DNA of 64,000 bases from Pleomorphomonas sp. PLEO (GTDB taxonomy: Bacteria > Pseudomonadota > Alphaproteobacteria > Rhizobiales > Pleomorphomonadaceae): contig NZ_CP166625.1 of assembly GCF_041320595.1 (NCBI RefSeq), forward strand, positions 2,429,501 through 2,493,500, in the 5' to 3' direction. The notes under the pieces are model-generated. The model did not search any database. It was not told the origin of the DNA and was given only the letters and a program-made list of their open reading frames with translations. This document shows positions 1 through 64,000 of this stretch, piece by piece (the first letter of the stretch is position 1; each line of letters opens with the position of its first letter). Both the position numbers and the translations under genes were made by a program.

Positions 1-354
1 GCGCCGAAGACTTCGGCCGCCTTCCTGCAGCGCCTGCCCTTCGAGGGGCAGATCGTTCACGTGCGTTGGTCCGGCGAAGGCGTGTGGATTCCGCTTGGCG
101 ATTATGATTTCGGCGTGACCTATGAAAACCACACCAGCCATCCGGCTCCGGGCCAGTTCATCCTCTATCCCGGTGGCATCAGCGAGACGGAAATCCTGCT
201 CGCCTACGGTGGTGTGGACTTCGCCTCGAAGGTCGGCCAGCTTGCCGGCAACCATTTCATCACGGTCACCTCCGGGCTGGAGCATCTCCCCGAACTTGGC
301 AAGATGTGCCTTTGGAAGGGCGCGCAGCCGATCCGGTTCGAGCTTGCCGCCTGA
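1..354 (+). CDS. DUF3830 family protein (5' end outside window)
   Basis: The frame is open from base 1 to the TGA at 352-354, so the last 117 residues are visible and the start lies outside the window. The blocks VRWSGEGVWIPLGD, YPGGISETEILLAYGG and AGNHFITV are characteristic of DUF3830, a family of small proteins predicted to form a cyclophilin-like beta-barrel with no settled function. The gene converges on the transporter operon ending at 423, and a shared hairpin separates them. A functional link to that operon is possible but only inferred from position. Confidence 0.85.
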   Translation, partial: APKTSAAFLQRLPFEGQIVHVRWSGEGVWIPLGDYDFGVTYENHTSHPAPGQFILYPGGISETEILLAYGGVDFASKVGQLAGNHFITVTSGLEHLPELGKMCLWKGAQPIRFELAA

Positions 355-383
355 GCCTTTGCCATCGTGGTGAGACAATGAGG

Positions 384-417
384 AAGAGCCACCAACCCTT
401 TGGGCGGTGGCTCTTTT
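384..417. terminator. Bidirectional Rho-independent terminator
   Basis: A perfect 10-bp stem, AAGAGCCACC (384-393) with GGTGGCTCTT (406-415), is followed by a short T run on the plus strand and preceded by A residues that give a U run on the minus strand. It lies between the convergent DUF3830 gene and the minus-strand operon and can serve both. Confidence 0.85.
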
Positions 418-422
418 CGTAC

Positions 423-1163
423 TCAGATCGCCATGGCCTTCAGCTCCTGAAGCGGCGGGATGGTGTCGAACATCACGGTATCGAGGCGGTCCCACAGGAT
501 GCCGCAGGTCGGCTTGTGCGGGGCGGGTACTTCCACCGTTTGGGTTGGCGTGAAGATGGCGTCGACCACCGTGTCGTAGACGTCGGGCGTCAGTTTCTCC
601 GATAGGAGCTGGCAGTCGTGGACGACGGCGGCGCAGGGGGTTGCCGTGGTGATGCGGCCGATGGTGTAGAGCATGCCCCATTCGGCATCGAAGAAGCCGT
701 GGCCCTTGCCGAAGCGCACGCCGTCGAGATTGATGGCGCCGGTGCCAGTGACCATGTAGTCGACCGTCGGCATCTGGGCGATGTCGGCGAGGCTGACCGG
801 ACGGCCGACGCGCTCCATGCCGTCTAGCGTCGCGGCATAGAGGTAGAGGTCGGGCGGTATGACCTTGGGGTCGAGAATCCAGAAACCGCGCTTGATCGAA
901 TAGGTGGTGATCAGCACCGTCTTGCCGTCCTGCAGCGCCTTGAGGCGCAGCCGGTCGAGGCAGTTGTCCGGCGTGATGAAGATGAAGTTAGCGTCCTTGT
1001 AGAAGGGATGGTCTATCAGCCTGTCGACGGCTTTCTCGCCGCCTTCGAAGTCGGCGATGAACTCGCCGAAATTATAGTGGAAGCGGCTGTCGGGCACGGC
1101 GACCTTGCGCAGCTCCGCCCAGACGCGCTCGCGGATGGCGGCCTTGTGTGCGACGATATCCAT
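423..1163 (-). CDS. 5-formyltetrahydrofolate cyclo-ligase-like protein (copy A)
   Basis: A 246-residue member of the 5-FTHF cyclo-ligase fold family. The family glycine-rich motif appears as FGKGHGFFD at residues 151-159, and PDSRFHYNFGEFIADFEG (24-41) marks a divergent subfamily rather than the housekeeping enzyme. I chose ATG 1163 because GGGAG lies six bases upstream; an in-frame ATG at 1178 overlaps the permease stop. It is the last gene of the ABC-transporter operon and a paralogue of the first gene (4526-5263). A 5-FTHF cyclo-ligase paralogue group (COG0212) has been tied to thiamin metabolism by comparative genomics, so salvage of a thiamin-like or other heterocyclic compound is plausible. 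The exact reaction is unknown. Confidence 0.8.
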   Translation of the reverse strand: MDIVAHKAAIRERVWAELRKVAVPDSRFHYNFGEFIADFEGGEKAVDRLIDHPFYKDANFIFITPDNCLDRLRLKALQDGKTVLITTYSIKRGFWILDPKVIPPDLYLYAATLDGMERVGRPVSLADIAQMPTVDYMVTGTGAINLDGVRFGKGHGFFDAEWGMLYTIGRITTATPCAAVVHDCQLLSEKLTPDVYDTVVDAIFTPTQTVEVPAPHKPTCGILWDRLDTVMFDTIPPLQELKAMAI

Positions 1164-1174
1164 GGTGTGCTCCC

Positions 1175-2743
1175 TCATCCGGCGGATGGCATGCCGAGAC
1201 GCCGGAGCGTCCGGTGTTCGATCGTCAGAACGATCTGATAGAAGATGACGGCCACCACCACCGACAGCACGGCGACCGACCAGATCATGCCGTAGTCGAG
1301 ATAGCCGCGAGACTGGTTGAGGAGGTTGCCGAGGCCGGTGCCGGTGGCGAGCCATTCGGCGATCATCACCCCGAGCAGGGCGCGCGGAACGGTCAACCGG
1401 GTGGCGGCGAACAGGAAGGGCAACGAGGCCGGCAGCGCCACGAGGCGCAGGGTCGTCCATGGGCCGCCGCCATAGGCCCTGGGCACGTCGAGCGCGGTGC
1501 GCGGCACCATGGACAGCCCCTGGGCCAGCGTGACGAAGGCGGGGAAGAAGGTGACCGAGACGGTGATCCACAGGATCACCGACGGGCCGCGCCCGAGGAT
1601 CAGCACCAACAGCGGCGTCAGCGCCACCAACGGCATGGTCTGGGTGACCAGCGCCACCGGCAGGAAAGAGCGGACGAGCGCCGGCTTCAGCACCGAGGCA
1701 AGAGCCAGCAGGAAGGCAAAGCCAAGGCCGGCGGTGAGTCCGATCAGCGTCAGCGGCAACGTCTGGCCGAAGGCGGCGAGCAACCGATGCTGGGCGGTTG
1801 GCGATGCGGGCGCCAGGAACAGATATTCGAACAGGCCGATCGGCGTCTTGGCGATCATCGAGGGTACGCCGAGCGCGGTGAGCACCAGCCACCACACGAG
1901 GAAGGGCAGGGCCAGCGATCCCAAGGCTAGCAGCGCCCGCTGTCCCACGGTTTCCGGCTTTTGCTCATCGCTGGGCGCGTTGGGCGACAGGGTGACGGCG
2001 GCGCCGTTGCCGGCGATCTTCCAGGTGAGAAGCGCGAACAGGCCGTAGGCGAGGCCGGCGATCAGCGTGGCGGAGAGGCCGATGCCCCAGAGGCGGGGAG
2101 GGTCGGCGCGGCCGAGCGAACCGATCAGATAGGCGCCGAGGCCATAGCGGCCGCCGCCGCCGAATTCGGCGAGGATCGAGCCGAGCACGGCGTTGGGCGC
2201 GGCTATCCTGAGGCCGGCGACGATCACCGGCAGGGCGCTGCGCAACTGTACCAGGCGGAAGGTGGTGAGCCGTCCCCCGCCATAGGCCGAGACGAGATCG
2301 AGGAGGCGGCGGTCTGTCTGACCGATGCCGGTCACCGTCGCCGTCATGGTGACGAAGTAGCAGCCGAGGGCGGCGAGCACGATGCGCGGCGCCATGCCCG
2401 ACAGCGTCAGCACCAGGATGGGCGATATGGCGATCGGCGGCAGCGCGAACAGGGCGATGTTGAGGCCTCGGCTCAATCGAGCGGTGAGCGGCCACAGGGA
2501 AAAGACGACGCCGGCTACGACGGCGATCAGGTTGCCGATGACGAAGCCGGCGCTGGCACCGGCCAGCGTTGCCAGGATATGCGGCGGATAGTCGGCGAAA
2601 TCGGCGATGAAGCGACTGACGATGGCACTCGGTGCGGGCAGGGCGCCGCCGGCCACCAGCTTCCATTGGCCGACGATCTCCCAGACGACGAGGAGCATGG
2701 CGAGATCGAGGACGAGGCGTCGCGCGCGGCGATCAGCGGCCAT
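1175..2743 (-). CDS. ABC transporter permease, tandem-fused double BPD domain
   Basis: The 522-residue protein contains two homologous inner-membrane permease halves (about residues 15-250 and 280-515). Each has hydrophobic helices and an EAA-like loop ending in a Y-G-G-G segment (SAYGGGRLTTFRL in the first, RAYGGGPWTTLRL in the second). Single-domain members of this nitrate/sulfonate/taurine class (SsuC, ThiX) are about 260 residues and dimerise, so this is a genetic fusion of both subunits. ATG 2743 overlaps the ATPase stop by 11 bases and a longer start at 2776 is less likely. It would carry the ligand delivered by the 3503-4474 binding protein. Confidence 0.88.
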   Translation of the reverse strand: MAADRRARRLVLDLAMLLVVWEIVGQWKLVAGGALPAPSAIVSRFIADFADYPPHILATLAGASAGFVIGNLIAVVAGVVFSLWPLTARLSRGLNIALFALPPIAISPILVLTLSGMAPRIVLAALGCYFVTMTATVTGIGQTDRRLLDLVSAYGGGRLTTFRLVQLRSALPVIVAGLRIAAPNAVLGSILAEFGGGGRYGLGAYLIGSLGRADPPRLWGIGLSATLIAGLAYGLFALLTWKIAGNGAAVTLSPNAPSDEQKPETVGQRALLALGSLALPFLVWWLVLTALGVPSMIAKTPIGLFEYLFLAPASPTAQHRLLAAFGQTLPLTLIGLTAGLGFAFLLALASVLKPALVRSFLPVALVTQTMPLVALTPLLVLILGRGPSVILWITVSVTFFPAFVTLAQGLSMVPRTALDVPRAYGGGPWTTLRLVALPASLPFLFAATRLTVPRALLGVMIAEWLATGTGLGNLLNQSRGYLDYGMIWSVAVLSVVVAVIFYQIVLTIEHRTLRRLGMPSAG

Positions 2744-3503
2744 GCAGCGCCTCCGCGATCCGGTCTTCGAGGGCATGGAAGGCGGGGTCGAAGAACAGGC
2801 TGGGCAGGCGCGGGCGGGCGAAGGGGATGTCGATGATCTCGGAAATTCGGCCCGGCTTGCTTTGCATGACCACGACGCGATCGGCGAGGAACACCGCTTC
2901 GTCGATGCCGTGGGTGACGAGTAGCGTGGTCGCGCGTCCTTCGAGCCATATGCGCTGCAGTTCGAGGTTCATCTGGCGGCGCAGGATCTGGTCGAGCGCG
3001 CCGAACGGCTCGTCGAGGAACAGGATGGAGGGATCGGTGACCAAGGCACGGGCGATGGCGACGCGCTGGCGCATGCCGCCGGAGAGTTCGCCCGGCAGCG
3101 ACGCTTCGAAGCCCTTGAGGCCGACGAGGTCGATGAGATGGGCGATCTTTTCAGCCGATGCGGCGCGCTTGCGGCCGAGTACGTCGAGGGGCAGGGCGAT
3201 GTTGCCTTCGACGGAGCGCCAGGGCATCAGCGCGCTGTCCTGAAAGGCGATGCCGGTCAGCCCTTCCTTGGCCGCCTGCCGGGGCGGCTTGCCGAGCAGG
3301 CTGACGTGACCGGCGTCTGGCTCGTCGAGGCCGAGCGCGATGCGCAGCAGCGTCGACTTGCCGCAGCCGGAGGGGCCGATCAGCGCCGTGAACGAGCCGA
3401 CCGGGCAGTCGAGGCTGACGTCGGACAGCGCGGTGACGGTGTCGCCGCGCATGGTGAACATGCGCGACAACCCGCTGAGATGGATGCCTGACGAGCCCGC
3501 CAT
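2733..3503 (-). CDS. ABC transporter ATP-binding protein (nitrate/sulfonate/taurine-NMT1 class)
   Basis: A 256-residue ATPase with Walker A GPSGCGKST (43-51), the Q-loop region IAFQDSALMPW typical of SsuB/TauB-like ATPases, signature [14 protein letters not shown], Walker B ILFLDEPFGALD and H-loop LLVTHGIDEA. It powers the importer formed with the fused permease and the binding protein. Its ATG shares one base with the stop of the binding-protein gene (TGATG), so the two are translationally coupled. Confidence 0.92.
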   Translation of the reverse strand: MAGSSGIHLSGLSRMFTMRGDTVTALSDVSLDCPVGSFTALIGPSGCGKSTLLRIALGLDEPDAGHVSLLGKPPRQAAKEGLTGIAFQDSALMPWRSVEGNIALPLDVLGRKRAASAEKIAHLIDLVGLKGFEASLPGELSGGMRQRVAIARALVTDPSILFLDEPFGALDQILRRQMNLELQRIWLEGRATTLLVTHGIDEAVFLADRVVVMQSKPGRISEIIDIPFARPRLPSLFFDPAFHALEDRIAEALHGR

Positions 3504-4474
3504 CAGATTTCCTGGGCGAGGGTGGTGTCGAAATACTCGCGCTTGGCGGTGATGCCGACGGCGGCGAGCGCCTTGATGTTGGCGGCGATCGCCTCCTCGG
3601 TCATGGCGAAGATGCCGGCCGGGCTGTCGATCAGCGGCTTCTGGGCGGTGTTGAAATAGACCTCGTTGTCGATCGAGCGGCCGGTGCCCTTGAACCAGCT
3701 GTCCTTGAAGGTCGGCGGGTAGGCGGCGGGGTCTTTCAGCGCCTCGACCCAGCCCTTGCGGCTGGCGCGCAGGAAGGCGACGATTTCCTTGCGCTTGGTC
3801 TTCAGCGTCTCCTCGGTGACCACCACCGTGTCGTTGAAGATGGTGAAGCCAAAATCGTAGAGCAGGAAGGAGGTCGCCTTCTCGCCCGATTGCTCGATGG
3901 TGTAGGGCACGTTGGTGGTGAAATCGACCGAGGCGTCGATTTCACCCTTGATCAGCGGCGTCGGGTCGTAGGCGTAGGGAACGATGTTGACCTTGCTGCG
4001 ATCGACGCCGGAGATCTTCAGCATCGCCTCGACGGAAATGACGTTGACCGGTGGCACGGCCAGCGTCTTGCCGATCAGATCCTCCGGCTTGTTGATGGGG
4101 TTCTTGGCTAGCGATACGACGCCGAGCGGGTTCTTCTGGTATTGGGCGCCGATGATCTTGAAGGGCGCGCCCTGGTCGACGATCGCCTGAATGGTGGTGT
4201 CGGGCGTGGTCAGCGTCAGGTCGGCCTTGCCTGCGATCAGCGCGCTCTCGGGAATGACGTCGGGACCTCCCGGCAGATAATTGAGATCAAGGCCCTCGGC
4301 GGCAAAGTAACCCTTGTCGAGGGCGGTGAAATAGCCGGTGAATTCGGCGTCGTTGATCCAGGAGGCCTGGAAGGTGAATGGCGTGGCGGCGAGGGCGCGG
4401 CGACCGACGAGCGGCAGCGTGGCGGCGGCACCGGTAAGCGCCAGGAAGTGGCGTCGATTCAAAGCTGGTGTCAT
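3503..4474 (-). CDS. NMT1/THI5-like ABC substrate-binding protein, Tat-exported
   Basis: A 323-residue periplasmic binding protein. The N-terminus NRRHFLALTGAAATLPLVG carries a twin-arginine motif and ends near Ala-Leu-Ala (about residue 30), pointing to Tat export. The body (FQASWINDAEFTGYFTALDK, then PGGPDV) matches the NMT1/THI5/SsuA-like class, whose members bind pyrimidine thiamin precursors, alkanesulfonates, nitrate and other small ligands. The ligand cannot be read from the sequence. It is the second gene of the operon, 51 bp after the first cyclo-ligase-like gene. Confidence 0.88.
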   Translation of the reverse strand: MTPALNRRHFLALTGAAATLPLVGRRALAATPFTFQASWINDAEFTGYFTALDKGYFAAEGLDLNYLPGGPDVIPESALIAGKADLTLTTPDTTIQAIVDQGAPFKIIGAQYQKNPLGVVSLAKNPINKPEDLIGKTLAVPPVNVISVEAMLKISGVDRSKVNIVPYAYDPTPLIKGEIDASVDFTTNVPYTIEQSGEKATSFLLYDFGFTIFNDTVVVTEETLKTKRKEIVAFLRASRKGWVEALKDPAAYPPTFKDSWFKGTGRSIDNEVYFNTAQKPLIDSPAGIFAMTEEAIAANIKALAAVGITAKREYFDTTLAQEI

Positions 4475-4525
4475 CGTTTTGTTCCCCGTTTTTCTTTGTC
4501 TCAGGCATCCCCGGAGGGGATGGGA

Positions 4526-5263
4526 TCAGGCAACGCCTCTGAGGCGCGCCAGTTCGGCAAGCGGCGGATTGCCGGCAATTTCGTCGGGCGCGAGCAGCTC
4601 CCAGCGGATGCCGCGCGGCCGGCGGTGCTGGCGCTCCACGGTAACAAGCCGGCTCGGCGTGGCGATGAAATCGACGGCGATATCGGTGGCACTGGGCGGT
4701 AGCCGATCGTCGACGACCTGGACGTCATGGACGACCGCGAACACTGGCGTGGTATCGGCGACGAGGCCGACGTCGGAGAACATGCCCCATTCGAGATCGA
4801 AGTAGCCGTGGCCCTTGCCGAAGCGCAGCCCGTCGGTGGTAACCGCCGAGGCGCCGGTGGCGAGGAAGGCGAAGCGCTCGAAATCGCAGATTTCCCTCAG
4901 CGTGATGGGGCGGGCGAAATGCTCGATGCCGTCGAGCCAGGCAGCGGCGAAGGCGAGCTCCGGCGTCAGCGCGCCGGCTTCGAGCAGCAGAAAGCCGCGC
5001 TTGATGTTGTAGGTGGAGACGACGAAGGGACGGCCCGCCTTAGCCAGGGCGACGCGCAGGGCGGCCATGGAATTGTCGGGTGTGACGAAGGCGAGGCCGT
5101 CGCCAGCGGCCGCCGCATGGGCGATCAGTCGCTCGGTTGCCTCGCCGGAGCCGGCGAAGTCGGGAATGAAACTGGAGAAATCGGTGTGAAAGCGGGCGTC
5201 GGGAACGGCGACTTCCTTGAGCCGGTCCCAGATCCGCTGTCGGATGAGGCGTGATTGCCGCAC
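4526..5263 (-). CDS. 5-formyltetrahydrofolate cyclo-ligase-like protein (copy B)
   Basis: A 245-residue paralogue of the 423-1163 product, sharing VPDARFHTDFSSFIPDF near residues 20-36, FVTPDN, STYNIKRGF and the glycine motif FGKGHGYFD (about 148-156). It probably starts at GTG 5263, after a GGGGG-type ribosome site. It is the first gene of the operon, directly behind the GTTTCA operator region and the divergent RpiR gene. Two divergent copies around one importer suggest successive or alternative ATP-dependent steps on the imported compound; this is inference. Confidence 0.8.
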   Translation of the reverse strand: MRQSRLIRQRIWDRLKEVAVPDARFHTDFSSFIPDFAGSGEATERLIAHAAAAGDGLAFVTPDNSMAALRVALAKAGRPFVVSTYNIKRGFLLLEAGALTPELAFAAAWLDGIEHFARPITLREICDFERFAFLATGASAVTTDGLRFGKGHGYFDLEWGMFSDVGLVADTTPVFAVVHDVQVVDDRLPPSATDIAVDFIATPSRLVTVERQHRRPRGIRWELLAPDEIAGNPPLAELARLRGVA

Positions 5264-5279
5264 CTGCCGTACCCCCTCA

Positions 5280-5320
5280 GTTTCATTGTTTCACTAAGAA
5301 TGAAACAGCAGTTTCATCAT
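5280..5320. promoter_or_regulatory. Predicted RpiR operator cluster
   Basis: Between the divergent operon and the rpiR gene there is a perfect inverted repeat TGTTTCA-N7-TGAAACA (5287-5307). GTTTCA occurs again at 5280-5285 and 5311-5316, making four half-sites in about 37 bp. This is a typical layout for a dimeric or tetrameric SIS-domain regulator controlling both directions. Confidence 0.7.
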
Positions 5321-5375
5321 TGCAAGTGGGGTGCTATTGTTTTTTTGTACGCCGCGACATCGGAGGCGGATCGGG

Positions 5376-6233
5376 ATGGCATCGAGGCTGGTCTTACGTA
5401 TTCAGGAACGCTTTGCCCGCCTGACGGCTGGCGAGCAGAAGCTCGCCCGGCTGATCCTCGACCGTTCCGACGACATCCTCGCCTATTCGGCCACCGAAAT
5501 CGCCGAGATGGCGGGGGTTTCCAAGGCGACGGCGGCGCGCTTCTTCCAGCATCTCGGCTACACCGATTTCAACGAGGTGCGCCTGCAATCGCGCGAGGAG
5601 CGCAACCGCACCGAGCCCTACGAGCTGTCGGTCACCCAGTCGACCGAGGTGGCGCTGGGGCGCAGCCTCAGCACGCATCTGGAATTGGAACTCAGCAACC
5701 TGACCCGGACCTTCGAGGAGATGCGCTCGGACAAGGTGCGGCAAGCGGCGGAACTCATCTATCGAGCGCCGCATGTCTGGGTGCTCGGCCTCGGCATCGA
5801 CGAGGGCTTTGCCCGCTACGTCCGCCTGCTGCTCGCCCGCCTCCGGCACTCGGTGATGATCCTCGGTATCAACCAGGGTTCATGGGCTGAGGATCTGGCC
5901 ATGGCCGGTCCCAAGGACGCGCTGCTGCTGGTCACCCTGCCGCCGCATCAGGCGGTGCTCAAGCCGATCCTCGCCTACGCTGCCACCAGCCGCCTCAACG
6001 TCGTCACGGTGACCGATCGTTCGTCGATGCTGGAATTGCAGCGGCATTCCAAGGTGGTTCTGCCGTGCCATGCCGCGAGCTTCGCGCTGGGGCCGTCGCA
6101 TACGGCGGTGGCGAGCGTGCTGCGCCTTCTGTGTCTGACGCTTGCCTCGATCGGCGGGCAAGGCGCCGAACAGCGGGCCGAGATCGTTGCCGCCATTCAT
6201 GAGGAACTCGGCGATTTCGATCTGGAGCCCTGA
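5376..6233 (+). CDS. RpiR-family transcriptional regulator (HTH + SIS)
   Basis: A 285-residue regulator. The N-terminal HTH_6 domain includes YSATEIAEMAGVSKATAARF (about residues 33-52), and the C-terminal SIS phosphosugar-binding-like domain starts near VWVLGLGIDEGF (about 125). ATG 5376 has GGAGG nine bases upstream and is preferred to an earlier in-frame ATG at 5331. It is divergent from the folate-ligase-like/ABC operon and separated from it by GTTTCA repeats, so it likely controls that operon in response to a metabolite bound by the SIS domain. Confidence 0.9.
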   Translation: MASRLVLRIQERFARLTAGEQKLARLILDRSDDILAYSATEIAEMAGVSKATAARFFQHLGYTDFNEVRLQSREERNRTEPYELSVTQSTEVALGRSLSTHLELELSNLTRTFEEMRSDKVRQAAELIYRAPHVWVLGLGIDEGFARYVRLLLARLRHSVMILGINQGSWAEDLAMAGPKDALLLVTLPPHQAVLKPILAYAATSRLNVVTVTDRSSMLELQRHSKVVLPCHAASFALGPSHTAVASVLRLLCLTLASIGGQGAEQRAEIVAAIHEELGDFDLEP

Positions 6234-6482
6234 ACCAGAGCCTTTCAGCTGAGGTTTCCTTCCCTGTTCAATCCTAGTGGACGAGTATTCGGTCGCATCA
6301 ACTTTAGATTGATTGTGATGTATTTCGATTGTTTATTTTTGATCTATATTTATTAGAAAATGCTGTTGCACTGTTCATGAGCGAAGAGGCAAATGTAGAA
6401 AGCAATATACAAGATATACAATTAGAGATTTGTATATAAATCGCGGGATATATTGTTTGGCTAACTCGCCAATCGGAATCCC
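6234..6482 (+). promoter_or_regulatory. AT-rich leader/promoter region of the diguanylate cyclase gene
   Basis: About 250 bp without a gene, strikingly AT-rich against its surroundings, especially 6300-6450. It contains an inverted repeat ATATACAA (6405-6412) / TTGTATAT (6430-6437). The composition suggests a promoter bound by a nucleoid protein or recently acquired DNA. Confidence 0.45.
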
Positions 6483-8072
6483 ATGTTGAGGCTGCTGCAG
6501 ATTCGCATCGTCATCTTGGCCGCGGTTTTTATCGGCTTGGTACCCTTTGTGGTCAGCGAGCTCGTTCGCACGCGTGCCGACATGGCGGGGCAGATCGAGG
6601 CCATCAACAAGAGCATGCTGGTTTCGCTTGCCCGCGGCCAGAAAGCTTTCGTCGAGGCGCGTCTTGAGGTCGAAAGATTATCCGAGACGATCGCGCTCTA
6701 CGACGGCATCAGGCATATGTCTCCGGCGACTTGCAATGAAAGCCTGTCGCGCTTCCTCGCCGTTCAGCAAAAGATCGAGCGTATTTCGCTGGTTTCGCCC
6801 GAGGGTGAGATTTACTGCTCCACGGATCCGAGAGCGATCGGCATCAAAATTGACGACAGGGACTATTTCTCCGCCGCCCTTGCATCGAGGGACGTCGTCT
6901 GGAGCGATTTTGCCTTAAGCCGCGTCACGGGAACGGTGAATACGAAGTCCGCCCAGGCCCTGCGGACAGGCAATCACGTCGATCTTGTGCTGCTGATCAC
7001 GCTCAACACGGCTTACCTGCGCCAAATGGTCCTCGATCAGTTCGAGTTTCCACTGACCTATGCCATGCTTTTGGACGCCGATGGAAAGTTGCTCGGCGGT
7101 GGCGCGATGCCAGGGGTCGACGTTTCGCTCTCCGACATAACCACCAAGCGGCTGGCCGAGCTGGGAACCGGGCTCGTCATGCCTGGAACCTATGGAGCGG
7201 GGGGAAATGTATTCGGCGCCGCTTTGCTGCCGGGGATTTCCAACCGAATTGGCTTTGCCATATCAACCGATAAAATTCGCGCCGCCGCGACCCACGCGAT
7301 GATTGAACGGCTGATACTGGTCGCAATCGTTGCTGTCGGCATAGCCTCGGCCGTGCTCGGCTTGCTCGAATGGCTGGTGCTGCGGGGATTGAGGCAGGTC
7401 GTTCACGTTGCCGAACGCGTCTCCGCCGGCGACTGGACCTCCCGGATCACCCAGAAATCCCTCTTGCCCGACCTGGCTTTGGTCGGGCGATCCGTCAACA
7501 TGATGCTCGACAGCTTGGAAGCGTCCGTTCACAGCGATGCGCTGACCGGCCTTGCCAATCGGCGGGCCCTCGACAAGGTCTTGCAAGATAGTCTCGATCG
7601 GCTGAAGAGCCAAGGCGTCGGCTTTACCGTCGTCATGATCGACATCGACGAGTTCAAGCTGTTCAACGACCATTATGGGCATGGCACTGGCGACGATGTT
7701 TTGCAGGCGATCGGCGCGACGATCTGGAAATTTGCCTGTCGAGCAGGCGAGATCGCGGCGCGGTATGGCGGCGAGGAATTCACCCTGATCCTGGTGGAGA
7801 CGGATCGGCAGATGGTATCGCAACATTTGGAGGGGTTGAGGAAAACCATTGAAGAGATCGGTATTCCGCATCTCTTCTCCCCCCATGGCATCTGCACCGT
7901 CAGTATTGGCTATGCCACGGCAAAGCCGGACGATAGTCCGGTGTCGGCCCTCGCGCGCGCCGACGGCTGCATGTATTTGGCCAAGAAAAAGGGCAGGAAC
8001 CGAGTGGAAGGGGTTCCCGCCGATCGGCAAGACTTGGAGTTTTTCTCCAACTTTCTGACGGACGTGGCCTGA
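6483..8072 (+). CDS. Membrane diguanylate cyclase (periplasmic sensor, HAMP, GGDEF)
   Basis: A 529-residue inner-membrane signalling enzyme making cyclic di-GMP from two GTP. TM1 spans about residues 7-28. A periplasmic Cache-like domain (with LVSPEGEIYCSTD and DDRDYFSAAL) follows, then TM2 near 265-290, a HAMP-like linker and a GGDEF domain from about 350. The active-site loop is RYGGEEF (427-433), an accepted catalytic variant. The inhibitory-site position, normally RxxD, reads RAGE (RxxE), so product inhibition may be weakened. It stands alone behind an AT-rich leader. No EAL domain is present. Confidence 0.92.
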   Translation: MLRLLQIRIVILAAVFIGLVPFVVSELVRTRADMAGQIEAINKSMLVSLARGQKAFVEARLEVERLSETIALYDGIRHMSPATCNESLSRFLAVQQKIERISLVSPEGEIYCSTDPRAIGIKIDDRDYFSAALASRDVVWSDFALSRVTGTVNTKSAQALRTGNHVDLVLLITLNTAYLRQMVLDQFEFPLTYAMLLDADGKLLGGGAMPGVDVSLSDITTKRLAELGTGLVMPGTYGAGGNVFGAALLPGISNRIGFAISTDKIRAAATHAMIERLILVAIVAVGIASAVLGLLEWLVLRGLRQVVHVAERVSAGDWTSRITQKSLLPDLALVGRSVNMMLDSLEASVHSDALTGLANRRALDKVLQDSLDRLKSQGVGFTVVMIDIDEFKLFNDHYGHGTGDDVLQAIGATIWKFACRAGEIAARYGGEEFTLILVETDRQMVSQHLEGLRKTIEEIGIPHLFSPHGICTVSIGYATAKPDDSPVSALARADGCMYLAKKKGRNRVEGVPADRQDLEFFSNFLTDVA

Positions 8073-8246
8073 GACCTAGCTTTCGGCGCAACGCGCTCGG
8101 CGTCACGAGGTCGAACCGTGGGCAGCGCTCTTTGGGTTGGCGGATGCCAGGAGCCACACCTGAAGCCAGATTTTGAATTCCAGCCCTTTTCGATTAGCGT
8201 TCGGTTTCCTCGATTTGACAGCCAAATCGCTCAAGGGACCTCAGAA

Positions 8247-8708
8247 ATGACAAGTGATGCAACGGGCGCTCATCAGCTTGGGACGGCGACCGCGACGCCC
8301 CTTTCGCCTGACGAGGCGATCCTTGATCGCGTGCCCAATCCTCATCCCGATATCGATTATCTCGCTCGTTTTACCGCGCCGGAGTTTACCTCCCTTTGCC
8401 CTGTGACAGGGCAGCCGGATTTTGCTCACCTGGTGATCGATTATGTTCCCGATCAGTGGCTCGTCGAATCCAAGTCCCTGAAGCTGTTCCTGACGTCGTT
8501 TCGCAACCACGGTTCCTTTCATGAAGACTGCACCATCATGATTGCGCGCCGGCTGGTCGAACGCCTGGCGCCGCGCTGGCTCAGGATTGGCGGCTACTGG
8601 TATCCGAGGGGCGGGATCCCGATCGACGTCTTCTGGCAAACGGGCGCGCCACCTAGGGATCTTTGGCTTCCCGATCAGGGCGTCGCGACTTATCGCGGCC
8701 GTGGTTAG
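8247..8708 (+). CDS. queF: NADPH-dependent 7-cyano-7-deazaguanine reductase QueF
   Basis: A 153-residue single-domain (type I) QueF that reduces preQ0 to preQ1 in queuosine biosynthesis. The catalytic cysteine lies in [12 protein letters not shown]. The substrate/NADPH-binding block ESKSLKLF...[11 protein letters not shown] contains the conserved His and Glu. ATG 8247, preceded by AAGGGA, gives the normal family length; the frame extends upstream to 8118 without homology. No other queuosine gene is visible nearby. Confidence 0.93.
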
Positions 8709-8723
8709 CGCGGTCTGGAAAGT

Positions 8724-9206
8724 CTACCGCGGCGGGCTCCAGATCGCTTTCTCCCGCAGGCTGTCCGCCTCGGCGCGGATCATCTCAAGGCCGACGCTGT
8801 CCAAACCCCGGTTCTGAGCGCGGGCGAGGCGGAAGTTGTGACCGATGCGCTCGGCCGTGGCGATGACGCCATCGGCGTCGCGCGCGTCGAACACCTGACG
8901 CGCCGTCTCGGCAAACAGCGTCAGCCAGCGCTGGAAGTGCTTGTCCTCGATGTCGCGGATCTGGAGGTGCGGCCTCATTGGTCGGCCTTCGTAACGGCCG
9001 GAGCGCAGCAGCACCGAAGACCAGAAAGCGCACATTTTTTCCAAATGTGCAGGCCACTCGTCTTTGTCGATCTCGCGACCGAAAATGGAGACAAGGTCCG
9101 GGTCGGCCATCACCTTGCCGTAGAAGCCGTGGACCAGCGCGTGGATGCTGTCCTCGTCGATCGATCCCATGGGAATGCCGCGTCGCGGCGCGTCGGTTTC
9201 GGTCAT
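8724..9206 (-). CDS. Group III truncated haemoglobin
   Basis: A 160-residue haem protein of the truncated globin family, group III. It shows the B-helix FYGKVMADPDL, the distal segment HLEKMCAFWSSVLL, and GRYEGRPMRPHLQI followed by HFQRWLTLF, the family pattern. Such globins bind O2, NO or CO, and some protect against nitrosative stress; the role here is unproven. It converges with queF, with only 15 bp between the stop codons. A second start at MGSIDED (residue 13) is possible. Confidence 0.88.
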   Translation of the reverse strand: MTETDAPRRGIPMGSIDEDSIHALVHGFYGKVMADPDLVSIFGREIDKDEWPAHLEKMCAFWSSVLLRSGRYEGRPMRPHLQIRDIEDKHFQRWLTLFAETARQVFDARDADGVIATAERIGHNFRLARAQNRGLDSVGLEMIRAEADSLREKAIWSPPR

Positions 9207-9326
9207 GGCGGTTCTGGGCGCTTCTGGGCGTCTCGCGCTGCCGGGCGGCGGGCGCTGTTGAATGCTAGGGTTTGTCAGATGTAGTCATTCGGCGCCACCA
9301 AGGCAAACGGCGGTAGCCGCCGCCGA

Positions 9327-9920
9327 TCAGGGCTTGCCGTAGATCCGCATGAACGCCGCGACGGCGGTTTTAACTGACTCGTCCTTGTCGCGCGTCTCGG
9401 TGAGGCCAAAAAGAAGCGGTTCGGTGACGCCGGCTTCCAAAAGCCCCTTCAAGTGAAAGGCGGCCACCTCCGGCGAGGCGAGGTCCAGTTCGCCTGCGTT
9501 GGCTCGCGTTTGCAGAAACTCGGTGAGGTCGATGAGGCCGCGTTTGGGGCCAAGTTCGTAAACCTCTTTGCCCAGGGTGGTGCCCTGGCCTTCGCTCAAC
9601 ACGGTGCGCTGGATCGCCATGATTTCAGGCCGCGTGACAAGCGCCAGATAGATCCGGCCATAGCGGGCGAGAACCGTCGCGACGTCGCCCCGCGAGGCGA
9701 GAGACGATTGGAGTTCTTCGCCGGTTTCCTCCAGCGCGGAGATCACCACGGTGGCGAACAACTGCTCCTTGGAGTGGAAGTAGCCATAGAGCGTTGCCTT
9801 CGACCCACCGAGCCGGGCCGCGATCATCGTCATGCTGGCGCGCTGATAGCCGACTTCTTCGAAAACAGCCGTCGCAGCCGCGATGATGGCGTTCCGCTTC
9901 TCATCGGTTTTCGATCGCAT
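9327..9920 (-). CDS. TetR/AcrR-family repressor of the adjacent efflux operon
   Basis: A 197-residue regulator. The N-terminal HTH is AAATAVFEEVGYQRASMTMIAARLG with SKATLYGYFHSKEQLF (about residues 13-54). The C-terminal ligand domain resembles AefR-like TetR_C members. It is divergent from the tripartite pump at 10020-14224, with a GTA-rich palindrome between them. It likely represses the pump and itself until an exported compound binds. Confidence 0.9.
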   Translation of the reverse strand: MRSKTDEKRNAIIAAATAVFEEVGYQRASMTMIAARLGGSKATLYGYFHSKEQLFATVVISALEETGEELQSSLASRGDVATVLARYGRIYLALVTRPEIMAIQRTVLSEGQGTTLGKEVYELGPKRGLIDLTEFLQTRANAGELDLASPEVAAFHLKGLLEAGVTEPLLFGLTETRDKDESVKTAVAAFMRIYGKP

Positions 9921-9980
9921 ACCACTCTCCCATTCGTGATCATCAACGTAGGTTTCGTGCTTGACGCCCGCAAGTGGTCT

Positions 9981-10010
9981 TTATAATTAAACCGTACCGT
10001 ACGGTTATAA
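9981..10010. promoter_or_regulatory. TetR operator overlapping the pump promoter
   Basis: The perfect palindrome AACCGTA-CCG-TACGGTT (9990-10006) is bracketed by TTATAA on both sides (9981-9986 and 10005-10010), which can act as -10 elements in either direction. It sits 14 bp before the pump's first codon, ideal for repression. Confidence 0.75.
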
Positions 10011-10019
10011 GGGTGCAGC

Positions 10020-11468
10020 ATGCGTTCGAGGCTGGGTCAAAAGGGCTATTCCGTCAGCGTTCTGCTCTGTGTGTCGGCGCTTTATGGCGGTTGCGCCATG
10101 CTGCCGGAAAACGCTGCCATCTCCTCGGCAAAGCCGATGTCGGACTACGCGTCCGACAAGAGCCTCGCTTCCGCCAAAGACGCGGCCTGGCCGTCGGAGA
10201 ACTGGTGGCAGGCCTATGGCGACCCGCAGCTTGCGACGCTGATCACCGAAGGCCTCAATGGCGCGTCCGATATGCGGATCGCCGCCGCGCGCGTGGCGCT
10301 GGCCTATGCCGGTGTTGGCGCCTCCCAGGCCTCGCTGATGCCGACCGTCGGTGCCTCGGTCAAGGCCGATAGCGAACGCCAGTCTTATAACTACCTGATC
10401 AGTAAGGACTTTGTTCCCAAGGGTTGGAAAGACGCGGGCGTAGGCACTCTGTCGTTCGATTGGGAAATCGACTTCTGGGGCAAGAATCGGGCGGCGCTGG
10501 CCGCCGCCAAGGGCAAAGCCGCCGCCGCCGAGGCGGAAGCCGCCGCCACCCGTCTTGCCCTTTCGACCGGCATCGCCGACGTCTATGGACGACTCGCCTC
10601 GCTCTATGCCGACCGCGATTCCGCTGTCAGTGCCATCAGCGTGCGCAAACAGACCCTGTCGCTGATGAGCGACCGCTACGGCAAGGGCCTCGAAAACGAG
10701 GGCGCGCTGGAACGTTCGCGCTCGGCGGAAGCCGGGTCGGAGGCGCAGCTCGCCGAGATCGATGAGGGAATCGGCCTTGCCAAGAACCAGCTCGCCGCGC
10801 TGCTCGGCGCCGGGCCGGATCGTGGCTTGTCCATCGCCCGGCCGAAGGTGCGGGGCGGCCGCTTCATCGGCGTTCCCTCAAGCCTGCCAATCGAATTCCT
10901 GGGGCGCCGCCCCGATATCCTGGCCGCCCGCTACACCGCCGAAGCCGCTTCCAAGGACATCGATGCCGCCAAGGCGTCCTACTATCCCAACGTCAATCTG
11001 GCGGCGATGATCGGCAAGCAGGCGCTCGGGCTCAACATGCTGACCGACTCCGGTTCGACGCTGGGTTCGATCGGGCCGGCCATTTCGTTGCCGATCTTCG
11101 ATGGTGGCCGCCTGCGTGCCGGCGAGCGTTCCGCCGTGTCGCAACATGAAATCGCCGTTGCTACCTACGACCAGACGCTGACCGATGCCCTGCATCAGGT
11201 GGCCGACGCCGTGGTGAGCAAGCGCGAACTGACGCGGCAACTGGCGGAAACCCAGCGTTCGATGGCCGCCGCCGAAAAGGCATGGCGGGTTGTCAGCGAT
11301 CGCTACAACGGCGGCCTTGCCACCTATCTGGAAGTGCTGACCGCCGAAGACGCCCTGATCACCGCCCGCCGGGCGACTGCCACTCTGCAGGCCCGTGCCT
11401 TTACCCTCGACATTGCAATGGTTCGCGCCCTCGGCGGCGGGTTCCGCAGCACGGAGAAGCAGTCGTGA
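10020..11468 (+). CDS. NodT-family outer-membrane efflux lipoprotein
   Basis: A 482-residue TolC-like outer-membrane channel. A signal peptide ends in the lipobox LYGGC (Cys about residue 25), so it is a lipoprotein. The family segments WWQAYGDPQL, SFDWEIDFWGKNRAAL, FLGRRPDI and ISLPIFDGGRL are all present, and the long helices appear as Ala-rich stretches. AAGGG precedes ATG 10020. It is the first gene of a TolC/EmrA/EmrB-type operon; its stop overlaps the next gene's GTG. Confidence 0.93.
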   Translation: MRSRLGQKGYSVSVLLCVSALYGGCAMLPENAAISSAKPMSDYASDKSLASAKDAAWPSENWWQAYGDPQLATLITEGLNGASDMRIAAARVALAYAGVGASQASLMPTVGASVKADSERQSYNYLISKDFVPKGWKDAGVGTLSFDWEIDFWGKNRAALAAAKGKAAAAEAEAAATRLALSTGIADVYGRLASLYADRDSAVSAISVRKQTLSLMSDRYGKGLENEGALERSRSAEAGSEAQLAEIDEGIGLAKNQLAALLGAGPDRGLSIARPKVRGGRFIGVPSSLPIEFLGRRPDILAARYTAEAASKDIDAAKASYYPNVNLAAMIGKQALGLNMLTDSGSTLGSIGPAISLPIFDGGRLRAGERSAVSQHEIAVATYDQTLTDALHQVADAVVSKRELTRQLAETQRSMAAAEKAWRVVSDRYNGGLATYLEVLTAEDALITARRATATLQARAFTLDIAMVRALGGGFRSTEKQS

Positions 11469-12610
11469 ACGACATGAGCAAGATCGATGCCGACGCCGAC
11501 CACGTCACCCAGGCCGCGGTCAACCCCAAGAAGCGCGGTCCGCTGTTTTTCGGCCTGTTCGTCGCGGTGGCCGCCTGTGGTGGCGGCTACTATGCCTACG
11601 ACACGCTCTACGCGTCCAAGCACGCGGTGACCGACAACGCCTATGTGGGCGCCGACGTGGCGTCGATCACGCCGCTGGTGGCCGCGCCGGTAACGGAAGT
11701 GCTCGTCGCCGACACCGAGATGGTGAGGAAGGGCGACGTTCTCGTTCGCCTCGATGACACCGACGCCAAGTTGGCCCTGGCGCTGGCCGAGGCAAACTAC
11801 CAGAGCGCCATCCGCCGCGTGACCGCGCTGGTTGCCAACGACAAGGCGTATACCGCTCAGATCGCCGGTCGCGAGGCCGACCGGGCCCAGGCGGCGGCGC
11901 AGCTCGCCTCCGCCCAGGCCAACTTTGAAAAGGCCAAGATCGATCTCGATCGCCGCAAGACCCTGGCCGACAAGGGCTCGGTGTCGGGTGACGAGGTCAC
12001 CGCCGTCGAGACGGCGCTCAAGACGACCGAGGCGAGCATGGCGTCCGCAGTGGCCGGCGCCGCCGGTGCCATCGCCGCCCGCGATGCAACCGCCGCTGCC
12101 AAGGAAGCCAACGCCGCCCTGATCTCCGGCGCCGGCATCGACGATAATCCGGAAGTGCTCGCCGCCCGGTCGACGCGCGATCAGGCCCAGGTCAATCTGG
12201 AACGCACGGTCATGCGGGCACCTGTCGATGGCGTCATCTCGCGCCGTCAGGTGCAGGTCGGCCAGCGCGTTCAACCCGGCATGACGCTGATGGTGGTGGT
12301 TCCGCTCCTGGATGCCTACGTCGACGCCAACTACAAGGAAGTGCAGCTCGCCCACGTCAAGGCTGGCCAGAAGGTGACGCTGGTCTCCGACCTCTACGGC
12401 AGCGACGTGCCGTTCACCGGCACGGTGATCGGCTTCTCCGGTGGAACCGGTGCCGCCTTCTCCTTGGTGCCGGCCCAGAACGCCACCGGCAACTGGATCA
12501 AGGTGGTGCAGCGCCTGCCGGTCCGCATCGCGCTCGATCCGGCCGAACTCAAGGCGCATCCGCTGCAGGTCGGCCTGTCGATGACCACTGACATCGCGAT
12601 CGCCAACTGA
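11465..12610 (+). CDS. EmrA/HlyD-family membrane-fusion protein
   Basis: A 381-residue periplasmic adaptor. One TM helix lies near residues 25-45, followed by the lipoyl half VTDNAYVGADVASITPLVAA, a coiled-coil hairpin rich in Ala/Glu/Lys (about 100-220), the second lipoyl motif VMRAPVDGVISRRQVQVGQ and a beta-barrel with YVDANYKEVQLAHV. It starts at GTG 11465 (GGAG upstream, GTGA overlap with the preceding stop), or less likely at ATG 11474. It would bridge the NodT channel and the MFS pump. Confidence 0.92.
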   Translation: MNDMSKIDADADHVTQAAVNPKKRGPLFFGLFVAVAACGGGYYAYDTLYASKHAVTDNAYVGADVASITPLVAAPVTEVLVADTEMVRKGDVLVRLDDTDAKLALALAEANYQSAIRRVTALVANDKAYTAQIAGREADRAQAAAQLASAQANFEKAKIDLDRRKTLADKGSVSGDEVTAVETALKTTEASMASAVAGAAGAIAARDATAAAKEANAALISGAGIDDNPEVLAARSTRDQAQVNLERTVMRAPVDGVISRRQVQVGQRVQPGMTLMVVVPLLDAYVDANYKEVQLAHVKAGQKVTLVSDLYGSDVPFTGTVIGFSGGTGAAFSLVPAQNATGNWIKVVQRLPVRIALDPAELKAHPLQVGLSMTTDIAIAN

Positions 12611-12688
12611 ACCGGCCTAAGCTCTCTCCCCACCGCGGTTGCCGAAGCAAAATCGCCAGGTTTTGCCGGAATTGCTTGAGGTGACACG

Positions 12689-14224
12689 ATGACTGCGCCT
12701 GCATTGGAACACGCCGCGCCACTGACAGGCGCTCGCCTGCTGGTGGCCGCGCTTGCCATCGGTACCGGCAATTTTCTGGTGGTGCTGGATAGTACCATCG
12801 CAAATGTGTCGGTGCCGACCATTGCCGGCTCCCTGGGCGTCTCCACGTCCCAGGGGTCGTGGGTCATCACCTCCTACGCCGTGGCCGAGGCGATCACGGT
12901 GCCACTCACCGGCTGGCTCAGCCGGCGGTTCGGCGCCATGCGCGTCTTCCTCACCTGCTTTTTCGCCTTCGCCGCCATCTCGGTGCTTTGCGGCCTGTCG
13001 CAATCCATCGGCATGCTGATCGGCGGGCGCGTGTTGCTCGGCCTGTTCGGCGGACCGATCATGCCGCTGTCGCAGATGTTGCTGATGCGCATCTTCCCGC
13101 CCAAGCAGGCGACCATCGCCTCGATCATCTGGGCCATGACATCGCTGATCGGTCCGATCGTCGGCCCCATTCTCGGCGGTATCATCTGCGACGGCATCGG
13201 CTGGCAGTGGATCTTCTTCATGAAGGTACCGATCGCCATCGTCGGCGGCATCATCGTCTTCTTCACCACCAGGGGGCTGGCGGATCCGACCGGCAAAGCC
13301 ACCATCGACAAGATCGGTCTGGCGCTTCTGGTCCTGTGGGTCGGCGCCTTGCAGATCATGCTGGACGAGGGACGCAATCACGACTGGTTCGCCGCCGACG
13401 AAATCAGGATCCTCGCGGTCGTCGCGGTGATCGGTTTCATTGCCTTCGTGATTTACGAACTGACCGAGGCACAGCCGATCGTCGACCTCAGGATCTTCCG
13501 TCATCGCGGTTTCACGGCGGCGGCCGTCACCTTTGCCGGCGGCTTCGGGGCCTTCTTCGCAGCTATCGTCATCCTGCCGCTCTGGCTGCAGCAGAATATG
13601 GGCTACACGGCCACCTGGGCCGGCTATGCCACCGGCATCATGGGCCTGTTGGCCATCATATCGGCGCCGATCGTCGGCAAGGCGACGGAGAAGTTTGATC
13701 CGCGCGCCATCCTGTCGATTGGCATTCTCGGCCTTGGCGCCATGACGGCCTGGCGCATGAGCTTCAATTCAGATGTGACGTTCACGCAGATGGCCTGGCC
13801 GACGCTGCTTACCGGGCCGTTCATGGTGATGTTCTTTGTGCCGGTGACCGGCCTCGCCATCGCCAGCGTCAGTCCGGAGGAACAGGCCAACGCCGCCGGC
13901 CTTTCCAATTTCATGCGCACGCTGGCCGGCGCCTTTGCCACCTCGCTGGTGCAAACCGGCTGGGCCAACTCGGCGCGCGTCAACCAGACCGAACTGGTCA
14001 GCGCCATGCACAACAGCGATCAGGTGATTGCCGGCATGGTGGCGGGCGGCAGCTCGCCCGAGGTCGCCGTCGCCAGTCTCACCCGCGTCGTCGAGCAGCA
14101 GAGCGTGCTGCTGGCGACGCTGGATATGTTCTCAGTGATAACCGTGGTATTTGTCTTTGCCGCCATGCTTCCGTGGCTGGCGCCCCGACCAAAGGGGCCG
14201 ATCGACACCAGTGGAGCCCATTGA
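12689..14224 (+). CDS. EmrB/QacA-type MFS drug exporter (DHA2, 14 TM)
   Basis: A 511-residue inner-membrane proton antiporter. TM1 contains LVVLDSTIANVSVPTIAG, the DHA2 motif, followed by QGSWVITSYAVAEAITVPLTGWL and the loop motif LSRRFGAMRVF. Length and hydrophobic pattern fit 14 helices. GAGGTGA lies before ATG 12689. It completes the EmrAB-NodT pump; probable substrates are hydrophobic drugs, uncouplers or phenolics. Confidence 0.93.
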   Translation: MTAPALEHAAPLTGARLLVAALAIGTGNFLVVLDSTIANVSVPTIAGSLGVSTSQGSWVITSYAVAEAITVPLTGWLSRRFGAMRVFLTCFFAFAAISVLCGLSQSIGMLIGGRVLLGLFGGPIMPLSQMLLMRIFPPKQATIASIIWAMTSLIGPIVGPILGGIICDGIGWQWIFFMKVPIAIVGGIIVFFTTRGLADPTGKATIDKIGLALLVLWVGALQIMLDEGRNHDWFAADEIRILAVVAVIGFIAFVIYELTEAQPIVDLRIFRHRGFTAAAVTFAGGFGAFFAAIVILPLWLQQNMGYTATWAGYATGIMGLLAIISAPIVGKATEKFDPRAILSIGILGLGAMTAWRMSFNSDVTFTQMAWPTLLTGPFMVMFFVPVTGLAIASVSPEEQANAAGLSNFMRTLAGAFATSLVQTGWANSARVNQTELVSAMHNSDQVIAGMVAGGSSPEVAVASLTRVVEQQSVLLATLDMFSVITVVFVFAAMLPWLAPRPKGPIDTSGAH

Positions 14225-14559
14225 TGGCGCAGGCCGATGCATCCGGCGAGCGAAAGTACCGCTACAAGCTTCGCCTGACGGTCGAGCAGACCGACATTTC
14301 CCGCCCCAGCTTCCTGGTGAACAAGCACAAGCTCTACGAGGCCGACTCGGTTCAGTCTCCGGAGATCAGGGCGCTGGCGAACTATTCCCGCGAACATCTG
14401 CAGCTGGCCGATAAAGATCGTTACGTCCTGGCCTTCTCGCTGATGACGGTGCGGCAGATGCTCGCCCAGGCAACCCACGCGTCGTCCAAGTTCGACGATC
14501 TCAAGGCGTGCCTGGACAGCATCGAGCGAGATATGACCGCGGGCGATGTGAAAGCCTGA
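14224..14559 (+). CDS. Small protein translationally coupled to the MFS pump
   Basis: A 111-residue protein starting at ATG 14224, which shares one base with the pump's TGA. It is hydrophilic and mostly helical in appearance, with no signal peptide or TM segment (RKYRYKLRLTVEQTDISRPS, then LMTVRQMLAQATHASSKFDDL). I do not recognise the family. The coupling implies a role tied to the pump, for example as a cytoplasmic accessory or sensor; this is inference only. Confidence 0.75.
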   Translation: MAQADASGERKYRYKLRLTVEQTDISRPSFLVNKHKLYEADSVQSPEIRALANYSREHLQLADKDRYVLAFSLMTVRQMLAQATHASSKFDDLKACLDSIERDMTAGDVKA

Positions 14560-14563
14560 TTTT

Positions 14564-14590
14564 TGGCTCGGGTTGAACCAATCCGAGCCA
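14564..14590 (+). terminator. Hairpin ending the efflux operon
   Basis: An 8-bp stem TGGCTCGG (14564-14571) / CCGAGCCA (14583-14590) lies directly after the last gene of the operon. No U tract follows, so termination may be weak or Rho-assisted. Confidence 0.5.
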
Positions 14591-14647
14591 TAAGGTCCTG
14601 TCCAAGAGCGGCATCCAGGCCAATTCACATCCGAGCGGATGGGCTCC

Positions 14648-14812
14648 TCATTTCTGCGGACTGCCACCTGTCGGGCGATCGGCGGGGCGACCGGCTGTTG
14701 GCTCTCGCCCGGTCTTGTTGCCCTGGCGCTTCAGTTCGCGGTCGATGACCTCGCGCGAACCTTCGGCCGGGTCCTGCTCGGGGTGTTCGGTGTCCTTGGT
14801 GTTGTCGTCCAT
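14648..14812 (-). CDS. Small hydrophilic protein, 54 residues
   Basis: Start ATG 14812 is chosen from an excellent AAGGAGG ribosome site five bases upstream. The protein is highly charged and disordered-looking (MDDNTKDTEHPEQDP, SREVIDRELKRQGNK, then Gly/Pro/Arg-rich). It has no recognisable domain; short Asp/Glu/Arg-rich proteins of this kind are common in Rhizobiales and uncharacterised. It is divergent from the DUF2177 gene, whose RpoE-type promoter shares this intergenic region. Confidence 0.65.
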   Translation of the reverse strand: MDDNTKDTEHPEQDPAEGSREVIDRELKRQGNKTGREPTAGRPADRPTGGSPQK

Positions 14813-14939
14813 GACGGCCTCCTTGTGATCCCAGACATGGGGATCGATAGGGATGTCCGGGGCTGGGCCGGCTCTGCCGGCCACCAGGGACAACCGTTCA
14901 CCGGGCCGATCGTTCCCTCACGTTTCTTTGCGGCATCAC

Positions 14940-14967
14940 TGATCTGAAGGGCGTCCTCGCGCGTATT
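14940..14967 (+). promoter_or_regulatory. RpoE(ChrR)-type promoter for the DUF2177 gene
   Basis: TGATCT (14940-14945), exactly 16 bases, then CGTATT (14962-14967). It is the same architecture as the promoters at 17461-17490 (minus) and 17530-17558 (plus) around rpoE itself. It lies 24 bp before ATG 14991. Confidence 0.7.
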
Positions 14968-14990
14968 GACATGAGACAACGGAGGTCGTC

Positions 14991-15395
14991 ATGCCCAACG
15001 CCATCGCCATCTACGCGGCCGGACTGATCAGCTTTCTCGCCCTCGACGCCATCTGGCTCGGCACCATGGTGCCACGTCTCTACAAGCCGGCGATGGGTGA
15101 CCTCGTCGCCGATCCCTTTCAGCCGGTGCCGGCGGTCATCTTCTACCTGATCTATGCCGCCGGCCTCGCCTATTTCGCCATCCAGCCGGCGCTCGCGTCG
15201 GGCAAATGGTCGACGGCACTGATATCAGGCGCCGCGCTGGGCTTTGTCGCCTACGCGACCTACGACCTCACCAATCAGGCGACCGTTCGCGCCTGGCCGA
15301 TGGTGATCACTGTCGTCGATCTCGCCTGGGGAACGGTGGCCAGCGGTCTTGCCGCGCTGATCAGCTATCTGGTGCTGTCGCGCTGGTTGTCCTGA
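14991..15395 (+). CDS. DUF2177 family membrane protein
   Basis: A 134-residue integral membrane protein with four predicted helices (about residues 5-22, 45-65, 75-95 and 105-130). The signatures FLALDAIWLG and YDLTNQATVRAWP are diagnostic of DUF2177. ACGGAGG precedes ATG 14991. Function is unknown, but a member sitting behind an RpoE-type promoter next to rpoE-chrR suggests a role in the singlet-oxygen/membrane response. Its 3' end overlaps the convergent DUF1295 gene by 31 bp. Confidence 0.9.
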   Translation: MPNAIAIYAAGLISFLALDAIWLGTMVPRLYKPAMGDLVADPFQPVPAVIFYLIYAAGLAYFAIQPALASGKWSTALISGAALGFVAYATYDLTNQATVRAWPMVITVVDLAWGTVASGLAALISYLVLSRWLS

Positions 15396-16168
15396 CCTAT
15401 CTTGGGAGGCCAGGGAAAGAAGGGCGAGACGCGCGCCTGATAAGCGCGGAACGGCTCGCCCCGGCTTTCCAGCATGTGGCGTTCGAGCGGCGGAATGCCC
15501 GACACGTGCACCAGCAGCCAGTAGATGGAGATCGGTGCGACGAGAACGAGGGCGGTCTGCCAATGCAGGCCGTTGATGCCGATCACGGCGATGCCCACCC
15601 AGAACAGCCACTCGAAGAAATAATTGGGGTGGCGCGACCAGCCCCATAGCCCCCGATCGCAGACCTCGCCCGGCCGATCGCGCCGGAAGGCGGCGAGGGT
15701 GCGGTCGGAATGCCACTCGCCAATGAGCGCCAGCAGGACGACGGCGGCGGCGCAAGCGTCCTGCCAGCCGAGTGGGCCAACGCGCGCGGCGGCGGCAGCG
15801 GCCGCCAGCGCCAGCAGCCAACCGGCTATGGCCTGCATTTGCAGGAAGAGGAACAGGCGGCGTGGCGCGGTCTCTCCCCATTGACGACGAAGGGCGGCAT
15901 AGCGCGGGTCATCGACACCGGCGCCCAGCGTGCGGCCGACGAGATGCCGACTAAGGCGAACCGCCCAGACGGCGATCATCAAGGCAACGATCAGCGGACG
16001 TTCGATAGGACCCGGCAGAAGAAGGATCATCACCAGCGCTGCGATGCCGGTCGCCAGCGCCCAGATGCCGTCGATGAAGCCAGAGCGGCGAGTGCGTTCG
16101 GCGATGAGCGACGCCGCCGCCATGGCCACCATCAGGATCACGAGCGACAGACCGGCGCCGATCAGCAT
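15365..16168 (-). CDS. DUF1295 family membrane protein (steroid 5-alpha-reductase-like fold)
   Basis: A 267-residue polytopic protein of the DUF1295/ICMT-like superfamily. It contains RPGEVCDRGLWGWSRHPNYF and FEWLFWVG, whose Arg-His-Pro-Asn-Tyr-Phe element is shared with membrane reductases and methyltransferases that bind NADPH or SAM. It starts 3 bp after the chrR stop, so it is the third gene of the rpoE-chrR transcript. The probable substrate is a membrane lipid; this is inference. Confidence 0.88.
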   Translation of the reverse strand: MLIGAGLSLVILMVAMAAASLIAERTRRSGFIDGIWALATGIAALVMILLLPGPIERPLIVALMIAVWAVRLSRHLVGRTLGAGVDDPRYAALRRQWGETAPRRLFLFLQMQAIAGWLLALAAAAAAARVGPLGWQDACAAAVVLLALIGEWHSDRTLAAFRRDRPGEVCDRGLWGWSRHPNYFFEWLFWVGIAVIGINGLHWQTALVLVAPISIYWLLVHVSGIPPLERHMLESRGEPFRAYQARVSPFFPWPPKIGQDNQRDSTR

Positions 16169-16170
16169 GG

Positions 16171-16818
16171 CTATAGTCCTATCAATGCCGTTGCCATGCG
16201 GGCGATCAGGCCGTGCGGCCTCAGCCGCCCCTCGATCGATGCAAGGCAGATGCAGGTCTCATCGCCGGTCACCACCGGCGTATGGTGAGTGTCGTCGTCC
16301 TCCTCGGCCAGATCACCGGCGGCAACCCGCCCGTGCTCGTCGGCGAAGGCGCCCCGCAGCACCAGCGTCAACTCTTCCCCGGAATGACCATGGGTCGGTA
16401 TGCGCTGTCCGGCGGCGATCTTCAGCAGAACCAGGCTGATGCGACGATCCTCGGGGACGTCGAGGCGGGCGAAGGCCATGCCCGGCCCCATCCAGCGCCA
16501 GCCGGAGGTTGCTCGCTCGGCGATCGGGGCGGGCAGATCGATACCGAGATTATGCACCGGTCGCCGCCTCGATGGCGCGGGGGCGGGGCGTTTTTCGTCG
16601 AGCCGAGCCAGCGTCCGTTCGAACAGGCGGGCGTCGAGTTCGGCGGGCGACAGGCGTTCGATGAGCGCCCCACCAAGGGCCAGCATGTCGCGATGAGCGG
16701 CGGCGCAGCTGTCGCAGAGCGCGAGATGGCTCTCCACCACCAGCGCGGCGCTGGGTGATAGCGATCCGGCCGCGAAGCGGGCGAGCAGTTCGGGGCTTGG
16801 GTGGCGGCTGGCAATCAT
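16171..16818 (-). CDS. chrR: Anti-sigma factor ChrR (zinc ASD + cupin)
   Basis: A 215-residue two-domain anti-sigma factor. The N-terminal zinc-binding anti-sigma domain has the H-x3-C-x2-C motif HLALCDSC (about residues 31-38). The C-terminal cupin domain has HGHSGEELTLVLRG with a later acidic/His cluster (DDDTHHTP) for a second metal. In Rhodobacter sphaeroides, ChrR holds RpoE inactive until singlet oxygen triggers its loss. It overlaps rpoE by 4 bp, as expected for a partner pair. Confidence 0.94.
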   Translation of the reverse strand: MIASRHPSPELLARFAAGSLSPSAALVVESHLALCDSCAAAHRDMLALGGALIERLSPAELDARLFERTLARLDEKRPAPAPSRRRPVHNLGIDLPAPIAERATSGWRWMGPGMAFARLDVPEDRRISLVLLKIAAGQRIPTHGHSGEELTLVLRGAFADEHGRVAAGDLAEEDDDTHHTPVVTGDETCICLASIEGRLRPHGLIARMATALIGL

Positions 16819-17393
16819 GACGACTCGTCGAGCATTTGGCGCAGGCGATTCATGGCGAGGCGGATGCGCGACTTGACGGTGCCGAGCGGGATGCCAAGCG
16901 CTGACGCGATTTCGCTCTGCGGCGATTGGGAGAAGAAGGACAGGGCGATGACGTCCGCCTGTTCGGTCGGCAGTCTGTCGAGGGCGCGGCGCACCCGTGT
17001 TTCGTCCTCGCGGGTGATGATTTCGCCTTCGGCCGACGGGCTGGGGTCGACGTCGCTGGGTGGCAGATCATCGTCGCGAAGGCGGCGGGCGACCCGGCGG
17101 CGGCGATCGATGCCGAGATTGCGCGAGATGGTGAAGATCCAAGTGGAAACGGCGCCGGATTTGGCGTCGAACTGCCCAGCCTTGCGCCAGACGGCCAGCA
17201 TGGTGTCCTGGATCAGGTCGTCGCAGTCGCTGGCGCCGAAGCCCTGCCGGCTGAGGAAAGTCTTGAGGCGCGGCGCGTAGTGGGAAAATAGCCGGGCAAA
17301 GGCCTGCCGGTCGCCGGCCTCCGCGATGGCCGCCACAAGGCGCGCGGCTTCCTCGCCATCGAGCGGCTGCGTCTTGGCATCTGCCGGTCTCAT
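16815..17393 (-). CDS. rpoE: ECF sigma factor RpoE (ECF11, singlet-oxygen response)
   Basis: A 192-residue group IV sigma factor. Region 2 contains FARLFSHYAPRLKTFLSRQG, DCDDLIQDTMLAVWRKA and VSTWIFTISRNLGID. Region 4 contains ALDRLPTEQADVIALSFF and IASALGIPLGTVKSRIRLA. ATG 17393 is preferred over the in-frame ATG 17456 because the candidate -10 element (17461-17466) abuts the latter, leaving no leader. It forms an operon with chrR and the DUF1295 gene and is probably autoregulated from 17461-17490. Confidence 0.93.
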   Translation of the reverse strand: MRPADAKTQPLDGEEAARLVAAIAEAGDRQAFARLFSHYAPRLKTFLSRQGFGASDCDDLIQDTMLAVWRKAGQFDAKSGAVSTWIFTISRNLGIDRRRRVARRLRDDDLPPSDVDPSPSAEGEIITREDETRVRRALDRLPTEQADVIALSFFSQSPQSEIASALGIPLGTVKSRIRLAMNRLRQMLDESS

Positions 17394-17460
17394 GGAACTG
17401 ACCGCCGTTTCAACGGTTGCCCTGAGAAGAAATGAATTTGCCCGTCCACGTCTCATGCCT

Positions 17461-17490
17461 TTTCTACGCGTCGCCCGCGGCGATGGATCA
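17461..17490 (-). promoter_or_regulatory. Autoregulatory RpoE-type promoter of rpoE-chrR
   Basis: Read on the minus strand: TGATCC (plus 17485-17490), 16 bases, then CGTAGAAA (ending at 17461). This agrees with the TGATCC-like -35 element and the TA-rich -10 element described for Rhodobacter RpoE targets. Transcription would begin close to 17455, about 60 nt before ATG 17393. Confidence 0.7.
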
Positions 17491-17529
17491 CTCGTGGTTC
17501 ACTTCCGATAAAATTCGTCTCCAGGCAGG

Positions 17530-17558
17530 TGATCTCTCGCAGTGGGAGCATCGTAAAA
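17530..17558 (+). promoter_or_regulatory. RpoE-type promoter of the amine oxidase-DUF1365-CFA operon
   Basis: TGATCT (17530-17535), 16 bases, CGTAAAA (17552-17558). An upstream ATG at 17529 overlaps this -35 element, so it cannot be the start codon if the promoter is real; the ATG at 17598 is used instead. Confidence 0.72.
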
Positions 17559-17597
17559 TGGATCGTACAGCAAATTCAGGGACAAGCGGGTGTTCAC

Positions 17598-18938
17598 ATG
17601 GTCGAAGAGACAAGAGTCGACAAACGGCTCGAGATCGCGGTCGTTGGATCAGGCATCGCCGGCCTGTCGGCGGCCTGGCTGCTTGCCAGCCGCCACGACG
17701 TGACGGTCTATGAGGTAGACCGCCGGCTGGGCGGCCACAGCAATACCGTGCTGGCCCCGACCGAGGGCGCCTCCATCCCGGTCGATACCGGCTTCATCGT
17801 CTACAACGAGCCGACATATCCCAACCTCACGGCGATGTTTCGCCATCTCGGCGTCGAGACGGAGGCGACCGAAATGTCGTTCGCGGTGTCGATCGACGAC
17901 GGCCGTCTGGAATACGCCGGCTCCGATCTTGCCGGCCTGTTCGCCCAGCCTGTCAATATTCTGCGGCCACGCTTCTACGCCATGATCGCCGATCTCCTGC
18001 GGTTCTACCGGCGTGCGCCGCGCGATGTCGACCAGCTCGACGGGATGACGCTCGCCGCCTATCTCGATGCCAACGGTTATGGCCGCGCCTTCCGCGAGGA
18101 TCATCTCTATCCGATGGCGGCGGCCATCTGGTCGACGCCCGCCGCCGACGTCGGCGCCTACCCGGCCGAGGCCTTCATCCGCTTCTGCGACAACCATGGC
18201 CTGCTAAAGCTGCGCGACCGACCGCAATGGCGAACGGTGAAGGGCGGCAGCCGCGCTTATGTGTCGCGGCTGTCCGAACCGCTCACCGGACGGATGATGA
18301 TCGGCCGCGACGTGAAGATCGTCGAGCGCTCGGCCGCCGGCGTGGTGATCGAGGATGGAGCGAGCCAGCGTCGGTTCGACAAGGTGCTCCTCGCCTGCCA
18401 TGCCGATCAGGCATTGGCGGTCGTCAAAGCGCCCACCGAGGTGGAGCGTCGCGTTCTCGGCGCCTTCCGCTACAGCCGCAACCTTGCCGTTCTGCATGGC
18501 GATCCGCGCCTGATGCCGCGCCGCCGCGCCGCCTGGTCGGCCTGGAACTATCTGGCGACCAGCGACCACTCGTCCGGCCCGTCGGTCACCTACTGGATGA
18601 ACCGGTTGCAGCATATCGACCCCTCGGTACCGCTGTTCGTGACGCTCAACCCGCTCGTTGAGCCGAGCCCCGACCGGATCTACTGCCAGTTCGACTACGA
18701 GCATCCGTTGTTCGACCAGCCGGCCATCGAGGCGCAGAGGCAACTGTGGACGATCCAGGGTGTCGGCAACGTCTGGTACGCCGGCGCCTATTTCGGGGCC
18801 GGTTTCCACGAGGACGGCTTGCAAGCGGGCCTTGCCGCCGCCGAGGCGATGGGCGGCGTACGCCGGCCATGGTCGGTTGAGAGCGAATCCGGCCGCATCC
18901 ATTTGGGTCCTGGCATTTGGGGCGAGGCGGCAGCATGA
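17598..18938 (+). CDS. FAD-dependent amine-oxidase-like oxidoreductase (NAD(P)-binding Rossmann)
   Basis: A 446-residue flavoprotein of the protoporphyrinogen oxidase/amine oxidase superfamily. The N-terminal dinucleotide fold is [19 protein letters not shown] (about residues 13-31), ending in [14 protein letters not shown]. Near the C-terminus [19 protein letters not shown] is the second FAD contact. Homologues travel with DUF1365 and a CFA-synthase-family gene in RpoE-ChrR regulons and probably act on membrane lipid chains. It overlaps the next gene by 4 bp. The true substrate is unknown. Confidence 0.9.
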
Positions 18939-19711
18939 CCTCAGCCCTCTACGCCGGCCAGGTCTTTCATCGACGGCTTCGCCCGGCGCCGCATAGCCTC
19001 AAATACGGCGTCTACATGCTGCATGCCGATCTCCGTCGGCTAGGCGATCTCGGCCGGGCTTGCCGCTTCCTGTCGGTCAACCGCTGGAATATTCTGTCCT
19101 TCCACGAAGCCGACCACGGGCCGGCCGGGGAGGGCGCTCTTGCCGCGCGCATCCGGAGTCTTGCTCTCGAGCATCGCCTCGAATGGGATGGCGCCGGCCT
19201 GACGCTGATCGCCATGCCACGCCTTCTCGGCTTCGTGTTCAATCCGTTCAGCGTCTATTTCTGCCGCAACGCCGACGGTCGGCTGGCGGCGCTGATCTAC
19301 GAGGTCCGCAACACCTTCGGCGGCATGCACCACTATGCCGCCAACGTCGGGCTTGATACGGCCGGCACCATCCATCATTCGGCGACCAAGGATTTCTACG
19401 TCTCGCCCTTCCTGCCGATGGCGATGCACTACCGCTTCCACGTCAAGCCGCCGGCCGAGCGCTTCACCGTCGCCATCGAGGATCACGATGGCGAGGGCCT
19501 GATGCTCTCCGCCTCGATGGCCCTGAGGCGCGAAGACCTCACCGATCGCGCCATCGCCCGTCTGCTCGTCCGCTTCCCGTTGATGACGCTGAAGGTGGTG
19601 GCCGGCATCCACTGGGAGGCGCTGAAGCTGTGGCTGAAGCGCGTCCCCTTCCATCCCCGCCCCGGTGGCGGTCCCAAAGGCTTCAATCCCACGGAAAGGT
19701 CTTCCGGATGA
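18935..19711 (+). CDS. DUF1365 family protein
   Basis: A 258-residue protein with the family blocks [47 protein letters not shown] and [14 protein letters not shown]1365 has no assigned activity but is consistently encoded between an FAD amine oxidase and a CFA-synthase homologue, as here. Its ATG overlaps the oxidase stop (ATGA) and its stop overlaps the cfa start, implying tight co-translation and a joint role in lipid modification. Confidence 0.92.
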
Positions 19712-20940
19712 CGTCACTCTCCACGCTCGCCCCGTCGATCGTCAGCCTGGCGTTACCGACCCCGCTGCGCGTCGCCTTCGTCAAGCGCATGCTTGGCAAG
19801 GTCGAGCGCGGGCGTCTGTCGGTCGTGCTGCCCGACGGCACCTGTCTTACCGCGGTCGGGCATCTGCCTGGGGCGACGGCCGAACTCAGGATCCTGCGCT
19901 GGCGGGCGGTCGGGCGTTTGCTGACCGGCGGCGATGTCGGCTTTGCCGAGTCCTATGTCGACGGCGATTGGGATACGCCCGATCTCGTCGCGTTCGTCAC
20001 GCTGTGCGCCGACAATCTCGATACCTTGGTCAAGGTTGCCGAGGCGTCGCTGCCGGTGCGGCTGACCCAGCGCCTGTTGATGCTGATGCGCCGCAATTCC
20101 AAGAGCGGCAGCCGGCGCAACATCATGGCTCACTACGACCTCGGCAATGCCTTCTATGCCGAGTGGCTCGATCGGGAGATGATCTATTCCTCGGCGCTCT
20201 ACGAGCAGGGCGACGATCTCGAAGCCGCCCAGAGGCGCAAGTTTCAGCGCATCGCCGACATGCTCCAGCTCGACGGCGGCCAATCGGTGCTGGAGATCGG
20301 CTGCGGCTGGGGCGGGCTTGCCGCCTATCTCGTCGGTGCCGGTGCTCAGTCGGTCGAGGGTATCACGCTGTCGCCGGCCCAACTGGCCATCGGTCAGGAT
20401 AGGGTGCAGGAGCGCGGCCTTGCCGAGTGCGTGTCGCTGGAGTTGCGCGACTATCGCGACGTGCAAGGGCAATACGACCGCATCGTGTCGATCGAAATGT
20501 TCGAGGCGGTGGGCGAGGCCTATTGGCGCGGCTATTTCGACAAGCTGCGTGAGGCGTTGACGCCGGGTGGCCGGGCCGTGGTGCAGGTGATCACCATCGC
20601 CGACGACCGCTTCGAGCATTACCGCAGCCATCCCGACATGATCCAGACCATGGTGTTTCCCGGCGGCATGCTGCCCAGCAAGGCGGTGTTCGCCGAAGTG
20701 GCCGAAGAGGCGGGCTTTGCCTTGCGCGACAGGCTGGATTTCGGCCTCTCCTACGCCAGGACACTCGCCGACTGGCGGCACCGCTTCGAGGCGGCATGGC
20801 CTAGGATCGCCGACCTTGGCCATTCCGCCGCCTTCAAGCGCCTGTGGTCCTATTACCTCGCCTATTGCGAGGCGGGTTTCCGGACTGGGCGGATCGACGT
20901 CAGCCTCTACGCGCTGGAGCCGGTCAGCGTGCCGAAGTAA
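19708..20940 (+). CDS. Cyclopropane-fatty-acyl-phospholipid synthase family SAM methyltransferase
   Basis: A 410-residue CFA-synthase-family enzyme. The SAM site [17 protein letters not shown] (about residues 193-209), [31 protein letters not shown] and [11 protein letters not shown] are typical, as is [12 protein letters not shown]. The reaction is transfer of a methylene/methyl group to an unsaturated acyl chain of membrane phospholipid. Relatives in Rhodobacter are RpoE targets and include enzymes of furan fatty-acid formation, so the product may be a cyclopropane, methylated or furan acid. Last gene of the operon. Confidence 0.92.
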
Positions 20941-20981
20941 GCGCCGAGACGGAAGCATCGCTTGCCGATATCGGTCGCAAT

Positions 20982-21005
20982 TTGTATATGTACTTGCATA
21001 TGCAA
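20982..21005. promoter_or_regulatory. VapBC operator/promoter palindrome
   Basis: TTGCATATGCAA (20994-21005) is a perfect 12-bp palindrome, preceded by a near copy TTGTATATG (20982-20990). It sits just before the antitoxin ribosome site, as expected for an AbrB-type autorepressor. Confidence 0.65.
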
Positions 21006-21015
21006 AGGGGGCGGT

Positions 21016-21285
21016 ATGTCCAAGCTGCGCCACCAGGAACCAGCTTCGCCTCGCGAGGCCAAGCTGTTTCGCAACAACAAGAGCCAAGCCGTACGCATCC
21101 CGGCCGATTTCGAGCTGCCGGGTGATCGGGTCATGATCCACCGCGACGGTGACCGGTTGATCCTCGAACCGATGCCGCGCAAGAGCCTGTTGGACGTGTT
21201 GGCCGGGCTTCAGCCGCTTGCCGATGCCGACCGGTTCCCGGAGATCGATGCCACGCTACTGCCGGTCAAGGATATCGACCTGTGA
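21016..21285 (+). CDS. vapB: VapB-type antitoxin (SpoVT-AbrB fold)
   Basis: An 89-residue protein. The DNA-binding swapped-hairpin domain is AKLFRNNKSQAVRIPADFEL followed by DRVMIHRDGDRLILEP, standard for VapB. The C-terminal tail (about 57-89) would wrap the toxin. ATG 21016 has AAGGGG upstream. It overlaps vapC by 4 bp and likely represses the pair through the palindrome at 20994-21005. Confidence 0.9.
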   Translation: MSKLRHQEPASPREAKLFRNNKSQAVRIPADFELPGDRVMIHRDGDRLILEPMPRKSLLDVLAGLQPLADADRFPEIDATLLPVKDIDL

Positions 21286-21695
21286 TCTACATGCTCGACA
21301 CCAACATCGTGTCCGAGCTTGCCCGCAACCCGCAGGGCGTTGTGACCGAACGCATCGCGGCGGTGGGGCCGGACGCGATCTGCGTCAGCATCATCACGGC
21401 GGCGGAGCTGCGTTATGGCTGCGCCAAGAAAGGTTCAGCCAAGCTCACGGCCCAGATCGAAGCAATCCTCGGCGGCTTGCAAGTGGCGGCGCTCGACGTG
21501 CCTGTTGACGCCGAATACGGTGCCGTCCGCGCCCAGTTCGAACAAGCTGGCCGCCCCATCGGCCCCAACGACCTGCTGATCGCCGCCCATGCGCTGACGC
21601 TCGGCGCCGTGCTGGTGACGGCCAATGTCGGCGAGTTCTCTCGGGTTGAGGGGCTCAAAGTCGAAAACTGGTTGGGGTCGGGCGAGAGCCTCTGA
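21282..21695 (+). CDS. vapC: VapC-type PIN-domain ribonuclease toxin
   Basis: A 137-residue PIN domain protein starting at GTG 21282. The conserved acidic residues are in MLDTNIVSEL (Asp6), TAAELRYG (Glu) and PNDLLIAAHAL (Asp), with NVGEF near the end; together they bind the Mg/Mn needed to cut RNA. It is neutralised by the VapB protein encoded immediately upstream. Confidence 0.92.
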   Translation: MIYMLDTNIVSELARNPQGVVTERIAAVGPDAICVSIITAAELRYGCAKKGSAKLTAQIEAILGGLQVAALDVPVDAEYGAVRAQFEQAGRPIGPNDLLIAAHALTLGAVLVTANVGEFSRVEGLKVENWLGSGESL

Positions 21696-21713
21696 ATGAA
21701 TTGCGCGTCCGCT

Positions 21714-22703
21714 TTACGGACAGCCAAATTCGGCGGCGGCGGCCACGAGCGTTGGACGAAGGGCAATCGAGCAAACGGGCGGTGCGCCGGTCTGTTGCAA
21801 CAGGATGCGCTCACCGGCGATACGGCCGATCTCGTGGGGGTCTTGATTGATGGAGGCGATATAGGCGCCGCTGAGCAACGGGATCTCATTGAGATCGAAG
21901 CCGGCGATGGCGATGTCGTTCTTGCGTTCGGGCAGCATGTCGCCAAGCGCCTTGATGACGCCGACGGCCATCAGGTTGTTGGTGACGAAAATCGCATCGA
22001 ACGCCACACCCGATTGAATGATGCGCTGCATCGCCCGGTAGCCGCCATCCAGGCGATTGTTGCCGCGCTCTATTCTCACGACTTCGATCGGTGGGTTTGC
22101 CTTGGCGGAACTGAGAAATCCGTCCAGACGGGCCTGACTTGTCGGATTTTCAGGGCCGACCACGCAAGCCACAGCCTTGGAGCCCTCTGCGAGCAGATGT
22201 TGTGCGGCAAGCTGTCCACCCGCCGTGTTGTCGGTCAGGATGGTGTCAAAGGCGCCGTTCGGCACGGCCCGGTCGACCACCACCACCGGAATGCCGGCAC
22301 CGACAATCCGCTGGAGATCGGTGGTGTCGGAGGAGGGGGCGATCACCACGCCGCCGACCCGTTCGGCCAGCGCCACTTCCAGATAGCGGCGTTCCTTCTC
22401 CGGATCGTCGTCGGAGCTGCCGATGAACACGCAGGTGTCGCGGGGCTGGCATATTTCCTCCACACCGCGGGCAAGTCGGGTGAAGAAGGTGTTTTCGAAA
22501 TCCGGGACGATCAGGGCCCAAAGGTGCGACGTCGATTTTCGCATGCGTTGCGCGGTGCGGCTCGGCGTGTAGTTGAGCCTGGAAACCGTCGCCTGGACGC
22601 GCTCCACCAGATCCTCGCGGACCTTGAGACCGTTGAGAACGCGCGACACCGTTGCAACCGATACGCCGGCATGGCGGGCTACGTCGTAGATTGTGGCGGT
22701 CAC
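21714..22703 (-). CDS. LacI-family transcriptional regulator
   Basis: A 329-residue repressor. The N-terminal HTH reads IYDVARHAGVSVATVSRVLNG (about residues 5-25), followed by a hinge and a periplasmic-binding-like effector domain (WALIVPDFENTFFTRLARG, GPENPTSQARLDGF). It is encoded downstream of, and on the same strand as, the transporter/oxidase operon. The inverted repeat at 27447-27481 has LacI-like CG-centred arms and is its likely target. Confidence 0.9.
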   Translation of the reverse strand: MTATIYDVARHAGVSVATVSRVLNGLKVREDLVERVQATVSRLNYTPSRTAQRMRKSTSHLWALIVPDFENTFFTRLARGVEEICQPRDTCVFIGSSDDDPEKERRYLEVALAERVGGVVIAPSSDTTDLQRIVGAGIPVVVVDRAVPNGAFDTILTDNTAGGQLAAQHLLAEGSKAVACVVGPENPTSQARLDGFLSSAKANPPIEVVRIERGNNRLDGGYRAMQRIIQSGVAFDAIFVTNNLMAVGVIKALGDMLPERKNDIAIAGFDLNEIPLLSGAYIASINQDPHEIGRIAGERILLQQTGAPPVCSIALRPTLVAAAAEFGCP

Positions 22704-22731
22704 GCCCTCACCCCAGCGATCGAGATCAACG

Positions 22732-22760
22732 ATCGACCGGCCCCATCAAGGCCGGTCGAT
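22732..22760 (-). terminator. Hairpin between the catabolic operon and lacI
   Basis: An 11-bp perfect stem, ATCGACCGGCC (22732-22742) / GGCCGGTCGAT (22750-22760), with a 7-nt loop. It lies after the last operon gene and before lacI. There is no clear U tract, so it may attenuate or protect the transcript rather than terminate it. Confidence 0.5.
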
Positions 22761-22782
22761 TCTATTTCTACAAGAACCGGCG

Positions 22783-23544
22783 CTAAATTTCACGCGCCGC
22801 CCACTTGCACATCCGCTCCCACAGAAGGCCGTAATTCTCCCATTCGTGGAGATTTCCGCACCAGTGATAGACGGGGTCGGTGGTGTAGGCGATCGACCGG
22901 CCCTTGCCGAACTCGGCCACGGCCATGAATACGTCGCCGCGCACCTTCATCAGGACGTCCGCCTCGGGTTTGGCCTCGACCTGATTATAGCCGAGGATGA
23001 CGCGTTCGGGGTCGAACGTGACGTCCTTCAGGATCGGATGGTCGGTGACGAGCACGTCGAGCTTGGCGCCATCGGGCGTTTCGATGCGATCGTCGATACC
23101 ACGCTGGATGAGCACCGGCAGGACCTTCTCGATCGGCGTGCCGCCCCAGATGCCCTTGCCTTCAATTCCCGAGAAGGTGGTGTAGCCGCCGGCCATGATC
23201 AGGCCGCCGCCGTTCTCCACCCACTTGCGGAAGTTGCCCACCCGGTCCGGGCCCATGGGAACGATGCGCTCCCGGTTGCCGGGCAGAAGCGCGAAGTTGT
23301 TGTAGCCGACATCGCTGAGGATGATCACGTCCCATTGCGCGAACTGCTCCGGCGTCATCGGAAAATCAGCCCGGATCTTGTCGGCCGGCATGTGGGTGAG
23401 CGCAATTCCCGGACGTGGTGCGAGCGCCTCGCGCAGAACTCTTGCCGAGTCTCGATAGTAGTTGTGGATGAAAGTGTCCATGCCTTTCGCCGTGATCAGC
23501 GTTTCGGCTTGGGTATCTCCACAGTACAGGACGCGAACTACCAT
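22783..23544 (-). CDS. Glutamine amidotransferase-like protein (ThuA-like class I GATase fold)
   Basis: A 253-residue cytoplasmic protein of the GATase1-like/ThuA group: VLYCGDTQAETLITAKGMD, WDVIILSDVGYNN, FRKWVENGGGLIMAGGYTTF and SIAYTTDPVYHW. A GATase-type nucleophilic cysteine is not evident at the elbow (MAGGYTTF), so it may be a sugar- or lactam-modifying relative rather than a true amidotransferase. AGAGGAG lies before ATG 23544. Last structural gene of the LacI-associated operon. Confidence 0.8.
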   Translation of the reverse strand: MVVRVLYCGDTQAETLITAKGMDTFIHNYYRDSARVLREALAPRPGIALTHMPADKIRADFPMTPEQFAQWDVIILSDVGYNNFALLPGNRERIVPMGPDRVGNFRKWVENGGGLIMAGGYTTFSGIEGKGIWGGTPIEKVLPVLIQRGIDDRIETPDGAKLDVLVTDHPILKDVTFDPERVILGYNQVEAKPEADVLMKVRGDVFMAVAEFGKGRSIAYTTDPVYHWCGNLHEWENYGLLWERMCKWAAREI

Positions 23545-23577
23545 TATATACTCTCCTCTGCGCGACGGTATGCCCGA

Positions 23578-24498
23578 TCAGTTGCTTGGCTGATTGAAGC
23601 GCAGACCGTCATTGACTGTGATCTTGTCGAGGCCGTTGGCCTCCATCCCCCAGGCGGCCAGGATCTTGCCGTAGCTGCCCTCGGCCTTCATCTCGGTGAG
23701 CGCGGCCTGGACCGCGTCGCGAAGGGCCGTGGAGGTCTTCTTGAACGGCATGGCGTTGTAGCCGCTGCCGTATTGCTCGAAGGACAGAACTTCGAGGTTG
23801 GCCGCATCCGGCGAAGTCTTGATGATGTAGGCGGCGACGCCGTACTGGTACATGGAGGCGTCGGCGCGTTGCGTGCGCACCTGAAGCAGGGCCTGGTTGA
23901 TGTCGGGGAACACCTGGATCTTGATCGGCTTATCGCCGCACTTCTCGTTCTGCTTTTCGACCAGCCCCTGCATGACGGAGCCTTGGAGAACGGCGGCGCT
24001 CTTGCCGCAGAGGTCGGCGATGGTCTTGATGCCGAGCGGATTGCCCTTCGCCACGACGATGGCATTGCCGTCGGTGGAATAGTCGACGAAGTCGACCTTC
24101 TGCTCGCGGGCCGGCGTATCGCCCATGGAGGTGATCGCCAGATCGAAGCGTCCCGCCTCGATGGAGGCGATGATGCCGGGGAATTTGACGGTCGACCATT
24201 CCGCCTTGAGCCCCAGCTTGGCGGCGATGGCGTTGCCGAGGTCAACGTCCGAGCCGGTCAGCGTCGAGCCGTCGGCCTGGTAGAACGTGTAGGGAGGCGC
24301 GCTCGGATCGGTGACGATCTTCAGCGTTCCGCCCCGTAGATCGGCAGGCAGTTTCTCGGCGAGGGCCGGAGAGGCTTCGACGGATAGAGTCTCGCCGGTC
24401 GGGCCGATTTTCAAGTCTTCGGCCAGTGCCGTGTAGGTGCTGCTCATCAAAACGACGAAGGATGCAAGTGCGGCGGCCGAGTATTTCAGTGCTGGCAT
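23578..24498 (-). CDS. Amino-acid ABC transporter substrate-binding protein
   Basis: A 306-residue periplasmic binding protein of the family 3 (polar amino acid/opine) class. A signal peptide ends at about residue 26 (STYTALAED). Ligand-fold blocks include IVTDPSAPPYTFYQADGSTLTGSDVDLGN split across the lobe, then GRFDLAITSMGDTPAREQKVDFVDY. GAGGAGAACG lies before ATG 24498. It works with the permease at 26558 and the ATPase at 25758. Confidence 0.92.
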   Translation of the reverse strand: MPALKYSAAALASFVVLMSSTYTALAEDLKIGPTGETLSVEASPALAEKLPADLRGGTLKIVTDPSAPPYTFYQADGSTLTGSDVDLGNAIAAKLGLKAEWSTVKFPGIIASIEAGRFDLAITSMGDTPAREQKVDFVDYSTDGNAIVVAKGNPLGIKTIADLCGKSAAVLQGSVMQGLVEKQNEKCGDKPIKIQVFPDINQALLQVRTQRADASMYQYGVAAYIIKTSPDAANLEVLSFEQYGSGYNAMPFKKTSTALRDAVQAALTEMKAEGSYGKILAAWGMEANGLDKITVNDGLRFNQPSN

Positions 24499-24593
24499 TT
24501 TCGTTCTCCTCTGGTTTTGTTGGACCCTGCGTAGACAGGCCTATTGGCGGCCTTTTTTATTTCTTGGTATTCGCGATCGTCTTTGGATCGCGA

Positions 24594-25730
24594 TCACGCC
24601 GATAGGGCGGGACGATCGGCGGAGAAATGCGCCTTGATGTAGCTGGCATCGCCGCCATCGATGAGATCGGCGATGGCAACGCCGACGGCGGGCGCCATCT
24701 TGTAGCCGTGGCCGGAGAAGCCGGCGGCAATGACGATCCGCTCACTTGCCGGGTGGTGATCGATGATCGGATGGTCGTCGGTGGTGAAGCCGTCGAGATA
24801 GACGCCGGACCGGGCCGGCTCCGGATCGACGCCTTCAAGCAGTGTCTGGGCAACCTTGCGCATGATGGCCGTGTCGGCGTGACTGACGGTTCGAATGACC
24901 TCGTCAGGGTTGATGTTGCTCAGGAAATTGACCGGCGGCATAATCTTGATCGTCCAGCCGTCCATCGACGGAAAGCCTGAGTAATCGATTTCTGAAGTGC
25001 GCCGAAGACAGACCGGGAAGCGGTCCGGCAGGTAGGCTCTGACATCGTCGACGCCGAACCAGGTTCCCACCAGCCGCCGGGCGATGAAGCGCGGCGACGG
25101 CACGGAAATCGCCCGGGTGCCCCAGGCGCCGCAAGTGACCACCGCCGCGTCGAAACGCCGGGTCGTGCCGTCCACGGTAATGTCGACGCCGTCGGCGACC
25201 GGCTCGATGCGCTCGACCTCGCATCCTTCGGTGAGGGTGGCGCCCGCCGCCTTGGCTGCCTTGACCGCCGCCCGAACGCCCAACTCGGGACGAAGCAGGG
25301 CGCCGTCGATGTCGAACAGCGCGAACTCGCCGCCGGACAGCCGGTGCTGCGGGAAGCGGTGATGCAGTTCCGCCTCGTCGAGAACCTCGTGGCGAACATC
25401 GTGTTGGCGGGCGCCTTCAATGGTGCCGAGGAGCCAGTCGGCGTCCCGATCGCCGATGTAGAGGCACCCGGTGGGATAATGGAATTTGCGGTCCGATCCG
25501 GCCTGCAATTCCTTCCACAGCTCCAGCGACTGCTTGAGCAGGGGGATGTACTGTTGGCCCTCCCGGTAGGCGAGGCGGAAGATCCTGGATTCGGCGCCAT
25601 GGGCGCTCATGTCGTGGGGAACGCCCATGCGGTCGAAACCCGCCACCTGGTATCCCCGTTTGGCCAGCTGCCACAGCGCCATGCTGCCCATGGCGCCAAC
25701 TCCAACGACTGCGATGCTCTTGGAGGCCAT
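24594..25730 (-). CDS. FAD-dependent N-methylamino acid oxidase (sarcosine oxidase/SolA-like)
   Basis: A 378-residue flavoenzyme of the monomeric sarcosine oxidase/N-methyltryptophan oxidase family. The N-terminal FAD fold is VVGVGAMGSMALWQLAKRG (about residues 7-25), with HGAESRIFRLAYREG next. The C-terminal GFSGHGYKMAPAVGVAIADL holds the covalent-flavin region, although the usual Cys of that loop is not obvious. It oxidises the N-methyl or secondary amine of the imported substrate to an aldehyde plus H2O2. ATG 25730 is preferred over a TTG at 25745. Confidence 0.88.
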   Translation of the reverse strand: MASKSIAVVGVGAMGSMALWQLAKRGYQVAGFDRMGVPHDMSAHGAESRIFRLAYREGQQYIPLLKQSLELWKELQAGSDRKFHYPTGCLYIGDRDADWLLGTIEGARQHDVRHEVLDEAELHHRFPQHRLSGGEFALFDIDGALLRPELGVRAAVKAAKAAGATLTEGCEVERIEPVADGVDITVDGTTRRFDAAVVTCGAWGTRAISVPSPRFIARRLVGTWFGVDDVRAYLPDRFPVCLRRTSEIDYSGFPSMDGWTIKIMPPVNFLSNINPDEVIRTVSHADTAIMRKVAQTLLEGVDPEPARSGVYLDGFTTDDHPIIDHHPASERIVIAAGFSGHGYKMAPAVGVAIADLIDGGDASYIKAHFSADRPALSA

Positions 25731-25757
25731 TCTTCGCCACTCCAAACGAAAGAGGAT

Positions 25758-26561
25758 TCACTTGATTTTCGACAGAAAGGCTTTGGTTCTCGGCTCGGTT
25801 GGGTTGGCGAGCAGCTCGCCCGAGACGCCCTGCTCGACGATGGCGCCACCGTCCATGAACACGACGCGGTCGCTGACTTCGCGGGCAAAGCCGATTTCAT
25901 GGGTGACCACCACCATGGTCATCCCTGACTGCGCGAGGCCGGTCATCACCGACAGCACCTCGTGGACGAGTTCGGGATCGAGCGCCGAGGTTGGCTCGTC
26001 GAACAGCAACACCTTGGGTTCCATCGCCACGGCGCGGGCGATGGCGACGCGCTGCTGCTGTCCGCCGGACAGCTGCGAGGGACGATGATGGATGAAGCGT
26101 TCGAGACCGACGGACGCCAGCACCGATCGCGCGATCTCCCGGGCCTTGAGGCGCGGCATCCGCTTGACCAAGCGCAGTGCCAAGGCAACGTTGTCCTCGG
26201 CGGTCAGGTTGGAAAACAGATTGAAGCGCTGGAATACCATGCCGATGGCCGCCCGCTGCCGGGCGAACACCGCTGCCGGTACTTCCCAGAGCACGCCGTC
26301 GATCTCCTGGCAGGCGACACGCTCGCCATCGACCCAGACGCCGCCCAGATCGGGCGTTTCGAGGAAGTTGAGGCAGCGCAGGAACGTGCTCTTGCCCGAG
26401 CCTGAGGGACCGATGATGCAGACGACCTCGCCCCGTTTGACCTCGAGGGAAACCCCTTTGAGAACCAGATGCTCTCCGAAAGACTTGGTGATGTCGCGGG
26501 CACGCAGCATGACGGGGGCGTCGACCGTACGGGCGGTGATGGCGGGAGCCAGCGCGTTCAT
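25758..26561 (-). CDS. Polar amino-acid ABC transporter ATP-binding protein
   Basis: A 267-residue ATPase of the GlnQ/HisP class: Walker [11 protein letters not shown]-loop [13 protein letters not shown], signature [16 protein letters not shown], Walker [15 protein letters not shown] and H-loop [10 protein letters not shown]. It overlaps the permease gene by 4 bp and energises uptake for the adjacent oxidase pathway. Confidence 0.94.
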
Positions 26562-27433
26562 GGCAGTTCTCCCACGACACGTCGGATGGCCCGGTCGTCC
26601 CCGAAGCGGCGCTCCAGCCAGAACTGGATGCCCGAGGCAATGGTGGTCAGCGCCAGGTACCAGAGCGAAGCGACGATCAAGAGCTCGATAACCTGGAAAT
26701 TGCGAGCGTAAATGTCCTCGCTCTTGGTCAGCAGCTCCTGGGCGCCGATGACCGAGACCAGGGATGTGTTCTTCAGCATGCCGATGGTCTGGTTGGCGGT
26801 CGGTGGAATGATCACCTTCAATGCCTGGGGCAGGATGATGTGCGCCATCACCTGTCCGCCCCCGAGGCCGACGCTCTGGGCGGCCTCACGCTGCCCCTTG
26901 TCGACCGAGCTGATGCCGGCGCGGACGATTTCCGACATGTAAGCGGCTTCGTTGAGGCCCAGCCCCAACAGTGCGGCCATGAAGGGCGTCACCAGCATAT
27001 TGACCGAGATCGACCAGCCACCGAAGCCGACGGTGGGGAACACCAGCGCGATGTTGAACCAGAAGATCAGCTGCACCAGCAGCGGCGTGCCTCGGAACAT
27101 CCAGACGTAGAGCATCGAAGCGGCCGAGACCGCCGGATAACGCGAGACGGCCATGACCGCCAGAGCGACGCCGAGCAGGACGCCGACGATCATCGACAGC
27201 GCCGTCAGTTCCAGCGTCATCACCAGCCCGGACAGGATCGCCGGGTGGAGGAGGAACGCCCAGATGATCGTCCAGTTGAAGGCGCCGCTGGTCATGATGT
27301 AGGCGGCCAGTGCGGCGACTGCGAAAACAACGATCGAAGTGATGCCGATACGCTTGCCACGACCGAGGGCTCGAGGCTTTCCGGAGAGATAATCTTGGGC
27401 GCCGCTGACGGTGGAGGGAGACGCGTTTGTCAT
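26558..27433 (-). CDS. Polar amino-acid ABC transporter permease
   Basis: A 291-residue inner-membrane permease of the HisM/GlnP type. Several TM helices span about residues 30-275; [17 protein letters not shown] and the EAA-like loop [20 protein letters not shown] are diagnostic. Only one permease is encoded, so it probably acts as a homodimer. First gene of the operon, directly behind the 14-bp inverted-repeat operator. Confidence 0.93.
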
Positions 27434-27446
27434 GTGTACCCCGCTC

Positions 27447-27481
27447 AGATATCGATTTCAGAGTACGTGAAATCGATATCT
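27447..27481. promoter_or_regulatory. LacI-type double operator upstream of the amino-acid operon
   Basis: A perfect 14-bp inverted repeat, AGATATCGATTTCA-N7-TGAAATCGATATCT (27447-27460, 27468-27481). Each arm contains a 12-mer centred on CG (GATATCGATTTC / GAAATCGATATC), the shape preferred by LacI-family proteins. It lies 14 bp before the permease ATG, where binding would block transcription. Confidence 0.75.
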
Positions 27482-27832
27482 TGTCAACTGCGATTCGTTC
27501 GCATTTTCACTTAGGCGGCATTGGGGGGCGTGAAGGCGCCCCGCGTGGCGGTCCATGATGGATGGCCGTCTTGCGTGTGCAGGCTGGCCCCAACTCGAAG
27601 CCATTGAAATGCGTAGCCGGTTCGCCGTCGGGCAGGCCCGTCACGCGCGCGTCAGCCAGCTTTGCCGGTGGAGATCAAGAGGCAGGGGGGCGGGGAGCTG
27701 CCGGGTCAGGGCACGGCGATCGGCATTCGAGGCGCCGGACTTGAGTTCGGCGAGGAGATGGCGGCGTTCGCTGCTTGCGAGGCCGCGGGCCAAGCGGGAC
27801 GGCGCCCCGTCGGCCACGCCAGGTTATTTCCG
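27482..27832. other. Gene-poor stretch with one weak small reading frame
   Basis: About 350 bp between the ABC operon promoter and the RND operon end. No convincing gene is visible. A minus-strand frame from GTG 27817 to TGA 27641 encodes 58 residues (VADGAPSRLARGLASSERRH... at its start), Arg/Ala-rich, with no clear ribosome site; it may be a small protein or a gene remnant. Confidence 0.4.
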
Positions 27833-27883
27833 CCGGTCGCGTAAGGTCGCCGCGACTTCAACACGGCGACCTTACGCGACCGG
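27833..27883 (-). repeat. 20-bp perfect inverted repeat (hairpin) after the RND operon
   Basis: The arms 27833-27852 and 27864-27883 are perfect reverse complements (CCGGTCGCGTAAGGTCGCCG in the left arm) around an 11-nt loop. It begins 6 bp after the RND pump stop. There is no U tract on either side, so it is either a transcript-end stabiliser or Rho-assisted terminator, or a palindromic repeat element. Confidence 0.8.
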
Positions 27884-27889
27884 GCTAGT

Positions 27890-30800
27890 TCATACCGTCT
27901 GTTTCTTGCCGAACAGCCGGCGGATGACGCCGAGGAAATCGTCGATGAAGGTGAAGATAACGGGGATGACGATCAGGCTGAGTATGGTCGAAGTGATCAC
28001 CCCGCCGATGACGACGATGGCCATCGGCTGACGGAAGCTGGGGTCGCTGCCGCCCAGGCTGAGGGCCGCTGGCGCCATGCCGGCGGCCATGGCGATGGTC
28101 GTCATGACAATGGGGCGGGCTCGCTTGTGGCAGGCGTCGACCAGGGCTTCGATCCGGTCCAGGCCTCCGCGTCGGGAGACGATCGCATATTCCACCAGCA
28201 GGATGGAGTTCTTGGTCACGACACCCATGAGAAGGAGCAGGCCGATGACCGCCGCCATCGAGAAGCTCGTGTCGGTGAGGAGGAGGGGCAGAAGCGCACC
28301 GCCAAGCGCCAAGGGCAGCGCCATCAGGATGGTGACGGGCTGGAGGAAGTCGTGGAACAGAAGCACCAGCACCGCGTAGACGCAGAAGATGCCGATGGCC
28401 ATCGCCGTGCCGAAGCTGGTGAACAGTTCGGACATGCGCTGGAGTTCGCCCTGCTCGACGAGATGAACGCCGGTGGGAAGGTTGCGCATGACCGGAAGCG
28501 CCTTGGCCTCGGTGTTCACCTCGCCCAATGTCCGCCCGTTGAGCTCGACGGTGAGCGTGACATTGCGCGACCGATCGATACGGTCGATTTCCGCCGGGCT
28601 GCCGCCGATGTGGATAGCAGCGATGGAGCCGAGCGTTACTTTACCGTTGGTTCCGGCGATGCGGATTTGGGAAATCGACTGGAGATCGGTTTTCGTCTTG
28701 GGCGCGAAGCGGACGCGGATCGATATCTGCCGCTGCGGCAGATTGAGCTTGGACATCGAGGTCGAATAGTCGCCGTTGGTGGCGACGCGCACTGCCTTTG
28801 CGATCGCCTCCGAGGTGATGCCGAGCTTGGCGGCGCGAGCGAAATCGGGAACGATCTGCACTTCCGGCGCCTGCTGGGAGGCGCTGGAGGTCACGGCGCC
28901 GATGCCCTTGAGGCCTCGTAACTCGGTTTCCAGTTCGGTCGCCGCCTGGTCGAGAACGCTGGAATCGTCGCTGGCCAGCGTCAGCTCAAGCTTGGTGCCG
29001 CTGCCGCCGCTGCCCACTTCGATCTGCACGCCAGGTACCTGTTTCAGTGCGCGCCGCACTTCGTCTTCGACCTGTGCTTGAGTGAGTTTGCGTTTGCTGA
29101 GGGGCGTGAGGTCGATCGTCAGCGTTGCCGAAGTCACATCGGAGGTCGACGAGGAATCCGGGCCGCCGCCACTTGAGGCGGTGCCGACCGCGACGAAGAC
29201 CTGCCGGACCTCGGCGACACTGGACACAAGGTCGGCGGCGAGCATGGCGACCTTATCGGTTTGTTCGAGCCGGCTGCCGGGAGGTAGGGTCAGCGTGACC
29301 TTGGTCTGCGCGTCGTCGGACGCCGTCATAAACCCGGTCTTGAGCAGCGGAATGGCGCTGAACGACAGAGCCACGAACAAGGCGACGCCAAGCATGGTGA
29401 TAAAACGAAAACGCAGGCAGGCCTTCACAAGGCGGAGATAGGTGTGCATCACCCATCCGGTTTTCTCGGTCTCCGCCGTGGGCTTGAGCGTGTAGGCGGC
29501 CATCATTGGCGTCAGAAAGCGCGCAACCAACAGCGAGGCCAGGACGGCCACCGAGGCGGTAATACCAAATTGCCGGAAGATCAGGCCGGGGATGCCGCTC
29601 ATGAAGGCGGTCGGCAAGAAGACCGCGACCAGCGTGAAGGTGGTGGCGATCACCGCCATGCCGATTTCGTCGGCTGCTTCCATTGCCGCGTCAAAGGGCT
29701 TCTTGCCCATGCGCAAGTGACGAGAGATGTTTTCGATCTCGACGATGGCGTCGTCGACCAAAATGCCCACCACCAGCGACAGCGACAGCAGCGACACCGT
29801 GTTCAGGCTGTAGCCGAAGAAATACATCGCCAGGAAGGTCGGGATGATCGACAGCGGCAAGGCGACGGCCGACAATATCGTCGCACGCCAGTCGCGCAGG
29901 AAGGCGAAGACGACGATGACGGCCAGGATGGCGCCTTCGTAGAGCATCTCCATGGAACTGTCGTAGTTGGAGATGATCGGCGTCACCGTCGTGTAGGCGG
30001 GGGTGAGCGATATCTCCGGATGCGCCTTTGCAAAGTCGGCGATCACCGAGCCGAGGTCATTGTTGACGCCGTAGTCGCTATAGCCGTTCGATCTATAGAC
30101 CTCGACCGCGATCACCGGCTGGCCATCGAAATAGGCAAGCGAGCTCCGATCGGAGAAACTGTCGCTGACCGTTGCGATCTGGTCGAGCCGTACCTGCTTG
30201 CCGTTGGCTAAGGGTATCGGAAGAGCGGCGATTTCCTGAACCGAAGCGACCGCGCCGAGCGTACGGATGGTCTGGCGCAAGCCGCCGATCTCGCCGCGTC
30301 CGCCGGAGGAATTGACCTGGACCGACTTCAACTGGTCGGAAATGTCGGACGCCGTCACCCCGAGCGAGGCCGCGATCACCGGATCGAGGTCGACATGGAC
30401 TTCGCGGTCGATGCCACCCACCCGTTTGACGTCGCCGACGCCGTGCACGGCGAGCAGCGCCTTCTTGAAATCGTTGTCGATGAGCCAGGAAAGTTCCGTC
30501 TCGTTCAGTTTCGACGACTTTACAGCGTAGACCAAGAGAGGCGAGTTCTGGACCGTCACCTTGGAAACGCTCGGCGTCTCCATGGACGCGGGCAGGTCGG
30601 TGACGCTGTCGACGGCGTTTCGGACCTCGTTGAGGGCTTCTTCGCCGTCCTTTTCAAGTTGGAAGGACACGCTGATCGAGACGGAGCCGTCGGTGATCGT
30701 GGTGGTGATGTGGTCGAGCTTGCTGAGCGAGGCGAGTTCGTCCTCGATCTTGCGCGCCACTTCCGTCTCAAGCTGGGCTGGCGCCGCGCTTTCCAGGGAC

Positions 30801-30946
30801 GCCGAGATCTTGACCGTCGGCAGGTCCATGTCGGGGAACTTCTGGACGGCCAGCCGGTCGAAGGCCAACAACCCGCAGGCGGTCAGCAGGATAAACAGTA
30901 GGATGGGCGGAACAGGGTTGCGGATCGACCAGGCGGAGATATTCAT
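27890..30946 (-). CDS. RND-family multidrug efflux transporter (HAE1/AcrB-like)
   Basis: A 1018-residue inner-membrane pump with the 12-helix RND plan. It opens with SIRNPVPPILLFILLTACG, has the porter-domain start VQKFPDMDLPTVKI, and in TM4 GILVDDAIVEIENISRH with the two proton-relay aspartates. The C-terminal half ends VVIGGVITSTILSLIVIPV. It is typical of the MdtB/MexB-like branch found in alphaproteobacteria. It is co-translated (ATGA) after the adaptor gene and forms a tripartite pump with the two upstream genes. Confidence 0.94.
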   Translation of the reverse strand: MNISAWSIRNPVPPILLFILLTACGLLAFDRLAVQKFPDMDLPTVKISASLESAAPAQLETEVARKIEDELASLSKLDHITTTITDGSVSISVSFQLEKDGEEALNEVRNAVDSVTDLPASMETPSVSKVTVQNSPLLVYAVKSSKLNETELSWLIDNDFKKALLAVHGVGDVKRVGGIDREVHVDLDPVIAASLGVTASDISDQLKSVQVNSSGGRGEIGGLRQTIRTLGAVASVQEIAALPIPLANGKQVRLDQIATVSDSFSDRSSLAYFDGQPVIAVEVYRSNGYSDYGVNNDLGSVIADFAKAHPEISLTPAYTTVTPIISNYDSSMEMLYEGAILAVIVVFAFLRDWRATILSAVALPLSIIPTFLAMYFFGYSLNTVSLLSLSLVVGILVDDAIVEIENISRHLRMGKKPFDAAMEAADEIGMAVIATTFTLVAVFLPTAFMSGIPGLIFRQFGITASVAVLASLLVARFLTPMMAAYTLKPTAETEKTGWVMHTYLRLVKACLRFRFITMLGVALFVALSFSAIPLLKTGFMTASDDAQTKVTLTLPPGSRLEQTDKVAMLAADLVSSVAEVRQVFVAVGTASSGGGPDSSSTSDVTSATLTIDLTPLSKRKLTQAQVEDEVRRALKQVPGVQIEVGSGGSGTKLELTLASDDSSVLDQAATELETELRGLKGIGAVTSSASQQAPEVQIVPDFARAAKLGITSEAIAKAVRVATNGDYSTSMSKLNLPQRQISIRVRFAPKTKTDLQSISQIRIAGTNGKVTLGSIAAIHIGGSPAEIDRIDRSRNVTLTVELNGRTLGEVNTEAKALPVMRNLPTGVHLVEQGELQRMSELFTSFGTAMAIGIFCVYAVLVLLFHDFLQPVTILMALPLALGGALLPLLLTDTSFSMAAVIGLLLLMGVVTKNSILLVEYAIVSRRGGLDRIEALVDACHKRARPIVMTTIAMAAGMAPAALSLGGSDPSFRQPMAIVVIGGVITSTILSLIVIPVIFTFIDDFLGVIRRLFGKKQTV

Positions 30947-32028
30947 TTGCCGCTGTTCTCCACGTCGACCTCAACGCCGTCCGAGAGGAAAGCGCCGCCC
31001 GACTCGATCACGTTGGCGTCGGCCGCGAGACCCGAGACGATCTCGACGCGATCCTGCTGCCGACGTCCAATCTCGACCAGGATCCGGTTCGCCTTGCGAT
31101 TGCCATCGACCGTGAAGACGTAATTGAGCCCGTCGCGGAAGACGAGCGCGGTCTCCGGCACGGTTAGGGCGGGGGTCGTCGCGAGATCGATGCCGCCAGA
31201 AGCGAACAGGCCAACCCGGGCGATATTGTCGACCGGCAGCTCCACGTAGATGACCGAGCGTCCCGTGTCGGTGTCGACGGTTGGCGACACCAGCCGGACG
31301 CGCCCTTCGATCTTCGTGCCGTTGGGTACGTCGATGTGGGCGCCGAGGCCGGCGTGAACGTTGAGAAGATCGCGTGCTGCGACCTCGGCCTGCCACTCCA
31401 CCCGCTGCTGCCTGATGAGACGGAACAGCTCGGTTCCCGAGGAAACCACGGCACCCAGCGTTGCCGATCGCGAGGAGATCATTCCGTCGTCAACGGCCCG
31501 GATGACCGTCTGAGAGAGTTTGATCTGTTCGCTATCCAACGCCGCCTTCTCGGAGTCCAGAGTCGCCTGGGCCGTCTGTTCGGTGATGATGTATTCGTTG
31601 ATCTGCTGGGCCGACAGCGCGCCGGTGCCGGTTACCTGGCGCGCCCGATCGGCGTCGGTCTTGGCTTTGGCGAGATCGGCGGTGGCCTTGGCCACGGCCG
31701 CCTCCTGCTTATGCAGATCGGCCAGAACCGCGTCCTGGGACAGATGTGCGAGTTCCTGGCCCTTGGTGACGACGCTTCCTACATCCACCAGAACGTCGGT
31801 AATCCGGTAGCCACCGATTTCGGCTTCGATCTGTGCTTCATGCCAGGCCTTGAGCCAACCGCTGGCCGGCACCGATTCCGCCCACTGCATGACCTGAGGC
31901 TGCACCGTGCGCACGGTGAGGGCGCTGCTCGAAGCGGTGGTGTCGGCCTGCTGGGCGTTTGCGGCGGGCAGAAGACCACAAGCCGCGATCGAGACGAGCA
32001 ACGTGGAAACAAGGACGCGCGGGTTCAT
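30943..32028 (-). CDS. RND periplasmic adaptor (membrane-fusion) protein
   Basis: A 361-residue adaptor with a signal peptide (cleavage near ANAQQA, about residue 26), lipoyl halves around IEAEIGGYRITDVLVDVGS and IRAVDDGMISSRSATLGAVV, an alpha-hairpin (about 90-160) and a beta-barrel/MP domain. ATG 32028 overlaps the stop of the outer-membrane gene. It links the RND pump to the NodT-type channel. Confidence 0.92.
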   Translation of the reverse strand: MNPRVLVSTLLVSIAACGLLPAANAQQADTTASSSALTVRTVQPQVMQWAESVPASGWLKAWHEAQIEAEIGGYRITDVLVDVGSVVTKGQELAHLSQDAVLADLHKQEAAVAKATADLAKAKTDADRARQVTGTGALSAQQINEYIITEQTAQATLDSEKAALDSEQIKLSQTVIRAVDDGMISSRSATLGAVVSSGTELFRLIRQQRVEWQAEVAARDLLNVHAGLGAHIDVPNGTKIEGRVRLVSPTVDTDTGRSVIYVELPVDNIARVGLFASGGIDLATTPALTVPETALVFRDGLNYVFTVDGNRKANRILVEIGRRQQDRVEIVSGLAADANVIESGGAFLSDGVEVDVENSGK

Positions 32029-33461
32029 TCGGATGTTCCTTGAGACTCGGATGGCACGGCAGCCAAGGTGATGGGAGACTTTTGCCAACCACCGCCGAGC
32101 GCCTTGTAGAGCGCGATCCAGTAGCGCACGGCGTCCCGCCTCACCTCGATCAGCGTCACTTCGGCCGACAGGGCGTCGCGCCGCGCCGATTCTCGATCGA
32201 GAAGGCTTGTTCCGCCGGCGCGCCAGTTGTCGTCGATGGCCTTGAAATAGGTTCGGTAATTGCTGGCGGCGCTCGCGCTGTCGCCAATGCGGCGGGTGGT
32301 GGAGTCCACCCGCACCATCGCCGTTTCCACGTCGTCGACGGCGGAGAGAACGCCGGACTTGTAGCTGGCGACCGCCGAGCGATAGGCGGCTTCGGCGCTC
32401 TTGACGGCGGCGCGGCGGGAGCCGCCATCGAACAGCGGAATGGACACCGACGGGCCGAACGACCACGGAATGGATTGGCCGGTCAGGGTGGAATGGCTGA
32501 TCGTCAGGTCGCCCGACAGAGACAGGCTTGGATAGAGGTCCGCCTTCGCATAGCCGACCTCATACAGAGTGGCTGCCATCTCCCGCTCGTAGCTGGCGAC
32601 GTCGGGCCGCTGGCGCAGAAGATCGGCGGGAACGCTGGTCACCTGGATGTGGGGTGGGGTGGGAATGCGTCCGGTCTGCGAGCCGAGGATCTTGCGCACC
32701 TTGGTTTCGTCGACCGCGGCGAGTTCGGACAGCGTCTTGACCAGAACGTCGCATTCGGCCTGTTGCGAGATCAGCGTCGACGAGGAGCTGGCCGCGCTGG
32801 CACGGGCGAGGGCAAGGTCGGACGTGGATTTGAACCCCGATTCCGTCGAGGTCTGCGTGGCGGAAATTGTCTCCCGCTGAGACTGGAGCTCTTGCCGATA
32901 GGCCTGCTCGAGAAGGCGGCAGCCGCGGTATTGGACATAGTCGTCGGCGATTTCCGCCGCCAGCGAAACGCGGGCGTCGTGCCAATCGGCGACCTTTTCC
33001 TCGATACGGGCATGGTCAGCCGAGGCTTGCGCGCGCGTCTTGCCAAAAAGATCGATCTCCCAGGAGGAGTCGAGACCGCCGCTGCTCGTATTCGACGCCG
33101 CTATCTTGTTTTCGGCCGAGCCGCTGGTGCCGCTACGCTCGAACGATCCACTGCCGGTCAGAGACGGAAGCAAGCCGGAGCGTGTCGAGGCTTCGGTCGC
33201 CCTTGCCTTGTCGATCGCCGCCACAGCCGATTCAAGGCTCGGGCTGTTAGCCTCGGCCACCGCCATCAACTCGGTCAGTGCCGGATCTTTGAAGCTTCCC
33301 CACCAGGCGACCAGGTTAGCGGTCTTTCCCTGGTGGGGAAGTGTTGCATGCCAATTTGCGGACAGGTCCAATTTGGGCGGCTCGGCCATTGGCAGATTTG
33401 CGCAGCCTGCGACGAGGGCAGCCGAGGTCAGCCAGGCGAGCTCGATTTTCATTTGGTTCAT
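32025..33461 (-). CDS. NodT-family outer-membrane lipoprotein of the RND system
   Basis: A 478-residue channel with lipobox LVAGC (Cys about residue 20), then WWGSFKDPALTELMAVA, LDSSWEIDLFGKTRAQ, LLRQRPDVASYEREMAA and VSIPLFDGGSRRAA, all typical of NodT/OprM proteins. First gene of the operon and divergent from the CpxR-like regulator gene. An alternative start is the Met at residue 4. Confidence 0.92.
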   Translation of the reverse strand: MNQMKIELAWLTSAALVAGCANLPMAEPPKLDLSANWHATLPHQGKTANLVAWWGSFKDPALTELMAVAEANSPSLESAVAAIDKARATEASTRSGLLPSLTGSGSFERSGTSGSAENKIAASNTSSGGLDSSWEIDLFGKTRAQASADHARIEEKVADWHDARVSLAAEIADDYVQYRGCRLLEQAYRQELQSQRETISATQTSTESGFKSTSDLALARASAASSSSTLISQQAECDVLVKTLSELAAVDETKVRKILGSQTGRIPTPPHIQVTSVPADLLRQRPDVASYEREMAATLYEVGYAKADLYPSLSLSGDLTISHSTLTGQSIPWSFGPSVSIPLFDGGSRRAAVKSAEAAYRSAVASYKSGVLSAVDDVETAMVRVDSTTRRIGDSASAASNYRTYFKAIDDNWRAGGTSLLDRESARRDALSAEVTLIEVRRDAVRYWIALYKALGGGWQKSPITLAAVPSESQGTSE

Positions 33462-33725
33462 TCCCGATAAGGTCGCGACGAACCGATAGCAGGGCGTATG
33501 TTAAGTGCGGTAAGGGCAAGGAAAAGATATGTAAAGTTTGCGACCGGCGGCCGCGAAGCAGCTATTGTCGCTGAGAAATATGATACGCTTATCGCTCAAT
33601 CGGGACCGCCCCGGACAGAGCAGGATTTGGCCCGACAAGTCGTGACCGGTCGAACATCCTGTTTCCGTCTGCCACTGGTGGAAACGATCGAGACCTGATG
33701 GAAGCGTTATGACTTCGGGTCCGCC
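33462..33725. promoter_or_regulatory. Divergent promoter region of the RND operon and the two-component genes
   Basis: A 264-bp intergenic region. A direct repeat, GTTAA-N5-GTAAG (33500-33514), resembles the GTAAA-N5-GTAAA box of CpxR-type response regulators and lies just upstream of the channel gene. The remainder shows no gene or strong repeat. Confidence 0.45.
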
Positions 33726-34427
33726 ATGGTGAAAGTTCTCCTCATAGACGACGACAACGAGCTTACGACTTTGCTCAGAGACTATCTCTGCGCCGAGGAT
33801 TTCGAGGTTACTTGTTTTGAGGATGCCAAGAAGGGCCTCGATTTTCTGCAGGCGGAAACGGTCGATATCGTCGTCCTCGATGTGATGATGCCACGCATGA
33901 ATGGTATAGAAGCGCTCCAGCGGATCCGCCGGACCAGCAATGTCCCTGTGTTGATGCTGACGGCACGCGGCGACGAGGTCGATCGTATTTCCGGCCTCAA
34001 CCTGGGCGCCGACGACTATGTGCCCAAGCCGTGCTCGCCGGGCGAACTCGCCGCTCGCCTTCGGGCGATTTTGCGCCGGACGGCGCAGTCCCCTGGGCAC
34101 GAGGATGCCGTGGAGATCGTTCGGGCCGGGCCGCTCATTCTCATGCCGGGTAAGCGGACGGCGGAATGGTGCAGCCATCCGCTCGAACTCACCGGCGCGG
34201 AGTTCAACCTCCTTGAGGTGCTGGCGCGCAGCGCCGGCCAGTTGGTGTCAAAGCAGGATTTGTCGAAACGGGCGTTCGGCCGGCCGCTGACGCCGTTCGA
34301 CCGGCGGATCGACGTTCACATCAGCTCCGTCCGCCAGAAGCTAGGGTTGCATCCGGACGGACAGTCGTGGATTCGCGCCGTTCGCGGCCAAGGCTATCAG
34401 CTGATCAAGGACGGTTTGCCCCAATGA
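33726..34427 (+). CDS. OmpR-family response regulator (CpxR-like)
   Basis: A 233-residue regulator. The receiver domain has LLIDDDNE, phospho-acceptor Asp52 in VLDVMMPRMNG and the Lys of VPKPCSPGELAARLRAILRR. The C-terminal winged helix ends with IDVHISSVRQKLG and IRAVRGQGYQL. Its stop overlaps the sensor kinase start (ATGA). Divergence from the RND operon suggests envelope-stress control of efflux. Confidence 0.93.
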   Translation: MVKVLLIDDDNELTTLLRDYLCAEDFEVTCFEDAKKGLDFLQAETVDIVVLDVMMPRMNGIEALQRIRRTSNVPVLMLTARGDEVDRISGLNLGADDYVPKPCSPGELAARLRAILRRTAQSPGHEDAVEIVRAGPLILMPGKRTAEWCSHPLELTGAEFNLLEVLARSAGQLVSKQDLSKRAFGRPLTPFDRRIDVHISSVRQKLGLHPDGQSWIRAVRGQGYQLIKDGLPQ

Positions 34428-35707
34428 GCCGATTGTTCCTGAGGCTTTCGGTCGTCGTCTGGCTGGTCACCGCCTTGGCAACCGCCCTCGTGTTCGGGAT
34501 TAGCTACGCGGTTGGGGTCTTTCCTCCCAATGACCAGAAAATCCTGGCAAAACAGGAGTTTGTCCTGGCAACGGCCGCCAAGCTTCTGGTCCTCGATGGA
34601 CAAGGGGCGGTGGTTGCCTTTGCGCGTCAAACCGCAGCCGTCGATCCTTCGGTGCGCCTTGTTCTCTCCCAGGAAGCTTTGCCTTCGGCTTGCAGCGGTT
34701 CTGTTGACGACGAAACCGCTCAACGGTTGGTCCTGCGCGATGATGTCTGCTGGCGGTTGAGGTTGAATGCTCCGCGAGAGAGCTGGCTGTCCGCGCAGAT
34801 TCCCAAGCTGGCGCCACTTTTGGTGTCGGTCCTGACCAGCCTTGGCGCGGCCTTCTGGATCGTCCGATACTTCATGGGGCCGCTCGGCAAGCTCAGCGAC
34901 GGTCTCAGCGGCTTGGCCCGTGGCGACTTCAGCCGCCGCATCGCCCCCGACCCCAAGCAGCGGGACGAACTGGCCATGCTCGGCCGCGATTTCGACCAGA
35001 CGGCGGCCCGCCTGCAGGAGTTCCAGCAGGGCAGAGAACGATTGTTCCACTACGTCTCCCATGAACTGCGTTCGCCGCTATCGCGTCTGCAAGCGGTTAT
35101 CGGTGTGCTGAGGAAGAGCCCGACGCGCCTTGAGGACATGCTCGATCGCATGGAAGGGGAAATCGGACGGCTTGACGAATTGGTCGAGGAGATTCTGACG
35201 TTGGCGCGCCTCAGCGCTTCCGACAGCAAGGGGCTTTCGCGCCAGAAACTGGACATCATCGATCTGGTCACCGAGATCATCGAGGATGCGTGCTTTGAGG
35301 GGGGCGCTCGGGGCGTCACGGTGACTTACCAGGGCGTCGCCTCGTTTATCGCCGACGTCAATGGCGAGCTGATCTATCGGGCCATCGAGAATGTGATCCG
35401 CAACGCCGTCAAGTTCTCCAACCCGGATGCCGAGGTCATGGTCCGTACATCGGTCGAGGGCGGCTGTCTCAAACTGGAGGTTTGCGACAATGGCCCGGGT
35501 GTCCGGGAGGAAGAACTCGAGAGCATTTTCCGCGTCTTTGCGCGGGCATCGGACAATCTATCCACCCCAGGCCACGGCCTTGGGCTGGCCATTGCCCGTC
35601 AGGCGATCGAACGGCACGGCGGCACCGCGACGGCGGAGCCGGCGGCTAGCGGCGGATTGCGCGTGGTGCTGACTATTTCCTCGACGAGCCAATGGGCAGC
35701 CGGCTAG
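34424..35707 (+). CDS. Sensor histidine kinase (CpxA-like)
   Basis: A 427-residue membrane kinase. TM1 spans about residues 5-27, then comes a short periplasmic domain with two cysteines (ALPSACSG and RDDVCWRL), TM2 at about 128-150 and HAMP. The dimerisation/phospho-acceptor helix has His213 in YVSHELRSPLSRLQ. The ATPase domain carries N-box NVIRNAVKFS, DNGPGV and GHGLGLAIARQ. The cysteines could form a redox-sensitive disulfide (inference). Partner of the preceding regulator. Confidence 0.93.
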   Translation: MSRLFLRLSVVVWLVTALATALVFGISYAVGVFPPNDQKILAKQEFVLATAAKLLVLDGQGAVVAFARQTAAVDPSVRLVLSQEALPSACSGSVDDETAQRLVLRDDVCWRLRLNAPRESWLSAQIPKLAPLLVSVLTSLGAAFWIVRYFMGPLGKLSDGLSGLARGDFSRRIAPDPKQRDELAMLGRDFDQTAARLQEFQQGRERLFHYVSHELRSPLSRLQAVIGVLRKSPTRLEDMLDRMEGEIGRLDELVEEILTLARLSASDSKGLSRQKLDIIDLVTEIIEDACFEGGARGVTVTYQGVASFIADVNGELIYRAIENVIRNAVKFSNPDAEVMVRTSVEGGCLKLEVCDNGPGVREEELESIFRVFARASDNLSTPGHGLGLAIARQAIERHGGTATAEPAASGGLRVVLTISSTSQWAAG

Positions 35708-35712
35708 CGGAG

Positions 35713-36489
35713 CTATGGTTTGCCGGCCGAAACCAGCAGGTAGAGCGAGCCGAGGTAGGTGGGCTGCTGACGCAAGGCGCCATATTTCGCGTCCCAGGCA
35801 CCAGACTTGAGGTCGGCGGCGAGGGTGGCGACGGCGGCGTTCGCCTCTTCGGGGGTGATGAAGCTCCAGGCCGAGCAGGACAGGCGCGCCGCCGGTTCGA
35901 GCAGCTTCTCCGGCCGGCCGTAATAGGCTTCGTTGAAGCCGTCGCGGCAATCGAAGGGGATCGGTACGGCGATGCGTTCGATCGGAGTGCCGAGGCCCTC
36001 GGCTATTCTTTCAAACGTGGGATAGCGGCGTGCCTCGGTGGCGAGCACTTTCGGCGCGTAATCGTTCAACCAGAAGGCTTCCACCTCCTGAGGATCGCAG
36101 GTGAGGATGACCACCGGCCCACGGGTGACGCGGCGCACTTCGCGCAGGCCGGCCGCTAGGTCGGTCCACTGGTGGATGGTGAAGCTCGCCATGGCCGCGT
36201 CGAAGCTGTCGTCGGCGAACGGCAGGTGCTCGGCGGTGGCATCGATGGCTGGGGCGAGGTGTGCCGGTCGCTGCGCCCGCATCGAAGCCGATGGCTCGAC
36301 GGCGGTGACCTCGCGATCTTCAGGCTCATAGGAGCCGGCGCCGGCCCCGATGTTGAGCACCGTTCCAGCCGGGCCGAGCGCCTCCACGATCCTGGCGGCG
36401 ATGCGCGGATCGGGCTGGCGGTAGGCGCTATAGGATTGTCCGATCCGGCCGTAATCGGCATCGCCGGCGCTGCCGTCCTGATGGCGCAT
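35713..36489 (-). CDS. SAM-dependent class I methyltransferase (Methyltransf_11 type)
   Basis: A 258-residue protein. Motif I is VLNIGAGAGSYEP (about residues 47-59), the acidic motif II is VTAVEPS, and HLPFADDSFDAAMASF is motif post-II/III. ATG 36489 has AAAGGAGG just upstream, which decides the start; the frame runs on to 36705 without homology. It converges with the sensor kinase gene with only 5 bp between stops. Substrate unknown; UbiE-like small-molecule methyltransferases are the nearest group. Confidence 0.88.
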   Translation of the reverse strand: MRHQDGSAGDADYGRIGQSYSAYRQPDPRIAARIVEALGPAGTVLNIGAGAGSYEPEDREVTAVEPSASMRAQRPAHLAPAIDATAEHLPFADDSFDAAMASFTIHQWTDLAAGLREVRRVTRGPVVILTCDPQEVEAFWLNDYAPKVLATEARRYPTFERIAEGLGTPIERIAVPIPFDCRDGFNEAYYGRPEKLLEPAARLSCSAWSFITPEEANAAVATLAADLKSGAWDAKYGALRQQPTYLGSLYLLVSAGKP

Positions 36490-36824
36490 CTTATCCTCCT
36501 TTGTCGCAACCATCCTGTCATAGGCAAGCAATGCGGCAAATGGATAAACGAGGTAAGTGGCATGAGACCCGCTTTGGTTCGTCCGTGGCAGCTTGCCTGA
36601 GGATTGTGGGCTACCTCGACGCGATATCGGCTTTTGCTGATTTCCTCGACCCTCCAACGACCGTGCTGGGTGTCTGAAACTGGCTTTCCACCTTCGGCGC
36701 GACATTGCCGGGGAAGCCGTCGTAGCAACACCTAATTTGCAACATTATGTTGCTAATGATTGTCACACCGAATAGCGTCGGCCCGTGGCCGTCCGTCAGG
36801 CGGCCGTTGCTAGAGGATGTCGAC
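36490..36824. promoter_or_regulatory. Divergent intergenic region with palindrome before the ABC pair
   Basis: 335 bp with no convincing gene. GCAACAT-T-ATGTTGC (36739-36753) is a perfect palindrome and a further GCAACA lies at 36725-36730. The following TAATGATTGTCA (36754-36765) is weakly Fur-box-like. Position 70-85 bp before ATG 36825 suits an operator, either for the TetR protein at 40546 or for an iron regulator. Confidence 0.5.
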
Positions 36825-38681
36825 ATGACGGACATTTCCGTCGAAGGCGCGTTGCTGGATGGCGCCGACGAGAGCCGCAAGTCTGAGACCGGCGGACCCG
36901 ACTATCTCGCCAGCCTGAAGTTGCTGAGCCGTTTTCTTCCGGGATCGAGGCTCGCCATGGTCGGGGCGTTCGGTCTCGCGACCGCCGCCGTCGCCTTCGA
37001 GCTGGCGCCGATCTTGGTGATTTACAAGGTCGTCATGGCGGCGCTGTCCGGCATGCTTGATCCGGCCTATCTCATCGGCGCGGCCGGTCTGGCTCTTCTC
37101 GCGGTCGTTGTTGGTTATGCGCTGATGGGGCTGGCGGTCGGTCTGTCGCATGTGGTCGCCTTCGACGTGCTCTGCCGCCTACGCCTTGCCCTTGCCCGTC
37201 ATCTGGCGCGGCTGCCGATCGGCTGGTTCGCCGACCGCAAGAGCGGGGACGCCAAGAAGCTCATCATCGACGAACCCGAGAGCATGGAGCTGATCTTCGC
37301 CCATGGCATTCCCGAAGGAGCCAGTGCGCTCGCCAGCTGGCTCGCCGTGTCCGTCTGGCTCTTCGCGATAGACTGGCGCATGGCGCTCGCCACGGTCGCG
37401 GTAACGCCGATCGCCTTCGTTCTGATCTCCGCCGGCATGGCCAGGGGCGCTCGTTGGGCGGCCGATTACCAGCGCGCCGGCGCTCGCATGAATGCGTCGG
37501 TCGTCGAGTTCCTGGCCGGCATGGCCGTGGTCAAGATATTCAACCGGACCGGCGAGAGCTTCGCGGAAACGGCCCGCGCCGTGCGGGCCTACGCGGAGGT
37601 GGAGACTGCCTGGGCAAAGGACTATCTGCCGCTCGGCGGAACCTTCCACGCCCTGGTACTCACCAACGTGGTGGTCATCCTGCCCGTCGGGGCCTTCCTG
37701 GTGGCGGCGGGCTCGCTCGACCTGCCGACGCTCGTCCTCTTCGTCATCCTGGGCGCCAACTACAGCCAGCCACTGATGAAGCTGTTCAACCAGTTTCATA
37801 CGCTGGCCCACATTTCCATGGGGTCGACGCGGATCGCCGAGGCGCTTGCCGCCGTGCCGCAGGCCGACAGTGCTCGAGAGGTCGCACTCTCCTCCCATGA
37901 CGTGGTCTTCGACGAGGTGTCCTTCGGCTATGGCGAGGAAGAAGTCCTGCACCAGGTGAGCTTCACAGCCCGGACCGGCTCGGTCACCGCGCTGGTTGGT
38001 CCATCCGGCGCCGGCAAGAGTACGGTGGCGAGCCTCGTCGCTCGCTTTTGGGAGCCGCGATCGGGCCGCGTCATGCTCGGCGGCGTCGATCTCCGGGAGA
38101 TCGGCCTCGAGCAGTTGATGGACAAGGTAGCCTTCGTCTTCCAGGACAGCTTCCTGTTCTCCGACACGATCGCCGCCAACATCCGTTTCGGCAATCCCGA
38201 TGCGAGTGACGCCGACGTGGAGGCCGCCGCCCGCGCCGCCAGGGCGCACGACTTCATCATGGCCTTTCCCGACGGATATGCCACCCGCCTCGGCGACCGG
38301 GGGCAACTGCTGTCCGGCGGCGAACGGCAACGCATCGCCATTGCCCGGGCCATCCTGAAGAACGCTCCGGTCATCGTGCTGGACGAGGCGACAGCCTTCG
38401 CCGATCCGGACAACGAGGCGGCCATTCAGGAGGCCATCGGTGAGCTGACGACGGGGCGGACGCTGCTCGTCGTCGCCCATCGGCTCCACACCATCATGTC
38501 CGCCGACCAGATCCTCGTGGTCGATGGCGGACGCATCGCCGAGGCCGGTCGTCACGATGAACTCGTCGAGAGCGGTGGCCTCTACGCCCGGCTGTGGCGG
38601 GACTACAACGAAGCGCGTGATGTCGTTCTCAAGCCGGCCGGCATTTCCCATCAGACAATCAATGAGGAATGCCTGTCATGA
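36825..38681 (+). CDS. Type IV ABC transporter half-subunit (IrtA/YbtP-like, permease-ATPase fusion)
   Basis: A 618-residue half transporter with six TM helices (about residues 40-330) and a nucleotide-binding domain (about 370-600): Walker A GPSGAGKST, signature LSGGERQRIAIARAIL, Walker B VIVLDEATAFADPDNE, H-loop VVAHRLHTI. DEATAFADP-x-NE is typical of the IrtA/YbtP siderophore-transport group, which uses an exporter fold for import. It is coupled (ATGA) to the next gene and forms a heterodimer with it. The iron link is inferred. Confidence 0.85.
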   Translation: MTDISVEGALLDGADESRKSETGGPDYLASLKLLSRFLPGSRLAMVGAFGLATAAVAFELAPILVIYKVVMAALSGMLDPAYLIGAAGLALLAVVVGYALMGLAVGLSHVVAFDVLCRLRLALARHLARLPIGWFADRKSGDAKKLIIDEPESMELIFAHGIPEGASALASWLAVSVWLFAIDWRMALATVAVTPIAFVLISAGMARGARWAADYQRAGARMNASVVEFLAGMAVVKIFNRTGESFAETARAVRAYAEVETAWAKDYLPLGGTFHALVLTNVVVILPVGAFLVAAGSLDLPTLVLFVILGANYSQPLMKLFNQFHTLAHISMGSTRIAEALAAVPQADSAREVALSSHDVVFDEVSFGYGEEEVLHQVSFTARTGSVTALVGPSGAGKSTVASLVARFWEPRSGRVMLGGVDLREIGLEQLMDKVAFVFQDSFLFSDTIAANIRFGNPDASDADVEAAARAARAHDFIMAFPDGYATRLGDRGQLLSGGERQRIAIARAILKNAPVIVLDEATAFADPDNEAAIQEAIGELTTGRTLLVVAHRLHTIMSADQILVVDGGRIAEAGRHDELVESGGLYARLWRDYNEARDVVLKPAGISHQTINEECLS

Positions 38682-40477
38682 CCGCCATCGATCCGCTCGT
38701 TCCGGTCGGTGAAGCCGCCGCCGCCGATGTCCATTCCGATCTTGCCAGTCTGCTTCGCGTCTGGCGCCTTGCCGGCCCGTTGCGCGGCAAGGTGGCACGC
38801 GGCGTCGCCTTCCGCTTCCTGCAGTCGCTCAGTCTGGGCCTTGCCTTTGGTGGTGTCGTCTGGACGGTGACCGGTCTTTCCGAGGGCCGGGCGATGGATG
38901 TCGGCTGGGCTCTTGAATTGACCGGGCTGATGGCCGTCTCGCTGTGCGGACAGCTGCTGTTCGGCTATCTCGCGGCGCGGGACAGCTGGCTCGCGAGCTT
39001 CGAGCTGGCCGGCGATCTCCGCCTTTCCATCCTCGACCACTTGCGCCGGCTGCCGATGGGCTTCCACCTGTCGCGCCATCGCGGCGACACCGTGACGGCC
39101 CTCACCACCGACATGCAGATGCTGGAGAGCTTCCTGTCCGACGCTCTGGGGCGCATCGCCCAGGCCTTTGGCCTGCCGATCGTCGCCGTCCTGTGGTTCC
39201 TCAGCCGCGATTGGGCGGTCGGACTTGCCATGCTGGCGTCGATGGCAGCGGCGCTGCCGGTGTTCCTGTGGTCCAGCCGGCGGCTCGCTCGCCTTGGCGT
39301 CGTCCGTCAGGATCTGCAGGCGGCGGCCGGCGCCCGCATGATCGAGTTCGTCCAAGGCATCGCCACCATCCGCGCTTTCAACCGTCTCGCCAAGGGCGAG
39401 GAGAGCTTCCGGGCCGCGCTCGAGGCCTTCCGCGACCTTTCCATTCACATGGTGGCGCGCCTCTCCCTGCCGATGGCGCTGTTCGGTGCCACCGTCATGG
39501 CCGGCGTTCCGATTGTGCTGGTGGTCGCCAGCCTGAGGCACGGCGCGGGCGCCATTGACATGGCGACGCTGATCGCCGCCCTGGTGCTCGTCTTCGCCGT
39601 CTATTCGCCGCTGCTCGGGCTCAGCCAAGTGATGGAACTCGTCCGCATGGCCGACGCTTCGCTGACGCGCATGGATCGCATCCTGACCGCAAGGCCGTTG
39701 CCGACGGCGGTCGTGTCCTCGGAACCCCGGGGGTTCGCGCTCAAGTTCGATGCCGTCGACTTTTCCTACCGGGAGGATCGGCCTGTGTTATCTGCCGTCG
39801 GCTTCGAGGCTCCCGAGCGGTCGATGATGGCGATCGTCGGCCCCTCCGGTTCCGGCAAGAGCACCATTCTCAGCCTGATCGCCCGCTTCTGGGATGTATC
39901 GGGCGGCTCGATCTCCATTGGCGGCGTCGACATTCGGACCATTTCGGAAGAGAAACTGGCGTCGCTGATCACAGTGGTGTTCCAGGACGTCTATCTGTTC
40001 GCAGGTACCATTTTCGACAACATCGCCTTCGGCCGCTCCGGCGCATCGCGGGCCGAAGTGGAAGCCGCCGCCCGCGCCGCTCAGGCGCACGATTTCATCG
40101 CCGCCCTGCCGAACGGCTACGCGACGAGGGTCGGCGAGGGCGGCGCGACGCTGTCCGGCGGCGAGCGACAGCGGATCTCCATCGCCCGGGCCATCCTGAA
40201 GGACGCGCCGATCGTCCTTCTCGACGAAGCGACGGCGGCGATCGATCCGACGAACGAACTCGCCATCCAGAAGGCGCTGGCTCGCCTCGTCGCGGAGAAG
40301 ACGCTGGTGGTCGTCGCCCACAAGCTCTCGACCATCCGTGCCGCCGACCAGATCCTGGTTCTCGACGGCGGCCGCATCGTCGAGCGGGGAAGCCACGACC
40401 AGTTGCTCGAGGGGGAGGGGCTTTACCATCGACTATGGCAGACGCGCAGCCGCGCGGCGGGCTGGCGCATCAAATGA
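38678..40477 (+). CDS. Type IV ABC transporter half-subunit (IrtB/YbtQ-like)
   Basis: A 599-residue partner half transporter. The TM domain spans about residues 30-320. The nucleotide-binding domain has Walker [10 protein letters not shown], signature LSGGERQRISIARAIL, Walker B IVLLDEATAAIDPTNE and H-loop VVAHKLSTI. The second subunit differs from the first at the D-loop (AAIDP against AFADP), as expected for an asymmetric heterodimer. It lies 68 bp before a TetR gene. Confidence 0.87.
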   Translation: MTAIDPLVPVGEAAAADVHSDLASLLRVWRLAGPLRGKVARGVAFRFLQSLSLGLAFGGVVWTVTGLSEGRAMDVGWALELTGLMAVSLCGQLLFGYLAARDSWLASFELAGDLRLSILDHLRRLPMGFHLSRHRGDTVTALTTDMQMLESFLSDALGRIAQAFGLPIVAVLWFLSRDWAVGLAMLASMAAALPVFLWSSRRLARLGVVRQDLQAAAGARMIEFVQGIATIRAFNRLAKGEESFRAALEAFRDLSIHMVARLSLPMALFGATVMAGVPIVLVVASLRHGAGAIDMATLIAALVLVFAVYSPLLGLSQVMELVRMADASLTRMDRILTARPLPTAVVSSEPRGFALKFDAVDFSYREDRPVLSAVGFEAPERSMMAIVGPSGSGKSTILSLIARFWDVSGGSISIGGVDIRTISEEKLASLITVVFQDVYLFAGTIFDNIAFGRSGASRAEVEAAARAAQAHDFIAALPNGYATRVGEGGATLSGGERQRISIARAILKDAPIVLLDEATAAIDPTNELAIQKALARLVAEKTLVVVAHKLSTIRAADQILVLDGGRIVERGSHDQLLEGEGLYHRLWQTRSRAAGWRIK

Positions 40478-40545
40478 CGGGTTGACGAAGCAGGCCCATT
40501 GTCGGAACGGTGCTGGCGTTCTTTGCCCTCCTCTCGGGGATTCCC

Positions 40546-41223
40546 ATGTCGGACAACAGCCCCACCGGCAAGCGCGGTGCCGGTCGCCCGCCGCGCGTCA
40601 ACCGGGCGACGATCGCCGATGCCGCGCTGCGCATCGGTCTCGACAAGGCGACGCTGGTGCTGATCGGCCGGGAGCTGGGCGTCGATCACTCCTCGCTCTA
40701 CCGACACGTCCGGAGCCGCGACGATCTGATGACGGCGGCGGTCGACCAGGCGCTTGACGACGTTTCCTGGCACCGCGATGCGGACGATGACTGGCGGGGC
40801 TATCTCGCCCGCGTCGCCGAGGCGGTATGGGACGTCTACGAGGCCAATCCGGGCGTTGCCGAGACGATCCGTACGCTGGACGCTATGCCCTCATCAGTCA
40901 TCCGCGCCTTCGTCGTCATCTGCGGCGAGCTCAGGACGGCGGGCCTTTCCGCCGCCGATGCCGTGCTGGCTGCCGACAGCGTCATGGACATGACCAACGA
41001 TTCCGCCGTTGGCTGGCGCCGCCTATTGGCTCCCACAGCCACTGGCCCCCTGGTCGCTGATAAAATGCGACACGCGTTGGAGTCTGAGTTCGCAGCTCAT
41101 GCCGATTGGACGGAGTACGGCGAACTGATGGCCGGCGCCCTCACCGGATCACCCAAGACGTGGTGGCGCCGCAAGCTCGAACTGATCCTTGATGGCATTG
41201 CCGTGCGACAGTCGGCCGGCTGA
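40546..41223 (+). CDS. TetR/AcrR-family regulator
   Basis: A 225-residue regulator. A short basic N-terminus (GKRGAGRPPRVNRATIADAA) leads into an HTH with LIGRELGVDHSSLYRHVRSR (about residues 38-57); the ligand domain ends WWRRKLELILDGIA. It starts at ATG 40546, after CGGGGA. It probably controls the upstream ABC pair, possibly through the GCAACAT palindrome. Confidence 0.88.
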   Translation: MSDNSPTGKRGAGRPPRVNRATIADAALRIGLDKATLVLIGRELGVDHSSLYRHVRSRDDLMTAAVDQALDDVSWHRDADDDWRGYLARVAEAVWDVYEANPGVAETIRTLDAMPSSVIRAFVVICGELRTAGLSAADAVLAADSVMDMTNDSAVGWRRLLAPTATGPLVADKMRHALESEFAAHADWTEYGELMAGALTGSPKTWWRRKLELILDGIAVRQSAG

Positions 41224-41348
41224 ATGAGGGCTCTCATCTTGCGTTTTGGATGTTGCGGCGTCCGGGCCGCTTGATCGGGCGGATCGCAACCAGCTGCCGT
41301 TCGATTCGACGTACATTGAGTTCCATTTCGTCATCCAAGGGCAGGAGC

Positions 41349-41422
41349 GGTCGCAGCGGCGGAATCGAACCGCCGACCTATGGTCATGAGTCCATCGCTC
41401 ATGCCGACTGAGCCAAGCTGCC
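41349..41422 (-). pseudogene. Degenerate tRNA-Met-like sequence
   Basis: The minus strand reads GGCAGCTTGGCTCAGTCGGC at its 5' end and aligns along its length with the intact tRNA-Met at 43287-43363, including GGACTCATGACC in the anticodon region and GGTCGGCGGTTCGATTCCGCC in the T arm. Two one-base deletions break the anticodon stem (8-nt loop) and the T/acceptor junction, the acceptor pairs only over five bases, and CCA is missing. The 5' flank GGCGTGT is also shared. It is not expected to be functional. Confidence 0.75.
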
Positions 41423-41485
41423 ACACGCCATCGGCTGGCTGGCCCCCAAGGATTGCCCGACATGTCAGGCGATGGGGGCGGCCCG

Positions 41486-43078
41486 TCAAAACGGGTGGTA
41501 TTGGAACATCCAGGTTTCGCTGATGATCTTGCCGTCGAGCTTCAACTGCAGCTTCATCTCCACCGGGTCCGTGCCCTCGACGTCGGCGAGGTCGAACTGG
41601 GCGCGCCAGTGCCCCGGCACGCTATCCGGCACGGCTTCCGTCATCTGGTAGTCGGTGAAGCGGCCGCGCGAGGCGGTGAGCACCATCTGGGGTTTGACGC
41701 CATAGGGTAGGTTGACGAGCGGTCCGCCGAGGAATTCGACCAGAAACTTGCGCACGCCCTTGGGGCGCGGCTGTCCGGGCTGGCCGCCGTTGCTGAGGCG
41801 GGTGGCGACGCAGCGGGCGAGATCGGTCGGATGCGGCTCGTCGGCCTGCCAGTAGAGGCGGTAGGACAGTTCGTATTTCGAGCCCGCCCGGGCCGGTTCC
41901 GCCGGAACCCAGGTGGCGACGATGTTGTCGTGGATCTCGTCGTCGGTGGAAAGCTCGATCAGGTGGACGGCGCCCTTGCCCCAATTGCCTTTCGGCTCGA
42001 CCCAAAGGCTCGGCCGCTTCTCGTAGCAGACGCCGTCTTCATAATGGTCGAACATGCGGTCGCGCTGCAGCAGGCCGTAACCCTTGATATTCTCGTCGGA
42101 AAAGGTGGAGGCGGTGGTATGCGGTGGGTTGTTGAGCGGGCGCCACAGGTGTTCGCCCCAGCCCGTCCACATGGCGAGGCCATCCGAATCATGGACTTCC
42201 GGGCGCCAGTCGACGGCCGTCGGCTTCTGGGTTTCCGAGAACCAGTACATAGAGGTCAGCGGTGAAATGCCGAAGCGTTCGATGTCGCGACGCAGGAACA
42301 ACACCTGATCGATGTCCATGATCACGCCCTTGGCGCGGGTCATGACGAAACGGTAGGCGCCGACCACCGACGGTCCCTCGAGCAGGGCGCAGACGGTCAC
42401 GCTGTCGCTGCCGTCGGCAGGCGTCTCGATATAGATCTTGGTGAAGTCGGGGAATTCCTCGGGTCGCCCGGCAACGGCCGTGTCGACCGACAGGCCGCGC
42501 GCCGACAGGCCATACTGATAAAGCTCGCCGATGGCCCGGAAGTAGGAGGCGCCCAGGAAGGCCACCCAGTCGTTCTTGTGCCAGTCGAGCGCACCGTCGC
42601 GCGGCTCCTGGAGACGGAACCCGGCAAAGCCGACACCTTCGGGCAACTGGCGGGCGACCGAGTCTGTGGGCATGTTGAAATAGGTTTGGTCGTAGACGAT
42701 CTGGCGCGCCTTGCCGTCCTCGACGACGTGCATGTCGACGGCCTTGCGGAAGTACATGCCGAGGTGGAAGAAGGTGACCGGGAACCGGCCGGGGCCGTTG
42801 GCAAACAGCGCCTGATCGGTGTCGTAGGTGATCTTGCCCCAGGCGTCGTAGTCGATCTTGCCGAGGATGTCGGGCGCCGGCATGGCCGGCCCGGCGTAGG
42901 GTTCAGCGACCATCTTCTCGGCGGTCGCCTTGAGTGTCTCGAAGGAAAAAGCTTGCGCCTCTCCGAATTTGAGGCCCTTGGCTTGGGCAAAAGCGGGGCC
43001 GCCTCTGGCGATGAGCCCCATGGCGGTAGACGCGGCGATGGCTTTCAGGACGGAACGTCGATCGATTATCTGGCTCAT
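41486..43078 (-). CDS. Periplasmic glucan biosynthesis protein (OpgD/OpgG family), Tat-exported
   Basis: A 530-residue periplasmic protein of the MdoG/OpgG-OpgD family that shapes osmoregulated periplasmic glucans. The signal peptide has twin arginines (DRRSVLKAIAASTAMGLIARG), as in OpgD rather than Sec-dependent OpgG. Family blocks include FDAWGKITYD-like YDAWGKITYD, FFHLGMYF, SMYWFSE and WEHLWRPLNNPP-like GEHLWRPLNNPPH. No OpgH glucosyltransferase gene is adjacent. It sits between the tRNA-Met pseudogene and the intact tRNA-Met. Confidence 0.92.
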   Translation of the reverse strand: MSQIIDRRSVLKAIAASTAMGLIARGGPAFAQAKGLKFGEAQAFSFETLKATAEKMVAEPYAGPAMPAPDILGKIDYDAWGKITYDTDQALFANGPGRFPVTFFHLGMYFRKAVDMHVVEDGKARQIVYDQTYFNMPTDSVARQLPEGVGFAGFRLQEPRDGALDWHKNDWVAFLGASYFRAIGELYQYGLSARGLSVDTAVAGRPEEFPDFTKIYIETPADGSDSVTVCALLEGPSVVGAYRFVMTRAKGVIMDIDQVLFLRRDIERFGISPLTSMYWFSETQKPTAVDWRPEVHDSDGLAMWTGWGEHLWRPLNNPPHTTASTFSDENIKGYGLLQRDRMFDHYEDGVCYEKRPSLWVEPKGNWGKGAVHLIELSTDDEIHDNIVATWVPAEPARAGSKYELSYRLYWQADEPHPTDLARCVATRLSNGGQPGQPRPKGVRKFLVEFLGGPLVNLPYGVKPQMVLTASRGRFTDYQMTEAVPDSVPGHWRAQFDLADVEGTDPVEMKLQLKLDGKIISETWMFQYHPF

Positions 43079-43286
43079 TTATTTTTGGCGGCCTGGCGGA
43101 TGGTGGCGGACTTAGCGCCTGTTTGAGGGGAGGGCATGACAAAACAGCCCTAGCGCCACGGCCGTTAAGAGGCGGTGGCGATGGCTTTGAACATTCTAGT
43201 GATGGTGCAGGAATGTTGGCTTCGCGCGAGTTCCAACAGAAGGCGGACACAAAAGTGGTCTCTCGGAAAGCCAAGCTAAGGATGTA

Positions 43287-43363
43287 TGGTAGCAGCGGGC
43301 GGAGTTGAACCGCCGACCTACGGGTTATGAGTCCGTCGCTCTAACCAACTGAGCTACACTGCC
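43287..43363 (-). tRNA. tRNA-Met (anticodon CAT, elongator)
   Basis: 77 nt including the encoded CCA. The acceptor GGCAGTG pairs with CGCTGCT (two G-U pairs). The D arm is GCTC...GAGC, the anticodon loop is CTCATAA, and the T arm is GGCGG-TTCAACT-CCGCC. The first pair G1-U72 excludes the initiator type. An isoleucine tRNA with lysidine-modified CAT is the alternative, but the CTCATAA loop and the 3' end favour elongator Met. Confidence 0.9.
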
Positions 43364-43543
43364 ACACGCCGCCGGCGCGCCAGCGGAAGTGCGCCGATAT
43401 AAGGGCGGGGGAGGGGGGCTGTCAAGCGCCATTACCCCCCGTAATCACCCTTTGCCGGCAGTGCTTGACGGGGCGAGAAAACTGCGCGCCGACGTCGCTA
43501 GCCAACCGGTCTTGACCCCCGACGGCAAGGAGGATTCCATCCG

Positions 43544-44752
43544 GTGATGAAACGAATCGCACTCTTTTTCGCCACCGCGCTGGCGCTTTCCACGCAAGGC
43601 GCGGCGGCGTCTGATGCCGCCTTCTCCCGTTGGCTCGACAGTAAGGTCTGGCCGGCGGCTCAGGCCTCCGGCGTCACGCGCACCACTTTCGAGGCGGCGG
43701 TTGCCGGCCTGGAACCCGATCTTCGCCTGCCCGATCTTAAGCCGACCGGCGGTGGCGAAGCTTTCCAGGCGGAGTTCCAGAGCCCAGTCGCTTATCTCGC
43801 CGACAACAAGCTCGATGGTTTAGCCGCCGGGGCGAGGAAGCGATACGCCACCAACAAGGCGGTGCTCGACAAGGTAGCGCGGGCGACCGGCGTGCCGGCC
43901 GGCATCGTGCTGGCCGTCTGGGGTAAGGAATCGGCCTTCGGGGCAGCCAAGATCGAGAAGGACGCGATTCGTACGCTGGCGACGCAAGCCTACATGGGCT
44001 CGCGCCGCGACGAGTTCTTCCCCGAGCTGGTGGCGGCGCTCGTCATCCTGCAAGAGGAACATATTTCTCGCGCCGCCATGAAGAGTTCCTGGGCCGGCGC
44101 GCTGGGCCAGCCGCAGTTCATGCCGACCAAGTTCCTCACGGATGCTGTCGACGGCGATGGCGACGGCCGCCGCGATATCTGGAATTCGACGCCCGACGTG
44201 CTCGCTTCGATCGGCCATTTTCTGAAATCGCGCGGCTGGAAGGCCGGCGTACCCTGGGGCGTCGAGGTGCGGCTGCCGGCGTCGGTGGCTTGCAGCCTGG
44301 AGGGTCCCGACCAAGGGCAATCGCTGTCGGCCTGGGCTAAGGCGGGCGTGATGCGTGCCGACGGCCGGCCACTTGCGAGCGGCGATGTTGGCCCGGTGGG
44401 GCATCTGCTGATGCCGGCCGGGCGGATGGGGCCGGCCTTCCTGGTGTCGGACAATTTTTATGTGCTGAAGGCCTATAACGAATCCGACGTCTATGCGCTG
44501 ACCATCGGCATGGTTGGCGATCGTGTGGAAAAGGCTCAGACGATCCGGGGCGGTTGGGGAAAGGTGGGCGGCTTCACGCGCAGCGATGTCAGGGCGGTGC
44601 AGAAGCGGCTTGAAGGCATGGGGCACGACGTCGGCACCACCGACGGCCTCGTCGGCTTCCGTACCCGCGTTGCGATCGGTCGCTGGCAGGCGAAGAATGG
44701 CTTTCCCGTCACCTGCTATCCCGACAAGGCGGTCATCTCGGCGCTGAAATGA
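43544..44752 (+). CDS. Lytic murein transglycosylase (MltB-like, SLT_2 + peptidoglycan-binding domain)
   Basis: A 402-residue periplasmic enzyme that cleaves peptidoglycan with anhydromuramic product formation. A signal peptide ends near Ala-Ala-Ala-Ser (residue 23). The catalytic Glu129 lies in WGKESAFG, followed by SSWAGALGQPQFMP and DGDGDGRRDIWNSTPDVLAS, hallmarks of the MltB family. The C-terminal 60 residues (DVRAVQKRLEGMGHDVGTTD) form a PG_binding_1 domain. AAGGAGG at 43527-43533 serves GTG 43544 or ATG 43547. Confidence 0.93.
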   Translation: MMKRIALFFATALALSTQGAAASDAAFSRWLDSKVWPAAQASGVTRTTFEAAVAGLEPDLRLPDLKPTGGGEAFQAEFQSPVAYLADNKLDGLAAGARKRYATNKAVLDKVARATGVPAGIVLAVWGKESAFGAAKIEKDAIRTLATQAYMGSRRDEFFPELVAALVILQEEHISRAAMKSSWAGALGQPQFMPTKFLTDAVDGDGDGRRDIWNSTPDVLASIGHFLKSRGWKAGVPWGVEVRLPASVACSLEGPDQGQSLSAWAKAGVMRADGRPLASGDVGPVGHLLMPAGRMGPAFLVSDNFYVLKAYNESDVYALTIGMVGDRVEKAQTIRGGWGKVGGFTRSDVRAVQKRLEGMGHDVGTTDGLVGFRTRVAIGRWQAKNGFPVTCYPDKAVISALK

Positions 44753-44774
44753 GAGGGGCGCCGAAGCGCCCCTC
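44753..44774 (+). terminator. Hairpin after the transglycosylase gene
   Basis: GAGGGGCG (44753-44760) / CGCCCCTC (44767-44774) forms an 8-bp stem with a 6-nt loop starting at the base after the stop codon. Few T residues follow. It can also end the convergent hsp20 transcript. Confidence 0.55.
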
Positions 44775-44803
44775 CGTGATCGTTGCTGGCTTGGCTGTCA
44801 GGC

Positions 44804-45301
44804 TTAAGCGGCCGGGTGGATTTCAATCCGCTTGGTCGCCTTGGGCTGATCCGGCGAGCGCGGCACCATGACCTTCAGCACGCCCTTGTCGAAGTCGGCT
44901 GTGATCTTGTCGCGGTCCGGGGTGAAGGGCAGGGTGAAGGCGCGCATATAGGTGCCGCTCGACCGTTCGGTCAGGTGATAGCGGCGCTTGTCGTCCTTCT
45001 CCTCGCGCTCGGATTTACGTTCGGCCTTGAGGGTGAGAACGTCGTCATCTAGCTCCAGCTCGATCGCCTTCGGGTCGATGCCCGGCAGCTCGGCGGTCAT
45101 CTCGAGACCGGCGTCGGTCTCGGCGATGTCGACACGCGGGCTCAGGAAGCTCTCGTTTCCTGCAAGTGAAGGCAGGCCCCAGCCGCGGGTGAAGCTGTCG
45201 AAAAGCTGGTCCATCTCGCGGCGCAGCGACAGGAACGTGTCCTCGTGCGAGCGGGAGGGAGCCGTTCCGCGCCCGAAGGGCATCAGGGATTTCTTGTCCA
45301 T
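44804..45301 (-). CDS. Small heat-shock protein Hsp20 (alpha-crystallin domain)
   Basis: A 165-residue ATP-independent holdase chaperone. The N-terminal arm (about 1-50) has REMDQLFDSFTRGWG; the alpha-crystallin domain runs from PRVDIAETDAGLEMTAELPG to GVLKVMVPR (about 55-150). The C-terminal I-x-I anchor appears as KRIEIHP. GGAG lies before ATG 45301. Its leader has an RpoH-like -10 element and a hairpin (45334-45390). Confidence 0.94.
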   Translation of the reverse strand: MDKKSLMPFGRGTAPSRSHEDTFLSLRREMDQLFDSFTRGWGLPSLAGNESFLSPRVDIAETDAGLEMTAELPGIDPKAIELELDDDVLTLKAERKSEREEKDDKRRYHLTERSSGTYMRAFTLPFTPDRDKITADFDKGVLKVMVPRSPDQPKATKRIEIHPAA

Positions 45302-45333
45302 GGCTAACTCCTTTGTCTCGCGGAGTGCCCGGA

Positions 45334-45390
45334 CGAACGCCTGATCGGCGTCCGCCTGGGGACCCCGTAACGTGGCTCCTCATATATGGG
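45334..45390 (-). promoter_or_regulatory. Candidate heat-shock promoter and leader hairpin of hsp20
   Basis: On the minus strand, CCCATATAT (plus 45382-45390) resembles the CCCCATNT -10 box of RpoH promoters, with CTTCAC about 16 bp upstream as an imperfect -35. In the roughly 80-nt leader, CGGACGCC (plus 45354-45347) can pair with GGCGTTCG (plus 45341-45334), an 8-bp stem with one G-U pair. An RNA thermometer is possible but unproven. Confidence 0.4.
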
Positions 45391-45478
45391 AAGCGGGAGG
45401 CGGGCAGTGAAGACCCGGAAACGCAACTGGGGCGGACATTTCTGCCCGCCCCAGCGAATTTTCAGCCTTCGGCAATGC

Positions 45479-46741
45479 TCACTCGGCGACAGCCGGCATG
45501 GCGCCGCCATGGTGAGGCTGGAACAGCCGGCCGCGCTCGGTCCAGAACACGATCAGCAGCGTCAAGGCGGAGAGGCCAAGATAACCGGCCGAGATCGGTG
45601 TCACCGTTCCGTCGAAGGACTGGCCGATCAGTGCGCCGCCAACGGTGCCGATCAGCGTCGTGAAAGCGCCGATCAGCGAGGAGGCGGTGCCGGCCACTTC
45701 GCCGAGCGGGTCGAGGGCGAGCGCGTTGTAGTTTGAAATGGCGATCGAAAAGAAGAACTGCATTCCCACCATCAGAGCGATGAACAGCCAGAGTGGCGGC
45801 ATACCGTTCCACAGATGGGCGACGATGAAGAAGATCGCCGCCAGCGCGACATGCGCAAAATGGCTGCCGTGCGACAGGCGGCGCATGCCCCAGCTGCGAA
45901 CCATGCGGCTGTTGACGAAGGCGGCGATGCCGCCGGTGATGGCCACCGAGGCGAAGGCCGCCGGGAACAGCGTGCCGAGACGATAGCCATCGGAGCCGAG
46001 GATCTGCTCCGCCGAGCCGATGAAGCCCATCAGCATGGCAAACAGCAGGCCGATGGCCAGCGAATAGCCGACCGCCTCGCGGTTGGTGAAGCAGATGCGC
46101 GCCGCGTCGAGGATCGACCGCACCGACAGGGCGCGGCGATACTCCGGATGCAGCGTCTCGGGCATGCGGATGTAGAACCATAGGCCGACGGCGACCGACA
46201 GGGCGGCCATGGTGGCAAAGATCGTCCGCCAGCCGGAGAGCGCCAGCAACAGCGTTCCGAAGGTGGGCGCCAGAACCGGAACGATCATGAACACCATCAT
46301 GGTGAAGCTCATGACGCGGGCCATCTCGCGGCCAGCATAACGGTCGCGGACGATAGAGACGGCGATAACGCGCAGGGCCGCGGCGCCGATGCCCTGTAGG
46401 ATGCGAGCGATCAACAGGTGGTCAAAGCTCGTGGCCAGCGCCGATACGATGGCGCCAGCGATCAGGATGAGGAGGCCGGCAATCACCAGGGGGCGGCGGC
46501 CGTAGACGTCGGACAGCGGCCCGTAGATCACCTGGGCGATGCCGAAGCCGATCATATAGGCGTAGACGACGAGCTGCAGCTCGTTGGCATCCACCAGCCC
46601 GAAGGTGGCGCCGATGGCCGGCAGTGCCGGCAGCATGGTGTCGATGGCAAGCGCCGTCAGGCCCATAAGGGCGGCGACGAGGGCGACGGTCTCGGCAAAG
46701 CCGGGACCCTGGCGAACCGGCAGCCCGGTCGTGGTGGTCAT
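45479..46741 (-). CDS. Bcr/CflA-family MFS drug exporter (DHA1, 12 TM)
   Basis: A 420-residue inner-membrane antiporter. TM1 has LTALAIDTMLPALPAIG; the loop motif appears as GPLSDVYGRRPLVIAGL; motif C-like ARILQGIGAAALRVIAVSIV and GWRTIFATMA follow, all of the Bcr/CflA drug-resistance group. ATG 46741 gives the normal family length; the frame continues upstream without homology. Transcribed alone; no regulator is adjacent. Confidence 0.92.
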   Translation of the reverse strand: MTTTTGLPVRQGPGFAETVALVAALMGLTALAIDTMLPALPAIGATFGLVDANELQLVVYAYMIGFGIAQVIYGPLSDVYGRRPLVIAGLLILIAGAIVSALATSFDHLLIARILQGIGAAALRVIAVSIVRDRYAGREMARVMSFTMMVFMIVPVLAPTFGTLLLALSGWRTIFATMAALSVAVGLWFYIRMPETLHPEYRRALSVRSILDAARICFTNREAVGYSLAIGLLFAMLMGFIGSAEQILGSDGYRLGTLFPAAFASVAITGGIAAFVNSRMVRSWGMRRLSHGSHFAHVALAAIFFIVAHLWNGMPPLWLFIALMVGMQFFFSIAISNYNALALDPLGEVAGTASSLIGAFTTLIGTVGGALIGQSFDGTVTPISAGYLGLSALTLLIVFWTERGRLFQPHHGGAMPAVAE

Positions 46742-46911
46742 GATGAAACCTAAAATGCTGGAAGCAGGGCCCGGAGAATGCCGGGACGCGCAAATCAATG
46801 CGGCCTGCCTGAGCCAATCTTGTAGCGTTTCAGGGATATTTTTTCCAGCCCGAACGGCCGGACTCAGCAAAATGTGATCGGGAAATTGCTTAAGACGAAG
46901 GGATATGATTG

Positions 46912-47286
46912 CTAACTGGTTGCAGTGTTTGTCCGTAACCAAGCCGCAAGACGCCTGAATTCGAAGGTCCCGGACTGATGAAGACCATTGATGAATGCGA
47001 AGGTCTCATCGGCACCAGCCGTGATCCACGTTCCGTTGAGTGCCAGGAAGGTATAGGTCGCAGCAAAGGCGACGCGTTTGTTGCCATCGAGAAATGGATG
47101 GTTCTGCGCCAGACTCTCCCACAGAGCCGCGGCCTCCTCGATTAAGTCGGCATAATAGCCGGTCTGGGGGCGAAACAGAGCGGCTTCCAGTAAACCAGGA
47201 TCTCGGACACCTTCTATGCCGCCGTATCGCTCCAACTGGTCTTGGTGGATGGCGAGGATTTCAATGGTGGTCAGATAGTCGATCAT
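46912..47286 (-). CDS. doc: Doc/Fic-type toxin of a type II toxin-antitoxin pair
   Basis: A 124-residue death-on-curing family protein. The Fic-like core HPFLDGNKRVAFAATYTFL (about residues 66-84) holds the catalytic His and phosphate-binding Gly-Asn-Lys-Arg. N-terminal YGGIEGVRDPGLLEAALFRP is typical of Doc. Doc phosphorylates EF-Tu and stops translation in the P1 prototype. It overlaps the antitoxin gene by 4 bp. Chromosomal location here with no phage genes nearby. Confidence 0.9.
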   Translation of the reverse strand: MIDYLTTIEILAIHQDQLERYGGIEGVRDPGLLEAALFRPQTGYYADLIEEAAALWESLAQNHPFLDGNKRVAFAATYTFLALNGTWITAGADETFAFINGLHQSGTFEFRRLAAWLRTNTATS

Positions 47287-47513
47287 TCCGCCAGCTTTTT
47301 ATAAAGCGGCGCGAATTTCTCATGGCTGGCCTGATAGACGGCCATGACATTGGGGCGTGGCTTGCCGTGTTTGCGCTTCTCGATCAGATCAGAGAAGGCT
47401 TCATCGACAAGTGCTTGGAGCTGGCGTCCCTCGCTCTTCGCAATGTCCCGCACGGTCGACAAAATCTCGGAGTCGACCTGTGTTGCGAACTTCTTTCGGG
47501 TCTGGGACGTCAT
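47283..47513 (-). CDS. Antitoxin partner of Doc
   Basis: A 76-residue protein. ATG 47513 is chosen for the GGAGG five bases upstream; an in-frame ATG exists at 47525. The N-terminal half looks like a ribbon-helix-helix DNA-binding element (RKKFATQVDSEILSTVRDIA, SEGRQLQALVDEAFSDLIE), and the C-terminal tail would block the toxin. Its overlap with doc and the upstream palindrome support autoregulation. Confidence 0.82.
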   Translation of the reverse strand: MTSQTRKKFATQVDSEILSTVRDIAKSEGRQLQALVDEAFSDLIEKRKHGKPRPNVMAVYQASHEKFAPLYKKLAE

Positions 47514-47540
47514 GCGTGCCTCCATGTCAGAGGCAAATGT

Positions 47541-47558
47541 ATCATGACAAATCATGAT
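47541..47558. promoter_or_regulatory. Operator palindrome of the antitoxin-doc operon
   Basis: ATCATGA-CAAA-TCATGAT is a perfect inverted repeat with 7-bp arms, 28 bp before the antitoxin start and on the side of its promoter. It suits a ribbon-helix-helix dimer. Confidence 0.7.
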
Positions 47559-47599
47559 GCCTCAAGCTTGGCGGCTGAGGCAAGTCAGCTGGACTTGTC

Positions 47600-48721
47600 T
47601 CAATCGTCCGAGTAGGGCCCCGGAACCGAGCCGGTAATATCGGTCGGAGAGTAGCTCTGGGCCGGTTGGGCGCCGACGCTCCAGCCGATGTTGCCGCTGC
47701 CGGTCGGTGGCGGCACGTAGTTGCCTTGGCCCACCGGCGTGCAGATGTAGCCGGCTGGGCAACCGGGCGGCTGGGCGGCCGGCGCGTCGGTGTAGGTGGG
47801 TTGTGCCGCGGGATAGGCTTGCTGTGGTGCCTGATAGGTCGGCTGGGCCGTCTGATAGGCAGGCTGATTGCCGTTGCCGATGGGGGCGGGCGGCAATGGC
47901 GCGTCGAACGACGGGTTGCCGTTGGCATAGGTCGGCGCAGCGGGCGCCGGCTGGGCGGCAGGCCACACCGGATTGGCCGGCAGATTGCTCGCCATCGGCA
48001 CGTTCTGGTCGGGCGTGAACATCGGCGCGCCAAGCGGTGGCACCTGAGGGAATGGCTTGCAGTAGCGATAGGTGCCGGCGTTGTTGTGGCGGGCGAGGTC
48101 GAGGTGCAGGTGGTTGTCGTGCTGGCGATCGGCGCCGGGGCCGAGCACGGTGGAGAAGGTGCCGCAGGCGCCGTGTGCGATTTCCCGCAGGAAGGCACGG
48201 TCGGTTGCGTTGCCGTTCCAGCCCGCTTTCACCGTGACGGTATAGCCATTGGACAGGACGATGCCGGCGAAATCGAAAGCGTTGGCAAAGGCATGCTCGG
48301 AAAGGCGGGCACCGGAGATGTTGTTGCGCGACCGGCAATTGTAGGTGCCGAAATTCTTGATCTCGACCACCTGCAGGCCGTAGCGGGCGAGCGCCGCCGG
48401 CATGACGGATTGGGCGACCCAGCGTTCGAGCGCCGCCGTCATCGGGCAAGAGAGCACCAGCGAGCGGGAACCGAGGCTGATGGTGCCGTCTTCAAGCGCC
48501 TTCACCTTGAGCGGTCGGTCGATGCCGCAGATGCCCTTGCCCTCGATGGCATGGGCCGGCTGGATCAGCGGCGACAGCTTGACGAGGTTGCGGGCGTAAC
48601 AGGCGGCTTCCGCCTGGGCGCGCCAAGGCTCGCGCTCCTCCGACTCGAAGAAGCCGCAGCCCGCCAGAGTGGCGGACAGGATGAGAGAGATCAGACCGGA
48701 CGCAATACGATAGGGTCTCAT
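47600..48721 (-). CDS. Extensin-like C-terminal family lipoprotein
   Basis: A 373-residue envelope protein. The signal peptide ends in lipobox LAGC (Cys about residue 22). The extensin-like domain (about 35-230) has CYARNLVKLSPLIQP, GTYNCRSRNNISGARLSEHA and DNHLHLDLARHN; its paired cysteines and metal-binding-like His/Asp resemble the D-Ala-D-Ala peptidase (VanY/MepA-like) fold. The last 140 residues are a Pro/Ala/Tyr/Gln-rich disordered tail. Probable cell-wall amidase/peptidase or wall-binding protein; activity unproven. Confidence 0.87.
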   Translation of the reverse strand: MRPYRIASGLISLILSATLAGCGFFESEEREPWRAQAEAACYARNLVKLSPLIQPAHAIEGKGICGIDRPLKVKALEDGTISLGSRSLVLSCPMTAALERWVAQSVMPAALARYGLQVVEIKNFGTYNCRSRNNISGARLSEHAFANAFDFAGIVLSNGYTVTVKAGWNGNATDRAFLREIAHGACGTFSTVLGPGADRQHDNHLHLDLARHNNAGTYRYCKPFPQVPPLGAPMFTPDQNVPMASNLPANPVWPAAQPAPAAPTYANGNPSFDAPLPPAPIGNGNQPAYQTAQPTYQAPQQAYPAAQPTYTDAPAAQPPGCPAGYICTPVGQGNYVPPPTGSGNIGWSVGAQPAQSYSPTDITGSVPGPYSDD

Positions 48722-48820
48722 ACCCTCAGTTTAGAGGCGATGGTTTAAGGTCCGGTTTACGTTAACCGGGGGTGGTACTCGATGTGCCGACTCCATTGAT
48801 CTTGGTGTCTGGCCGCTCGG

Positions 48821-49249
48821 CTAACCGAGGACGAAGGCGCTGAACTTGCCGAGGCAGCCTTGCCAACCCTCGGCGTGCTCGTCGCGCACCGCTGGATCGG
48901 CGAAGCGCTCATGGTGGATACGCACCTCGGTTCCCTCTGGGTGGTCGACAAAGGACACATGCACCAGCGACGGTTCGGTTGGTTGCGTGCTGAGCTTCCA
49001 CGTGTAGCTGAGCGCGGCCGGTGCTTCCACGCGGATGAAGACGCCGCTGATCCAGATGGTCTCGCCATCCGGGCCCAGATTTGCCAAGCGATAGGCGCCG
49101 CCGACCCTGAGGTCGATCTCGGCATGCGGGCATGTGTAGGGCGGCGGCCCCCACCACTGCTTTACCAGCTCTGGCAGCGTCCAGGCGGCGAACACGCGCT
49201 CCCGCCCGGCCTTGACGATGCGGGAGGTGAAAAGCTCCGTCGCCTTCAT
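48821..49249 (-). CDS. SRPBCC (AHSA1-type) domain protein
   Basis: A 142-residue START-like lipid/ligand-binding fold: FTSRIVKAGRERVFAAWT, LPELVKQWWGPPPYTCPHAEIDLRVGG split over the first third, and HAEGWQGCLGKFSAFV at the end. ATG 49249 overlaps the stop of the ArsR gene (ATGA). ArsR-SRPBCC pairs are common; the SRPBCC partner's ligand is generally unknown. Confidence 0.9.
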   Translation of the reverse strand: MKATELFTSRIVKAGRERVFAAWTLPELVKQWWGPPPYTCPHAEIDLRVGGAYRLANLGPDGETIWISGVFIRVEAPAALSYTWKLSTQPTEPSLVHVSFVDHPEGTEVRIHHERFADPAVRDEHAEGWQGCLGKFSAFVLG

Positions 49250-49575
49250 TCCTGGTGCCCTTCGACGAAGCTGGCCAACGCGTCCAACTGGCTCGTCCAG
49301 TATTGCCGGTAGTGCTCGATCCATTCGGCAGCGCTGGAAAGGGCGAGAGGCGTCAAGGCGCAGCTTTGCGTGTTGCCGTCTTGGCGGCGTTCCAGCAGCC
49401 CGGCTTTCTCCAGAACGAACAGATGCTTGGAGATGGCATTGACCGACATGTCATAGGGGCGCGCCAGCTCGTTGACGCGGGCCGGGTGCTTCGCCAAGTC
49501 GGCGATCAGCTGGCGCCGCGTCTTGTTGGACAAGGCGTGAAACACCGCGTCGAGACGCTCTTCAGCAGAAACCAT
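49246..49575 (-). CDS. ArsR-family HTH regulator
   Basis: A 109-residue winged-helix repressor: LDAVFHALSNKTRRQLIADL, ELARPYDMSVNAISKHLFVL (recognition helix) and EKAGLLERRQDGN. It has no cysteine cluster, so it is not a metal sensor of the classic type. It is coupled to the SRPBCC gene and divergent from the SDR gene, with two inverted repeats between them as likely binding sites. Confidence 0.92.
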   Translation of the reverse strand: MVSAEERLDAVFHALSNKTRRQLIADLAKHPARVNELARPYDMSVNAISKHLFVLEKAGLLERRQDGNTQSCALTPLALSSAAEWIEHYRQYWTSQLDALASFVEGHQE

Positions 49576-49583
49576 CGACAGTC

Positions 49584-49650
49584 GTCAACCAAGTGGTTGA
49601 CGCTCCTTTTGATGTGAGTTACAGACTATGTCGTCAACCGATTGGTTGAT
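49584..49650. promoter_or_regulatory. Two ArsR operators between arsR and the SDR gene
   Basis: GTCAACC-AAGT-GGTTGAC (49584-49601) and GTCAACC-GATT-GGTTGAT (49633-49650) are the same palindrome with different 4-bp centres, 49 bp apart. One lies by the arsR start, the other faces the SDR gene. Confidence 0.8.
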
Positions 49651-49731
49651 GGATAGCACCGATCGGCTTCGCGATCAATAAAGGCGGCCTCGGCAGGCCA
49701 CGCCCCGTCATTCTTCAAGGAGGGACCCGAC

Positions 49732-50529
49732 ATGCTCCTGAGCGGCAAACGCATCGTGATCATGGGTGGAAGCGGCGCCATCGGCACGGCGATGGCGAAA
49801 GCCTTCGCGGTGGAAGGCGCCAAGGTTTATCTGGGCGCGCGCGGTAGTCACGGACTGGCGGCCGCCGCCGAGGCCGTCAGGTCAACCGGAGGCATCGCCG
49901 AGGCCTTTTCCGTCGATTGCCTTGATGAGGACGCGACCCGGCGGGCCGTGGAGGCTCTTGCCGAGCGCCTCGACGAAATCGACGTCGCGATCAATGCGAC
50001 GAGCTTCATGCACGACCAAGGTACTTTCATCGATGGTCTCGATCTCGATACCTTCATGAGCCCGATCGACAATTTCCTGCGGTCACTTTTTAACAGTACC
50101 AAGGCCGTCGTGCCCTATATGGGCAAGTCGCGGCAGGGCGTGATCCTGACTCTATCCACACCGGCGGGCCGGGCGGCCACGCCGGGGCATCTCGGCTACA
50201 GCGTGACCTGCGCCGGTGTCGAGGCTTTCTCACGCGTGCTGGCGGCCGAACTCGGCATGCGCAACATCCGCGTCGTCTGCCTCGGTCCGCACGCCATTTC
50301 CGATGCGCCGCAGGCCGGTTCCTACACGGCGGAACTGTTTGCGCCGAAGGCGGAGGCCATGGGCCTGTCGGTCGAGCAATGGCTCGGCGGTGGCGCGCAG
50401 AGCACCCTGTTGGGACGGCTGCCGACGCTCGACGATGTCGCCCAGACGGCGGCGTTCCTCGTGTCCGACAAGGCGCGCTCGATGACGGCCGCCTACGTGA
50501 ACCTGACGGCGGGCATGATCCCGGATTAG
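49732..50529 (+). CDS. SDR-family oxidoreductase with altered active site
   Basis: A 265-residue short-chain dehydrogenase fold. The cofactor loop is GGSGAIGTAMAKAF (residues 12-25), followed by ARGS (NADPH-favouring Arg) and NAT (88-90). The catalytic Ser142 and Tyr156 are present (LSTPAG, HLGYSVTC), but the Lys four residues after Tyr is Cys160. Loss of the Lys usually cripples the reaction, so it may bind cofactor without normal catalysis or use another proton relay. AAGGAGG lies before ATG 49732. Probably controlled by the ArsR operators. Confidence 0.88.
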   Translation: MLLSGKRIVIMGGSGAIGTAMAKAFAVEGAKVYLGARGSHGLAAAAEAVRSTGGIAEAFSVDCLDEDATRRAVEALAERLDEIDVAINATSFMHDQGTFIDGLDLDTFMSPIDNFLRSLFNSTKAVVPYMGKSRQGVILTLSTPAGRAATPGHLGYSVTCAGVEAFSRVLAAELGMRNIRVVCLGPHAISDAPQAGSYTAELFAPKAEAMGLSVEQWLGGGAQSTLLGRLPTLDDVAQTAAFLVSDKARSMTAAYVNLTAGMIPD

Positions 50530-50590
50530 GACCCTAAACCCCGCGGAAGCGGTGTCGCTGGGACTTGGTGCCGGAACAGGAGTAACTGCG

Positions 50591-51307
50591 TTAAGGCCCG
50601 AATATCGCCACCGCCGCCGCGACGATCTCGGCATTGTCGCGGGCTACCGAGCCATCGGGCAGGTGCTTGCCGTCCTCAAGGCCGACGCGCGTCGAAAAGC
50701 GTTGCTGGCGCGCCCGTTCAACGAAGGGCCAGACCGTGTCGTTGAAACCGTGCAGCAGTATAGGCCGGGCGACCGACGCCTGCTGGAGCACGTCGATGAT
50801 TTCATCATAGGTGTCGAGCGCTGAACCCAACCCTCTTTCGTGGTCGAGTTCGATCAGCACGCGAAAGGCGCGATCGCAAATGGGAAGGCCAACGAAGCGT
50901 CTGGCGTCATCCGCCGTTGCTAGGCCGGCTTCGACGCCGATGCTCTTGCTCGTCAAGAGATCCATGATGGCCGGTGCGTCGTTTTCCGAGAGGTTGACCG
51001 ACGCATAGTCCGGCCGGACGTTCCATTGGGAAATTGTCTGGCGCGTCCGCTGTTCGTCGCCTTCGATCCAGGCGCCGGTCGATACGCCGATCAGGGTGCC
51101 GGGGCAGGCCTTGCGGATTGCGATGATCGTTTCGTCGACGGCGGCGAGGCTCTCTCGGCCATCGCTGCCGCGAGGGTGAACGTGCAGTTCGGCCGCGCCG
51201 GCTTCCACCACCTCCACGGCGTCGCGCACCATCGCCTCGCTGGTAGTCGGAAGGCGCGGGTGGAAGTCCGGGTGTCTGCTTCCATTGATGCAGGCCTGAA
51301 TGATCAT
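50591..51307 (-). CDS. BKACE (DUF849) beta-keto acid cleavage enzyme
   Basis: A 238-residue TIM-barrel enzyme of the beta-keto acid cleavage enzyme family: IIQACINGSRHPDFHPRLP, ELHVHPRGSDGRESL (Zn-binding His pair), IGVSTGAWIEGD and RVGLEDGKHLPDG. Family members split a beta-keto acid with acetyl-CoA to give acetoacetate and a new acyl-CoA; at about 240 residues this is a short form. The substrate cannot be read. ATG 51307 has AGGAG upstream; transcribed from its own region. Confidence 0.87.
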   Translation of the reverse strand: MIIQACINGSRHPDFHPRLPTTSEAMVRDAVEVVEAGAAELHVHPRGSDGRESLAAVDETIIAIRKACPGTLIGVSTGAWIEGDEQRTRQTISQWNVRPDYASVNLSENDAPAIMDLLTSKSIGVEAGLATADDARRFVGLPICDRAFRVLIELDHERGLGSALDTYDEIIDVLQQASVARPILLHGFNDTVWPFVERARQQRFSTRVGLEDGKHLPDGSVARDNAEIVAAAVAIFGP

Positions 51308-51345
51308 GTCATCTCCTGTCGAGCATCGGCCTTGTTTCCCGCCGA

Positions 51346-51804
51346 TCAGCGGGTGGGGGCGAGAACGCGTGGCCATGCCGGATCGACGCTGCTTCCGCTG
51401 GCTTTGGCGGCCTGGAGCGTACGGGCCGAGCCGACCAGTGCGTCGCGCGCTTCGGCCACAAGCCTTTCCATCAGGCGTCCGGCCGCGTTGGCGCCCAGCA
51501 ATTCGACTGCCTTCGTCCGCAGGGCTTGCTCGTCGCCGGCGCAGTGGACGAGCGCCCCGTCGGCAATCGCCATGACATCGGTGGCTTGCTCAGCCTGAAT
51601 GGCATGGCCGATCTCATTGACGGTGCAGATCGTCCAGGCCCGCCGGGGAATGTTCAGCTGGGCGGCGATCTTCTGCGCGCCGGTGGCGTCGGCGGCGTGG
51701 CCGAGCGAAGGCGTCCATAGGACTCCGATGAGGGGTATCGCCAGAAAACAACCGGCGAACCAGGATCGACGAATTCGGCGGGTCCTGGCGTTTGGCAATG
51801 TCAT
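51346..51804 (-). CDS. Secreted hypothetical protein
   Basis: A 152-residue protein with an N-terminal basic stretch and hydrophobic segment (FAGCFLAIPLIGVLWTPSLG) ending near GHAADA, a Sec signal peptide. The mature part has two cysteines (WTICTVNE, ALVHCAGD) likely to be oxidised in the periplasm. I do not recognise the family. It precedes the BKACE gene on the same strand with a 38-bp gap. Confidence 0.65.
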   Translation of the reverse strand: MTLPNARTRRIRRSWFAGCFLAIPLIGVLWTPSLGHAADATGAQKIAAQLNIPRRAWTICTVNEIGHAIQAEQATDVMAIADGALVHCAGDEQALRTKAVELLGANAAGRLMERLVAEARDALVGSARTLQAAKASGSSVDPAWPRVLAPTR

Positions 51805-51832
51805 TCGCGATCAGATGGGCCCATGAGTTGGA

Positions 51833-51858
51833 AGGGCGACGGAGAACCCCGCCGCCCT
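51833..51858 (-). terminator. Terminator of the zinc-binding protein gene
   Basis: AGGGCG-A-CGG (51833-51842) pairs with CCG-C-CGCCCT (51849-51858), one A-C mismatch, directly after the stop at 51866. The short T-rich stretch TTCCAACT follows on the minus strand. Confidence 0.6.
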
Positions 51859-51865
51859 CACTATG

Positions 51866-52756
51866 CTACAGGTTCATGCCGGCGACCAGCAGGTCGACGT
51901 TGTGCTTGAACATGGTGAGGTAGTCCGGCGCTGGACCGTCTTTCGGCGATAGGGCCTCGACGAAGAGTTCGCCACCCTGCTGGGCGCCGGTGGCGTCGGC
52001 GATCTGGCGGACGAGACGCGGATCGTTGGAGTTTTCGAAGAAGTAGACCTTCACGTGCTCCTTCTTGATCTGGTCGATCAGCCTGGCGACATCGCCGGCC
52101 GAGGCCTCGGCCTCGGTCGAAATGCCGACCGGCGACAGGAACTTGACGCCGTATTCGCGGCCGAAATAGCCCAGGGCGTCATGGCTAGTCAGCACCTTGC
52201 GACGGTCCTTGGGAACGGCGGAAATGGCCTTCTTGGCATAGGCGTCGAGGTCGGCGACCTCCTTGGCGTAATGCTCGGCGTTGGCGCGGAAGACGGCGCT
52301 GTCCTCAGGATCGGCCTTGGCCAGGGCCTTTTCGATATTGCCGATCCAGATGCCGACGTTGGCGGCCGAGTTCCAGACGTGCGGGTCAGTGATGGTCTTG
52401 CCGTCGTCCTCCATCTTGTGCGTCGATATGCCTTCGGAGACGACGATTGGCTTGCCCTTATAGCCGGAGGCCTCGACAAGGCGCTCGATCCAGCCCTCGA
52501 AACCGAAGCCGCTGATGAAGACGAGGTCGGCGCCGGAAATGTTCCTGGCGTCCGTTGGCGTCGGTTCGAACACGTGCGGATCACCGCCGGTCGGAACCAG
52601 GCTGACGACATTGACGCTGTCGCCGCCGACATTCTTCACTACGTCGGCGAGCACACCGAAGCTTGCCACGACGTTCAGCGTCTTGGCTTCGGCGAGATTC
52701 GCCGCGCCGAGGAGGGCCGACGCGGCAAGCAGACCGCCGAAAAGCTGTTTGATCAT
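51866..52756 (-). CDS. Zinc/manganese ABC transporter substrate-binding protein (ZnuA/cluster A-I)
   Basis: A 296-residue periplasmic metal-binding protein. A signal peptide ends at LAEA (about residue 24). The metal ligands are in GGDPHVFEPTPTD, TDPHVWNSA and LTSHDALGYF, with NSNDPRLVRQIA completing the site. The usual His-rich loop of ZnuA is absent. A perfect Zur-like palindrome lies upstream, favouring zinc over manganese. No permease or ATPase gene is adjacent, so it must use a transporter encoded elsewhere. Confidence 0.9.
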   Translation of the reverse strand: MIKQLFGGLLAASALLGAANLAEAKTLNVVASFGVLADVVKNVGGDSVNVVSLVPTGGDPHVFEPTPTDARNISGADLVFISGFGFEGWIERLVEASGYKGKPIVVSEGISTHKMEDDGKTITDPHVWNSAANVGIWIGNIEKALAKADPEDSAVFRANAEHYAKEVADLDAYAKKAISAVPKDRRKVLTSHDALGYFGREYGVKFLSPVGISTEAEASAGDVARLIDQIKKEHVKVYFFENSNDPRLVRQIADATGAQQGGELFVEALSPKDGPAPDYLTMFKHNVDLLVAGMNL

Positions 52757-52800
52757 GCGGAGAGTCCTTCTGGGTTCAACCCGTGCCCCGCCGAAAAAGT

Positions 52801-52819
52801 TATGTTATAACGTAACATA
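52801..52819. promoter_or_regulatory. Zur box upstream of the zinc-binding protein gene
   Basis: TATGTTA-TAACG-TAACATA is a perfect inverted repeat within the pattern of alphaproteobacterial Zur sites (ATGTTATAACNTAACAT). It lies 45 bp before the ATG. Confidence 0.78.
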
Positions 52820-52991
52820 TGACAAGTAGGCTTTGACAGGCTTTGCCCGTCAACCCCAAAGCTTGCCGGTGGGGGCTCAAACAGTTTCATGACTGGAGGG
52901 TGGCGCGACGTGGAGCGATGTTCAGGAGAGAACATGTCCGAGCAAGGAGCGGGGTAACCATTTCACGCTTCTGCTCTTGGCAAGAAGCCGA

Positions 52992-53061
52992 CGACTTTTC
53001 GGGCGGATATTTGCCACACGCATCCGCTTATCCGAAAAGTCGCACAACTTTCCGGGCGGAT
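52992..53061. repeat. Palindromic repeat after flhA (rhizobial RIME/REP-like)
   Basis: CGACTTTTCGG (52992-53002) pairs with CCGAAAAGTCG (53032-53042), with inner GCGGAT (53003-53008) pairing ATCCGC (53022-53027). A second unit ACTTTCCGGGCGGAT (53047-53061) differs from 52994-53008 by one base. It lies 3 bp after the flhA stop. It resembles dispersed short palindromes of Rhizobiales. Confidence 0.7.
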
Positions 53062-53063
53062 GC

Positions 53064-55247
53064 CTAGATCGAGCTGATCGTCTTGAGGCGGACCTTGGGG
53101 TGCACCTCGGCCTGGCTCATCACCGTGGTGTGGGCGCGGAAGCGCTCGACGATGGAGCGGACGAAGGGCCTGTTCATCGGGCTGGTCATCAGCACGGGGA
53201 GTTCGCCCTTCTTGGCCGCTTCCTCGAACTGGTCGCGGACGGCGGCGACGAATTCCTGCAACTTGCTGGGCGCCATGGCCAGGCGGCGGTCATCGCCCTC
53301 GCCGACGATACTCTCGATGAAGGCTTGCTCCCAGGCCGGCGACAGGCTGATCAGCGGCAGGTAGCCGCCGGGCGCCTGGTTGGCGGCGCAGATCTGGCGA
53401 GCCAGGCGGGCGCGGACGTGCTCGGCGATGGTCTGCGTCGCGTGCGAGATGGAGATGCCCTCGGCGATGCCTTCCAGGATGGTGCCGAGGTCGCGGACCG
53501 ACACGCGCTCGGCGAGCAGCAGTTGCAGGATGCGCTGGATGCCGGAGACGGTGATCTGGCTCGGTACGATTTCGTCGATCAGCTTGGCCTGGTCGGACGG
53601 CACCTCGGACAGCAGCTTCTTGACGTCGGCATAGGACAAGAGCTCGGAGACGTTGGTCTTCAGCGTTTCCGAAAGATGCGTGGACAGAACGGTGGCCGGA
53701 TCGACCACGGTATAACCGCGGATCGCGGCTTCCTCGCGCAGGCGCCCGTCCACCCAGGTGGCGGGCAGTCCGAAGGTGGGTTCGGTGGTCTGGGTGCCGG
53801 GGATGGCGACCTTGCCGCCCATCGGGTCCATGACCATGAACTGGCCGGGGTACAGCGTGCCCTTGCCGGCGTCCACTTCCTTGATCTTGATGACATACTC
53901 GTTGGCGGCGAGCTGCACATTATCCAGCAGTCTGACCGGCGGCATGATGTAGCCGAGGTCGGCGGCGATCTGCCGGCGCAGGGCTTTGATCTGATCGGAC
54001 AGTTTCTCACCGCCGCCCTTGCCGTTGTCGTTGATCAGCGGCAGCAAGCCGTAGCCGAGCTCGACGCGCAGGTCGTCCATCTTGAGGGCAGTGGCGATCG
54101 GCTCCTCGGCCGGCGGCGGCGGCGGCGCGTCGGCTTCCGCCTTGGCCGTGACAACGGCGACCCGGCGCTTGAGATTTTCCCGCTTGGCCCAAAGGGCGAG
54201 GCCGCCGGCGCCGGCACCGAGAGCGGCGAACGGCAGGAAGGGCAGACCCGGCAGAAGCGACAGGAGGACCATGACCGTGCCCGACAGGCCGAGCGCGGCG
54301 GGGTAGCCGGTGAGCTGGCCGGACAGCGCCTTGTCGGCCGCGCCGGAGACGCCCGCCTTGGACACCAAGAGGCCGGCGGCGGTGGAGACGATCAGCGCCG
54401 GGATCTGGCTGACGAGGCCATCACCGACCGACAGGATGGTGTAGGAGTGGCCGGCTTCCGACAGCGTGATGCCCATCTGCATCGTGCCGATGATGATGCC
54501 GCCGACGACATTGATGAAGGTGATCAGCAGGCCGGCAATGGCATCGCCGCGCACGAATTTCGAGGCACCGTCCATGGCGCCGAAGAAGGCGCTTTCCGAT
54601 TCCAGGTCTTTGCGCCGCTTCCGCGCTTCGTCTTCCTTGATCAGGCCCGACGACAGGTCGGCGTCGATGGCCATCTGCTTGCCGGGCATGGCGTCGAGGT
54701 TGAAACGGGCGGCCACCTCGGCGATGCGGCCTGAACCCTTGGTGATGACCACGAAGTTGACGATGACCAGGATGCCGAAAACGATGATGCCGATGACGAA
54801 GTTGCCGCCCATCACGAAGCCGCCGAAGGCCTCGATGACGTGGCCGGCCGCGTCGGTTCCCTCGTGACCATGGCTGAGGATGAGGCGCGTCGACGCGAGG
54901 TTGAGCGACAGACGCAACATCGTCGAAATCAGCAGGATGGTTGGGAAGGCGGTAAATTCCAGCGGCGTCTGGATGAACAGCGCCGTCATCATGATCAGCA
55001 CCGAAAAGATGATCGACACCGCCAGCATGAAGTCGAGCAGCATGGCCGGCATCGGCAGAATCAGGATGACCATGATGGCCATGATGCCGACGGCCAAACC
55101 GATGTCGCCGCGCAGCAGGTTGGTACGCAGGTCGGCGCCGGTCGGCACGCTGAGGCCGAAGGGAATCCTGGACGGCGTGGTCACGGGGGCTGAGGTGAGG
55201 TCGCTCAAGTCGATCGTTTCCAGGGTTGCCGGTCGCGCGACGCACAC
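53064..55247 (-). CDS. flhA: Flagellar export apparatus protein FlhA
   Basis: A 727-residue membrane component of the flagellar type III secretion gate. Eight TM helices lie in the first half; the FHIPEP-family signature is RIAEVAARFNLDAMPGKQMA and the cytoplasmic ring part follows from about residue 370 (ATALKMDDLRVELGYGLLPL). It starts at GTG 55247. A CtrA-type box lies 34 bp upstream, as for early flagellar genes in Caulobacter and relatives. The rest of the flagellar cluster in this window is at 60.7-64 kb. Confidence 0.95.
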   Translation of the reverse strand: MCVARPATLETIDLSDLTSAPVTTPSRIPFGLSVPTGADLRTNLLRGDIGLAVGIMAIMVILILPMPAMLLDFMLAVSIIFSVLIMMTALFIQTPLEFTAFPTILLISTMLRLSLNLASTRLILSHGHEGTDAAGHVIEAFGGFVMGGNFVIGIIVFGILVIVNFVVITKGSGRIAEVAARFNLDAMPGKQMAIDADLSSGLIKEDEARKRRKDLESESAFFGAMDGASKFVRGDAIAGLLITFINVVGGIIIGTMQMGITLSEAGHSYTILSVGDGLVSQIPALIVSTAAGLLVSKAGVSGAADKALSGQLTGYPAALGLSGTVMVLLSLLPGLPFLPFAALGAGAGGLALWAKRENLKRRVAVVTAKAEADAPPPPPAEEPIATALKMDDLRVELGYGLLPLINDNGKGGGEKLSDQIKALRRQIAADLGYIMPPVRLLDNVQLAANEYVIKIKEVDAGKGTLYPGQFMVMDPMGGKVAIPGTQTTEPTFGLPATWVDGRLREEAAIRGYTVVDPATVLSTHLSETLKTNVSELLSYADVKKLLSEVPSDQAKLIDEIVPSQITVSGIQRILQLLLAERVSVRDLGTILEGIAEGISISHATQTIAEHVRARLARQICAANQAPGGYLPLISLSPAWEQAFIESIVGEGDDRRLAMAPSKLQEFVAAVRDQFEEAAKKGELPVLMTSPMNRPFVRSIVERFRAHTTVMSQAEVHPKVRLKTISSI

Positions 55248-55252
55248 TGCGC

Positions 55253-55275
55253 CACCCGGCAGAATTTGCCGGGTG
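55253..55275 (-). promoter_or_regulatory. Hairpin just upstream of the flhA start
   Basis: A 9-bp inverted repeat, CACCCGGCA (55253-55261) / TGCCGGGTG (55267-55275), ends 5 bp before GTG 55247. The GGGTGG stretch that would serve as ribosome site lies in its arm, so folding could lower flhA translation. Confidence 0.55.
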
Positions 55276-55280
55276 CATGG

Positions 55281-55295
55281 TTAATGGATGGTTAA
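55281..55295. promoter_or_regulatory. CtrA-type binding site upstream of flhA
   Basis: TTAA-TGGATGG-TTAA on the plus strand; on the minus strand it reads TTAACCATCCATTAACC, the full CtrA consensus TTAA-N7-TTAAC. Its distance to flhA (34 bp) suits activation or repression of the flagellar gene. Confidence 0.75.
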
Positions 55296-55359
55296 CGAGG
55301 CGCCGACGGGCGCGCTTTGACAGCGGCCGTCCCCAGGCGTATTTTGTAATTGTCACTTC

Positions 55360-55406
55360 AGGAGGCTGTATGCCCCGGTAAGGCGGGGAGGACGGAGATC
55401 CTCCCC
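55360..55406 (+). promoter_or_regulatory. Structured leader of rsgA: three-codon mini-gene plus hairpin
   Basis: An AGGAGG ribosome site (55360-55365) is followed by ATG CCC CGG TAA (55370-55381) and immediately by a perfect 8-bp hairpin GGGGAGGA (55385-55392) / TCCTCCCC (55399-55406). The CCCC of the mini-gene (55373-55376) can alternatively pair with GGGG 55385-55388. It lies 130 bp before the rsgA ATG. The gap 55248-55535 has no other gene. Confidence 0.5.
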
Positions 55407-55535
55407 TCGCAAGTCTGTCCATAATCGCCGCCCGGCGTTGATCGCGGGTGCTTGGTGGCTTGCGTTTTCCTCAATTTCGAATTTTTCCCCGCCGGGGCGT
55501 CATGCGCTCGCGGCCGAATTGGAAAGCCTACTGCA

Positions 55536-56609
55536 ATGGCACGGGACTATTCCCGCTTTCTGCCGTCCCTTACGGACGATCTCAATACCCCCACGCCCTC
55601 CGGCCTTGAACGGCTCGGCTGGCAAGCCTTCTTTGCCCAGCAGGTGAGCGTCGACGATCTTGCTCGGACGCCACCTGTCCGGGTCACCGGCATCGAGCGC
55701 AGCGGTCTCCGCGCCGAGGGCGACGGCGTTGTCGCGGCGCTGCCACCACGCGCCGACGTGGCGGTCGGCGACTGGCTGCTCTATGACGCGGTCAGCCCCG
55801 GCGCCAGCCGGTTGCTTGAGCGCAAGAGCCTGTTCCGCCGGCGGATCGCTGGCACCAGTCGCGGCGTGCAACTGATTGCCGCCAACGTCGATACCGTCTT
55901 CGTCGTCACGTCCTGCAACCGCGATTTCAATGTGGCGCGGCTTGAGCGATATGTGTCGGAGACCTTCGAGGCCGGCGCCGAGCCGGTGATCGTGGTGACC
56001 AAGGCCGACCTGGCTGACGATCCCGATGCCTTCGCCGTCGCGGCGGCGGCGGTGGCGGTGCCGACCGTCATTCTCGATGCGCTCGGGTCCGAGCCGAGGG
56101 AAAAGCTGGCGCAATGGTGCAAGGCGGGCCGCACCGTCGCCTTCCTCGGCTCGTCGGGCGTCGGCAAGTCGACGCTGGTCAACGCGCTGTCCGGACAGAT
56201 GACGGCGGCGACCGGCGCTGTCCGCGAGGACGACGCCCGAGGGCGGCACACGACGACCAGCCGGCACCTGCATATCCTGCCGGAAGGCTATGCCGTGCTC
56301 GACACGCCGGGCATGCGCGAGCTGCAGCTGGCGGACGCGGCGGAAGGCATCGCCGAGGTGTTTTCCGATCTCGCCGATCTCGCGGCGGGCTGCCGTTTCA
56401 GCGATTGCCGCCACGAGAATGAACCGGGCTGCGCGGTGCGAGCGGCGATTGCCACCGGCGAGGTTGACGAGCCAAGGCTGCTTCGCTGGCAGAAGCTGTT
56501 GCGCGAGGAAGCCTTCAACTCCGAGAGCCTCGTCAATCGGCGCAGACGCGACCGGACCTTCGGCCGGATGGTGCGCTCGGTCCTCAAAGACAAGCCCGGG
56601 AAACGGTGA
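55536..56609 (+). CDS. rsgA: Ribosome small-subunit GTPase A (circularly permuted GTPase)
   Basis: A 357-residue GTPase that releases RbfA and checks 30S assembly. The OB-fold lies about residues 40-110. The permuted GTPase motifs run VVTKADL (G4), then LGSSGVGKSTLVNAL (G1) and LDTPGMREL (G3). The zinc finger is AGCRFSDCRHENEPGC. ATG 55536 has GGAAAG upstream. It is preceded by the unusual leader at 55360-55406. Confidence 0.93.
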   Translation: MARDYSRFLPSLTDDLNTPTPSGLERLGWQAFFAQQVSVDDLARTPPVRVTGIERSGLRAEGDGVVAALPPRADVAVGDWLLYDAVSPGASRLLERKSLFRRRIAGTSRGVQLIAANVDTVFVVTSCNRDFNVARLERYVSETFEAGAEPVIVVTKADLADDPDAFAVAAAAVAVPTVILDALGSEPREKLAQWCKAGRTVAFLGSSGVGKSTLVNALSGQMTAATGAVREDDARGRHTTTSRHLHILPEGYAVLDTPGMRELQLADAAEGIAEVFSDLADLAAGCRFSDCRHENEPGCAVRAAIATGEVDEPRLLRWQKLLREEAFNSESLVNRRRRDRTFGRMVRSVLKDKPGKR

Positions 56610-56658
56610 GGAACCTATCCGCTCCGGCTGCGAGGCCGGGGCGGAAACCTCAAGGGAC

Positions 56659-57402
56659 TTACGCGGTGGTTTGCCGGCGTCGTCCCATCATCAGATGGGC
56701 GGCCATGGCGCCGAACGCGACGACGAAGGCGAGATAGAGGGCGGAGTAGGGCGCCATCAGCCAAGCATAGGCGGTCATGGGGATCATCAACAGCGCCCCG
56801 GCCGTTCTGAGCAGCATCACCACCAGCGTCGTTATGGTCGAGGGTTTACCGCGCCCAGCGAGAAAGCGAGCGACTGGCAGAAGAAGCAGCCAGAACGCGG
56901 TCCACCATGCCAGCGCGGCGCCGGTCGTTGTCCATGACGTCATGAGGCCGGTGACTTCGAACCGGACGATTTCACCGAGGGTCGCCGGGCGCGCGACAAA
57001 GCCGAAGTCCGATGGCGATTCCGCAGGGAAGTTCTGGAGCTGCCCGTCTCTTTCGATGAGCCCGCTATCTCTCCATTGCCGCTCATCCGGCTGGTAAACC
57101 GTGCGGGTGAGATCGTCATAAGCCTGGCATTTGCGAAGGAGATCGGTCCCTTCGCAGATGATCCGCAGGGACATCGAAACGGGAGACGTGGCGAGCAGTC
57201 TTCCGTCCCCGCTGATGACCACCGCCCTTGCCGGATCGGAAAGGAAAATGCCGTCGCCATGCAAAAGCCTGAGTGTGACGGCTTCATATCCCGTGGTGGG
57301 GATGGATTCCGCCTGAGAAAAATAGGGCATGTGTGCTAGCGCGGGATCGCAACAAAACCCGGCCAGGACGCCCAACAGGAACATCAGAGCAGACGTTCTC
57401 AT
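56659..57402 (-). CDS. Membrane-associated hypothetical protein
   Basis: A 247-residue protein with an N-terminal signal-like segment (ALMFLLGVLAGFCCDPALAH), a periplasmic domain of about 140 residues containing IICEGTDLLRKCQAYDDL (paired cysteines) and four hydrophobic helices in the last 110 residues (TTTGAALAWWTAFWLLLL, TTLVVMLLRTAGALLMIP, YAWLMAP, YLAFVVAFGAMAAHLM). I do not recognise the family. ATG 57402 keeps the signal peptide compact; an earlier start at 57423 is possible. Convergent with rsgA. Confidence 0.7.
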   Translation of the reverse strand: MRTSALMFLLGVLAGFCCDPALAHMPYFSQAESIPTTGYEAVTLRLLHGDGIFLSDPARAVVISGDGRLLATSPVSMSLRIICEGTDLLRKCQAYDDLTRTVYQPDERQWRDSGLIERDGQLQNFPAESPSDFGFVARPATLGEIVRFEVTGLMTSWTTTGAALAWWTAFWLLLLPVARFLAGRGKPSTITTLVVMLLRTAGALLMIPMTAYAWLMAPYSALYLAFVVAFGAMAAHLMMGRRRQTTA

Positions 57403-57681
57403 GCAGGCTGCCCCCACAACCATGCGTTATCATTGAAAAATTAGCACGATCTTTTCATTCGGACCAGTACTTGCCGAAGTTGTAAACATTCGAATTTATT
57501 ATTGCACTGGGTGTGCTCATGTCCGGTTTCGAACAGCGGTGAGAAGTCATCGCGTCGGCGATCTCGCTTCCTGTGGTCGATGACAATTGTTTGATCAGCA
57601 TTGCGAGCGTGTCGCAGCTAGATTTGCAAGGCCGGCCTTTTGGGCATTCAATAGGGCATTCAACGAGACGGAGCCTTGTCG

Positions 57682-59325
57682 ATGTTGCGACGTTTCCTGG
57701 GAGCCATCTGCCTGCTGCTCGTGGTCGCCATGCCGGCGCAGGCGCTGCCGAAGTGGCAGCAGTTTCCGGCTCCGCCGCCCATGCCGCGGGCCGACCAAAC
57801 TGGCTTTGCCGATGTTCGCGGCATCAGCATGTTCTATTCGGTCTATGGCAAGGGCAAGGGATCGCCCATCCTGTTGATCCACGGCGGCATGTCGAGCAGC
57901 GATGTCTGGAGCTTCGAGGTGCCGACATTGGCCCAGAGCCACGAGGTGATCGTTGCCGATAGCCGTGGTCAGGGACGGTCGACGCGTGGCCTTGCCTGGC
58001 TGACCTACCACCGGATGGCAGAGGACTATGTGGCACTGCTCGCCCAGCTGAAGATCGACAGGGTAACGTTGGTCGGCTGGAGCGACGGTGGCATCATCGG
58101 CATCGACATCGCCATGTATCATCCCAAACTGCTCGATCGGCTGTTTGCGCAGGCCCCCAACGTCACGCCGGGCGGTTTGACGTCAATCCCCGATATCGAT
58201 CCACCGCCGCTCTCCGACAATCTGTCGCTCAGCGGGGCCTTTGAGGCGGATCCCGAGATTGAAAAGGCGCGCAATCGGCAGGTGGCGCGCGAGCGCGTGT
58301 TTCGGCGGCTATGGGCGACCGAGCCGAACTATTCGGATGACGATCTCGCCAAGATCCATGTGCCGACGGCGATCGTTATCGGCGACCACGATCCAGTCAT
58401 CCGCCCCGACCACATCGCCCACATCGCCCATATCATTCCCGGCGCCAAACTCGTCGTGCTGAAGGATGTCGGTCATCCCGCCCATTCGCAGGATCCCAAG
58501 CAATATCTCAAGGCGATTCTGGATTTCATGGGCGAGCCGTCGGCTACGGTCACGGGGGCGCCGGCCCCGAAGACATCTCAGCCGCTCGCCGCCGTTGCAC
58601 AGTCGCAGATGAAGGTCGCTCCCAAGGCGTCTCAGCCGCCCGCCGCCGTAGCGCAATCGCAAACGACGATCGCTCCCAAGGCGTCTCAGCCGCCCGCTGC
58701 CGTAGCGCAATCGCAAACGAAGGTCGCTCCCAAGGCGTCTCAGCCGCCCGCTGCCGTAGCGCAATCGCAAACGAAGGTCGCGCCTAAGGCTACTCAGCCG
58801 TCCGCCGCCGTAGCGCAATCGCAAACGACGATCGCTCCCAAGGCGCCTCAACCGGCCGCTGCCGTAGCGCAATCGCAAACGACAATCGCTCCCAAGGCGC
58901 CTCAGCCGCCTGCCGCCGTCGCGCAGTCGCAGATGAAGGTAGCTCCCAAGGCATCACAGCCGGCCGCTGCCCTTGCCCAGCCGCAGATGACGGTAGCTCC
59001 CAAGGCATCACAGCCGGCCGCTGCCGTTGCCCAGTCGCAGACGACGGTCGCTCCCAAGGCGCCTCAGCCGCCTGCTGCCGTTGCCCAGTCGCAGATGAAG
59101 GTAGCTCCCAAGACGCCTCAGGCGGCCGCCGCTGTTGCACAGTCCCAGACGACGGTCGCTCCCAAGGCGTCTCAGCCGGCCGCTGCCGTTGCACAGTCGC
59201 AGGTGACAGCCACGCCCAAGCCGCACGCTGTCCTTTTGCTGCCGCCCACGGCAGTCGTCTCCCAGGCGCATTCAGTCGCGACCTCTCAAACGGTGGGGCT
59301 TTCTACCCAGGGAACGGTCCAGTGA
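57682..59325 (+). CDS. Alpha/beta-hydrolase with a twelve-repeat Pro/Ala/Gln tail
   Basis: A 547-residue exported protein. A signal peptide (LRRFLGAICLLLVVAMPAQA) is followed by an alpha/beta-hydrolase fold (about 45-290): oxyanion HGGMSS, nucleophile Ser134 in GWSDGG, acid Asp235/237 in GDHDPV and His265 in VGHPAHS. From residue 294 to 509 there are twelve 18-residue repeats of the form (V/I)APKAxQPxAAVAQSQxx, then a short tail. ATG 57682 has GGAG eight bases upstream; TTG 57676 is too close. It overlaps the next gene by 4 bp. Confidence 0.85.
   Translation: MLRRFLGAICLLLVVAMPAQALPKWQQFPAPPPMPRADQTGFADVRGISMFYSVYGKGKGSPILLIHGGMSSSDVWSFEVPTLAQSHEVIVADSRGQGRSTRGLAWLTYHRMAEDYVALLAQLKIDRVTLVGWSDGGIIGIDIAMYHPKLLDRLFAQAPNVTPGGLTSIPDIDPPPLSDNLSLSGAFEADPEIEKARNRQVARERVFRRLWATEPNYSDDDLAKIHVPTAIVIGDHDPVIRPDHIAHIAHIIPGAKLVVLKDVGHPAHSQDPKQYLKAILDFMGEPSATVTGAPAPKTSQPLAAVAQSQMKVAPKASQPPAAVAQSQTTIAPKASQPPAAVAQSQTKVAPKASQPPAAVAQSQTKVAPKATQPSAAVAQSQTTIAPKAPQPAAAVAQSQTTIAPKAPQPPAAVAQSQMKVAPKASQPAAALAQPQMTVAPKASQPAAAVAQSQTTVAPKAPQPPAAVAQSQMKVAPKTPQAAAAVAQSQTTVAPKASQPAAAVAQSQVTATPKPHAVLLLPPTAVVSQAHSVATSQTVGLSTQGTVQ
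58561..59208 (+). repeat. Twelve tandem 54-bp repeats within the hydrolase gene
   Basis: Each 54-bp unit keeps the frame and encodes 18 residues; the units differ mainly in third codon bases and in the positions after APKA and QP. Low-complexity tandem repeats like this expand and contract by slipped replication or recombination. They give a Pro/Ala-rich, probably extended tail. Confidence 0.9.
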
Positions 59326-59702
59326 TCTTGGAGGTCTTTACGCGCGTCTTCGTCGACGGCGACGCGTTCGATCGAACCATCGCCTTCTACGTCGATCTGC
59401 TTTCCGGCAAGGAAACGCTGCGGTTTGCCTATCCCGAGGCTGGTCTCGAGCTTGCCGCCGTTTCTTCGGCCAAACTTTCCGTGCTGATCATTGCCGGCCC
59501 ACCCGAACGCCGCGCCCCGTTTGAAGCGGCGCGGCTGACGATCCAGGTCGATCGGCTGGAGCCCTATATCACTATAATGGGCAAGGCCGGCGGCCGACAG
59601 CTGGAGCCGATCCAGAAGACGCCGGTGGGGCGCAAGACCCGCTTCCAGCATGCCGATGGGACGGTCGTCGAATATGTCGATCACGATTCCGCTCGTGGAT
59701 GA
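59322..59702 (+). CDS. VOC-superfamily (glyoxalase/dioxygenase fold) protein
   Basis: A 126-residue protein: VFVDGDAFDRTIAFYVDLLS, FAYPEAGLELAAVSS, FQHADGTVVEYVDHD. The terminal Glu/His positions resemble the metal ligands of the fold, but a full metal set is not evident. GTG 59322 overlaps the hydrolase stop (GTGA). Substrate unknown; such small members are often stand-alone. Confidence 0.82.
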   Translation: MILEVFTRVFVDGDAFDRTIAFYVDLLSGKETLRFAYPEAGLELAAVSSAKLSVLIIAGPPERRAPFEAARLTIQVDRLEPYITIMGKAGGRQLEPIQKTPVGRKTRFQHADGTVVEYVDHDSARG

Positions 59703-59777
59703 AGGATGAGCGGCGAGATCGGGAACATCCACAGGGCAAGACGGTTCCCTCAAGCTAAACCGCAATCGGAGGTCCGC

Positions 59778-60143
59778 ATGTCACTGATTTCAGAAAATCC
59801 CGTCCTGTTCGTCAAGCACGGTTGCCCGTTCTGCCTGAAGGTCCGCCTTTATCTTCTGGAAGCCGGCCTCATCGATACCGTCACCTTGCGGGAAAGCCGC
59901 TCGCCCGAGGAGGAGGAGGCCATGAAGGCGGAGCTGTCGCCTCACCTTGCCAAGGTCAGCTATCCCACGCTGCGCCTGGGCAACACCTACATGACGGAGT
60001 CGGATGACATCATCGCCCACTTCGTCAAGGACGGTGGGCCGGCGCCGGAGCAGTTGCCGACATTTCAGGCCTACGTCGATGGGCCGTTCAGCCAGCTTAT
60101 GGCGCTCTACCGGGAAAATGCCGAGCTCAAGCGGGGGGCCTGA
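59778..60143 (+). CDS. Glutaredoxin/GST-N-like thiol protein
   Basis: A 121-residue thioredoxin-fold protein with the dithiol CPFC in VKHGCPFCLKVRLYLLEAG (residues 13-31). The GSH-binding cis-Pro appears as VSYPTLRLGNTYMTESDDI. AGGAGG-like CGGAGG five bases before ATG 59778 sets the start. Length fits a monothiol/dithiol glutaredoxin-like protein of the GST_N_3 class. Confidence 0.87.
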   Translation: MSLISENPVLFVKHGCPFCLKVRLYLLEAGLIDTVTLRESRSPEEEEAMKAELSPHLAKVSYPTLRLGNTYMTESDDIIAHFVKDGGPAPEQLPTFQAYVDGPFSQLMALYRENAELKRGA

Positions 60144-60215
60144 CGAAAGGCGCGGCGGTGTGTGTCTTCGACTGCTTTCAGCCCGCTAATACTTGTTCCA
60201 AGGCCCAGGGCCTTC

Positions 60216-60632
60216 CTAGTCTCTTAGGGAGGCATCGGCCAACCAGGTGAAGCGAGCGTTCTGAGCGGCTAGATAGATGAAGCTGTTCCAGTAGAAGACA
60301 TAGATCGTATTCAAAAAAGAACCAGCAGGAACAGGAAGCTCGCGGATCGCCAAGGGAATGTGCTCAGCGCCATGAATGTCGATCCTGACCGGCCCAGGAT
60401 ACCATGACAGGTAGTTGGAGCTCGGCGGTTCAATGATCCAGAAAGCCAAACCTTCGAGAGTCAGCTCGGCCAACCGATAGAGTTCGCGTTCGCTTGGCTT
60501 CGCGTCTACCGCGCCGACAAACATGTCGAGCGTCAGGCTGGCCGTTCCGTTTTCATAATCAAGAACTGTTCTCTTGATCTCCGCGTCGTGAAACCCGTTT
60601 GGTAGTGTGACGTAAAGCTCATCCAGCGTCAT
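60216..60632 (-). CDS. Hypothetical protein, possible immunity-like
   Basis: A 138-residue acidic protein without signal peptide or TM segments (LPNGFHDAEIKRTVLDYENG, FVGAVDAKPSERELYRLAE, AAQNARFTWLADASLRD). Its codon use looks less GC-rich than that of its neighbours. The opening resembles immunity proteins of polymorphic toxin systems, but no toxin is visible. It is an isolated gene between glutaredoxin and flbD. Confidence 0.6.
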   Translation of the reverse strand: MTLDELYVTLPNGFHDAEIKRTVLDYENGTASLTLDMFVGAVDAKPSERELYRLAELTLEGLAFWIIEPPSSNYLSWYPGPVRIDIHGAEHIPLAIRELPVPAGSFLNTIYVFYWNSFIYLAAQNARFTWLADASLRD

Positions 60633-60689
60633 AAGGCCTTGCCTTCCTGGTTTTCATCCTGCCCGTTGGACTGATACGCAAGAAGGCAC

Positions 60690-60706
60690 GGGCGGCTGAG
60701 CCGCCC
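60690..60706 (-). terminator. Terminator of the flagellar operon
   Basis: GGGCGGC (60690-60696) / GCCGCCC (60700-60706) with a 3-nt loop lies 8 bp after the flbD stop; the minus strand continues GTGCCTTCTT, a weak U stretch. Confidence 0.6.
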
Positions 60707-60713
60707 ACTCTGG

Positions 60714-62087
60714 TTACGCCGTCGCGATTCGGCTGGTGCCGGGATCGGGCACGTCTATGCCGTCGGCCTCGTACTCGTTGAGCTTGTTTCGAAGGGTTCG
60801 GATGGAGATGCCGAGGATCTTGGCGGCGTGGGTGCGGTTGCCGAGGCAGTGGTCGAGCGTATCGAGGATGAGGTCGCGCTCCACCTCGGCGACGGTGCGG
60901 CCGACCAGCGCACGCGTCACCGCTTCCGCCGTCTGGGCGGCACGGGCGACCGGGTCGGCCGAGCGCGGCACCGCGGCCTCCATGCGGCCTCCATCGGGCA
61001 AGCGAATGGCCTCGACGCCAATCTCGGGGCCGCTGGCGAGCAGCACGGCACGGTGGATGGTGTTCTCAAGTTCGCGGACGTTGCCCGGCCAGCGGGCGGC
61101 GATCAGCTCGCGTTTGGCGTCGGCGGAGAGCGGCCGTTCCGGCATGCCGTTGATCTCGGCATACTTGCGGGTGAAATGCTCGGCCAGCGCCAGGATGTCG
61201 GCGGGACGGTCGCGCAGCGAAGGGATCTTCAGGTTGACGACGTTGAGGCGGTAGAGCAGGTCCTCGCGGAAGCGGCCTTCCTTGACGGCGTCGGCGAGGT
61301 TGCGGTTGCTGGTGGCGATGATGCGGATGTCCACCGGCACCGGTTTGCCGCCGCCGACGCGGTCGATCACCCGTTCCTGAATGGCGCGCAGCAATTTGGC
61401 CTGCAAGCGAACATCCATCTCGGAAATTTCGTCGAGCAGCAGCGTGCCGCCGGTGGCTTCCTCGAACTTGCCGATCCGGCGGGCGACGGCGCCGGTAAAG
61501 GCGCCCTTCTCGTGGCCGAACAGTTCCGATTCCAGCAGGTTCTCCGGGATGGCGGCGCAATTGACGGAGACGAAGGGCTTGTCGACGCGCGCCGACTTGC
61601 GGTGGACGTAGCGGGCGAGCACTTCCTTGCCGGTGCCGCTCTCACCGGTGATCAGGATCGACGCCTCGCTGGGCGCCACCTGGTCGGCGAGCTTCAGCAC
61701 CGCCAGCATTGCCTCGTCTCGCACCACGAGGTCGCGGCTGTCGGCGGCGACGGCGGCCAGCACGGCGGCGATCAGCTCGGCGTCGGGTGGCAGCGGGATA
61801 TATTCCTTGGCGCCGGCCCGGATGGCGGCGACGGCCGCCTTGGCGTCGGTGGCGATGCCGCAGGCGACGACGGGAACGTGGATGCGTTCCTCTTCCAGCG
61901 AGGTAATCAGCCGCTGGATCGGCAGTGACACGTCGATCATGACCAGATCGGCGCCGCGCCCCGAACGCAGCGTCCGGAGGGCGGTGTCTATGGTGTCGGC
62001 CTGCAATACCGACGCCCCCTTGTCCATGGCGATGCGGGTAGCGGCGGTGAGCTGCCCGTTGAGAGAGCCGACAATTAGAAGGCGCAT
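60714..62087 (-). CDS. flbD: FlbD-family sigma54 activator of flagellar genes
   Basis: A 457-residue NtrC-type regulator. The receiver domain (about 1-115) keeps an Asp in LVMIDVSLP but lacks the acidic pair (GSLN at the start), as in Caulobacter FlbD. The AAA+ domain has GESGTGKEV (Walker A), FGHEKGAFTGAVARRIG and GTLLLDEISEMD; the C-terminal Fis helix is THAAKILGISIRTLRNKLNE. It drives late flagellar genes from sigma54 promoters. Last gene of the fliG-fliH-fliN-flbD operon. Confidence 0.94.
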   Translation of the reverse strand: MRLLIVGSLNGQLTAATRIAMDKGASVLQADTIDTALRTLRSGRGADLVMIDVSLPIQRLITSLEEERIHVPVVACGIATDAKAAVAAIRAGAKEYIPLPPDAELIAAVLAAVAADSRDLVVRDEAMLAVLKLADQVAPSEASILITGESGTGKEVLARYVHRKSARVDKPFVSVNCAAIPENLLESELFGHEKGAFTGAVARRIGKFEEATGGTLLLDEISEMDVRLQAKLLRAIQERVIDRVGGGKPVPVDIRIIATSNRNLADAVKEGRFREDLLYRLNVVNLKIPSLRDRPADILALAEHFTRKYAEINGMPERPLSADAKRELIAARWPGNVRELENTIHRAVLLASGPEIGVEAIRLPDGGRMEAAVPRSADPVARAAQTAEAVTRALVGRTVAEVERDLILDTLDHCLGNRTHAAKILGISIRTLRNKLNEYEADGIDVPDPGTSRIATA

Positions 62088-62101
62088 TGGTCTATCTCCG
62101 G

Positions 62102-62446
62102 TCAGCGCTCGGCTTTGACGATTTCTGTCATCGTCACGCCGAGCTTGTCTTCGACCAGCACCACTTCGCCACGGGCGACGAGGCGGTCGTTGACGTAGAT
62201 GTCGATGGCTTCGCCGACCTTGCGGTCGAGCTCCAGAACGGAGCCGGGGGCGAGCTGAAGGAGGTCGCTGACGCCGAGGCGGGCGCGGCCGAGAATGGCC
62301 GAGACGCGCACGGGAACGTCGAACACCGCCTCAAGCTCGGCCGCCGAGCGGGTGATGGCCTGATCCTCGCCGTCGTCGCCACCGCGCCGGCGCTCGGCGG
62401 CATGGGACTCGAGGTCGATGCCCGAGGGCTCGTCGGCGGGGGTCAT
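62102..62446 (-). CDS. fliN: Flagellar motor switch protein FliN
   Basis: A 114-residue C-ring protein. A hydrophilic N-terminus leads to the SpoA domain VFDVPVRVSAILGRARLGVS ... LAPGSVLELDRKVGEAIDIYV and ARGEVVLVEDKLGVTMTEIV. Its ATG overlaps the fliH stop (ATGA). It forms the base of the switch complex with FliG and FliM. Confidence 0.95.
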   Translation of the reverse strand: MTPADEPSGIDLESHAAERRRGGDDGEDQAITRSAAELEAVFDVPVRVSAILGRARLGVSDLLQLAPGSVLELDRKVGEAIDIYVNDRLVARGEVVLVEDKLGVTMTEIVKAER

Positions 62447-63129
62447 GTGGTGGCTCCGCTCTTGGACGTGAGGTTGGTCGGTTCGGTGACCGGCAGGTGA
62501 CGGGCGATCGCCGCCTCGATGCCGGCGATGATGGCGGCGTGGTCAAGCACGATGCCGCCATCCGCCCATTCGATACGGCAGTCGCCGCGCGCCATGCCGG
62601 GTTCGCCCAGCACCACGAGGCGGCCTTCAAAGCCGCGCTCAGCGACGAGGCGCTTCAGTTCGCTCTGGATCGGCTCGGCGTCGGTATCCGACAGGCGGAT
62701 GACGAGGTGAGGGGCGGCGCGCAATGGTGAGAAACAGTCTTCCAAGAGGCCGAGGATGCGCTCGCGCGGCTGTCGATCGACCAGTGAACCGGCGATCTTG
62801 ATGGCCACCGTCTCGGCCAGACGCACGGCGTCGGCCTCGATGCGCGCGCGCTCGGTGTCGAGAACGGCGAGGATGGACTGGGCGGCGCTGGCGAGGCGCT
62901 GGGCCTCGTCGGAAAGGCGCGTCGCTTCGCGGGCGGTTCTGTCGGCGGCTTGGGCCTCGGCGGACTCGCGTCCGGCGGCAAGGCCCCGCTGATAGGCGGC
63001 GTCCTCTGCTTCGGTGAGACGCGCCAGATGCTCCGGCTCGGGAATCATCACGGTCGTCGGCGAGCCGTCGGCGCGCGAGGCCGGGGCCGAGAAGTCGTTG
63101 TCGAACAGGAAGCGGGCCGGTGCCGCCAT
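62443..63129 (-). CDS. fliH: Flagellar export stator protein FliH
   Basis: A 228-residue regulator of the export ATPase. Long helical stretch (EAEDAAYQRGLAAGRESAEA, RLSDEAQRLASAAQSILAVLD), then the C-terminal domain with VAIKIAGSLVDRQPRERILG and RIEWADGGIVLDHAAIIAGI. ATG 63129 with AAGGAG nine bases upstream is preferred over GTG 63162, which overlaps the fliG stop. Confidence 0.9.
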   Translation of the reverse strand: MAAPARFLFDNDFSAPASRADGSPTTVMIPEPEHLARLTEAEDAAYQRGLAAGRESAEAQAADRTAREATRLSDEAQRLASAAQSILAVLDTERARIEADAVRLAETVAIKIAGSLVDRQPRERILGLLEDCFSPLRAAPHLVIRLSDTDAEPIQSELKRLVAERGFEGRLVVLGEPGMARGDCRIEWADGGIVLDHAAIIAGIEAAIARHLPVTEPTNLTSKSGATT

Positions 63130-63158
63130 CAGCGGATACTCCTTCGCAAAGATGCTCG

Positions 63159-64000
63159 TCACATGACGAGCTCATCTTCGGATTTATTCTTGGAAATCAT
63201 GATCTCGCCCTTGGCGGCGAGATCCTTGGCGAGATTGATCAGGGCGGCCTGAGCTTCATCGACATCGCGCAGGCGTACTGCGCCCATGGCTTCCATGTCT
63301 TCCTTCAGCATCGCGGAGGCGCGGGCCGACATGTTGGCGAAGAACACGTCGCGCACCCCCTCCTTGGCACCCTTCAGCGCCAGGGCCAGCTTGTCCTTTT
63401 CGACCTGCCGCAACACGGTTTGGATGGCGCCGGCGTCGAGCTTGCCCAGATCGTCGAAGGTGAACATCAAGGCCTTGATGCGGTCGGCGGCGTCGCGATT
63501 GTGCTCCTCGAGAGCGGCGATGAACTTGGCCTCGGTGTTGCGATCGAAGGAGTTGAAGATCTCGGCCATCAGCTCGTGGGCGTCGCGCCGCTGGGTATTG
63601 GTGAGGTTGGACATGAACTCGACGCGCAGCGTCTGCTCGACCTTTTCGAGGATGTCCTTCTGCACCGCCTCCATCTTTAGCATGCGGTCGACCACTTCGA
63701 GGGCGAATTCGTCGGGCAGCTTGGACAGGACGCGCGCCGCGTGGTCGGAGTTGATCTTGGAGAGGACGACGGCGACGGTCTGAGGATATTCGTTCTTGAG
63801 GTAGTTGGCGAGCACGTTCTCCTGCACGTTGGAGAGCTTCTCCCACATGTTACGGCCGGCCGGACCACGGATCTCGTCCATGATGGCGTTGACCTTGTCC
63901 TGCGGCAGCACGGAGAGAAGCAGGCGCTCGGTGGTGTCGAAATTGCCCATCAGCGCCCCCGAGGAGGAGACGTGAGTGACGAATTCGACCAGAAGGTCGT
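63159..64000 (-). CDS. fliG: Flagellar motor switch protein FliG (runs off the window)
   Basis: The last 280 residues of FliG; the frame stays open to base 64000, with [20 protein letters not shown] before a Met that is not the true start. Middle-domain [20 protein letters not shown] and [20 protein letters not shown], and the C-terminal domain with [20 protein letters not shown] and [20 protein letters not shown] (charged torque helix). It couples stator force to the rotor and starts the visible operon. Confidence 0.95.

Follow-up and report, generated by a model that had tools for sequence, protein, structure and literature searches.

A stretch of 64,000 nucleotides from Pleomorphomonas sp. 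PLEO, which was analysed as a whole and is called the window here, carries seven neighbouring genes for a sigma factor and its anti-sigma factor, for three enzymes of lipid-modifying families and for two membrane proteins of the families DUF2177 and DUF1295. This raises the question of what the two DUF proteins contribute to the locus, and whether they belong to its regulatory switch or to its lipid chemistry. As overall explanation we favour, with a probability of about 0.82, an ECF11 locus with three sigma-E promoters and a furan-lipid module in which DUF1295 and DUF2177 would be accessory proteins.

Genes and promoters of the locus

The features of the locus are as follows.

14940..14965, plus strand: predicted ECF11 (RpoE/ChrR-type) promoter TGATCT-N16-CGTA of the DUF2177 gene (pattern scan, congener alignment)
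14991..15395, plus strand: DUF2177 membrane protein, 134 aa, with a GGAGG ribosome-binding site at about 14981 (PF09945, 2.6e-43)
15365..16168, minus strand: DUF1295 membrane protein, 267 aa, with a sterol-reductase/ICMT-type fold (PF06966, 9.4e-60)
16171..16818, minus strand: chrR, anti-sigma factor, 215 aa (TIGR02451, 1.9e-55; closest solved structure 2z2s, E 5.7e-35)
16815..17393, minus strand: rpoE, ECF11 sigma factor of 192 aa with the ATG at 17393 as start (Pfam; closest solved structure 2q1z)
17465..17490, minus strand: predicted ECF11 promoter TGATCC-N16-CGTA of rpoE-chrR-DUF1295 (pattern scan, strict element at relatives' RpoE genes)
17530..17555, plus strand: predicted ECF11 promoter TGATCT-N16-CGTA ahead of the ufaD-ufaO-ufaM operon, facing away from the adjacent rpoE promoter (pattern scan, strict element at relatives' UfaD genes)
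17598..18938, plus strand: UfaD-like flavin oxidase/desaturase, 446 aa (PF01593, 1.8e-17; PF13450, 5.5e-15; position as RPA2571)
18935..19711, plus strand: UfaO-like DUF1365 protein of the furan-forming oxygenase family, 258 aa (PF07103, 1.9e-76; position as RPA2570)
19708..20940, plus strand: UfaM-like CFA-family methyltransferase, 410 aa (PF02353, 3.2e-77; position as RPA2569)

Pfam confirms the gene families and NCBIfam confirms ChrR. The rpoE product has its best match among solved structures in 2q1z (RpoE, ECF SigE; E 2.4e-36), the next best following at 5.4e-17. The alternative rpoE start at 17456 given by the ORF tool lies almost at the predicted transcript start. The chrR product reaches 188 bits with TIGR02451 (cut-off 124.5) and matches Cupin_7 in Pfam, while its score with the narrower equivalog NF051881 is 177.6, below the cut-off of 300. 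His6, His31, Cys35 and Cys38 of ChrR as well as the cupin His-Gly-His...Glu residues align with 2z2s, which we take to be R. sphaeroides ChrR, and all of them are presumably zinc ligands. The pair is placed in ECF11 by its sigma factor, for which sigma-E of R. sphaeroides is the closest match, by the adjacent zinc/cupin anti-sigma factor of the ChrR family and by the promoter, and by analogy with its homologues the locus would be an ECF11 (RpoE-ChrR) singlet-oxygen response locus.

The exact scan of the window returned three TGATCY-N16-CGTA matches (14940-14965 plus, 17490-17465 minus, 17530-17555 plus), compared with a mean of 0.02 in dinucleotide shuffles of which 0 of 100 reached three, confirming the three sites and the uniform spacing of 16 that the earlier note had described. 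With the start codons chosen here, rpoE and chrR, ufaD and ufaO, and ufaO and ufaM each overlap by 4 bases and chrR is separated from the DUF1295 gene by 2 bases; the seven genes thus fall into three closely packed units with an ECF11-type promoter in front of each, which supports, as far as sequence tells, their proposed control by one sigma factor. By analogy with homologues, the three sigma-E promoters are predicted to drive the rpoE-chrR-DUF1295, DUF2177 and ufaD-ufaO-ufaM units. The promoter design itself is not new as had been implied: TGATCC-N16-CGTA, spacing included, is the published ECF11 (RpoE-ChrR) consensus, given for R. sphaeroides, P. syringae and S. oneidensis and backed by ChIP data from P. 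syringae and by mapped start sites in Shewanella. It is found here before rpoE and the core targets, with T replacing the last C in two of the three window sites. Scans for sigma-70 promoters and terminators gave 0 promoter-like and 2 terminator-like sites, counts not above those of shuffles, and were dropped as evidence.

Conservation of the promoter pattern

A genome scan with the pattern, as called for in the earlier note, yielded 11 TGATCY-N16-CGTA matches in the whole genome (5.476 Mb, one contig) versus 3 for the reversed pattern. The clustering at the window stood up, three of 11 uniformly placed sites falling inside 2,620 bp by chance with P of about 6.5e-5, whereas a broad regulon cannot be read from the count: by ORF inspection only, one of the eight sites outside the window lies ahead of a gene, that of a short-chain dehydrogenase at C1:1869153, and the remaining seven lie inside long ORFs, the least clear case being L006. 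The raw genome count was therefore discarded as proof of a regulon, and the promoter evidence draws its strength from clustering and conservation. None of the genome-wide matches is an exact site near the genome's own photolyase.

The triplet of sites is present in all four searched genomes of the genus, the own genome included. G475 has four matches in total, three of them at the locus, G180 has three of 11 at the locus and G474 three of 14 at the corresponding spacing; the triplet in G474 was recognised by this spacing, the genes having been verified for G475 and G180 only. In a congener alignment of six sequences from five genomes (G180 being represented twice), TGATC, CGTA, GGAG and ATG are invariant and the spacer has mostly drifted.

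The pattern was also counted in two larger collections of loci, an order set and a named set, which overlap by one locus (L081 = L142) and are thus nearly, not wholly, separate. Ahead of DUF2177, RpoE and UfaD genes, 61 of the 123 order-set regions have a spacing of 16 (three have 15, one has 13), as have 87 of the 190 named-set regions (two have 15, one has 20); a scrambled -35 control gave 0. Leaving out the first 30 gene bases did not alter the upstream counts. The strict element precedes 40/51 RpoE genes in the named loci and 25/29 in the order set, 28/59 and 19/36 UfaD genes, respectively, and 39 of 140 distinct DUF2177 genes (pooled sets minus the shared locus, window included; reversed pattern 0). 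No recognisable motif was found within 250 bp of 37/61 and 61/80 DUF2177 genes in the two sets; some of these genes are operon-internal and the rest are unexplained.

Six genomes in which ChrR was not detected, taken from two families and representing six of eight such genomes (two were left out), keep DUF2177 beside ufa genes. The motif occurs within 250 bp of UfaD in 0/6 of them versus 18/29 others (P 0.008), and ahead of DUF2177 in 0/6 versus 23/54 (P 0.07, not significant), in Fisher tests that take no account of phylogeny.

The ufa operon and its relatives in known systems

The known systems are compared through available parts of the following papers: PMC6852236, PMC7380195, PMC3818230, PMC4067076, PMC5507510, PMC4336711, PMC5036791, PMC11832516, PMC10940516, PMC11313482, PMC11109279, PMC8491031, PMC10188600 and PMC7074977. 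In R. palustris, RPA2571-2570-2569 (UfaD-UfaO-UfaM by locus tag) were described to make the 9M5-furan fatty acid (PMC7380195). The window holds genes of the same families, assigned by family profiles and not by comparison with the RPA sequences, side by side and in the order of these furan-making genes, and because of this identical order the furan fatty acids guessed as product in the earlier note become a strong proposal. By this analogy the gene cluster probably makes light-stress-protective membrane furan fatty acids. R. palustris differs in having fufM (RPA0924), while a search with PF02353 found no FufM-type gene in the window genome; a monomethyl furan is therefore expected. The literature describes furan fatty acids as scavengers of singlet oxygen and as part of a feedback activating the ChrR response. 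The host genome yielded no gene for a photosynthetic reaction centre.

The Pfam label of the UfaM-like enzyme, CMAS, would also fit an ordinary cyclopropane synthase and an operon making cyclopropane instead of furan fatty acids. In CFA synthases the histidine of a Leu-His-Thr-Ile-Gly stretch binds bicarbonate. The genome's other, separate CFA synthase keeps this stretch, whereas the window enzyme lacks it, and among 72 homologues of the latter none has the canonical signature (62 carry another one, 10 neither). Together with the position of the enzyme beside UfaD- and UfaO-type genes in furan-synthesis order, this makes a cyclopropane product quite improbable.

The RpoE-ChrR core regulon of R. 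sphaeroides with RSP1091-1087 resembles the locus in its sigma/anti-sigma pair, which provides the closest solved structures, in the promoter consensus, in adjoining UfaD and UfaO genes and in a regulon that includes a CFA-family methyltransferase as well as a short-chain dehydrogenase. It differs in that ufaM (RSP2144) lies apart, beside phrA (RSP2143), and RSP1089-1087 follow ufaO; DUF2177 and DUF1295 are not named in the descriptions of the core regulon available from these papers. S. maltophilia has rpoEc-chrR-chrA and a divergent chrR-controlled operon of nine genes, Smlt2375-2367, whose expression was reported to rise 165- to 697-fold without ChrR and to fall back without the sigma factor. 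Its order resembles that of our loci L243, L244, L246 and L252, which places DUF1295 at Smlt2369 (197-fold) by order, not by sequence. With genes assigned in the same way, it resembles the window in holding an oxidase, a DUF1365-position gene, two CFA-type genes and the DUF1295-position gene, and differs in having a desaturase, a DUF2878-position and a lipocalin gene; the like-ordered L243 has no DUF2177.

DUF2177 and DUF1295 in the module

Co-occurrence, linkage and promoters outside the window bear out the earlier proposal that both DUF families are tied to the ChrR module, DUF2177 being closer to the furan enzymes than to ChrR. This link is the new part, the promoter consensus and the ufa operon being already known; searches of an open-licence library did not find it in print, the one paper that names several of these families together being that on singlet-oxygen genes of Chlamydomonas. 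Among 199 genomes of the order, DUF1365 (UfaO) is present in 78 of 79 DUF2177 genomes and ChrR in 71, counts uncorrected for kinship, and the presence of DUF2177 thus follows that of the furan enzymes better than that of ChrR. Across a phylum sample, 35 of 41 DUF2177 genomes have DUF1365, and four of the six without it belong to one family (f56). DUF2177 is linked to ChrR, UfaD or UfaO in 37/61 and 59/80 loci, with its own promoter, as rpoE-chrR-DUF2177, as ufaDOM-DUF2177, divergent from ufaD or behind a photolyase. Furan synthesis as such does not need it: DUF2177 is absent from 37 of 115 DUF1365 genomes, and the three R. palustris ufa genes were reported to be enough in an R. sphaeroides strain without its own ufa genes (a host that may have DUF2177 or DUF1295). 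The predicted structure of DUF2177 consists of four helices (pLDDT 95), with no structural match in the PDB at E <= 0.001 (best 0.85) and no sequence match to solved structures at E <= 1.

For DUF1295, Foldseek returned probabilities of 0.98-1.00 to sterol/steroid reductases (1.00 to delta14-sterol reductase and SRD5A2) and 0.99 to ICMT, with weak E values (best 0.014, none below 0.001). Its C-terminal part matches the profile of the 5-alpha-reductase 7c83 (E 5.8e-5), with which an invariant Pro-Asn-Tyr and the near-invariant Glu186 align; ICMT has the same fold, and the Pfam ICMT model matches weakly, below its cut-off. The modelled membrane fold and the C-terminal cofactor region place DUF1295 in the steroid/sterol reductase-ICMT superfamily. 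Judging from the fold, a C=C reductase using NADPH is the favoured hypothesis, an ICMT-type methyltransferase ranking close behind.

Of 82 DUF1295 loci, 28 have the gene directly 3' of chrR, 11 one gene further and 25 divergent beside ufaD. This position behind chrR, shared by DUF2177 in 6 of 141 loci, would suit a role of both proteins in the sigma switch itself, for instance in ChrR turnover or signal relay, as would the near-equal fit of DUF1295 to ChrR (38 of 41 DUF1295 genomes of the order) and DUF1365 (40 of 41) and the report that ChrA, the third gene of the S. maltophilia operon, promotes regulon expression. Against it, no ChrR scores above the cut-off in eight of the 79 genomes with DUF2177, and each of the eight keeps DUF1365, which is why the furan-lipid pathway describes DUF2177 better than the ChrR system does. 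In 60 of the 81 loci, moreover, DUF1295 has another methyltransferase as its neighbour (these 81, like the 140 loci of the neighbour count, include L081 = L142 twice), which is of coclaurine-NMT type where tested (one member against the PDB), the type to which we assign R. palustris FufM. Outside the Alphaproteobacteria the positional link is rare: of the 40 ufaD-ufaO-ufaM loci covered from other classes of the phylum, where 53 genomes have DUF1365, six have DUF1295 nearby, and all six also hold this methyltransferase type. We therefore regard a switch function as unlikely.

That both proteins are bystanders kept by old gene order or co-inheritance is very improbable. The genomes are mostly Alphaproteobacteria of related orders with co-occurrence tests uncorrected for kinship, and DUF2177 lies near ufa genes in one of the 40 loci outside that class; yet these parts turn up in several different operon layouts, Variovorax and Nitrococcus records included, promoters precede many lone DUF2177 genes, and the same families appear among the singlet-oxygen genes of an alga. 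Table 5 of the Chlamydomonas reinhardtii paper lists CFA1 and CFA2 (the latter also known as coclaurine N-methyltransferase CPLD27), together with genes for DUF1365, DUF1295 and DUF2177, as SAK1-dependent singlet-oxygen genes, giving counterparts by annotation of UfaM-type, UfaO, FufM-type, DUF1295 and DUF2177 proteins. They differ in being nuclear genes under SAK1, not ECF11, and no UfaD counterpart was seen in the parts available.

The sequence evidence suggests that DUF2177 and DUF1295 are accessory furan-lipid proteins predicted to be under the same sigma factor. ChrR would be broken down on exposure to singlet oxygen or organic peroxides, a step known from R. sphaeroides, and the sigma factor thus released would activate all seven genes. 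By analogy with steps described for homologues, UfaM would methylate a cis-vaccenoyl chain, UfaD introduce a second double bond and UfaO insert oxygen to give a methyl-furan fatty acid, which would scavenge singlet oxygen and aid ChrR turnover. DUF1295 and DUF2177 would serve this pathway and not the sigma switch. As for their chemistry, we offer as a hypothesis only that DUF1295 may use NADPH to reduce a C=C bond such as that of the ene-dione formed when singlet oxygen attacks the furan ring, and that the small membrane protein DUF2177 most likely handles the same lipids. A bolder proposal, tentative and with the odds against it, is that both are unrecognised parts of a furan-lipid defence kit common to bacteria and green algae, in which DUF1295 would reduce the ene-dione and DUF2177 act on the same lipids, the scavenger being repaired or safely removed instead of merely spent. 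For the fate of furan fatty acids after scavenging and the further proteins involved, two widespread DUF families now have a concrete candidate pathway and inducer, and the match with the algal genes suggests one lipid defence extending beyond phototrophic bacteria. The Arabidopsis relative AT3G23510 is described as resembling both UfaM and UfaD.

Predicted promoter sites and gene layout

The earlier note had placed three promoters of one design, TGATCY-N16-CGTA, before DUF2177, rpoE-chrR-DUF1295 and an oxidase-DUF1365-CFA operon (here ufaD-ufaO-ufaM), and all three sites were found as described, being the only matches in the window, where 0.02 are expected from shuffled sequence. The units behind them are as follows, gene starts and overlaps resting on start codons chosen in our analysis:

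14991-15395, DUF2177, behind one of the three sites
17393-15365, minus strand, rpoE-chrR-DUF1295, overlapping or near-touching genes headed by a site
17598-20940, ufaD-ufaO-ufaM, overlapping genes headed by a site

By Pfam, the third unit encodes a protein of flavin amine-oxidase type, a DUF1365 protein and a methyltransferase of CMAS type. A pair of MazE-type antitoxin and PIN-domain toxin genes lies 3' of it (21019-21695). The contig carrying the window measures 5.476 Mb, and a search of the host for photosynthetic reaction-centre genes found none. The closest named relative of DUF2177 is that of Oryzibacter oryziterrae, with 82% in the best-matching segment.

The proposed genome scan returned 11 matches versus three for the reversed pattern; three of 11 random sites would lie this close with P about 6.5e-5. 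A single match outside the window is promoter-like, TGATCC-N16-CGTA at G000:C1:1869153-1869178 of the own genome (loci L005, L042), just 5' of a short-chain dehydrogenase gene. This gene type is listed in the reported R. sphaeroides core regulon, and the gene is likely a further regulon member. The triplet is present in all four genus genomes searched, including our own; the flanking genes were verified in the congeners G475 and G180 and inferred from spacing in G474, and three of the four matches in G475 are the triplet. Six sequences, drawn from five genomes, were aligned; TGATC, CGTA, GGAG and ATG do not vary among them, unlike most of the spacer.

The closest solved relatives of the sigma factor and ChrR are the R. 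sphaeroides RpoE-ChrR pair 2q1z/2z2s. The promoter design is already known rather than new, as it matches the published consensus: P. syringae ChIP data are reported to give TGATCC-N16-CGTA, R. sphaeroides Pos19 reads TGATCC-N15-GCGTA, which is equivalent, and Shewanella start sites were mapped 3' of TGATCC and CGTATT/CGTAAT. We read the locus as an ECF11 singlet-oxygen unit with a furan-fatty-acid operon.

Proposed linkage of DUF2177 to the regulon

DUF2177 was found in 79 of 199 genomes of the order, 71 of which carry ChrR over the cut-off. DUF1365 is present in 78/79 of them versus 37/120 genomes without DUF2177 (Fisher 3e-25, kinship ignored), and in a phylum sample of 299 genomes in 35/41 DUF2177 genomes (Fisher 1.4e-14, kinship ignored). 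Among 61 loci of the order (the window and 60 fetched of 83 further matches), the strict motif precedes DUF2177 in sense in 20 and a looser one in 24, the reversed pattern and shuffles giving 0 at these loci. Named loci carry the strict motif in 19/80, and pooling both sets with their shared locus counted once gives 39/140 distinct genes. Spacing of sites 5' of DUF2177, RpoE or UfaD in both sets was 16 in 148 cases, 15 in five, and 13 and 20 once each. ChrR, UfaD or UfaO lies within the stretch at 37/61 and 59/80 DUF2177 loci, DUF2177 having its own promoter, following rpoE-chrR or ufaM, diverging from ufaD, or standing behind DUF2147 and photolyase with a shared upstream site.

Genomes without ChrR provide a natural control. 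Six loci were fetched, from six of the eight DUF2177 genomes without ChrR over the cut-off, in two families. DUF2177 still adjoins ufaD-ufaO-ufaM in all six. The 250 bp preceding ufaD contain the motif in 0/6 versus 18/29 others (P 0.008), those preceding DUF2177 in 0/6 versus 23/54 (P 0.07).

The predicted DUF2177 structure is a confident four-helix model with invariant residues including Asp19, Tyr91, Asp92, Asn95 and Asp110; solved structures gave no match to it at significant score.

As separate observations, a Mesorhizobium locus (L137:8150-10387) shows a promoter-like site followed by DUF2147, DNA photolyase and DUF2177 in series; DUF2147 occurs in 49 and photolyase in 13 of 140 loci (one locus entering twice). 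The gene directly 3' of DUF2177 in one Agrobacterium locus (L135:10429-11103) encodes a further ECF sigma factor, and some Rhizobium loci likewise have a sigma gene there.

DUF1295 and ufa loci of other classes

Full-type DUF1295 genomes carry DUF1365 in 40/41 and ChrR in 38/41 cases. At 82 loci DUF1295 lies directly 3' of chrR (28), one gene further (11), divergent beside the ufaD start (25) or in none of these arrangements (18). A second methyltransferase adjoins it on the same strand in 60/81 loci (one counted twice); a PF02353 search of the window genome found no such gene. The one copy tested is closest to plant coclaurine N-methyltransferase, with E 3.8e-57 versus 1.3e-24 for CFA synthase. 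AT4G33110 is annotated as a coclaurine-type methyltransferase. The furan methylase FufM is reportedly related to this plant protein. The DUF1295 model (pLDDT 94.5) is similar to delta14-sterol reductase, steroid 5-alpha-reductase 2 and ICMT; a profile search also matched 5-alpha-reductases weakly in the cofactor region.

UfaD-, UfaO- and UfaM-type genes occur in 40/40 ufa loci sampled from the phylum's remaining classes, where 53 genomes have DUF1365; DUF1295 occurs in six of these loci, each with the second methyltransferase, and DUF2177 within the stretch in one; among named loci, Variovorax and Nitrococcus records hold a fuller set. Since DUF1295 and DUF2177 are rare there, the arrangement of all seven genes belongs mainly to the Alphaproteobacteria. 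Four loci (L243, L244, L246, L252) have UfaD-UfaO-UfaM followed by DUF1295 and the second methyltransferase, with a desaturase 5' of UfaD-UfaO-UfaM in L243 and L244, DUF2878 between UfaM and DUF1295 in L243, and a lipocalin gene 3' in L244 and L252, none being seen in L243. Their gene order resembles that of the nine S. maltophilia genes Smlt2375-2367, reported as 165- to 697-fold up in a chrR deletion, an effect reversed without the sigma factor; by this order alone, DUF1295 would be Smlt2369 (197-fold). In Chlamydomonas, CFA1, CFA2 (also coclaurine N-methyltransferase CPLD27) and genes annotated DUF1365, DUF2177 and DUF1295 are reported to need SAK1 for singlet oxygen induction; the accessible text of a later review mentions the CFA genes and furan acids and not the three DUF families.

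Furan-lipid metabolism as the candidate role

In R. palustris, UfaD, UfaO and UfaM are encoded by RPA2571-2570-2569. Placed in an R. sphaeroides strain without ufa genes of its own, these three reportedly sufficed to make 9M5-furan fatty acid, and recombinant UfaO uses O2 in ring formation. By this analogy, the suggestion of furan fatty acids in the earlier note probably applies to the third unit. Its CFA-family enzyme lacks the Leu-His-Thr-Ile-Gly stretch kept in the genome's other CFA synthase; among 72 homologues this stretch occurs in 0, another signature in 62 and neither in 10.

DUF2177 and DUF1295 are best read as accessory furan-lipid metabolism proteins under the same sigma factor. 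As far as the open-licence literature searched goes, this assignment appears novel. Because the three ufa genes suffice and 37/115 DUF1365 genomes are without DUF2177, a post-synthesis role, e.g. handling oxidised furan chains, is favoured over a step in synthesis. That DUF1295 acts as a reductase is a hypothesis, as is any activity of DUF2177. In one family of the same class (f56), four genomes (G274, G313, G392, G426) have DUF2177 without a DUF1365 match and G443 has both, the former being a place to learn the function of DUF2177 on its own.

Some relatives have an alpha/beta hydrolase gene (BD-FAE type) inserted between chrR and DUF1295 (L136:12262-13155, L187:12222-13109), and such a hydrolase is present in 18/140 loci (one entering twice); operons of alpha/beta hydrolase and DUF2177 have been reported next to heliorhodopsin genes.
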